Position numbers and translations under genes: made by a program. Shown one piece after another: positions 1 to 31,159 of a stretch of DNA of 31,159 nucleotides. How positions within the stretch are numbered: the stretch's first letter is position 1; each line of letters opens with the position of its first letter. Origin of the DNA: a virus; IMG/VR virus record IMGVR_UViG_3300007540_000054, positions 1 through 31,159 of that record; one strand, written 5' to 3'. The notes beneath the pieces are model-generated. The model had not been told where the DNA came from and did not search any database. It worked only from the letters and a program-made list of their open reading frames with translations.

Positions 1-150
1 GTAGGAGGGAATTTATATTTAGGTAATACTCCAATAACCTCTTTACCTAATAATTTAACAGTAGGAGGGTATTTAGGTTTAAGTGGTACTAAAATAACCT
101 CTTTACCTGATAATTTAACAGTAGGAGGGGGTTTATTTTTAAAAAATACA
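1..150 (+). repeat. Tandem 60-bp coding repeat (LRR units)
   Basis: Two full 60-bp units (1-60 and 61-120) and a partial third (121-150) begin with GTAGGAGG and encode 20-residue leucine-rich repeats. The array probably continues upstream of the window. DNA-level similarity between units suggests recent expansion by slippage or unequal recombination. Confidence 0.85.
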
Positions 151-225
151 CCCCTTTCCCAAAAATATTCCAAAGAAGAAATACAAAAAATGGTTCCTGG
201 AGTAGAAGGGGACATCATCCTTTAA
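1..225 (+). CDS. Leucine-rich-repeat protein, 3' end only
   Basis: Open from the window edge to a TAA at 223-225; the start lies upstream. The visible 74 residues contain two near-identical 20-residue units and the beginning of a third, each of the form VGGxLxLxxTxITSLPxNLT, followed by a short capping tail ending in GDIIL. The regular Leu spacing is that of a solenoid leucine-rich repeat. Such repeat proteins are common as accessory genes in T4-like environmental phages and may bind protein or carbohydrate surfaces, but a specific role cannot be read from this fragment. It sits just upstream of the baseplate genes. Confidence is high that it is coding and repeat-bearing, low on function. Confidence 0.8.
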   Translation, partial: VGGNLYLGNTPITSLPNNLTVGGYLGLSGTKITSLPDNLTVGGGLFLKNTPLSQKYSKEEIQKMVPGVEGDIIL

Positions 226-254
226 AAAATTTACCTTAATAAGAACTTTTCATC

Positions 255-272
255 TTAATATGTATACCAGAA
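255..272 (+). promoter_or_regulatory. Candidate class B promoter before the gp26-like gene
   Basis: TTAATATGTATACCAGAA resembles the TwATATnTATAAyAAAA box that recurs before several other genes. It lies in the 74-nt gap before the start at 300, and no TTGG box is found 17 nt upstream. Confidence 0.35.
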
Positions 273-299
273 CAACAAAGTTATAACTAAATAAAGACT

Positions 300-1025
300 A
301 TGACCAAATTTAAATTCCCATCGGAAGAAATTGAACTACCCTCTAAAGGTTTAATTTACCCAAAAGACAACCCCCTATCAAGTGGTAAAGTAGAAATAAA
401 ATATATGACCGCTAAGGAAGAAGATATTTTATCAAATCAATCTTACATTCAAAAAGGTACTGTATTAGACAAATTATTAGAATCTGTTATCATATCCAAG
501 ATTAATATCAAAGATTTAATAGTAGGGGATAAAAATGCTATTTTGATTGCTACTCGTATTTTAGGATATGGTAAAGAATATAAAGTAGATATACGAGGTG
601 AAGAACATACCCTTGATTTATCCACTCTTGAAAATAAACAATTTGATGGGTCCTTAATATCTCAAGGTAAAAACGAATTCAACTACACATTACCAAGTAC
701 CGATACTAAAATTACTTTTAAAATTTTAACAGGTAACGATGAATCAAAAATTGAAAGAGAATTAACAGGTTTAAAGAAAATAAACAAAGAAGCATCCCCA
801 GAACTCTCAACCCGTTTAAAATATATTATTACATCAGTAGACGGAGAAACAGATACTAAATCTATCAGAGAATTTGTAGATAACTATTTGCTAGCCCGAG
901 ATTCACGTGCCTTAAGAGAATATGTAAAAAATGTTCAACCTGATGTTGATTTAAACTATATATTAGATAGTGGAGAGGAGGTAACAGTCCCTATTGGACT
1001 TAGTTTTTTTTGGCCTGACATCTAA
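300..1025 (+). CDS. gp26-like baseplate hub / tail assembly protein
   Basis: A 241-residue protein. The N-terminal segment (FPSEEIELPSKGLIYP, about residues 6-21) followed by KYMTAKEEDIL and a VGDKNAILIATRILGYG stretch is the pattern I recognise from the T4 gp26-like baseplate protein family. In T4, gene 26 encodes a baseplate hub component and is followed by gene 51. Here too the next reading frame overlaps the 3' end and the tape measure follows, which is where tail assembly chaperones sit in many tailed phages. The protein ends in FFWPDI, and its last codons run through an eight-T tract (1004-1011) where a ribosome could change frame into the next ORF. ATG start with no Shine-Dalgarno. Confidence 0.8.
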   Translation: MTKFKFPSEEIELPSKGLIYPKDNPLSSGKVEIKYMTAKEEDILSNQSYIQKGTVLDKLLESVIISKINIKDLIVGDKNAILIATRILGYGKEYKVDIRGEEHTLDLSTLENKQFDGSLISQGKNEFNYTLPSTDTKITFKILTGNDESKIERELTGLKKINKEASPELSTRLKYIITSVDGETDTKSIREFVDNYLLARDSRALREYVKNVQPDVDLNYILDSGEEVTVPIGLSFFWPDI

Positions 1026-1305
1026 AGTAGCACCACAAGTAAGAATGAATCTATTTTCCCAAATCCATCAAATTTTATTTCATGGTAAAGGGGGATACGA
1101 TTACGATACAGTTTACCATATGCCCATATGGTTACGTAAGTTTACATTTAATGAAATTAAAAAATTTTATGAAGAAGAAAAAGAGACATCCGAAGGTAAA
1201 ACTCCCGAAGGGCAAACTAACCTAATAGGACCTGATGGTAAAGTAAATACACCCGAATTTGCTAAGGCAAGTAAACAATATAAAGGAAGGAGCAGCTATA
1301 AATAG
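994..1305 (+). CDS. gp51-like ORF, possibly made as a frameshift extension of the gp26-like protein
   Basis: This frame opens after a stop at 982-984 and runs to TAG at 1303-1305. There is no ATG before 1045. The first candidate start is TTG at 994, and the sequence FFGLTSKVAPQVRMNLFSQI that looks conserved begins before the ATG at 1045. It contains MPIWLRKFTF and a charged, flexible tail. Position between the gp26-like gene and the tape measure matches T4 gene 51. Two expression routes are possible: initiation at TTG 994, with an AGGAGGT at 976-982 as ribosome site, or a +1/-2 frameshift on the T tract at 1004-1011 giving a longer fusion. The coding nature is well supported; the start is uncertain. 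Confidence 0.7.
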   Translation: MDLVFFGLTSKVAPQVRMNLFSQIHQILFHGKGGYDYDTVYHMPIWLRKFTFNEIKKFYEEEKETSEGKTPEGQTNLIGPDGKVNTPEFAKASKQYKGRSSYK

Positions 1306-1312
1306 TTGCTCC
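1289..1312 (+). terminator. Hairpin at the end of the gp51-like ORF
   Basis: GGAGCAGCTA and TAGTTGCTCC pair over 10 bp (one G-U) around a TAAA loop, followed by only TTT. The stop codon lies in the 3' arm. The short T-tract makes termination partial at best; it may instead protect or process the message before the tape measure gene. The loop region also contains TATAAATA (1297-1304), the T4 late-promoter core, which in this AT-rich DNA may be chance. Confidence 0.5.
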
Positions 1313-1330
1313 TTTCAATATTTATAACAT
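1313..1330 (+). promoter_or_regulatory. Candidate class B promoter before the tape measure gene
   Basis: TTTCAATATTTATAACAT, with TATTTATAA at 1319-1327, lies 17 nt before the ATG at 1345. It matches the recurrent TATnTATAA box. Confidence 0.45.
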
Positions 1331-1344
1331 ATATTTAAGTTTAT

Positions 1345-3687
1345 ATGGCTACACCACAAGAAATACAAAAATTATTAAAGGAGCTACAATCAGCATATGA
1401 TAGATTAGGTCAAACAAACCCTTTTGCAAATTTTGATACATCTAATATTCAAAATGTAACAACTACAACACGTCAATTAGAAGCAAGTCTTAAAGGTGTA
1501 GAAAGACAAATCCAAGACATATCAGAGGGTATTGGGGATGTTGTAAGCATTTTTCAGTCTACAGTTAATGAAATTTCAAAATCTAATACCGCCCTAAATG
1601 ATACTAAAAAGACATTTAATAGTTTAACTTCTTTAGCACAACAATTACGTAATGATAAGGAAGGTATTAAAAAATTAAATGAAAAAGAATTAAATTCTAT
1701 AATTGAGAAAGTTAAAATCCGAAAACAAGAATTAGGGGATAATAAAATTCAATTAGAACAACGTAAAGAGGCTTTAATAGAAGAAAATAAAAATAATACC
1801 CTTACATATTCTCAAAAGAAAAAGAATAGGGAAGAAATAATAAGAATTAGCGACGCCCTAAATTCAGTTAACGCTGAATATAAAAAAGGTGTAGGTTTTT
1901 CCCAAGATTTAATAACAGCCGCTAAAGACAGAATTAATCTAGAGCAAAAAATTGGTAAAAATCTAGGAGCAAAAGCCTTTTCAGGGATAGCAGATTTAAC
2001 TAAATCTATCCCAGGATTAAGAAATTTTGCAGAACCATTCCAAAAAGCTAGTGATGCTGCTAATGATATGGCTAGGGGTATAGAAGAAGCAGCCAAAAGT
2101 GGAGGTAAAGGTCTTACTAAAGAAAAAATTAAACAATTAGGACTAGAAGGTAAATTAGGAAATCTTGCTGGTGTCGCTGCTGCTAATAAGCTAAAAGGTA
2201 TGAGTGGTTTTTCTAAAGGGTTACTTTCTGCTAAAGCCGGGTTTAAAGCTCTAGGTCCTATGATAACTAAATCTTTAGGTCCTATTGGGTTAATTATGGA
2301 ATTAGTATCCGCCTTTGGTAGAGTCAACAAAGAAACAGTTGAACTTCAAAAAGGAATGACCTTATCTTCAAATGAAGCCTCTAGTTTTAGATCAAACCTA
2401 TCAACTGCCGCCAAACAATCAGGAGACATAAACATTACAGCCTCTAAATTATTAAAAACATTTAGTTCTTTAAACAAACAATTTGGTTTTATAACAAATT
2501 TTGCATCTAAGACTTTAGTTACTATGACTAAGTTAACTGATGTGGTAGGAGTATCATCCGATGCCGCTGGTAATTTAGCAGCAGCTTCAACTTTAACGGG
2601 TAAAAGTTTTGAATCAAATTATAAAGATGTATTAGGAACTAGTTATGAACTTCAACGTCAAGAAGGTGTCCAATTTGATTTAAGAGAGATATTAGAAGAA
2701 ACAGGTAAAGTAACAGGTACAGTTAGAGCAAACTTAGGTGCAAACCCTGCAAATATTGCAAAAGCAATTACTCAAGCTAAATTATTTGGTGCTTCATTAC
2801 AACAAGTAGCATCCGCAGGTAAATCATTACTAGATTTTGAATCATCAATAACATCAGAATTAGAAGCTGAATTATTACTAGGTAGAGACATCAATCTAGA
2901 AAAAGCTAGATTAGCGGCTTTAAACGGGGATCAAGTCACTTTAGCTAAAGAATTAAGAAAAGAAGCCGGAAATTATGACGACTTCATGAAAATGAATGTT
3001 CTTCAACAGGAAGCCATAGCTAAAGCTATGGGTATGCAATCTGATGAACTTGCTGATATATTATTTAAACAAGACATACAAGGTAAAACAGCTAAAGAAT
3101 TAAGAGCTTTAGGTAAAGATGAATTAGCTGATAGATTAGAAGCACAAACTGTGCAAGATAAATTTAATGCCTCTGTGGAAAAACTTAAAGAAATATTTGC
3201 TGATGTAGCTACCGCAATAATGCCATTATTTGAACTTTTAGGTGGTGTTTTTTCATTTATAGGAAAAATAGTAAAATTTGTTGAACCTCTTATAGGAACT
3301 ATCACGGGTGCTTTAATAGGATTTGCAACTGGTGGTCCTATAGGAGCACTAATAGGAGGTGCAGTAGGCGGAATATCAGACGTTAGTAGAGCCTCAAGAG
3401 CAGGTGACATCAACTCCCCAGCAGATGGTAAAACACAAATCTCAACAAAAGAAGGTGGTTTATTTGAACTATCTAAAAACGATGATATAGTGGCGTTCCC
3501 TGGAGCATCTAGGGTAATGGCTCAAGCTAACCAACCACAACAACAAGTTGTAGTACAAAATGATAACACAGAATCTAAAAAAACTAACCAACTTTTACAA
3601 CAGATCCTATCTAAACAAGGAACAATAAAACTAGATTCAACTGATATGGGTACAGCAATGTCTGTAAACCGATACGCAATCCAATAA
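1345..3687 (+). CDS. Tail tape measure protein
   Basis: 780 residues, the length determinant and internal scaffold of the tail tube (T4 gp29 role). The first 200 residues are predicted coiled coil rich in Lys, Glu and Gln. The centre has small-residue and hydrophobic helices (for example LGPIGLIMELVSAFGRV). Near residues 610-680 there is a hydrophobic, glycine-rich segment of the GALIGFATGGPIGALIGGAVGG kind, which is typical of tape measure proteins that enter the host membrane. The C-terminus is polar and Gln-rich. It follows the gp26/gp51-like pair, as expected for tape measure genes and their chaperones. I see no enzymatic domain. The two long minus-strand ORFs inside it are shadows. Confidence 0.85.
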   Translation: MATPQEIQKLLKELQSAYDRLGQTNPFANFDTSNIQNVTTTTRQLEASLKGVERQIQDISEGIGDVVSIFQSTVNEISKSNTALNDTKKTFNSLTSLAQQLRNDKEGIKKLNEKELNSIIEKVKIRKQELGDNKIQLEQRKEALIEENKNNTLTYSQKKKNREEIIRISDALNSVNAEYKKGVGFSQDLITAAKDRINLEQKIGKNLGAKAFSGIADLTKSIPGLRNFAEPFQKASDAANDMARGIEEAAKSGGKGLTKEKIKQLGLEGKLGNLAGVAAANKLKGMSGFSKGLLSAKAGFKALGPMITKSLGPIGLIMELVSAFGRVNKETVELQKGMTLSSNEASSFRSNLSTAAKQSGDINITASKLLKTFSSLNKQFGFITNFASKTLVTMTKLTDVVGVSSDAAGNLAAASTLTGKSFESNYKDVLGTSYELQRQEGVQFDLREILEETGKVTGTVRANLGANPANIAKAITQAKLFGASLQQVASAGKSLLDFESSITSELEAELLLGRDINLEKARLAALNGDQVTLAKELRKEAGNYDDFMKMNVLQQEAIAKAMGMQSDELADILFKQDIQGKTAKELRALGKDELADRLEAQTVQDKFNASVEKLKEIFADVATAIMPLFELLGGVFSFIGKIVKFVEPLIGTITGALIGFATGGPIGALIGGAVGGISDVSRASRAGDINSPADGKTQISTKEGGLFELSKNDDIVAFPGASRVMAQANQPQQQVVVQNDNTESKKTNQLLQQILSKQGTIKLDSTDMGTAMSVNRYAIQ

Positions 3688-3690
3688 AAT

Positions 3691-3708
3691 TTAATATTTA
3701 TAATAAAA
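3691..3708 (+). promoter_or_regulatory. Candidate class B promoter
   Basis: TTAATATTTATAATAAAA is one of the best copies of the class B box, 8 nt before the ATG at 3716 and directly after the tape measure stop. Confidence 0.5.
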
Positions 3709-3715
3709 ACAAACT

Positions 3716-3925
3716 ATGAGTATACTAAACAAATTACAAAACCAAGGCTCCCCATTATCCGTAGGTAATGGATCAACACCTTCAACTCCATTATTTTCCC
3801 AATCTAAGGTACACGATCAGTATTCAATCAACGGTAACCCTACAATATTAGGAAAACCACAACCCTCAGTATTGGATTTAGACGGTATAACACCACCAAA
3901 ATATAGCGATAACTTACCAGGATAA
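3716..3925 (+). CDS. Small putative structural protein (69 aa)
   Basis: I do not recognise a family. The 69 residues are rich in Ser, Pro, Gly and Asn with no clear helix or membrane segment, ending in PPKYSDNLPG. The low-complexity, proline-rich make-up and its place between the tape measure and a large baseplate protein suggest a small virion or assembly component. It is preceded by a strong class B promoter-like box and followed 11 nt later by the next gene, so it is probably co-transcribed with the baseplate genes. Real gene likely; function unknown. Confidence 0.65.
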   Translation: MSILNKLQNQGSPLSVGNGSTPSTPLFSQSKVHDQYSINGNPTILGKPQPSVLDLDGITPPKYSDNLPG

Positions 3926-3936
3926 TAAAATTAAAT

Positions 3937-5841
3937 ATGTTAGTTAATCGTAGAACAGATCTTAAATCATTAAAATTTGGAAAAGATAGAATTGGTGGGG
4001 GGAGTAGTAACCAACCCTATGTTAAATCATCAATACCCAATTCATTTAGTGATATAGGCACAACAGGAGGTCCTGACTTCTTGTTAAGAGGGGGATCTCT
4101 AACCCCAAATAGAATAGCCAATGATACTTCTCGTTTAACTAAAATGTTCTTTGATTTTAAATCCCCAAATGGTTTACTATTTACAGCAAAACAAAATACA
4201 TTATCGCGTACTTCAGTAGCAGTTAATGGTAGTGGTAAGGTATTAAATAACGGTATTTATTTGCCTACCTCTACAATATTAGGAGCAGCCGGTAACCCCA
4301 TAGGCCTTCACTTAAATAAACAAGGAATTGATCCTTTTAAAGGTTTAAGCAAAGAGGGTGGTGGTGTATTTAGTTTATTTGGGATAGAAGATCCTTTAGG
4401 ACAACCATATTATAAAGATATAGTTAAAAAAAATAGTAAAAGTAGATTAGAAACATATTTAAGTACTCATATCACAAATAAATCAGAAGGTAATCTATAC
4501 GAATATGGAGGAGGCCCAGGATCTATTTTAGGGATAGGAACAACTAAAATTCCCCTTTTAAATCCAAATGAAAGAACGGGTGTAAATAATCCTACATTAA
4601 ATTATAACCAAAATTTTCTTACTTTAGGTTCATCAAACCAAGAATTTTTAATAGGTGATAATATTACTACTATAACCTATAATCCTAGTAAATATTTAAA
4701 TTTAAAACCTAAATATTCCTTAGAAACACAGAATAGGGTAAATAATATAACATATAAATTAGGAGCTACTAGTAAGTATTTTAGTGTTTTAAATGACTCA
4801 TCACAAGATAAAATTTTAGGTTCTGATATTAACATCCCACTTCTTAATAGTGTATATAAACCTAATACTTTAGATAATTGGGGTGGGGTTGATACTAGTA
4901 ATACTTTAACCCAACAGCAGTTAGTAGATTTTACATCTTCAAAATTAGACCCTAATAAAATACGGGAAGATTTTAGGAAGGATACTTCAAAAACTTTATC
5001 TTTAAACTATTCTAAAAACAATATAGAGCAAAGAGTAAATTTAGGGAATCCTGGAAAAAAAGGTAATATTTCTAATTATCAAATTGGGAAAAGAGATAAT
5101 AGTGGAAAAAATTTAGGAGCTCTAGATAAAATAACATCCTTACCACTATATAAAAGTACAAATATTGATACTGAAAAACCCATAAATGATTTAGTTAAAT
5201 TTAGAATTGCTGTTATAGATAATGACAACCCCACATTAAAAACCTATATACATTTTAGGGCTTTTATAGACTCTATGAGTGATACTTATTCATCAGATTG
5301 GCAATCTCAAAACTTTATGGGAAGAGGTGAAAAATTTTACCAATACCGTGGATTTGATAGATCAGTTGCATTATCTTGGACTGTAGTCGCACAATCAAAA
5401 GCCGAACTAATACCTATGTATCAAAAATTAAATTATCTGGCTTCTGTATGTGCCCCCGATTATTCAAATAAGGGATATATGAGAGGAAACTTAATCGAAC
5501 TAACAGTAGGGGGGTATTTATTTAATCAACCCGGAATAATGAATGGTATAACCTTTGATATCCCCACAGAATCTCCTTGGGAAATAGCAATACCTTCAAC
5601 AGAATCATCATCAGACCCTAACAACACTTCAAGTCTTATATCAGATAGTAGTGTAAAAGAATTACCCCATATGATTAAAGTTACGGGGTTTAATTTTACT
5701 CCAATTCATAATTTTGTACCTTCAATACAGAAAAATAAATATAATGGAGAAGGGGATAGTGTGAGTGAATATGGTATCCAAAGATATATAGCTCTAGATA
5801 ACGGCTTTAATGGAACAAATTATAAAATAAATAATGGGTAG
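3937..5841 (+). CDS. Large baseplate / tail-tube-junction structural protein
   Basis: 634 residues. The first two-thirds are Asn/Ser/Gly-rich, as in phage beta-structured proteins. Residues about 420-560 form a better-ordered domain beginning DLVKFRIAVIDNDNP and including FYQYRGFDRSVALSWTVVA and a helical SKAELIPMYQKLNYLASV segment. That domain pattern (beta layers plus a helix) is like tube or baseplate-tube proteins, and the position after the tape measure matches T4 genes 48 and 54, which cap the baseplate and start the tube. Assignment to that role is inference from order and composition. It overlaps the next gene by 8 nt, so the two are probably translated together. Confidence 0.7.
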   Translation: MLVNRRTDLKSLKFGKDRIGGGSSNQPYVKSSIPNSFSDIGTTGGPDFLLRGGSLTPNRIANDTSRLTKMFFDFKSPNGLLFTAKQNTLSRTSVAVNGSGKVLNNGIYLPTSTILGAAGNPIGLHLNKQGIDPFKGLSKEGGGVFSLFGIEDPLGQPYYKDIVKKNSKSRLETYLSTHITNKSEGNLYEYGGGPGSILGIGTTKIPLLNPNERTGVNNPTLNYNQNFLTLGSSNQEFLIGDNITTITYNPSKYLNLKPKYSLETQNRVNNITYKLGATSKYFSVLNDSSQDKILGSDINIPLLNSVYKPNTLDNWGGVDTSNTLTQQQLVDFTSSKLDPNKIREDFRKDTSKTLSLNYSKNNIEQRVNLGNPGKKGNISNYQIGKRDNSGKNLGALDKITSLPLYKSTNIDTEKPINDLVKFRIAVIDNDNPTLKTYIHFRAFIDSMSDTYSSDWQSQNFMGRGEKFYQYRGFDRSVALSWTVVAQSKAELIPMYQKLNYLASVCAPDYSNKGYMRGNLIELTVGGYLFNQPGIMNGITFDIPTESPWEIAIPSTESSSDPNNTSSLISDSSVKELPHMIKVTGFNFTPIHNFVPSIQKNKYNGEGDSVSEYGIQRYIALDNGFNGTNYKINNG

Positions 5842-6136
5842 ATATACAAACATACAAACCAAACAATCTACAAGTGGTAAAAGTTTAAAGAGTATTACAA
5901 AATATCCTGAAATTCCACTTAGTTTTGATGATACCTATGTTTATACTACTATAGGTGATAGATTTGATACTTTAGCTCAAACATATTATAGTGATGCTTC
6001 ATTATGGTGGGTAATATCAATAGCAAATCCTCATTTACTTCAAAATTCATATTACCCTCCAATAGGAACTCAATTAAGAATCCCTTCAAATATAAGTCAA
6101 ATTACATCTTTATATAATGATTTAAATAATAACTAG
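5834..6136 (+). CDS. LysM-like baseplate wedge protein (gp53-like)
   Basis: 100 residues. The central segment TIGDRFDTLAQTYYSDASLWWVISIANPHLL and the following PPIGTQLRIPS form a compact LysM-like fold: a helix after GDRFDTLA, then WW and an ANP turn. T4 gp53 and the P2 gpX/LysM family carry this domain in the baseplate, where it helps hold wedge proteins to the hub. Length is shorter than T4 gp53 (about 196 residues), so this is a minimal version. ATG at 5834 overlaps the preceding stop by 8 nt, and the next gene starts 2 nt after its stop. Confidence 0.8.
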   Translation: MGRYTNIQTKQSTSGKSLKSITKYPEIPLSFDDTYVYTTIGDRFDTLAQTYYSDASLWWVISIANPHLLQNSYYPPIGTQLRIPSNISQITSLYNDLNNN

Positions 6137-6138
6137 TT

Positions 6139-9100
6139 ATGGAACAAGGAAATGTATTAGGTGAAGAATTTAACCAATATGTATTTGATCAAATAGATGT
6201 AAGACAATCTTTAAATGGTGCTAGTGGGGTAGATAATCCATTATCACGTAATTCTAAAATTTTAAATTATTTAAATACTAGAAATGCGTGGGTAAAAATG
6301 GCATCTGGAGTTGCTTTAACTGATAAAATAAAAGATGAGAAACTACCAGAGGGTTCAAGGGGCACTGACCGATTAAAATCAATATCCAATGATCTTAATT
6401 CCTCAATCTCAGAACTGGATTTTGTAAAATATAATTCTACAGGTTTAGCTAAAAACTTTGTGTTGTTTAATACTTTATCTAACTTTGGTTTTGAAGGAGA
6501 AAACACATATGATAAAATACCATATACTTTTAGAAGTGGAATACAAACCACCCAAAAAAGTTGGTTAGATGTAGATTCATCTTATGGTTTAGGTGGAACT
6601 TCTATGGGTCTTCAACCAACTCCTGGTATAATAGATGTGTCTATAGATTGTATAAACAGGGGCTCTATTCGTAAAGCAACAGTTACTTTAAAAGCATACA
6701 ATATTTTTCAATTTTCTATAATAGAAATGCTTTACTTAAGGTTAGGTTATACTATGATGTTGGAATGGGGGTGGGATAGGTATGTGAGTAAAATTGAAGG
6801 AGATGGAAGTTTTACAACTGAGACTATGGGTAATACTATCACTGAGGATTTATGGTTTAAAGATATAGACTATAACCAAACTAAAATGATACAAGCCATA
6901 GAAAGATACAGAGAAATATACCATAGTAACTATGATGGGTTTTTTGGCAAAGTAAACAATTTTACATGGAACTTCAACCCTGATGGTAGTTATGATATAA
7001 CCATAAATTTAATCACCGTAGGAGATGTAGTAGAATCTCTAAAAACAAATGTAAATAGTAGAATTATATCTAAAGAAAATTTAGAAAAAAACCAACAAAC
7101 CCTAAAAACTATAAATAGTAAATTAGAGGGTAGTTCTATATATAATGCCTTAGGAGGAGATATCCTAAGCCAATATTTATCTTCTCTAGTAATTAATTAT
7201 ACTTCCAATACTACCAATTCTGAATTAATTAAATTTAGTGATATTACTAATAGCATATATGGGAATAAAATACCTACTGAATTAGAATATTTTATCACTC
7301 TAGGAGATTTTTTAGATATATTACAAGAAAAAATTATCCCTAAGTTTAAAGGAAAGGAAAAAGAAGACATTATCAAAATTGATACTGACCGCAATTTAAA
7401 CTATATTAGTTGCTATTATAATTTAATACCTTTTGACCCTAAAGTATGTATTTTTACAACAAAATATAGTTCCCAATTTACAAATGACTTCCCCATTTTA
7501 AATTTTAAGGACCACCCTACAGGTACTTTAGACCGAAATCTCACAGAAAAATTTATGGAAGAAAAGGAGGGTTTCGTAGCTGGGAAATTAATGAATATAT
7601 ATTTAAATGTAGATTTTATTCTTAAGAAATTAAATAGTAATATAGATGAAAAAGGAGATTTAAGTTTATATAGATTAATAGAATCAATATGTTCTGGATT
7701 AAATAATGCCTTAGGAAATATAAACAATTTAGAACCTGTTATAAAAGATGATAAAACTCTAGTTATAATAGATCAAAACCCAATTTCCCAAATTAAAAAA
7801 TTTATTAGTATTTCTGACTCTACACAAGTTAAAAATAATAAGACTACTACACAAAATCCATTTTTAGAGGTTTATGGTTATAACAAGGGCCAATCTAATT
7901 TCCTAAAAGATATAAAATTCCAAACTAAAATAGATAATTCTCTAGCTAGTATGATATCCATTGGTGCAACAGCAGGGGGGTCTAACACAAAAAACTCAGA
8001 TGCTACTGCATTCTCTAAATGGAATTTAGGTTTAAAAGACAGATTTACTCCACCAATCGAAGAACCAAATGATTCCTTAAACCCTCTTAAAGTAAATGAT
8101 GATTATATAAATACTGCTAAAAAGTGGGCTGAAGATAATATTGAAAACAATAATGAACTTATTAGTGGTAAATACTGGCTCATTCCAAGTAATAAACTTT
8201 ATATAGAAGACTTTATTTTTAGTAAAAATTATGATCTTTGGTACCCACAATCTAAATATTCTAAAAAAAAAGCGATTAATGTTTGGTTAGAGAAAGTAAG
8301 AAAGAAAAAACGTATAGAAAATCAAGAGACCTATGATGAAACTAAGTTAAGTGAATTAGCTAATGGAACATATGCCATAATTTTATGCAATGTTTTTGGA
8401 AGAAACATTACCATTACTTACGGTGGGGCTAAAGAAACCTTTATCAATAGTGGTTCTAATTATAGTGATTTATTTAATAATGAGGATCTAATTAAAAAAC
8501 TAAAAACATCCTATAAGGATTACATAAATAATTTATCTAATACAAATTTCACAAAATCCCAAGACTCCTCAGGAAATATTGGTTTTATTCCTGTATCCTT
8601 TGATTTAACTTTAGAAGGATTATCAGGAGTTAAAATATATAATAAACTAAACATAGATACAAGATTTTTACCCCCCAATTATGGAAAATCCTTAGATTTT
8701 TTAATAACTAAAGTCAACCATAAAATATCAGATAATAATTGGGATACTACATTAGGAACCATCTCAACATCTAATATAAAGGATAATAAAGGTGTTAATA
8801 ACACCTCTATAATTGCAAATTTACCCTCTTCTCCACCATCCACTAGTAACTATAATTGGTTAAAAGAATGCCCTATCCAAAATACTAGAATACTAAGCGG
8901 GATAAGAGTTACCAATGGTCAATTACCCGATACTATATTAAAAGAAATAAACAATCCTCAACAATATAAGGGTGCAAACCAAAGTGATGAAGGTAGAATA
9001 AGATTATACCCTGAAGTTACAGATAATCTCAACCAACTATTAACATCTGCAACATCCCAAAACATTATCCTTAAAATCAATTCCGCCTACAGAACATATG

Positions 9101-9435
9101 AAGACCAATTAAGAGTCATAAACCAGTATGGTCAAGGTGTTGCAGCATGTCCTGGAACTTCCAACCATGGTTTCGGTTTAGCTGTAGATTTTGCTAATAT
9201 TAATGGAGGTAGAATAAAACCCGGGATGAAAGAATATGATTGGATAAAAGAAAATGCTCCTAAATTTGGTTTTAATAGACTACCTTGGGGTAACAAAGGA
9301 GAAAATTGGGAATCATGGCATTGGGAATACACTAGTATAAGCAGAAACTTAACAACTTTAAAAACCCAACAAAAATCTGCCTTTGAAGAAAAAAAACGAC
9401 AATTAAAATCCTCTAATGTTATTAATTTAACTTAA
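6139..9435 (+). CDS. Baseplate hub protein with C-terminal M15-type peptidase
   Basis: 1098 residues. The N-terminal half resembles a hub protein: IDVSIDCINRGSIRKATVTLK followed by LYLRLGYTMMLEWGW, suggesting the gp27-type ring with a YTMMLEWG motif. The last 200 residues are a zinc D-Ala-D-Ala carboxypeptidase/endolysin domain of family M15. The ligand motif SNHGFGLAVD spans 1008-1017 (His1010, Asp1017) and ESWHW spans 1058-1062 (catalytic Glu1058, third ligand His1061), preceded by the typical SAYRTYEDQ segment. T4 uses a separate gp5 with a lysozyme domain for the same task, cutting peptidoglycan at the tail tip. Here a peptidase cleaving the cross-link peptide is fused to the hub. All metal and catalytic residues are present. 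Confidence 0.85.
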   Translation: MEQGNVLGEEFNQYVFDQIDVRQSLNGASGVDNPLSRNSKILNYLNTRNAWVKMASGVALTDKIKDEKLPEGSRGTDRLKSISNDLNSSISELDFVKYNSTGLAKNFVLFNTLSNFGFEGENTYDKIPYTFRSGIQTTQKSWLDVDSSYGLGGTSMGLQPTPGIIDVSIDCINRGSIRKATVTLKAYNIFQFSIIEMLYLRLGYTMMLEWGWDRYVSKIEGDGSFTTETMGNTITEDLWFKDIDYNQTKMIQAIERYREIYHSNYDGFFGKVNNFTWNFNPDGSYDITINLITVGDVVESLKTNVNSRIISKENLEKNQQTLKTINSKLEGSSIYNALGGDILSQYLSSLVINYTSNTTNSELIKFSDITNSIYGNKIPTELEYFITLGDFLDILQEKIIPKFKGKEKEDIIKIDTDRNLNYISCYYNLIPFDPKVCIFTTKYSSQFTNDFPILNFKDHPTGTLDRNLTEKFMEEKEGFVAGKLMNIYLNVDFILKKLNSNIDEKGDLSLYRLIESICSGLNNALGNINNLEPVIKDDKTLVIIDQNPISQIKKFISISDSTQVKNNKTTTQNPFLEVYGYNKGQSNFLKDIKFQTKIDNSLASMISIGATAGGSNTKNSDATAFSKWNLGLKDRFTPPIEEPNDSLNPLKVNDDYINTAKKWAEDNIENNNELISGKYWLIPSNKLYIEDFIFSKNYDLWYPQSKYSKKKAINVWLEKVRKKKRIENQETYDETKLSELANGTYAIILCNVFGRNITITYGGAKETFINSGSNYSDLFNNEDLIKKLKTSYKDYINNLSNTNFTKSQDSSGNIGFIPVSFDLTLEGLSGVKIYNKLNIDTRFLPPNYGKSLDFLITKVNHKISDNNWDTTLGTISTSNIKDNKGVNNTSIIANLPSSPPSTSNYNWLKECPIQNTRILSGIRVTNGQLPDTILKEINNPQQYKGANQSDEGRIRLYPEVTDNLNQLLTSATSQNIILKINSAYRTYEDQLRVINQYGQGVAACPGTSNHGFGLAVDFANINGGRIKPGMKEYDWIKENAPKFGFNRLPWGNKGENWESWHWEYTSISRNLTTLKTQQKSAFEEKKRQLKSSNVINLT

Positions 9436-9440
9436 TAAAT

Positions 9441-10043
9441 ATGTACTTTCCAAAATCTCAAATAAAAACTAATTTATATACTAAGGGTGGAGAATTTATA
9501 GACCCTTCAACAGGAGAAAACTATGTCGGCTTTTACTTTAAAACATCTACTGGAGGTTATTATACTGGTAAAAACCCTCAAGACTCCCCTGTAATAAATT
9601 TGTCCCCTACTATAGCATTTGAAACTTCTAATTTATCTTCAACCCTTGAATTTATTAATGAATCCTCTCCTTCAATTTGGACTTGGGATTATTATAGTAC
9701 ACCTTTAGATAAAACAAATCCTCCATCCCCACCTATACGTACATATCCTACCCCTACAAAACCTGATTATATCCTAGGTGAATTTACAAGGTACTTTTTA
9801 AGTAAAACTAATGAATCTAAATTTATAGAGATAAATAAAGAACAATATCAAAAATATATAGACAAAGATAAAAACGTAGCTTACCAACTATACCAACCTA
9901 TTTCATTTTCATGGGACTTAACGGGTGATAGAAATGATACTTATAGGGTAAACGAGGCAACTATAAATAAAGTAGAAAGGGATAATAAACTCCCGGGCTT
10001 CAAATCTTATTTTAAAGGTAGATTCGATCAATTTTACAAATAG
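9441..10043 (+). CDS. Putative baseplate or tail structural protein (200 aa)
   Basis: I do not recognise a named family. The N-terminus (YFPKSQIKTNLYTKGGEFID, then TGENYVGFYFKTSTGGYYTGK) is beta-rich and aromatic, the middle is proline-rich, and the C-terminus RVNEATINKVERDNKLPGFK is more ordered. It begins 6 nt after the hub stop and is the last gene of the tail block before a TTGG-type promoter, so a virion role is the simplest reading. Gly/Tyr/Thr composition resembles baseplate-attached proteins. No enzymatic motif is seen. Confidence 0.65.
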   Translation: MYFPKSQIKTNLYTKGGEFIDPSTGENYVGFYFKTSTGGYYTGKNPQDSPVINLSPTIAFETSNLSSTLEFINESSPSIWTWDYYSTPLDKTNPPSPPIRTYPTPTKPDYILGEFTRYFLSKTNESKFIEINKEQYQKYIDKDKNVAYQLYQPISFSWDLTGDRNDTYRVNEATINKVERDNKLPGFKSYFKGRFDQFYK

Positions 10044-10044
10044 T

Positions 10045-10073
10045 TTGGTTATCCTAATACTTAGTTGTATATT
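10045..10073 (+). promoter_or_regulatory. Class A promoter for the polymerase gene
   Basis: TTGGTT at 10045-10050, 17-nt spacer, TATATT at 10068-10073. It is immediately downstream of the last tail gene and 17 nt before the ATG at 10091, so the accessory block is transcribed separately from the tail block. Confidence 0.65.
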
Positions 10074-10090
10074 TAATCAAAATAGGTTAT

Positions 10091-11380
10091 ATGTATTGGC
10101 TTGTAGAGGATAAAGAACAGTTAGAGGTTTTAACACGTATTGGTTATAAAGAAGCTTTCATTGAGGTAATACCCTACAATGACACCATTCACCCCACACA
10201 AAACCACATAAGTTTACTGTATATTAGACCCATTTTAGCATCTAAAGGCTTTATGGTATGTATTCATCATAGTGAGGCCCTAAATGTGTTATCCACGTAT
10301 AAGACAAAAATAATAAATCTATTAAATAAATTTGAAAAATTATATTGTTACGATAAAAAAGAGACATTACATTATTTACCACTAAAGGCTCTTTATGACA
10401 TAAACCCACCCCCAACTACGTATATACGTCCTACAACACAAACTCACGAGATATACTACAGTAAACATAAAGATAATCCTAGTTTAAATTTAATTATACC
10501 TATTGTTAAACATTATGAAAGATGCGAGACACTTTTTGGAGATCTAAAAGCAAATATTAACAGAGAAAAAACAAAATATGATGAGTTCTTTAATAGTAAA
10601 ACCACAATGGTATTCAACGCTATCGAAAGAAGTGGAATACGAGTACACGTACCAACATTCGAAGAGTACTTCCACCCCCTTAAGGGTGAATATGTCTACA
10701 CACAGTTCAACTTAAAAACAACAACAACCCGTCCCTCAAATAGTTTTAAAAACGTAAATTATGCCGCACTCAACAAAGAAAATGGATGTAGAAAAAGTTT
10801 TATACCACGTAATAATAAATTTGTGGATTTTGATGTTAAGAGTATGCATGTTATTATTTTATCTAAGCTTATAGGTTATAAACTCCCTCCTGGAGATATA
10901 TATGAATATTTGGGTGAAATATATGGATTAAAGAGAGAGGAAGCAAAAATACTAACTTTAAAACAAATAAATAGTAGCACCTTAAATGAATATGAAAATT
11001 TAGAATTTTTTAAAAAAATATCATTATATAAAAATAGATTATGGGAAAAATTTGGAAGAATGGGGTATGTAGAATGTCCTGTATCTGGGTATTTTATAAA
11101 AAAAGAAGATGTTGGTGATATGAATCCTGGCAAACTTTTAAATTATCTACTACAGTGTTTAGAGACTTCAATTCAAGTTAAAATTTTATGGGAATTATTT
11201 AGAGGATTAAAGGGGTTTGAAACAAAAATAGTACTATATGTGTATGACTCAATACTTTTAGATTTAAAAGATAGTGAAAAAAATAAGGTTTTAAGTCTTA
11301 TTAGAGATGTATATACAAAATATGGGTTTGATTTGAATTATAAAGAAGGAAATGATTATCATTCTTTAGTCTCCCCCTAA
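10091..11380 (+). CDS. Small divergent family A DNA polymerase-like protein
   Basis: 429 residues. The C-terminal 230 match the palm and fingers of family A polymerases in order: TTTTRPSN with Arg214 (the TGRLSS region), motif A DVKSMHVIILSKL with Asp248, an O-helix with Arg282-x3-Lys286, and motif C as VYDSILLD with Asp386. Two usual positions differ: the motif C residues around Asp386 are Tyr and Ser instead of His and Glu, and the O-helix Phe/Tyr positions are Leu290 and Asn294. The N-terminal 170 residues show no 3'-5' exonuclease motifs I can identify. T4 relatives normally use a family B polymerase (gp43), not seen here, so this may be an auxiliary repair or gap-filling enzyme, or a degenerate one. 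Start ATG fits the promoter 17 nt upstream. Confidence 0.75.
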   Translation: MYWLVEDKEQLEVLTRIGYKEAFIEVIPYNDTIHPTQNHISLLYIRPILASKGFMVCIHHSEALNVLSTYKTKIINLLNKFEKLYCYDKKETLHYLPLKALYDINPPPTTYIRPTTQTHEIYYSKHKDNPSLNLIIPIVKHYERCETLFGDLKANINREKTKYDEFFNSKTTMVFNAIERSGIRVHVPTFEEYFHPLKGEYVYTQFNLKTTTTRPSNSFKNVNYAALNKENGCRKSFIPRNNKFVDFDVKSMHVIILSKLIGYKLPPGDIYEYLGEIYGLKREEAKILTLKQINSSTLNEYENLEFFKKISLYKNRLWEKFGRMGYVECPVSGYFIKKEDVGDMNPGKLLNYLLQCLETSIQVKILWELFRGLKGFETKIVLYVYDSILLDLKDSEKNKVLSLIRDVYTKYGFDLNYKEGNDYHSLVSP

Positions 11381-11383
11381 CTT

Positions 11384-11401
11384 TTCTTTATTTATAATAA
11401 A
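11384..11401 (+). promoter_or_regulatory. Candidate class B promoter
   Basis: TTCTTTATTTATAATAAA ends directly at the ATG of the 21-codon ORF at 11402, so transcription would start within or just after that ORF. It may instead serve the gene at 11553. Confidence 0.4.
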
Positions 11402-11467
11402 ATGAAAGAATGTTCTGAATGTAAAGAATTTAAAATATTAGAAGAATTTGATTTTGGATTATGTTGA
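11402..11467 (+). CDS. Micro-ORF with CxxC motif (21 aa)
   Basis: MKECSECKEFKILEEF, ending GLC before TGA. CSEC plus the following KxFKxLEEF is the opening pattern of small zinc-ribbon/HNH proteins, so this could be the remnant of a longer gene or a tiny peptide. The surrounding 172-nt gap has no other ORF. Low confidence because of size. Confidence 0.25.
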   Translation: MKECSECKEFKILEEFDFGLC

Positions 11468-11498
11468 ATTTGAATTTAAAAGAAAAATATACAACCCC

Positions 11499-11527
11499 TT
11501 GGAATCCCCAAAATAATATTGTATATT
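11499..11527 (+). promoter_or_regulatory. Class A promoter
   Basis: TTGGAA at 11499-11504, 17-nt spacer, TATATT at 11522-11527, 25 nt before the ATG at 11553. Confidence 0.65.
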
Positions 11528-11552
11528 ACAATAATTAAAGAAATAGAAGGTT

Positions 11553-12023
11553 ATGACTACAATTTTGGAGAGTAAGATTAATACGTATAATATGAGTTAT
11601 GATATTATAACTGATATAAATACATTGAAAGATTTGAATAATAGATTATTTTGTACGTTTACAGACTTAGAGGGTTTGGATTTACTAATAGAAGATATAA
11701 AGGCCAAGTATGATATAATATATAACAAAATATTTATTTTGGAAATTATGGGTAGAGATGAGTATGTAGTTACATATAATGTAGACCAAACAAATTTATC
11801 CTCCATCCCAGAAAATACTATATTGTTACATAGAAAAAAAGAATCGAATACTCTTTATACAATAAATGCATTAAATGAGTTAATAAAATTATTAAATGGA
11901 GGAGTTGTTGATATTTATTATAAAGTGAATTGGCAGCATTATAGGAATACTATACTACTGACTCAGCACAATGAATTAAAACAATTGAAAACCAAAATAC
12001 ATAAAATTATTGAAATAGAATGA
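11553..12023 (+). CDS. Conserved phage protein of unknown function, paralog of the 13855 gene
   Basis: 156 residues, alpha/beta. From residue 29 it aligns end to end with the product of 13855-14241: NNxLFCTFT, YDIxYxKIF, TYNVD, then an identical NTILLHRKKESNTLYTINAL block and a shared WQHYRNxILLT segment. I recognise this as a recurring unknown protein of marine T4-like phages; no catalytic motif is evident. It has an extra 25-residue N-terminal segment compared with its paralog; an ATG at 11592 also exists. The stop overlaps the next start (ATGA at 12020-12023), indicating translational coupling. A class A promoter precedes it. Confidence 0.75.
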   Translation: MTTILESKINTYNMSYDIITDINTLKDLNNRLFCTFTDLEGLDLLIEDIKAKYDIIYNKIFILEIMGRDEYVVTYNVDQTNLSSIPENTILLHRKKESNTLYTINALNELIKLLNGGVVDIYYKVNWQHYRNTILLTQHNELKQLKTKIHKIIEIE

Positions 12024-12664
12024 AACTAAGAGATTTACTTAATGAAATGTTAAATGAAGTTGCTATTGACCAACTTCGTACCCAATATGTGGATAGGGGT
12101 AAAATGCCTTCTACTGTTTTTGATAAAGTTATAGATGCTGCAAATAAGAAACCAGCATATGCTACCTGGTTAGCTAAACGAGTGCTAACTAGGGTAATTA
12201 AAATTGAAGATATTGAAAAATATAAAGAATATTTAAATGTTTTTGACCGTAATAAAAGAGAATATCCTTCCTCTGATATCAATTTTTATAAAGATAAAAA
12301 CAAAATAGAAGATTTTAATTCTAAATCTATTGAGATTATAAATAAAGAAACAGACCCATCACAACAAAAAGGAATCCCATTCGAACAAAAATATGCTAAG
12401 TTAAAAATTGGGACAGTAGCAGATTTTGATATATATAAACTTCCCCAAGGATCCGAAAATTTATATGGGGCTTCATGTGATTTGGGTTCTGGAACAGGTT
12501 GGTGTACAGCAACAAATAAAGTAAATCATATGTTTAATAGTTATATATCAAAAGACGATTTATATATCTTAATAGATAAAAAAGATAAAACCAATAAATA
12601 CCAATTCCATTATGCTGATTCACAGTTTATGGATAAGGATGATAATGAAATATTAGATTATTAG
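12020..12664 (+). CDS. WCTA-motif phage protein of unknown function
   Basis: 214 residues. The N-terminal MKLRDLLNEMLNE helix is a motif found at the start of many T4-like phage proteins of unknown role. The C-terminal part contains ASCDLGSGTGWCTATNKVNH, then YILIDKKDKTNKYQFHYADSQFMD. I have seen the GTxWCTA ... KYQFH ... QFMD combination in phage hypothetical proteins but no activity is assigned to it as far as I know. Starts inside the previous stop (ATGA). The 3' end is followed 29 nt later by the next gene without a clear terminator. Confidence 0.7.
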   Translation: MKLRDLLNEMLNEVAIDQLRTQYVDRGKMPSTVFDKVIDAANKKPAYATWLAKRVLTRVIKIEDIEKYKEYLNVFDRNKREYPSSDINFYKDKNKIEDFNSKSIEIINKETDPSQQKGIPFEQKYAKLKIGTVADFDIYKLPQGSENLYGASCDLGSGTGWCTATNKVNHMFNSYISKDDLYILIDKKDKTNKYQFHYADSQFMDKDDNEILDY

Positions 12665-12693
12665 ATGAATCTAACCTTTAAACCTAGATTAAT

Positions 12694-13293
12694 ATGAGTG
12701 TAAGAATTCAAATTCCCGAATTAAAAGGATATAAGGCTATTAAGAACCCTGCCTTAACTACTGTAATTGATAGAATAATAAATAATAGATGGTGGAACAA
12801 TGAGGGGTGGTCTACCATGTATGATGCACGCTACCAAGAATTTTATGATCTTTTAAAATCAGGAAATTTTTTAGAAAACAGCTTACTCTTAGCATCCAAA
12901 ATGAATTCAGCCCCAGCTGAATTTGGTGAAGATATTAGTGAAGAGAATAAAGAACGACTTAAGCAAGTTTTTGATTTTTTAGAAAAAAAAGAAAACAAAC
13001 CTAATCCTACTACAGATAGAAGTAATGACCCTGAGTTTGGTCTTTTTGAAAAAGATAACACTATAATTGTAGGCAATATGGGATTTAGTATAGTAGATAA
13101 ATCAGGTAGACCACAAACATATCCATACCCAAGCGATGGTGTAGCCTTAGAATACTTAGGAGAAAACTACTTTATTATAGAAGATATTTTAGATGATGGG
13201 GTTTTTGTTTTAAAATCAATAGATGATATGTTAAAAGTATACAAATCTAAGGGCATAAATGTAGATAATGAACAAAATATGTACTTAGTATAA
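12694..13293 (+). CDS. Hypothetical protein (199 aa)
   Basis: Not recognised. The N-terminal half is helical and aromatic (RIINNRWWNNEGWSTMYDARYQEF); a charged, proline-containing linker (ENKPNPTTDRSNDPEF) separates it from a beta-rich C-terminal half, ending in DDMLKVYKSKGINVD. It is expressed with its neighbours: the next gene starts 1 nt after its stop. No membrane or signal segment. Could be a partner of the following nucleotidyltransferase-like protein by tight linkage, which is inference only. Confidence 0.65.
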   Translation: MSVRIQIPELKGYKAIKNPALTTVIDRIINNRWWNNEGWSTMYDARYQEFYDLLKSGNFLENSLLLASKMNSAPAEFGEDISEENKERLKQVFDFLEKKENKPNPTTDRSNDPEFGLFEKDNTIIVGNMGFSIVDKSGRPQTYPYPSDGVALEYLGENYFIIEDILDDGVFVLKSIDDMLKVYKSKGINVDNEQNMYLV

Positions 13294-13294
13294 G

Positions 13295-13714
13295 ATGGAT
13301 TTACAATTAAAAAGTTATTTAGATAATTATATAAAAATCCAAAACTCTTTTCATTTTATTTCTTTAGGTGGTAGTGTACCTTTAATGATATATGGTAGTA
13401 TACCATTTAGAAAAATTAAAGATTTCGATATTATTAGTACCCAGTATGTAAATAAAGATGAAATCTTATATAGAGCTTTTGATATTAAGCCCCCTAAACG
13501 TTTTTTAGGAGGTACACGAGTATCTTATGAAGATACCCATTTTGATTTATATATCAACCCCCAAGCAACTTATGAGTTTATTCATTTTGAGGGTTATAAC
13601 TTAAGAGTATCGCCTGAAGACGAGATAATATTTTATAAGTCTAAACAATTACTTAGGGGTACAAAAAAAGGTATTGAAGACTTTTCTAACATAATAGAAA
13701 ATAAAAAATTCTAA
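13295..13714 (+). CDS. Nucleotidyltransferase-fold protein
   Basis: 139 residues. It shows the nucleotidyltransferase signature: LGGSVPLMIYG (Gly25, Gly26, Ser27), then KIKDFDII supplying the paired Asp43 and Asp45, and THFDLYI with a third Asp84, the three metal ligands expected for a minimal MNT or AbiEii-like transferase. Such proteins transfer NMP groups to proteins, RNA or drugs; in bacteria they often act as antitoxins or toxins. Here it is coupled by a 1-nt gap to the 199-residue gene upstream. Family level assignment is from motif reading; substrate unknown. Confidence 0.65.
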   Translation: MDLQLKSYLDNYIKIQNSFHFISLGGSVPLMIYGSIPFRKIKDFDIISTQYVNKDEILYRAFDIKPPKRFLGGTRVSYEDTHFDLYINPQATYEFIHFEGYNLRVSPEDEIIFYKSKQLLRGTKKGIEDFSNIIENKKF

Positions 13715-13805
13715 AAAGCCTTTTAGTAAAGTTTGGATTTACTGACTTAATATGACTTTAGTATTAAAATTGCTTATGGGGTCAGTTACGGTTCTTTACA
13801 ACCCC

Positions 13806-13821
13806 TATAATATGTATAACG
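13806..13821 (+). promoter_or_regulatory. Candidate class B promoter
   Basis: TATAATATGTATAACG, 33 nt before the ATG at 13855, in a 140-nt gap with no gene. Resembles the box at 255-272. Confidence 0.35.
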
Positions 13822-13854
13822 TGACTATAAATCACATTATACCATAGATAAAAA

Positions 13855-14241
13855 ATGAATAACAAATTATTTTGTACCTTTACGATTGAAGAGGAGCTAG
13901 ATGAATTGGTACAAACCATAAATGAAAGTTATGATATTTTATATGGAAAAATATTTGTTTTGTATATTAAAAGCAATAATGAATTTGTTTGCACATACAA
14001 TGTAGACCCTACTACTTCAAGAGATATCCTTCCAAATACTATATTGTTACATAGAAAAAAAGAATCGAATACTCTGTATACTATTAATGCTCTTAATGAA
14101 TTGGTTAAGAAATTAAATGATGGGGTTATTGACCCTAGATTTAGAGTAGATTGGCAACATTATAGAAATTGTATTTTACTTACTAAACATAATGAATTAG
14201 ACCGATTAAATACAAAAATATATAAAATAATAGAAATATAA
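13855..14241 (+). CDS. Conserved phage protein of unknown function, paralog of the 11553 gene
   Basis: 128 residues, begins NNKLFCTFT, so it lacks the extra N-terminal segment of its paralog. The two proteins share YDILYGKIFVL/YDIIYNKIFIL, TYNVD, NTILLHRKKESNTLYTINALNEL and WQHYRN. At DNA level 14034-14075 is identical to 11813-11854 over 42 nt although the flanks diverge. No active-site pattern is evident. It is the last gene before the replication block; a class A promoter for gp32 follows. Confidence 0.75.
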   Translation: MNNKLFCTFTIEEELDELVQTINESYDILYGKIFVLYIKSNNEFVCTYNVDPTTSRDILPNTILLHRKKESNTLYTINALNELVKKLNDGVIDPRFRVDWQHYRNCILLTKHNELDRLNTKIYKIIEI

Positions 14242-14277
14242 TGGATAATTTCGATTTAAAAAAATATTAAAATAAAT

Positions 14278-14306
14278 TAGGAACCCAGTAATGGGGTTCG
14301 TATATT
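14278..14306 (+). promoter_or_regulatory. Class A promoter of gp32, with dyad in the spacer
   Basis: TAGGAA at 14278-14283, 17-nt spacer, TATATT at 14301-14306. GAACCC (14281-14286) and GGGTTC (14294-14299) form an inverted repeat overlapping the -35 box and spacer, a suitable position for an operator. Confidence 0.55.
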
Positions 14307-14343
14307 ACAATTACATAAACGTTATAAATTAAAATTAGTTATT

Positions 14344-15177
14344 ATGGATTTAAATGCTTTAAAGCAAAAATTAAACACACTTCAATCAAAACCCCAAGGA
14401 GGACAAAAAATTGATTATTCTACTATCTATTGGAAACCTTCAATAGGTAAACAACAAATCAGAATTGTACCATCAGCGTATGATGCTTCTAACCCCTTTA
14501 CAGAATTAAGGTTCCATTATGGTATTACTAATAAGGTAATGATTTCTCCATCAAATTTTGGTGACAAAGATCCGATTTTATTATTTGCCCAAAAATTAAG
14601 AGAGGGGGAATATAATAAGGAAAATTATGTTCTAGCTAAAAAGTTAGATGCTAAAACACGTTATTTTGTTCCTGTAGTAGTTAGAGGAGAAGAGGATAAA
14701 GGTGTTAGATTATGGCAATTTGGTAAGTTAGTATATGAAGAATTATTAGCACTTGCGGTTGATGATGAAATAGGGGATTATACTGATATTGTAAATGGTA
14801 GAGACCTTACAGTTGAAACTGTAGGACCCGAATCTACTGGTACCTCTTACAATAAAACATCCGTTAGAGTTAGATTAAAGTCTACTCCTTTAAGTGAAAC
14901 TGCTTCTCAAGTAGAGGATTGGACTAACAACCAACCAAACCCAAAAGAAGGTTTATTCAAAATTTATTCATTTGATGAAATGAAATCTGCTTTAGAGAAA
15001 TGGTTATCACCTGAGGATAATGAACCTGAAATTGCTAAAAACCCTAATTCATTTCCACCACAATCCCCTGCATCTAATAAACCATCAAATTTTAGTTTAG
15101 ATACATCAAAATCTAAACAAAATAAAGTAGACAAGTTTGATTCTTTATTTGATAATAATGACGATCTTCCCTTCTAA
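14344..15177 (+). CDS. 32: Single-stranded DNA-binding protein, gp32-like
   Basis: 277 residues. The N-terminal LNALKQKLNTLQ matches the basic cooperative-binding B domain of gp32 proteins; the core has IYWKPSIGKQQIRIVPS and LRFHYGITNKVMISPSNF, aligning to the OB-fold; the C-terminus is acidic, ending DSLFDNNDDLPF, the tail that binds replication partners. The T4 protein holds a zinc ion through Cys and His in the core; this one has no cysteine at all, so that site is absent. It coats ssDNA in replication and recombination. Located 2 nt before uvsX, its functional partner, with a class A promoter upstream. Confidence 0.9.
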   Translation: MDLNALKQKLNTLQSKPQGGQKIDYSTIYWKPSIGKQQIRIVPSAYDASNPFTELRFHYGITNKVMISPSNFGDKDPILLFAQKLREGEYNKENYVLAKKLDAKTRYFVPVVVRGEEDKGVRLWQFGKLVYEELLALAVDDEIGDYTDIVNGRDLTVETVGPESTGTSYNKTSVRVRLKSTPLSETASQVEDWTNNQPNPKEGLFKIYSFDEMKSALEKWLSPEDNEPEIAKNPNSFPPQSPASNKPSNFSLDTSKSKQNKVDKFDSLFDNNDDLPF

Positions 15178-15179
15178 AT

Positions 15180-16253
15180 ATGGCGAAAAAAACATCAAAG
15201 TCTCTCTCGGCAGCAGTGTCTGCCGAGATTAAGAGCAAATTTGATCTTAATAAATTTAAATCTTCTAAAGGTTTAGATAAAAACGTCAAATTTAAGGACC
15301 AAAATTGGATACCCTTATCCCCTGCTTTTCAAGAAGTAGCTGGTGTACCTGGTATCCCTATGGGTCATATTACTCTACTTAGAGGTCATTCTGATACTGG
15401 TAAAACAACAGCCTTACTAGAAAGTGCAGTTAATGCTCAGAAAATGGGGATATTACCTATTTTTATTATTACTGAGATGAAGTGGAATTGGGAACATGCT
15501 GCACAAATGGGGTTACAAGTTAATCTAATTAAAGATGAAGATGGTGAAATAGTAGATTATGAAGGAAACTTTATTTATGTAGATAGAGAAACCTTACATA
15601 CTATCGAAGATGTAGCTGCCTTTATTATGGATTTACAAAATGAACAGAAAAAAGGTAATCTACCTTATGATTTAGCTTTCTTCTGGGATTCAATTGGTTC
15701 TATACCTTGTGCTATGTCTGTTGAAAAGTTGAAGAATAACAATGAATGGAATGCCGGCGCTATGTCAACCCAATTTGGTAATACTGTTAATCAAAGTATT
15801 GTAATGTCTCGTAAAGAATCATCACCTTATACTAACACCTTAGTTTGTATAAACAAAGTTTGGACAGCAAAAGCTGAAGTACCTATGGGTCAACCCAAGA
15901 TGATGAATAAAGGTGGAATGGCTATGTGGTATGACGCAACTTTTGTAGTTACATTTGGTAATGTCTCAAATGCTGGTACATCTAAAATTAAAGCAATTAA
16001 AGGTGGTAAACAAGTAGAATGGGGTAAACGTACAAATTTACAAATTGACAAAAATCATGTCAATGGTATCCAATCAAGGGGAAAAATTGTAATGACTTCT
16101 CATGGTTTTATTGAAGATACTGACAAAGATAAAAATGCCTACAAAAAGAAACACCAAGATGAATGGTCTAAAGTCTTAGGGGGAGGAACATTTACCATTA
16201 TAGAAGATGATGAAGATGTAACCCCCGTACTTTATGACGTAGATGACTTATAA
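15180..16253 (+). CDS. uvsX: UvsX recombinase (RecA-like)
   Basis: 357 residues. Walker A is GHSDTGKTT with Lys75; FIITEMKWNWEHA carries the catalytic Glu region, and LAFFWDSIGSIP is Walker B. Overall order and the NxGxMAMWYDATFVV region match UvsX rather than cellular RecA. It forms filaments on gp32-coated ssDNA and starts strand invasion for recombination-dependent replication. The acidic C-terminus (IIEDDEDVTPVLYDVDDL) is usual for the family. A 9-bp GC-rich hairpin lies 25 nt inside the gene (see the separate entry). Start 2 nt after the gp32 stop. Confidence 0.92.
   Translation: MAKKTSKSLSAAVSAEIKSKFDLNKFKSSKGLDKNVKFKDQNWIPLSPAFQEVAGVPGIPMGHITLLRGHSDTGKTTALLESAVNAQKMGILPIFIITEMKWNWEHAAQMGLQVNLIKDEDGEIVDYEGNFIYVDRETLHTIEDVAAFIMDLQNEQKKGNLPYDLAFFWDSIGSIPCAMSVEKLKNNNEWNAGAMSTQFGNTVNQSIVMSRKESSPYTNTLVCINKVWTAKAEVPMGQPKMMNKGGMAMWYDATFVVTFGNVSNAGTSKIKAIKGGKQVEWGKRTNLQIDKNHVNGIQSRGKIVMTSHGFIEDTDKDKNAYKKKHQDEWSKVLGGGTFTIIEDDEDVTPVLYDVDDL
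15205..15228 (+). other. GC-rich RNA hairpin in the uvsX 5' coding region
   Basis: TCTCGGCAG (15205-15213) and CTGCCGAGA (15220-15228) pair perfectly over 9 bp around a 6-nt loop, starting 25 nt after the uvsX ATG. Much more GC-rich than the surroundings. Confidence 0.7.
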
Positions 16254-16263
16254 AACCTAAAAC

Positions 16264-17301
16264 ATGAAAAACAAAGAATTATTTAACCTCCTTAATGATA
16301 TTAAGGAGGATCAGGAAATACCAACTCAAAACCGACATGACCGGGTGCTTATAATCGATGCCCTTAACCTATTCTTCCGAAACTTTGCCATGATGAATAT
16401 GGTTAACCCTGATGGGATCCATGTTGGTGGTTTAGGTGGGTTTTTCCGTTCTTTGGGTGCCATGATTAAACAAACTAATCCTACTTCTGTTTATGTAGTA
16501 TTCGATGGAGCAGGTTCTACAGTAAACCGTAAGAACCTACTCTCAGAATATAAAGGTACTAGAAATTTACAGCGAATTACTAATTGGGAAGCCTTCGATA
16601 ATATTGAAGAAGAACATGACTCTAAAATAGATCAAATTGTACGTATAATACAATATTTAAAATTATTACCTGTTAAAACCACTATACTTGACAAAGTTGA
16701 AGCCGATGATATCATAGCGGTATTAGCTGAAGAACTAGTAGAAAAACATAATTCCACTTGTTTTATAGTATCATCTGATAAGGATTTTTTACAACTTGTA
16801 ACTGATAAAATAATTGTATATCGTCCTATGGAGAAAGAATATTATACCCCAAAAGTTGTAGAAGAGAAATTTGGTTTAAAACCTTCAAATTTTATTTTAC
16901 ATAAAACCTTGTTAGGAGATAACTCAGATAATATTCAAGGAATCAAGGGGTTAGGTGCAAAGGGTATATTCAAAAAATTCCCAGAATTAAAAACTCATGA
17001 TTTAACTTTAGAGGATATTTTTGATATTTCAGCTAGGAAATTTAAAGAACATATTATATATTCACGTATAGTACAGGAAAGAGCTCGTATTGAAACTAAT
17101 TATAAAGTTATGGATTTAAGCACCCCCATGATAGATGCTAAAGGGAGAGAACATATACATCATTTAATTAATGAAGATCTACCTAATTTTAACCCCGAAA
17201 TGTTTATTTCATTTTACAATGAAGATAAATTAGGGGGGATGATAAGAAATTTAGATACTTGGTTAAATGATATATTTGTTTTATTTCCAACTTATAAATA
17301 A
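16264..17301 (+). CDS. rnh: 5'-3' exonuclease / RNase H (FEN family)
   Basis: 345 residues, the T4 RNase H type nuclease that removes RNA primers and flaps on the lagging strand. Acidic metal-binding residues are all present: Asp32 in LIIDALN, Asp81 in VVFDGAG, Glu146, Asp148 and Asp149 in KVEADDI, Asp172 and Asp174 in SSDKDF, and Asp219 and Asp222 in LLGDNSDNIQGIKGLG, which also starts the helix-three-turn-helix DNA clamp. It is about 40 residues longer than T4 RNase H, mostly at the N-terminus. Adjacent to uvsX and upstream of the replicative helicase. Contains an unusual hairpin 23 nt inside its start. Confidence 0.9.
   Translation: MKNKELFNLLNDIKEDQEIPTQNRHDRVLIIDALNLFFRNFAMMNMVNPDGIHVGGLGGFFRSLGAMIKQTNPTSVYVVFDGAGSTVNRKNLLSEYKGTRNLQRITNWEAFDNIEEEHDSKIDQIVRIIQYLKLLPVKTTILDKVEADDIIAVLAEELVEKHNSTCFIVSSDKDFLQLVTDKIIVYRPMEKEYYTPKVVEEKFGLKPSNFILHKTLLGDNSDNIQGIKGLGAKGIFKKFPELKTHDLTLEDIFDISARKFKEHIIYSRIVQERARIETNYKVMDLSTPMIDAKGREHIHHLINEDLPNFNPEMFISFYNEDKLGGMIRNLDTWLNDIFVLFPTYK
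16287..16309 (+). other. Perfect hairpin in the rnh 5' coding region, SD/anti-SD-like arms
   Basis: CCTCCTTAAT (16287-16296) and ATTAAGGAGG (16300-16309) are perfectly complementary over 10 bp with a GAT loop. The 3' arm contains AGGAGG and the 5' arm CCTCC, like Shine-Dalgarno and its complement. Starts 23 nt after the ATG, close to the offset of the uvsX hairpin. Confidence 0.75.
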
Positions 17302-17321
17302 TGACATTAACATCTATTTCC

Positions 17322-17343
17322 TTCTTAATATATATAACCAAAA
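17322..17343 (+). promoter_or_regulatory. Candidate class B promoter
   Basis: TTCTTAATATATATAACC followed by AAAA, directly before the homing endonuclease start at 17350. Confidence 0.4.
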
Positions 17344-17349
17344 CATATT

Positions 17350-17967
17350 ATGGTAGTGTATTTAACAATACATTTACCTACGGGAAAAATGTATATAGGT
17401 AAAGATAAAAATAATCATCACCGCTACTTTGGAAGTGGTGTTAGTATTAAAAACATTATCAAAACTGAAGGTAGAGACAATTTAAGAAAATCTATTTTAG
17501 AAGAATGTAGTGATTTAGAAACCCTTATCCAACGATAAGAATATTGGTTAAATTATTACGATGTTGAAAACAACCCTATGTTTCTCAATAGAACTAATAA
17601 AGCATATGGTTGTAGTAGGCAAACAGAAGAGGGTAAAAGAAAGATTAGTGAAAATAGAACACCTTTTATTTGGACTAGGGAAATGCGTGAAAAAGCATCT
17701 AAACAAAGAATTGGAAAAACTAAAATCCACCTTAAAACTAGAAGTGATAAAGGAATCAAGCGTGGTAAAAGCCCTGGGGTATCCGGGGCATTAAAAACTA
17801 GGGATAGAAGTTACAGTTATAAAAAAGTAGGACAATATACACTAGATGGAAAATTAATTAAAACATATACATCAGCAAAAGAAGCAAAAAATGAAACTAA
17901 TATAAAAATACAAAATGCCCTTGTAAATAAAACAAAAAGTGCTGGTGGGTATATTTGGAAATATTAG
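17350..17967 (+). pseudogene. GIY-YIG homing endonuclease interrupted by an in-frame TAA
   Basis: The frame encodes 205 codons broken by TAA at 17536-17538 (codon 63). Before the stop: YLTIHLPTGKMYIG (the GIY-YIG core), HHRYFGSG and LEECSDLETLIQR. After it, in the same frame: EYWLNYYDVENNPMFLN, a continuation normal for phage GIY-YIG enzymes, then two NUMOD3-like repeats (GKRKISENRTP, REKASKQRIGK) and a C-terminal NUMOD1-type DNA-binding unit (TSAKEAKNETN ... SAGGYIWKY). Intact enzymes of this kind are free-standing mobile genes that cut phage DNA lacking them. The stop sits where Lys or Glu is expected, so one substitution would restore the gene. It lies between rnh and the helicase, as an insertion would. 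Confidence 0.8.
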
Positions 17968-17983
17968 GAATAAATCGTATATT
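17955..17983 (+). promoter_or_regulatory. Class A promoter of the helicase gene
   Basis: TTGGAA at 17955-17960, 17-nt spacer, TATATT at 17978-17983. It overlaps the end of the endonuclease gene and places transcription start around 17990, which supports a helicase start near 18007. Confidence 0.65.
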
Positions 17984-18006
17984 CCTATAGAAATAAGTTA
18001 TAAACA

Positions 18007-19398
18007 ATACTAAATTTAAACGTTATCACACTCCAATCAATAAATCAATACGGACATGACTTTCAAATTAAAGTACTATCTTCTCTATTAACTCATAAAG
18101 AGTTTTTAGTCAACATACATGATATCATATCTGAAGAATATTTTGAGAATCCTGCGATAGTATGGTCTATTAAAGAAGTAATCAAATACTTTGATAAGTA
18201 CCACACAGTTCCATCATTAGATATACTTAAAGTAGAATTACAAAAAGTAGATAATGAAGTACTACAAATATCAATTAAAGAACAACTAAAACAAGCTTAT
18301 GTTTCTTCAGATGATGATTTAGAATATGTACAAGAAGAATTTACAAATTTTTGTAAGAACCAACAATTGAAAAAGGCCTTAATGTCGTCTGTGGACTTAT
18401 TGAAAGCAGGCGATTTTGATGGTATTCGTTTTATTGTTGATAATGCCTTAAAAGCGGGACAAGATAAAAATTTAGGACATGAATATGTTAAAGACATTGA
18501 ATCTAGGTATAGAGAAAATTCAAGAGAAGTTATTCCCACTCCTTGGCCACGTATTAATGAATTACTACAGGGTGGACTTGGAAATGGTGATTTTGGTCTT
18601 ATATTTGGTAATCCTGGAGGGGGTAAGTCATGGTCGTTAGTTGCACTAGGGGGACATGCTGTAAGGTTAGGTTATAATGTTCTACATTATACTCTAGAAT
18701 TAGGTGAAGATTATGTTGGAAAGAGATATGATGCTTTTTTCACTAAAATACCAGTTAACAAAATAGATTCTTACAGAGATAAAATCGAAGAAATCATACC
18801 TCAACTACCTGGGAAATTAATAATTAAAGAATACCCAACAGGTAAGGCAACTATTTCAACTATTGAATCCCATATTGCAAAAGCAACTAGTATGGGGTCT
18901 AAACCTGATTTAGTAATTATTGATTATGTTGACCTTCTTTCATCAAAAAGGAAAAATAGGGAACGTAAGGATGAGATTGATGATATTTATACCAGCACTA
19001 AAGGATTAGCTCGACAATTAAACATCCCAGTTTGGTCTGTTTCTCAAGTTAATCGTGCAGGTGCTCAGGATAATATTATCCAAGGAGACAAAGCTGCAGG
19101 ATCTTATGATAAAATTATGATTACTGATTTCTGTATGTCTCTTTCACGCAAAAAAGAAGATAAAGTTAATAACACAGGTAGATTTCATATAATGAAAAAC
19201 AGATACGGAATGGATGGGCTTACTTTTGGTATAGATGCAGATACTTCAACTGGTCATTTTACAATTAAAAATGAGTATTTTGAAGGGGATGAAACAGAAC
19301 CCTTAGCCCCCACCACTAGGTCTAACCAGTTTGATACTAATGTTGATATCTTTGATAAAAACTTATTACGAAAGAAATTTTTTGAATTAAATCCCTAA
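18007..19398 (+). CDS. 41: Replicative DNA helicase, gp41/DnaB-like, start codon uncertain
   Basis: The frame is open from 18004 to TAA at 19398, giving about 463 residues from an ATA at 18007, close to the T4 gp41 length (475). The upstream 120 codons read as a real helicase N-domain (HDFQIKVLSSLLTHKEFLVNIHDII). No ATG, GTG or TTG occurs in frame until TTG at 18367, which would delete that domain. Walker A is GNPGGGKS with Lys207; Walker B is DLVIIDYVDLLS; RQLNIPVWSVSQVNRAG is the DnaB sensor helix. It unwinds DNA at the fork with the gp32/primase machinery. A non-standard start or an assembly error is possible. Confidence 0.85.
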   Translation: MLNLNVITLQSINQYGHDFQIKVLSSLLTHKEFLVNIHDIISEEYFENPAIVWSIKEVIKYFDKYHTVPSLDILKVELQKVDNEVLQISIKEQLKQAYVSSDDDLEYVQEEFTNFCKNQQLKKALMSSVDLLKAGDFDGIRFIVDNALKAGQDKNLGHEYVKDIESRYRENSREVIPTPWPRINELLQGGLGNGDFGLIFGNPGGGKSWSLVALGGHAVRLGYNVLHYTLELGEDYVGKRYDAFFTKIPVNKIDSYRDKIEEIIPQLPGKLIIKEYPTGKATISTIESHIAKATSMGSKPDLVIIDYVDLLSSKRKNRERKDEIDDIYTSTKGLARQLNIPVWSVSQVNRAGAQDNIIQGDKAAGSYDKIMITDFCMSLSRKKEDKVNNTGRFHIMKNRYGMDGLTFGIDADTSTGHFTIKNEYFEGDETEPLAPTTRSNQFDTNVDIFDKNLLRKKFFELNP

Positions 19399-19425
19399 AC
19401 CCTAATAAATATTAATAATTAAATA

Positions 19426-20406
19426 ATGATAAAAAAAAGTATATTTGACCCAAGTGAAGATGTTAGAGGAAACGATTATCCTCATTTATTAAAATACGCC
19501 AATGTTATATGGGAAGCCTTTTGGACACCTGAACACTTTGACTATGATAAAGACGTAAGAGATTTTAAAACAAAACTAAAACCCCACGAACAAGAGGCTA
19601 TTAAAAGGTCAATGTTATGTATAGGAGTAGTAGAAAATAAAGTTAAAACTTCTTGGGCACGGGTCGATTTAAGATTACCAAAAACCGAAATAGCAGATGC
19701 TGGGCATGTATTTGCAGGTAATGAGGTGGTACATAGGAGAACTTATAAACAAGGGTTGGATTTACTAGGTTTAGATATTATGTTCGAAAACATAATGGAT
19801 ATCCCTCAAGTAGCAGGTAGAATTAATTACCTTAACAAATATTTAAAAGGGTATACTTCTAGATCTAATAAGGAATTTACAAAATCCTTAATTCTATTTA
19901 CCCTATTAGTAGAAAATGCTAGTCTTTTTGCTAACTTTTTAACTATATCCTCTTTTGGTAAATATAAAAATGTTTTTACTAACTTTACTGCTGTTGTAAA
20001 TGCAACTAGTAAAGAAGAAGCAATCCACGCCCAATTTGGAGCAGAACTAATTAAAATAATTAAAGAAGAAAACCCAGAATGGTTTGATGGTGAAATGGAG
20101 AACAAAATTCGCAGGAACATTAGAAAAGCATATAAGGCGGAAGAAGAGTTAATAGATTGGGTATTTGAAAAAGGGGAATTAGATTTTATGCCTAAAAATA
20201 TTATAAAAGAATACACAAAACAAAGATTAAATCACGGTTTAGAATTAATAGGGTATGAAAAAGAATACGAAGTAGATAAAGAACTATTAAAATTAACAGA
20301 ATACTTTGATAGAATGGCTAAAGCACCCATATCTTTCGATTTCTTCGCACAGAAAAGCACAGATTATAATAAAACAAATTTAATTACTGAAGACGCATGG
20401 GATTAG
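19426..20406 (+). CDS. nrdB: Ribonucleotide reductase class I small subunit (NrdB)
   Basis: 326 residues. The di-iron ligands are visible: Glu70 in VVENKV (Asp in many R2 proteins), Glu100 and His103 in NEVVHRRTY, with the radical Tyr107 in the usual place, then Glu in LLVENASLF and the EEAIHAQFG ligands. So the tyrosyl radical type is retained. It supplies the radical to NrdA for making deoxynucleotides during phage replication. Gene order is nrdB then nrdA with a 10-nt overlap, the reverse of many bacterial operons but frequent in phages. The C-terminus ends EDAWD, a plausible NrdA-binding tail. Confidence 0.92.
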   Translation: MIKKSIFDPSEDVRGNDYPHLLKYANVIWEAFWTPEHFDYDKDVRDFKTKLKPHEQEAIKRSMLCIGVVENKVKTSWARVDLRLPKTEIADAGHVFAGNEVVHRRTYKQGLDLLGLDIMFENIMDIPQVAGRINYLNKYLKGYTSRSNKEFTKSLILFTLLVENASLFANFLTISSFGKYKNVFTNFTAVVNATSKEEAIHAQFGAELIKIIKEENPEWFDGEMENKIRRNIRKAYKAEEELIDWVFEKGELDFMPKNIIKEYTKQRLNHGLELIGYEKEYEVDKELLKLTEYFDRMAKAPISFDFFAQKSTDYNKTNLITEDAWD

Positions 20407-22115
20407 ACTTACAATGGCTTAAAGATAAAGAACAAGTAGAAATGTTAAAGAGGGGGTATCTAAATGAAAATGAAACCCCCGAAGATAGATTCCAAGCTAT
20501 CTGTGACGCAATACAAAAATATTCCAACCAACTAGTAAAAACCCCAGAATCAAAGGAGTATGTTAAAGGTATAGGAAAAAGATTTGAAGAATATATATCT
20601 AAGGGGTGGACATCATTTTCAACCCCAATCATACGGTCTTTCGGGTCAGAATTTAACCTACCTATTAGTTGTAACCACACCATATTAGAGGATTCTATGG
20701 ATGGAATATACCGAAGACTTTACGAAACCGGGATACTAGCAAGTAAAGGATCAGGCACCGCCGTAAATATTTCAGATTTAAGACCTATGGGTTCACTTAT
20801 AGAATCTGGTGGGGAAGCTAATAGTATAATTGATTGGATGGAATTGTATGCCGATATGATAGCAAAAACAGCCCAAAATTCACAAAGAAGAGGTTTTATT
20901 ACCTTCTATTTAGATGCTGATCATCCTGAGATTATGGATTTTTTAGATATAGGTACAGAAAGAGTTCCTAAGGATAAACAAAGATTCTTATCTACTATTA
21001 CAACCGCCGTAACTTTACCTGAAGGGTTTAGACAAGCTTTAAAGGATGGAGATATTGAGAAACGTAAAATATTTACTAAAATTTTAAATACTAGGAAAGA
21101 AGCAGGTTTCCCTTATATTTTAGATATTGAAAATTCTAATAAAGGGATATGTCAATCTTACCAAGACAAAGGTATTAAAATCAGAAACTCCAACATTTGT
21201 ATTGAAGCCACAGAATATGCTGATTATGAAAAAACATTTGCATGTTGTTTATCTTCAATAGTAGTATACCATTGGGATGAAATTAAAAAAGATCCTAATT
21301 TCTTATTTGATATGAATATTGCACTTGATTGTGTTATTGAAGAATATATTGAAAAGGGTAGAAAAATTAAAGGTATAGAATCTGCAATAAAATTTGCAGA
21401 GGAACATAGAACTATAGGTATAGGGATATCTGCATTTCATTCTTATTTACAAAAAAATAATGTAATATTTGGTTCATTACCTTCATTTAACATTAACAAC
21501 GATATTTTCTCTACTATGAGAAAAGAAGGAGATAGAGCCTCTAAGTGGATGGCACAACATTTTGGTGAACCTAAGATGTTAGAAGGGTATGGTGAACGTA
21601 ACACAAGTCGTATGGCACAAGCTCCTAAAAAATCAACTAGTTTTATTGATGGGGGTATAACAATGGCTTACAGTGAAGGTATTGAACCTCATAAAATAAA
21701 TTACGGGGAAAAGATGGTTGCCAAAATTCAAGTAGAGTGGAAAAATAGAGAATTAGAAGCATTACTAAAATCAAAAGGTAAGGATACAGAAGATACATGG
21801 GATAGTATCCTAATACATGGAGGATCAGTACAACATTTAAGTTTCCTGAGTGGGCACGAAAAGGATGTGTTTAAAACATTTCATGAGATATCACAAGTAG
21901 ATGTAATTAATTTAGCGGCACAAAGACAAAATTATATAGATATGGGTCAATCAATTAATTTAGCAATTCACCCCGAAGCGGCTGCTAAAGATGTAATTAA
22001 ACTACACTTAGATGCATTTGATAAGGGTTTAAAATCCCTATATTACCAATTTAACTTAAACGCCGCTCAACAATTTTCACAAGACTTGTTAACCTGCAGT
22101 GCGTGTGAAGGATAA
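20397..22115 (+). CDS. nrdA: Ribonucleotide reductase class I large subunit (NrdA)
   Basis: 572 residues, shorter than the usual 700-800 because the N-terminal ATP-cone regulatory domain is absent; the protein begins directly in the catalytic part. Active-site residues are all present: Cys92 in NLPISCNH, Asn266-x-Cys268-x-Glu270 in RNSNICIE (thiyl radical site), Cys283 in FACCLSS, the Tyr549-Tyr550 radical path in SLYYQFN, and the C-terminal CSAC pair (Cys567, Cys570) that reduces the active site. Without the cone, dATP overall inhibition should be lost, which suits a phage. Begins within the end of nrdB (ATG at 20397). Confidence 0.93.
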   Translation: MGLDLQWLKDKEQVEMLKRGYLNENETPEDRFQAICDAIQKYSNQLVKTPESKEYVKGIGKRFEEYISKGWTSFSTPIIRSFGSEFNLPISCNHTILEDSMDGIYRRLYETGILASKGSGTAVNISDLRPMGSLIESGGEANSIIDWMELYADMIAKTAQNSQRRGFITFYLDADHPEIMDFLDIGTERVPKDKQRFLSTITTAVTLPEGFRQALKDGDIEKRKIFTKILNTRKEAGFPYILDIENSNKGICQSYQDKGIKIRNSNICIEATEYADYEKTFACCLSSIVVYHWDEIKKDPNFLFDMNIALDCVIEEYIEKGRKIKGIESAIKFAEEHRTIGIGISAFHSYLQKNNVIFGSLPSFNINNDIFSTMRKEGDRASKWMAQHFGEPKMLEGYGERNTSRMAQAPKKSTSFIDGGITMAYSEGIEPHKINYGEKMVAKIQVEWKNRELEALLKSKGKDTEDTWDSILIHGGSVQHLSFLSGHEKDVFKTFHEISQVDVINLAAQRQNYIDMGQSINLAIHPEAAAKDVIKLHLDAFDKGLKSLYYQFNLNAAQQFSQDLLTCSACEG

Positions 22116-22119
22116 TATC

Positions 22120-22138
22120 TTTTATATTTATAATAAAA
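22120..22138 (+). promoter_or_regulatory. Candidate class B promoter
   Basis: TTTTATATTTATAATAAAA, a best-match copy, 9 nt before the ATG at 22148 and right after the nrdA stop. Confidence 0.5.
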
Positions 22139-22147
22139 CATCAAATT

Positions 22148-22339
22148 ATGAAAAAATTTTTAAATGGAATTAAAGAATGGGTATTTGCTAATGGTATTAC
22201 AGGTATTGGTTTTGGCTTAGTTGGGATTTATTTTCTTATAAACGGTCAAAATTTATTTGCAGGTATAGGTTTAGGGGTGTTATTTACTCGTAATTGGGAT
22301 TGGATAGTATCTAAATTTAAGTCATTGTTTAATAATTAA
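22148..22339 (+). CDS. Small membrane protein (63 aa) beside the lysis genes
   Basis: Basic amphipathic start (MKKFLNGIKEWVF) followed by two hydrophobic stretches (GITGIGFGLVGIYFLI and LFAGIGLGVLF) and a basic end (WIVSKFKSLFNN). This looks like a two-helix membrane protein. Position before the endolysin suggests a role in lysis (for example an antiholin or second holin), but a bona fide holin lies downstream, so this is only a guess. It is followed directly by a strong intrinsic terminator. Confidence 0.65.
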   Translation: MKKFLNGIKEWVFANGITGIGFGLVGIYFLINGQNLFAGIGLGVLFTRNWDWIVSKFKSLFNN

Positions 22340-22360
22340 CCCTTCTTTAAAAAAAATTAA

Positions 22361-22391
22361 AAGGAAACGATTAACGTTTCCTTTTTTTTTT
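22361..22391 (+). terminator. Intrinsic terminator between the small membrane gene and the endolysin
   Basis: AAGGAAACG (22361-22369) pairs with CGTTTCCTT (22375-22383) around ATTAA and runs into about ten T residues. A class B promoter begins 14 nt later, so the endolysin unit is independently transcribed. Confidence 0.9.
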
Positions 22392-22404
22392 GTTTTTTTG
22401 GTTT

Positions 22405-22425
22405 TTCTTTATATGTATAATAAAA
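22405..22425 (+). promoter_or_regulatory. Candidate class B promoter of the endolysin unit
   Basis: TTCTTTATATGTATAATAAA directly after the intrinsic terminator. The ATG at 22413 lies inside this box, which argues that translation starts at 22488. Confidence 0.5.
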
Positions 22426-22487
22426 TACACTTTAGTGTTAGTTTTAATAGTAAAAATATTTTAATTATAAAACCACAAAGTGTAGAT

Positions 22488-23105
22488 ATGAGCCTACAAA
22501 GTTTACAACAAAAATTAAAAATTACAACTGACGGTATATTTGGACCTGATACTTTACACGCAAGCATGTTATACTTCAATCTCACCCCTGAAAGAGCTTC
22601 TCATTTCTTTGCTCAAGTATCCCATGAAACCGCCAATTTTAAATATTTTGTTGAAAATTTAAATTATTCCACTAAGGGCCTTAATAGTATTTTCCCCAAA
22701 TATTTTAAAAGAGTGGGTAGAAACCCAACTAGATACCATAGAAACCCTGAAAAGATAGCAAATCTTGTATATGCCAATAGAATGGGAAATGGTAATGAAG
22801 AATCAGGAGATGGTTGGAAATATAGAGGGAGAGGAGCAATTCAACTCACAGGAAAAAATAATTACGAATTATTTTCTAAATATATTAATAATCCTGAAGT
22901 ATTAACTAACCCTGATATAGTAGCAACTTTATATCCCTTTGAATCTGCCATATTTTTCTTTGATACTAATAAACTTTGGGACATTTGTGATAAAGGAGTT
23001 ACAGATGGAGTAATATTATCCTTAACAAAAAGAATTAATGGTGGTACTAATGGGCTCTCAGATAGAATAAATAAAACCCATAAATATTACGAATACATTA
23101 AATAG
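22488..23105 (+). CDS. Endolysin, GH19 chitinase/lysozyme family
   Basis: 205 residues from the ATG at 22488. The residues SLQSLQQKLKITTDGIFGPDTL form a short peptidoglycan-binding-like repeat; then comes the GH19 catalytic domain with FFAQVSHETANF (catalytic Glu47) and the typical YRGRGAIQLTGKNNY segment. This enzyme cuts glycan strands of peptidoglycan at lysis. The frame continues upstream to a TTG at 22398 and an ATG at 22413, but those codons overlap the promoter and add no recognisable domain, so I chose 22488. Neighbour of the holin 11 nt downstream. Confidence 0.85.
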   Translation: MSLQSLQQKLKITTDGIFGPDTLHASMLYFNLTPERASHFFAQVSHETANFKYFVENLNYSTKGLNSIFPKYFKRVGRNPTRYHRNPEKIANLVYANRMGNGNEESGDGWKYRGRGAIQLTGKNNYELFSKYINNPEVLTNPDIVATLYPFESAIFFFDTNKLWDICDKGVTDGVILSLTKRINGGTNGLSDRINKTHKYYEYIK

Positions 23106-23116
23106 TTTATTATACG

Positions 23117-23536
23117 ATGAAAACCTCACTTATACTTACATTATCCTTGACAACAGCCCTAGCATTTATAGGAACCTATTTTTTAGACCTAACAGCCGAC
23201 AATTTAGAACAATACCTTTCAGTAAGTTTTGTAGTATTTCTTGATGGTTTCTTTGGCATTTGGGCAGGGGCAAAAAGAGAAGGATTCCAAACTCGTAAAG
23301 CCATTAAAGTTATAAAAACATTTGTATTTTGGATATTAATGCTATCCGCTATACTTACAATCGAAAAAGGATTTTCAGGTACTTCATGGTTAAGTGAAAC
23401 AATTATGGCTCCCTTCTTAGTATTTCAATTAATATCTACTTTTAAAAATGCTTCTATGGTTGGGTTAGTAAAAAATGATTTATTAGTAAAAATATTAGAT
23501 AAATTAGATAAACATAAAGGAGAAAGAATGGTATAA
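23117..23536 (+). CDS. Phage holin
   Basis: 139 residues with about four hydrophobic segments: residues 3-22, 35-51 (LSVSFVVFLDGFFGIWA), 66-84 and 92-110, followed by a charged tail (NDLLVKILDKLDKHKGERMV). The FLDGFFGIWAGAKREGFQTRKAIKVI stretch is the typical pattern of the toxin-secretion/phage-lysis holin family. It would open the inner membrane for the GH19 endolysin encoded 11 nt upstream. The basic C-terminus faces the cytoplasm in this family. Confidence 0.75.
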   Translation: MKTSLILTLSLTTALAFIGTYFLDLTADNLEQYLSVSFVVFLDGFFGIWAGAKREGFQTRKAIKVIKTFVFWILMLSAILTIEKGFSGTSWLSETIMAPFLVFQLISTFKNASMVGLVKNDLLVKILDKLDKHKGERMV

Positions 23537-23599
23537 TTAAAAACCATATTTTTTCAAAATGGGTTGGTTTATTTAAAACTTTTTTTTATATTATCAAGT

Positions 23600-24847
23600 A
23601 TGAAAAATAAAATATTACCTTATATTGTATTATTTGTAGCTTTAGGCTTAAGTAGTACAGCTGCATATTATAGTATCATTGGTTTATCCAAACTATTTGC
23701 TGGGGTTGCACTCGCAGTAATTATTATGTCTAGTTTTTTAGAAGCATCTAAATTAATAATTGCCTCTTTATTATATCAATATTGGGGTACTTTAAATAAA
23801 GTATTAAGAATATACTTAACTATAGCCTTATCCATTTTAATATTAATAACTTCAATGGGGATATATGGTATGCTTAGTAGTGGTTACCAAGACACTTACA
23901 GGCAACTTACTATAAAGGAAAATCAAACAAAATTCCTAACCCAAAAGAAAGAATTTTATGAGAAAGATGTTATACGTTATGACACAGAACTTGAAAGAAT
24001 ATCTAATAATATTTCTACTCTTAGCAACGCAAAATCTTCCTCAATTCAAATTAAAGACGCATCAGTGGATGGAGGTCTTAGAACTACAATTTCCACTTCA
24101 GAGGTTAGACTTGCCCAAAAACGTATTGGGGTGGAGGAGGAAAATAGGAAAGATATTAGATCTAAAAGAGAGATAGCATCAGACAGTTTACAAAAATATC
24201 AATTAAAAATATTAGAATTAGAAAATAACACCGAAGTAGCTGGAGAATTAGGTTCATTGCAGTATTTATCTAATTTAACGGGGGCTTCAATGGATAAAAT
24301 CATAAATATATTACTACTTATTATTATATTTGTATTTGATCCTTTAGCTATATCTTTAGTAATAGCTGCAAACTTTGCCTTTGAAAAAGCATATCCAAAA
24401 AAAAAAGAAAACTTATACGGTGAACTTGTAGATGATTTTTCGGAATGGGATGGTATCGAAGAAGAGCAAAAAACAATTCCTCGACCATCAAAAGAAGAAA
24501 TACAAAAACTAGAAGATACTAGGGATGCAATTTTAACAAAATCAGGATTGTATAAGTATAGGGATGAAATAGAGAAACATACTAGTGGAATAGGGGACCC
24601 TAAAGTTAAAGAAAAACACGAGAATTTAAATATAATTGAGGTCGAAAAATACAAAACCCATAATCCTCCAGACTTTAACCCCGGGGGGGTTGTAAATAAA
24701 AATGAAGATAATTACATTCAAAATAAAATACAAGAACTCCAAAACCTACCAAAACAAAACCTTTCAGGTTGGAGGAGGAAAAAAATACAAGATGAAATAA
24801 AGGGTTTAAAAGATAGGTTGGATAACAACGAATCCAAAACCTACTAA
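23600..24847 (+). CDS. Membrane protein with a long coiled coil, unknown function
   Basis: 415 residues from the ATG at 23600; a TTG at 23564 would add 12 unlikely residues. Three membrane helices lie near 5-28, 31-58 and 68-90, then a charged coiled-coil region (about 95-215), a fourth membrane segment (IINILLLIIIFVFDPLAISLVIA, near 222-248), and a long polar, cytoplasmic tail ending with a basic patch (LSGWRRKKIQDEIKGLKD). I have seen similar proteins in T4-like environmental phages but know no function. Sitting after the holin it might modulate lysis or superinfection, which is inference. Confidence 0.7.
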   Translation: MKNKILPYIVLFVALGLSSTAAYYSIIGLSKLFAGVALAVIIMSSFLEASKLIIASLLYQYWGTLNKVLRIYLTIALSILILITSMGIYGMLSSGYQDTYRQLTIKENQTKFLTQKKEFYEKDVIRYDTELERISNNISTLSNAKSSSIQIKDASVDGGLRTTISTSEVRLAQKRIGVEEENRKDIRSKREIASDSLQKYQLKILELENNTEVAGELGSLQYLSNLTGASMDKIINILLLIIIFVFDPLAISLVIAANFAFEKAYPKKKENLYGELVDDFSEWDGIEEEQKTIPRPSKEEIQKLEDTRDAILTKSGLYKYRDEIEKHTSGIGDPKVKEKHENLNIIEVEKYKTHNPPDFNPGGVVNKNEDNYIQNKIQELQNLPKQNLSGWRRKKIQDEIKGLKDRLDNNESKTY

Positions 24848-24865
24848 AATATATTTAAGTCAAAG

Positions 24866-24894
24866 TTGGATACCCTAAGAATCCTTCTTATATT
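24866..24894 (+). promoter_or_regulatory. Class A promoter
   Basis: TTGGAT at 24866-24871, 17-nt spacer, TATATT at 24889-24894, 18 nt before the ATG at 24913. Drives the DpdA-containing unit. Confidence 0.65.
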
Positions 24895-24912
24895 TAAATA
24901 AATAAGAGTTAT

Positions 24913-25422
24913 ATGTACAAGCCAGCATTGTCTAGAGAACAAGTTAATAAAGAACTTTCTAAACTACAAAAATTAAATTATAACCAATTTAGGTGGTGGA
25001 GAATGTATCAACCTCCTAATAAACCCCTTGACATTAGAAAACCCCTACGTGAACGCATATTAAATGGGGATTTTGATTATTCATGTTACAGAGTACAAAT
25101 ATATTGGTGTGAATATGAATTAAATACCCTTTTAAAAGAATGTAATGTTGATTATCAAATGTATTTAGAGAAAAGTACAGTTTTAAGGGCACGTAGAAAA
25201 CGCTTAAATGAAGATTTCGAAAAAGATGAAAATGAAAGGTTACATAATCTTACTATGGAATTTACTAACCATTTTAGATGTAATAAAGAACAAGTAGAAG
25301 AAGAAATGTTAAATTGTAGTGGAACTTTAATAGATCTTTATTATAAAATTGAGGACAAATATAAAATAGTCCATATGCCTTATCCTTTAAAGCATAGAGG
25401 ACGACCTAAAAAAGTTATATAA
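24913..25422 (+). CDS. Hypothetical protein with a basic C-terminal tail (169 aa)
   Basis: Not recognised. The N-terminal part is aromatic and basic (NQFRWWRMYQPPNKP), with helices in the middle, a charged RARRKRLNEDFEKDENERL stretch, and a last segment KHRGRPKKVI that looks like an AT-hook DNA-binding motif (RGRPKK). Immediately upstream of the transglycosylase gene by 1 nt, so the two probably form one unit; a DNA-contacting partner of the modification enzyme is conceivable but unproven. Confidence 0.65.
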   Translation: MYKPALSREQVNKELSKLQKLNYNQFRWWRMYQPPNKPLDIRKPLRERILNGDFDYSCYRVQIYWCEYELNTLLKECNVDYQMYLEKSTVLRARRKRLNEDFEKDENERLHNLTMEFTNHFRCNKEQVEEEMLNCSGTLIDLYYKIEDKYKIVHMPYPLKHRGRPKKVI

Positions 25423-25423
25423 A

Positions 25424-26206
25424 ATGAAAATATCACACGAAGTACCTAGATGTTTATTAGAAGAATCACGAGAGTATAATCAGTATAGCTACTGTTTACC
25501 TCACTTATTAGATATAGATGAAGAATACAAAAACTTCTTCTATGAAGAAAAGGCTAGAGGGCGTTATGTAATAATGGATAACTCTTTACATGAACTTTCT
25601 CACGCCTATGATTCTAAACGCCTCCTATATTGGGTCAAAGAACTAGAACCAGACGAATTTATAGTCCCAGATGTATGGATGGATTGTCACCAAACAGCAG
25701 CACAAGCCAAATATTGGAATCAATTTGAATTGCCTGAGAAAACTAAGAGAATTGCTGTAATCCAAGGTAAAGACAAAAACGATGCATATCTATGTGCTGG
25801 TCTGCTATCTGAATTAGGTTACGACAAATTATGTGTATCTTACGGTGCTACTTGGTATAATGATTTCTTCCCACACAGCAATGCGGACATGGGAAAAGCA
25901 TTAGGTAGAGTACGTTTTGTACAAGGTTTATTAAATCTAGATCATTTAAAACATATTAAATTACATCTTTTAGGATGTGCTTCACCTTTCGAATTCTCTC
26001 TATATGATAAACATCCTCGAATTGAATCCATTGATACATCAAACCCTATTATGATGGCTTTAGAAGGTAAAAAATATAATAATTCATTAGTTATGGATAA
26101 ACCCAAAGCTAATATGAATGACCATTTTAATATAAATCTAGATAAAATTGATTTAAATTTAGTAACATATAATGTAAATAAGTTTAAATCTTTTCTTGAA
26201 AACTAG
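25424..26206 (+). CDS. dpdA: DpdA-like 7-deazaguanine DNA transglycosylase (TGT fold)
   Basis: 260 residues. The order of motifs matches the tRNA-guanine transglycosylase barrel: IMDNSLHEL (Asp52, equivalent of the base-binding Asp), FIVPDV (Pro82-Asp83), RIAVIQGKD, a middle strand with CVSYGA, the zinc/tail-region equivalent LHLLGC (about 180-185), and ESIDTSNP with Asp204 in the nucleophile position. No tRNA-binding domain is attached, as in phage DpdA enzymes, which exchange guanine in DNA for preQ0 or derivatives. The length fits the short phage forms. The queC homolog encoded downstream would make the base. I am fairly sure of the TGT fold and less of the exact DpdA subgroup. Confidence 0.75.
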   Translation: MKISHEVPRCLLEESREYNQYSYCLPHLLDIDEEYKNFFYEEKARGRYVIMDNSLHELSHAYDSKRLLYWVKELEPDEFIVPDVWMDCHQTAAQAKYWNQFELPEKTKRIAVIQGKDKNDAYLCAGLLSELGYDKLCVSYGATWYNDFFPHSNADMGKALGRVRFVQGLLNLDHLKHIKLHLLGCASPFEFSLYDKHPRIESIDTSNPIMMALEGKKYNNSLVMDKPKANMNDHFNINLDKIDLNLVTYNVNKFKSFLEN

Positions 26207-26232
26207 GCCCCCCAATATTCATTTCGTATATT
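26204..26232 (+). promoter_or_regulatory. Weak class A promoter candidate
   Basis: TATATT at 26227-26232 preceded by CG as in the other copies; 17 nt upstream is TAGGCC, a poor match to TTGGAA. A class B-like GTATAATAAAA follows at 26236-26246. Upstream of the 66-residue gene. Confidence 0.35.
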
Positions 26233-26272
26233 CACGTATAATAAAATATTAACACTTAAAAAGTAATAAAAA

Positions 26273-26473
26273 ATGAAAAATTATATGATGTCCCTTTATG
26301 ACTATTTAGGAAGAGCTGCAGGTCCAGAACTAGGTAAAGAAGTATGTGAAGTAGCTGTAAAATTAAAAGAAACCATTGAAGAAAGAAAAATATCAAACTC
26401 TAAATATACTGGAAATGTACATTTATATCGTAGAGAGTTTTTAGATGAGTTCTTCAACAACAAACAATATTAA
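26273..26473 (+). CDS. Hypothetical protein (66 aa)
   Basis: MMSLYDYLGRAAGPELGKEVCEVAVKLK is a helical stretch that I recognise as a recurring small protein of Bacteroidota phages, with no activity assigned to my knowledge. The remainder is basic and charged. The next small ORF starts 2 nt downstream. Real gene likely. Confidence 0.65.
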   Translation: MKNYMMSLYDYLGRAAGPELGKEVCEVAVKLKETIEERKISNSKYTGNVHLYRREFLDEFFNNKQY

Positions 26474-26475
26474 CA

Positions 26476-26622
26476 ATGGTAGAAACAATCACCCATTCTT
26501 TGGGGTTTTGTGGTGAACCTCATTTAAAATTGCTTGACTTAGCTCCCTTTTCTATGTATATTACGGAAAATATAAAAAACGTTAGCCTATACGTTAAAAA
26601 TACCTGGCATTTTTTTAATTAA
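26476..26622 (+). CDS. Small ORF (48 aa)
   Basis: Starts 2 nt after the stop of the 66-residue gene, ends TAA 26620-26622. It encodes MVETITHSLGFCGEPHLKLLDL and a C-terminal KNTWHFFN. The tight spacing and ordered GFCGEPHLKLLDL suggest a real small protein; a class A promoter lies within its last half, so the downstream genes have their own start. Function unknown. Confidence 0.5.
   Translation: MVETITHSLGFCGEPHLKLLDLAPFSMYITENIKNVSLYVKNTWHFFN
26534..26562 (+). promoter_or_regulatory. Class A promoter inside the 48-codon ORF
   Basis: TTGACT at 26534-26539, 17-nt spacer, TATATT at 26557-26562, also a good sigma70-like match. Would drive the 26709 gene from a leader of about 140 nt. Confidence 0.55.
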
Positions 26623-26626
26623 AATA

Positions 26627-26690
26627 ATGGCAAGATATTGTGTGTTTTGAAGGAGGATATCGGTGGTATAAGGAAAGAAACGGAAAATAA
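26627..26690 (+). pseudogene. Possible micro-gene with a one-nt frameshift
   Basis: ATG at 26627 reads MARYCVF then TGA. Removing one T from the T4 run at 26645-26648 gives MARYCVFEGGYRWYKERNGK and a TAA at 26688-26690. The restored peptide looks protein-like, but it is only 20 residues and could be chance. Confidence 0.2.
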
Positions 26691-26708
26691 TAGCTAAAAT
26701 ACATAAAT

Positions 26709-26897
26709 ATGAAATTAACAAAAAAACAATTAGCAATTAAAGAATCTGTAATAGCTAGACTAAGAATAGAACAAAAAAACGGGGATACAGAATGTGCTCA
26801 TTGTAATGCTGATGACTTACTTTGTGAGTTGTTAAATGAATTAGGCTTTATAGATGTAGTAAATGAATGGCAAGAAGTTGATAAATGGTACGCATAG
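26709..26897 (+). CDS. Hypothetical protein (62 aa)
   Basis: MKLTKKQLAIKESVIARLR followed by TECAHCNADDLLCELLNELGF and VVNEWQEVDKWYA. A recurrent small phage protein with a CxxC pair (Cys-Ala-His-Cys) that might bind metal. No enzymatic motif. Followed after 126 nt by queC. Confidence 0.6.
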   Translation: MKLTKKQLAIKESVIARLRIEQKNGDTECAHCNADDLLCELLNELGFIDVVNEWQEVDKWYA

Positions 26898-26917
26898 TAG
26901 TTTTTTTCTTTATACGT

Positions 26918-26928
26918 TGTTGACAACA
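26918..26928 (+). promoter_or_regulatory. TGTTGACAACA inverted repeat upstream of queC
   Basis: Perfect 5-bp arms around a central A, at the start of the 126-nt gap before queC and upstream of a TATATT box. Shape and place are those of a small operator. Confidence 0.35.
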
Positions 26929-26931
26929 TTT

Positions 26932-26960
26932 TTTAAAGAGGGAGATAAGATTCGTATATT
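26932..26960 (+). promoter_or_regulatory. Weak class A promoter of queC
   Basis: CGTATATT at 26953-26960 as in other copies; 17 nt upstream is TTTAAA rather than TTGGAA. TATAAATA (26990-26997) also occurs between it and the ATG. Confidence 0.4.
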
Positions 26961-27023
26961 AGAATAAAGGTTTGAAACTCCATAACCTATAAATACCGGA
27001 GTAAATTTTTAAATAAAGTATAA

Positions 27024-27866
27024 ATGCAAAAACAAAAAGATCATGTAGTAGTTTCATTAAGTGGGGGGTTAGATTCAAGTACCCTACTACTTCGATGCTT
27101 ATCAGATTACAAAACAGTCACAGCTATCAGCTTTGATTATGGTCAAAAACACGTCGTTGAGCTAGAGAGAGCTCAATCCTTAATTGAATATATTGCAAGT
27201 AAAGACCACAAAGTAAACTACCGTCAAATTCAATTAAATGGGTTAGTTGATCTATTAGATTCAGCATTAGTAACCGGAGGGAAGGATGTACCTGAGGGTC
27301 ATTATGAGTCTGATAATATGAAAGAAACAGTTGTTCCTAACAGAAACAAGATGTTTGCTTCTATTTCACAAGCAGTTGCTTTATCTATAGCAAATAGAAC
27401 AGGTGAAACTTGTGATATCGCTTTAGGGGTGCATGCTGGAGATTTCGAAGTTTACCCGGATTGCAGGCAAGAGTTTAGAGATGCCGACGATACCGCATTT
27501 AGAGCAGGAAATTGGAATGCTGAAAGTGTAGGGTATTTTACACCCTATATTGAAGGTAATAAATTCACTATCTTACAAGATGGAGAAGTATTATGTGAGG
27601 AGTTAGGTTTAGATTTTGATGAAGTTTATAAAAGAACTAATACATCTTACAAACCTATTTTTATTCAAAGCGGAAAACTCGTACCTTCTAGCAAAAAAGG
27701 TAATTGGTATTCAGATTACAAATCAGCTTCATCAGTTGAACGTATTGAAGCCTTTATCAAATTAGGAAGAAAAGATCCAGTTGCTTATGCTGATGAAACA
27801 GGTCCAGTTGATTACGAAGTGGCAGAAACCCACGTAAAACAAATACTTGCACAACACTGTAAGTAA
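27024..27866 (+). CDS. queC: QueC-like 7-cyano-7-deazaguanine synthase, zinc cysteines lost
   Basis: 280 residues. SLSGGLDSST (Ser13 to Asp17) is the PP-loop ATP motif; FDYGQKHVVELERA, VPNRNKMFASISQAVALSIA and GVHAGDFEVYPDCRQEF are typical QueC motifs. QueC turns carboxy-deazaguanine into preQ0 using ATP and ammonia. The family normally ends in four zinc-binding Cys; here the TxSC position is TSY, and the last three align as D, S, S in NWYSDYKSASSVERIEAF, so the zinc site is missing although the following Arg and AF are kept. Together with the DpdA-like gene 0.8 kb upstream this points to preQ0 or a derivative in phage DNA. Confidence 0.88.
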   Translation: MQKQKDHVVVSLSGGLDSSTLLLRCLSDYKTVTAISFDYGQKHVVELERAQSLIEYIASKDHKVNYRQIQLNGLVDLLDSALVTGGKDVPEGHYESDNMKETVVPNRNKMFASISQAVALSIANRTGETCDIALGVHAGDFEVYPDCRQEFRDADDTAFRAGNWNAESVGYFTPYIEGNKFTILQDGEVLCEELGLDFDEVYKRTNTSYKPIFIQSGKLVPSSKKGNWYSDYKSASSVERIEAFIKLGRKDPVAYADETGPVDYEVAETHVKQILAQHCK

Positions 27867-27923
27867 GAATATATTTTTAAAAAGTTATTGAAACTTATAA
27901 ATTAAAATATTTATTAGGATTAA

Positions 27924-27949
27924 CGGAGTTCGATTCTTCGTGGAGACTC
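27924..27949 (+). other. tRNA-like T-arm and 3' acceptor strand without a 5' half
   Basis: CGGAG-TTCGATT-CTTCG is a perfect 5-bp T-stem with a canonical T-loop, followed by a 7-nt strand TGGAGAC then T and CA, as at a tRNA 3' end. No GTCTCCA partner occurs upstream, so it is either a tRNA relic, part of a permuted RNA, or a T-loop module in the large RNA. Confidence 0.5.
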
Positions 27950-28163
27950 AAAAGTACTAAGGGATTAGTATATGTCTTTCATCACAGACTTAAACAATTG
28001 ATGGGGTACTAGACTGGACACCCATAACGCCAGTCTCGTTGGAACAAAGCCGGGTAACAGAGGCCCCAAGTAGTTTGACTAATTTTAAGAGGGTAAGACC
28101 TGCAGGTTTATTGAAAGCAAGAAAACCGATACATCTACATTAGAGTTATCCATCTAATGGCAT

Positions 28164-28248
28164 GGAAGATTGGCAGAGTGGTCGAATGCACTGCACTTGA
28201 AATGCAGCGTACTGCAAGGTACCGGGGGTTCGAATCCCTCATCTTCCG
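28164..28248 (+). tRNA. tRNA-Ser (anticodon UGA)
   Basis: Acceptor GGAAGAT pairs with ATCTTCC (28241-28247). D-arm follows from TGGCAGAGTGGTCGAATGC; anticodon stem CTGCA/TGCAG with loop CTTGAAA, anticodon TGA at 28198-28200 (reads UCA); long variable arm CGTACTGCAAGGTACC as expected for class II serine tRNA; T-arm GGGGG-TTCGAAT-CCCTC. Discriminator G followed by CA, so CCA is not fully encoded. UCA is a favoured codon in this AT-rich genome. Confidence 0.95.
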
Positions 28249-28354
28249 CAAATAGTACTTACCACGCTATAACGGATTAGGAATTTCCCGGTCGAGCGTA
28301 CCAGGGTAAGTCTTTTACGAGGATGCATAGTTGCAAATATTTATCCTCAAATTT

Positions 28355-28482
28355 AAAAGAGAGGTAGTGAAGCTGTAATGGTGTAATTGTTAAATCGAAA
28401 AAGGGTTTAGAGTAGAAATAATAATTATAAAATCCATCAGAAACCCCGAAAGACCCGAAACCTCTCTTTTATTTTTTTTTTT
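28355..28482 (+). terminator. Long-loop terminator-like stem at the 3' end of the RNA region
   Basis: AAAAGAGAGGT (28355-28365) is exactly complementary to ACCTCTCTTTT (28460-28470), followed by A and a run of T. The 94-nt loop carries a second stem, GGGTTT (28405-28410) with AAACCC (28441-28446), and a motif CCCCGAAAGACCCGAAA. The base stem with T-run works as an intrinsic terminator; the interior structure suggests it is also the last domain of a structured RNA. Confidence 0.65.
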
Positions 28483-28549
28483 GTTTACACCCAAAGGGTG
28501 ATAAAACTAGTCAGAGATGAAAATTCTTGCAAACTCAATACTTAAAGTT

Positions 28550-28580
28550 GAGCTGTTAATCTACGGGATTAGCTTTTTTA
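28550..28580 (+). terminator. Intrinsic terminator
   Basis: AGCT-GTT-AATC and GATTAGCT pair (8 bp, 3-nt bulge) around TACGG and run into TTTTTT. Confidence 0.65.
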
Positions 28581-28596
28581 AAATAAATACTAAAAG

Positions 28597-28622
28597 ACTT
28601 GGATAACCAGGTATTTTTTTTT
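28597..28622 (+). terminator. Second intrinsic terminator in tandem
   Basis: ACTTGG and CCAGGT pair around ATAA (one G-U), then A and a run of nine or more T. Isolates the RNA region from the downstream gene. Confidence 0.6.
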
Positions 28623-28638
28623 ATATTTAGATAAATTA
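28619..28638 (+). promoter_or_regulatory. Candidate class B promoter
   Basis: TTTTATATTTAGATAAATTA directly after the tandem terminators, 23 nt before the ATG at 28662. Confidence 0.35.
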
Positions 28639-28661
28639 ATAATAATTTAATAAAATAAACA

Positions 28662-28997
28662 ATGAAAACATTATTAATAACACTATTAGTTACGGCTACA
28701 ATCTACCATGCTGATCCCAAACAATGTAACGCCGATTACTTAACTACGGCTTCAATGGAGAAGATAAATCCTAAAAACCCTGCGGGGCATAGATGGATTG
28801 CGGTATCAAGGGATTTAGAAAAATTAGGATTTGTCTTTGGTGTAAAAGTCAAAGTAGAAGGAGCAGGTGATTTAGACGGTATTTGGACAATCCAAGATCG
28901 AATGAACAAACGATACACTAAACGTATAGACTTTTTAGTAAATAAAACAAGAAAATACGGAAAGTGGGATAAAGTAAAACTAACTATAATAAAATAA
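28662..28997 (+). CDS. Secreted 3D-domain/RlpA-like protein
   Basis: 111 residues. A short N-terminal hydrophobic segment (MKTLLITLLVTATIY) is a likely signal peptide or anchor. The rest, LGFVFGVKVKVEGAGDLDGIWTIQDRM followed by KRIDFLV, has the layout of the 3D (Asp-Asp-Asp) double-psi beta barrel found in cell-wall lytic proteins: a lead-in with LG, a G-rich turn, Asp in QDR and Asp in RID. Such domains cut or bind peptidoglycan. Located far from the lysis cassette, after the RNA region; may be secreted to the periplasm. Moderate confidence. Confidence 0.6.
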   Translation: MKTLLITLLVTATIYHADPKQCNADYLTTASMEKINPKNPAGHRWIAVSRDLEKLGFVFGVKVKVEGAGDLDGIWTIQDRMNKRYTKRIDFLVNKTRKYGKWDKVKLTIIK

Positions 28998-29021
28998 TAA
29001 ACTGATGAAAACAACGATATT

Positions 29022-29231
29022 ATGACACCTAAAGAAAAAGCAGAGGAATTAGTAAATAAACATTTAATGATATTAGCAAATGTTTATGATAGTTTAAGAA
29101 CTAAAAATGAAATGGCTAAACAATGTGCTTTAATTTGTGTAGATGAGCTTATAAATGATAGGCGCAATAGCTATATGGATTTTAAGTATAAGCATTGGGA
29201 AAGAGTTAAACAAGAAATAAATAAAAAATAA
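29022..29231 (+). CDS. Hypothetical protein (69 aa)
   Basis: MTPKEKAEELVNKHLMIL with AKQCALICVDELIND is a helical, charged small protein that recurs in phages of Bacteroidota; no function known to me. It is 24 nt downstream of the 3D-like gene, so probably co-transcribed with it. Confidence 0.6.
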   Translation: MTPKEKAEELVNKHLMILANVYDSLRTKNEMAKQCALICVDELINDRRNSYMDFKYKHWERVKQEINKK

Positions 29232-29270
29232 TAATTAATGATTTTAAAAAATAACATCCGGGATAGCAAG

Positions 29271-29956
29271 ATGAGAATCTGGCATATCTCGGATACTTAA
29301 CTCACACATTTCACAAATTATTAGAAATACCACAAGGAGTAGACCTAGTCATATTTTCAGGTGATTGTAGTAACCCAAGAGACCCTTATAATAACGAACC
29401 TGAAGTAAGGGCATTTATAGATTGGTATAGTGGTTTACCTATAAAACATAAAGTATTTGTAGCAGGTAACCACGATTCTTCAATTGAAAAAGGATTAGTT
29501 ACTAAAGAGGATTTTGATCAGAAGGACATACACTACCTTGAAAATACTTCAGTAGAGATTGAAGGGTTAAAAATATTCGGATCACCTTATACACCTCTAT
29601 TCGGACAATGGTCTTTTATGAAAGCTAGACATAAGCTAGATAGAATATGGGAGAAAGCTATACCTAATGACAGTGATATTATAATTGTGCATGGTCCACC
29701 AAAAGGTGTTTTAGATTTATCATATAATAGAAGAGGAAATTTAGAATTTTGCGGGGATAAATCACTAATGAATAAGATTAAAGAAGTAAAACCCATATAC
29801 ATGATGTTTGGGCATATTCATAATAATGAAGATATAATTAATGCTGGTACTAGAGTTATATATGGGTTAGATACAATATTTTCTAATGGTTCCGTAGTTA
29901 CGGATAGAAAATTTGGTATGTTAACTAGCAATGGAAATATTTTTGAAATAATATGA
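29271..29956 (+). pseudogene. Metallophosphoesterase with a frameshift in metal motif I
   Basis: From ATG 29271 the frame reads MRIWHISDT and stops (TAA 29298-29300). The continuation lies two frames over from 29300: THTFHKLLEIP, then LVIFSGDCSNPRD, VFVAGNHDSS, IIVHGPPKG and MFGHIHNN, the complete set of calcineurin-type metallophosphoesterase motifs. Deleting five nt (the extra ACTTA in the act-ta-act repeat) would give HISDTHTFHKLL, the normal D-x-H motif. So the gene is intact apart from one indel, in its first metal motif. The next gene starts within its stop (ATGA at 29953). Mutation or sequencing error; the downstream ORF alone starts at ATG 29618. Confidence 0.75.
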
Positions 29957-30258
29957 GCAAAATAAATCAAATACGGGTTCCAATTGAAATTGAAAAAAAT
30001 GAAGTCAATTGGAAGTTAGTTAGAGAAAGAGATGGGTTAACCCATGTATCAAGAGCTATAACATGGTTAGAGTTTAATAAGGACGGTACATTTAAAGAGG
30101 AATTTAATGAATGTCAAGTTGGTAGGAGTTTGTTAATGTCACCATTTAATAAATTCTTTACTTGGCAAACAACTAAAGTAACAGAAGTGTTAGAACAAAA
30201 GGGAGATTATATTAAGTTCAAAACACAAAACAGTAATTACGAACTATTCAAAATATAA
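29953..30258 (+). CDS. Hypothetical protein (101 aa)
   Basis: Not recognised. Beta-rich with KLVRERDGLTHVSRAITWLEF and a C-terminal KGDYIKFKTQNSNYELFKI. Begins in the stop of the metallophosphoesterase gene, so it is translationally coupled to it. No membrane or signal segment. Confidence 0.6.
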   Translation: MSKINQIRVPIEIEKNEVNWKLVRERDGLTHVSRAITWLEFNKDGTFKEEFNECQVGRSLLMSPFNKFFTWQTTKVTEVLEQKGDYIKFKTQNSNYELFKI

Positions 30259-30261
30259 GGT

Positions 30262-30813
30262 ATGAGGGTATTAAGAGAATTTAAAAGAAGTATTAAGAAG
30301 ATATGGTACTGGTTTCCCATTATTTGGAAAGACAGGGATTGGGATTCTCATTATATATTTGAGATCTTAAAACATAAATTAAAAACCCAATCCCAGTACA
30401 TAGGAACAAATAATAACCACCTAATGGCTAAACAAGATTCTCGAAGAATGGATCTTTGTGTAGAATTAATAAATAAAGTACAGGATGAATTTTACAATAT
30501 GGAGTATATGGAGTACTTTGATGAAATAAATTGGACTGCACCTACTAAAGACCATCAAGGACTGTATTCCTGGGAGAGTAGAATAATAAAAGATAACTTA
30601 GAACAATATTTTGAAAAATATCCACTTATATATAGAAAAGTGATAAGAGGTGAAGGATATTCTAAAATAGAATATGACTTTAAAAAACCAGGAGGAGTTC
30701 CTACAGAAGTGAATAAAAAAATAGCTAGGAATATGGCTTATATTAACCAAGATAGAGCCCACAAACTTCTATTTAAAATAATGGAAGAAAATATTTTAAA
30801 ATGGTGGGATTAA
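30262..30813 (+). CDS. Conserved phage hypothetical protein (183 aa)
   Basis: MRVLREFKRSIKKIWYWFPIIWKDRDWDSHYIFEILKHKLK resembles a recurrent unknown phage protein with a WKDRDWD motif and a helical EILxxKLK segment; the C-terminal part contains INWTAPTKDH and a basic KLLFKIMEENILKWWD. Start 3 nt after the previous stop. I know of no assigned activity. Confidence 0.65.
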   Translation: MRVLREFKRSIKKIWYWFPIIWKDRDWDSHYIFEILKHKLKTQSQYIGTNNNHLMAKQDSRRMDLCVELINKVQDEFYNMEYMEYFDEINWTAPTKDHQGLYSWESRIIKDNLEQYFEKYPLIYRKVIRGEGYSKIEYDFKKPGGVPTEVNKKIARNMAYINQDRAHKLLFKIMEENILKWWD

Positions 30814-30815
30814 GT

Positions 30816-30844
30816 TTGGAGAACACAAATATTTTTAGTATATT
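30816..30844 (+). promoter_or_regulatory. Class A promoter
   Basis: TTGGAG at 30816-30821, 17-nt spacer, TATATT at 30839-30844, 30 nt before the ATG at 30875. Confidence 0.65.
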
Positions 30845-30874
30845 TATATGTAATAATTAAAAATAAATAAGGTT

Positions 30875-31159
30875 ATGGCAACATTAACAGTAACAGAAGA
30901 TCAATTAAGATTAATCCAACAAGCATTAGATTTTTATAGTAGAGTTGGTATAGGTCAATTTGGGGTTATTAAAGACCATCCAACATTTGAAAAACATTTA
31001 CATAAAGAATTTGCTTTAGGTAGTGGACCCTTTAAGGTTGGTGATAAAACAATGCGAGGTGAAGTTGTTGAAATTGACCCCAAAGGTAAATGGATTAAAA
31101 CCAAGGGTAGTTGGGGTAATGGTGATGAAATAAAAAAATGGACTGATATAGGTAAAATA
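30875..31159 (+). CDS. Hypothetical protein, 3' end beyond the window
   Basis: 95 codons visible, still open at the edge. MATLTVTEDQLRLIQQALDFYSRVGIGQFGVI resembles a small conserved phage protein with an N-terminal helix and a beta-rich rest (KVGDKTMRGEVVEIDPKGKWIKTKG). No function known to me. Preceded by a class A promoter. Confidence 0.6.
   Translation, partial: MATLTVTEDQLRLIQQALDFYSRVGIGQFGVIKDHPTFEKHLHKEFALGSGPFKVGDKTMRGEVVEIDPKGKWIKTKGSWGNGDEIKKWTDIGKI

Follow-up and report, generated by a model that had tools for sequence, protein, structure and literature searches.

The tRNA islands of phages are already known for a few unexplained RNAs, namely RNAC and RNAD of phage T4, GOLLD and ROOL. 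GOLLD and ROOL are encoded by phages and prophages near tRNA islands and have elaborate folds and unknown functions, and the linker of GOLLD can hold tRNAs (PMC12286853). RNAC and RNAD (species 1 and 2 RNA) are small stable RNAs that are made late and whose function is likewise unknown (PMC9697503). Self-cleaving RNAs are found in the same setting, as the HDV-like theta ribozymes adjoin phage tRNAs (PMC10879173). Natural circular permutation of an RNA has been described only for hammerhead and twister ribozymes, 5S rRNA and group II introns, besides permuted tmRNA and rRNA genes (PMC10085705).

Here, we analysed a stretch of 795 bases in a 31,159-base phage record from IMG/VR (the whole record is referred to as the window). 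The stretch, at 27867-28661, is in all probability a row of separately folding RNAs, designated A, B, C and E, that are arranged around a tRNA-Ser behind a queC-like gene. At least two of these units are widespread RNA families of large phages that are absent from Rfam. The setting is a known one and the families appear to be new, as descriptions of them were found in neither Rfam 15 nor the open-access literature searched. Since the families are compact and common and C occurs in cultured phages, the role of such RNAs is directly testable, and two traits seldom seen in RNAs, circular permutation and a place inside RNase P RNA, provide concrete mechanistic clues.

Layout of the stretch and comparison with known RNAs

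Relatives were collected with the queC-like gene as the anchor, which gave 208 related viral stretches of which 80 loci were kept, and the comparison set for the stretch came to more than 300 phage loci consisting of QueC relatives and loci found with DNA patterns. No open reading frame of at least 40 amino acids is present on either strand of the 795 bases, as a preliminary description of this DNA had stated, and the canonical tRNA-Ser that it placed inside was recovered by both ARAGORN and Rfam as the sole gene (Table 1). The stems it had named were also found again, i.e., the GNRA-capped hairpin, paired segments within 28002-28068, the bulged stem spanning 28257-28311 and the 11-bp stem followed by a T-run. 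For its view of a phage region dense in RNA structure, the strong evidence comes from compensatory changes in C and A. The excess in folding energy is modest for the whole 617-nt molecule (z -2.0, 1 of 20 shuffles equally good). Taken singly, B and C fold better (z -2.7 and -3.2), but z is only -1.5 for E and -0.7 for the 5' part of A.

Table 1. Positions of the features in and next to the analysed stretch (numbering of the window).
Feature	Position	Strand	Evidence or remark
queC-like gene (7-cyano-7-deazaguanine synthase)	27024-27866	+	Pfam QueC 124 bits
tRNA-Thr 3'-half remnant (T arm CGGAG-TTCGATT-CTTCG and 3' acceptor strand)	27917-27951	+	83% identity to 3' half of tRNA-Thr at L078 5212-5284
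RNA unit A (~210 nt)	27951-28163	+	Profile homologues; covarying helices; 3' end abuts tRNA-Ser 5' end
A hairpin	27954-27970	+	GGGA (GNRA) loop
A P2	27974-27977/27986-27989	+	
A pseudoknot	27981-27984/27999-28002	+	
A pseudoknot	28004-28007/28020-28023	+	Crosses stem 28011-28017/28030-28036
A 3' hairpin	about 28139-28159	+	
tRNA-Ser(UGA)	28164-28249	+	ARAGORN; Rfam RF00005 59.7 bits
Candidate RNA unit B	28254-28349	+	Pattern-scan homologues, 25 distinct B1; fold z -2.7
B1 (long hairpin, internal loop)	28257-28263/28305-28311 and CGCU/AGCG	+	
RNA unit C	28354-28471	+	Model R1 match 28357-28469, 96.8 bits; covariation; fold z -3.2
C P1	28354-28364/28461-28471	+	11-bp stem, then T-run
C P2	28373-28375/28438-28440	+	
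C P3 start	28378-28381/28434-28437	+	
C pseudoknot	28403-28408/28441-28446	+	
C conserved strand CGAAAGACCCGAAA	28447-28460	+	
Candidate RNA unit E	28485-28574	+	Hairpins 28488-28492/28496-28500, 28534-28538/28548-28552, 28557-28561/28567-28571
Terminator-like stem with T-run	28597-28620	+	Consensus scan; similar stretch in other loci; closes cluster ahead of next ORF (28662)

At the left edge, the 3' half of a tRNA-Thr is probably the deletion scar of a tRNA array; the 5' half is missing at 27917-27951, ARAGORN reports no tRNA there, and a circularly permuted tRNA was rejected on reading because the matching 5' acceptor is absent. The extent originally given to the structured region, 27915-28482, has this remnant as its left margin and, while it does contain structure, is too short on the right, where E continues to 28574. 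The remnant also speaks for reading the whole stretch as functionless sequence of a degraded tRNA array, which we hold to be extremely improbable. In the case of A and C, the compensatory changes seen between distant phages already refute it. Elsewhere in the window, a small ORF between exonuclease and helicase genes (17578-17967) resembles by eye the DNA-binding part of a homing endonuclease.

Searches of the stretch with Rfam 15, including the GOLLD, ROOL, OLE and tmRNA models, returned only the tRNA, to which permissive thresholds on both strands added nothing credible, and BLAST of the stretch against named phages likewise matched the tRNA alone. None of the units A, B, C and E has a match in Rfam, in agreement with the undescribed class that the preliminary description had offered as its alternative. 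Its suggested kinship with GOLLD or ROOL was reasonable, because both occur near phage tRNA islands and the GOLLD linker may hold tRNAs, but did not survive the model search that it had proposed as a check: the conserved 3' region of GOLLD (RF02032) gave no match at the gathering threshold or at E up to 5, and no covariance-model match was obtained for ROOL (RF03087) or OLE RNA at gathering or permissive thresholds. The search does recover a genuine GOLLD RNA (271 bits) at 7392-7814 in L078, which is related to the window's phage through queC, and neither the C model nor the A profile described below matches this locus. The units share with GOLLD and ROOL the phage setting, the tRNA islands and the elaborate folds; they have no sequence or structure match to either, and whereas GOLLD is one continuous RNA, often of more than 800 nt, that forms a cage, the units are about 90-210 nt long and independent. 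Permuted and ordinary tmRNA, with tRNA-like ends and a tag reading frame, were rejected using RF00023, RF04321 and ARAGORN; two phage relatives (L015 and L078) carry tmRNA (RF00023) in the same neighbourhood, where the window has no match. The tmRNA genes seen in phage contigs are located at 5289-5674 in L078 and 3134-3492 in L015 (both behind queC), 3967-4339 in L172 and 2052-2433 (-) in L127, and a truncated permuted tmRNA match (44.6 bits, gathering threshold 47) is present at 1234-1345 in L295, a 170-kb phage contig.

The units do not keep company in a fixed way. Their order is A-tRNA-B-C-E in the window and B-C-tRNA-A in L130. C is the only unit behind queC in L073, whereas it lies upstream of the tRNAs in L022 and downstream of tRNA-Ser in L026. 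B is present where A and C are absent (L002), B1 also stands alone after protein genes, and E, which follows C in the window, lies upstream of C in L108, L140, L151, L285 and L295. All covarying pairs found fall within units. Since the parts are separate and reordered in relatives, the stretch is most probably not the one RNA of about 570 nt that had first been supposed. A single large and divergent GOLLD/ROOL-like RNA at 27951-28482 with tRNA-Ser in its linker would suit the size, the phage origin, the tRNA island, the occurrence of GOLLD in the same neighbourhood of L078 and the tRNAs that the GOLLD linker may carry (PMC12286853); it is very unlikely given that Rfam GOLLD and ROOL remain unmatched even at E up to 5, and is largely refuted by the shuffling of solitary and reordered units whose covarying pairs stay within them.

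Units A, B and E

The profile for unit A was built from 23 sequences that include the one from the window, and it matched 115 loci of the comparison set, a good part of them collected with an A pattern in the first place, with an E value of 1.5e-38 for the window. A structure-blind search for stacked covarying columns detected five helices above column-shuffled controls, the best of which has 26 compensatory cells as compared to at most 7 in the controls. Two of the helices cross other stems, so that A has two pseudoknots. Members of the family have a GUAAGRGAU hairpin, an H-type pseudoknot, the motifs GGUAAGAC and ACCGNUA (in the window the variants ACUAAGGGAUUAGU and CCGAUACAUC) and a 3' hairpin, with a tRNA directly after. 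Where a tRNA is present downstream (29 cases), the 3' motif lies 26-32 nt ahead of it in 25. A was rejected as a piece of GOLLD or a member of another Rfam family, as permissive homologue scans gave nothing at A units, and queries with A against named phages gave no meaningful match.

B consists of B1, followed by CUUUUACG and the B2 hairpin (28319-28325/28343-28349) with the conserved loop AGUUGCAAAU. Two stems of B1 change in step in a few members, from ACUU/AAGU to ACUC/GAGU and from CGCU/AGCG to CGAU/AUCG. In the homologues of E (L108, L140, L142, L151, L190, L285, L287 and L295) the stems are kept despite changed bases, as judged by eye only. With fewer sequences, and with a weak folding energy for E, B and E are good candidates for RNA families rather than proven ones.

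Unit C and its permuted and grafted copies

Covariation in related phages, which had been put forward as a check, was found for C as it was for A. In 40 representatives, C has an outer P1 of free sequence, P2, a variable P3 and an AAGGGUU loop that forms a pseudoknot with the strand downstream of P2. The pseudoknot is most often GGGUUU/AAACCC, with GGGUUA/UAACCC, AGGUUU/AAACCU, UGGUUU/AAACCA and GGGAUA/UAUCCC as alternatives. Changes on both sides occur in 14 of 18 pairs of the 40 sequences, with a covariation score of 0.411 versus 0.147 after shuffling (0 of 500 as high), and the signal is lost when the partners are slid. P1, P2 and the loop-to-3'-strand pseudoknot are thus supported by covariation and accompanied by the AAGGGUU loop and a YGAAAGACC strand. 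The invariance of a 17-nt stretch is partly by construction, because most members were found with that exact 17-nt pattern.

A covariance model, R1, was made from 40 sequences that include the window and the phages RaK2, Milchi and Hena1; the scores of 66-80 bits in these three phages, like that of the window, are expected since those sequences built the model. Outside the building set, R1 matched divergent copies (C', eight queC loci) that have an altered P1-side loop, in some cases with an inserted hairpin, and that retain GAAAGACC or GAAAGAC and not CCGAAA. Cultured phages that carry C include Klebsiella phage RaK2 and Erwinia phage Hena1, in which it lacks an annotation, and Pseudomonas phage Milchi; a short C query against named phages retrieved RaK2 and others, and a long one nothing. 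No match to a 22-nt pattern, which is present in 71 of the 80 viral C elements, was obtained among 85,000 genomes of bacteria and archaea (257 billion bases).

C is closely linked to tRNAs, with 54 of 71 copies within 150 nt of a tRNA on the same strand, as compared to 9.6% of random positions. Where a same-strand tRNA follows within 400 nt, the distance from the core to the tRNA start is 11-17 nt in 41 of 51 copies. The contexts of C are scattered and include tRNA arrays and places beside a ribonucleotide reductase gene, a helicase gene and a group I intron. C was rejected as a terminator, because a tRNA and not a T-run comes after it in most loci.

At seven loci, C is circularly permuted, with a hairpin that closes P1 and with the ends of the RNA at P3. 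The expected P3 pairing measures 7 to 11 bp in five of these (L106, L147, L180, L189 and L198), and in the remaining two (L092 and L155) the automated reading gives a different stretch and shorter P3 pairings are read by eye. The permuted copy in L189 is adjoined by a group I intron (785-1010, 82.8 bits).

Two phage RNase P-like RNAs with a C domain are encoded at 12720-13005 (-) in L135 (53.3 bits, E 1.6e-15) and 1280-1560 (-) in L149 (32.3 bits, E 2.3e-8); both matches to RF00010 score below Rfam gathering, and the conserved RNase P strands are nonetheless readable. A third RNase P-like RNA with a C domain was recognized by eye at about 3190-3470 (+) in L090, where C has probably been grafted into RNase P RNA as well.

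Possible roles of the units and further conserved elements

In setting, the closest known RNAs are RNAC and RNAD, which lie in the tRNA cluster of T4 as A and C also neighbour tRNAs. Their sequences show no resemblance on reading, and homology with C was rejected since R1 found nothing at rnaC or rnaD with filters off, its best match to T4 in that region scoring 12.3 bits (E 0.8) and being located away from both; the A profile has no match in T4. We infer that A, B, C and E are most likely part of the tRNA transcripts and would be freed by the normal maturation of these, in which RNase P cuts the following tRNA at its 5' end and 3'-end enzymes act on the preceding one. The products would be separate mature RNAs that act in trans as stable phage RNAs, as T4 has with RNAC and RNAD, and their families have probably spread among large phages by way of the tRNA islands. 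In the window, the 3' end of C may instead arise by termination, because a T-run and E, not a tRNA, come next.

The constant spacing of A and C to the following tRNA could also mean that both are only cis-acting leaders of that tRNA, serving as folding spacers or RNase P guides. We regard this as improbable, as C lacks a nearby downstream tRNA in the window, L086, L127, L172 and most permuted copies, the conserved unpaired strands and pseudoknots exceed the needs of a spacer, and dense arrays fix the spacing for any occupant of a tRNA slot.

C is portable, being open at P1, open at P3 when permuted, or grafted into RNase P RNA, and a binding domain is therefore the most likely role. C may well serve as a compact module to which a protein or another partner binds on tRNA-handling RNAs, a reading to which we lend close to even credence and which is favoured by the presence of C inside RNase P RNA.

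The main rival reading is that C represents a new self-cleaving ribozyme class and acts on the precursor RNAs of the phage, for instance by separating arrayed tRNAs. Circular permutation, which in nature mainly concerns ribozymes (PMC10085705), favours catalysis by C with its two circular permutations, as do the scattered genomic contexts and the theta ribozymes that also adjoin phage tRNAs (PMC10879173). Set against this, self-cutting would nick the RNase P RNA that carries the graft, C matches no Rfam ribozyme family, and ten other candidate motifs showed no cleavage when assayed in PMC10085705. We consider such a ribozyme possible, albeit unlikely.

Theta ribozymes are, like C, structured RNAs that adjoin phage tRNAs, but cut beside the tRNA 3' end, whereas C lies mostly ahead of the tRNA. 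They have the HDV double pseudoknot topology, and on topology, the sole basis compared, C differs by a P1 that closes both ends and a loop-to-3'-strand pseudoknot. We know of no theta ribozyme model in Rfam; scans of the window and the C loci with Rfam gave no known self-cleaving ribozyme family. Hammerhead and twister share with C the natural circular permutation of a single core. To our knowledge, the strands AGUGAAG, AAAAGGGUU and YGAAAGACCCGAAA, which are conserved in C, do not correspond to the cores of these two, and a hammerhead-like identity, with GAAA ahead of a stem, was rejected because the core strands misfit.

A broader proposal, which we consider possible, albeit unlikely, can also be formulated. 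C would be a new natural class of RNA whose core tolerates circular permutation, either a self-cleaving ribozyme or some other catalytic or processing domain, located by large phages between their tRNAs and even within their own RNase P RNA, and would together with A belong to a phage RNA machinery that makes or protects phage tRNAs.

Several further conserved elements were observed in the comparison set. A unit D, with a TCCACATTGTGGA hairpin and GGGATTAAGGATTGG..TTCCCGGTCG, is found at 5684-5754 in L022, 5297-5370 in L026 and 4989-5060 in L073, in each case immediately ahead of tRNA-Gln, and also in L216. Downstream of the C' copy in L009, L019 and L004 lies a long conserved stretch free of ORFs (ACATAAAGATA.TAT.AGTAATG.TAGATGTGTTGTTCCCTTGAGAAAGGAAT...), which has no Rfam match in L009. 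Finally, tRNA-like genes with insertions of unusual length in the D arm or the anticodon region occur in L241, L247, L238 and L009 (5234-5322).
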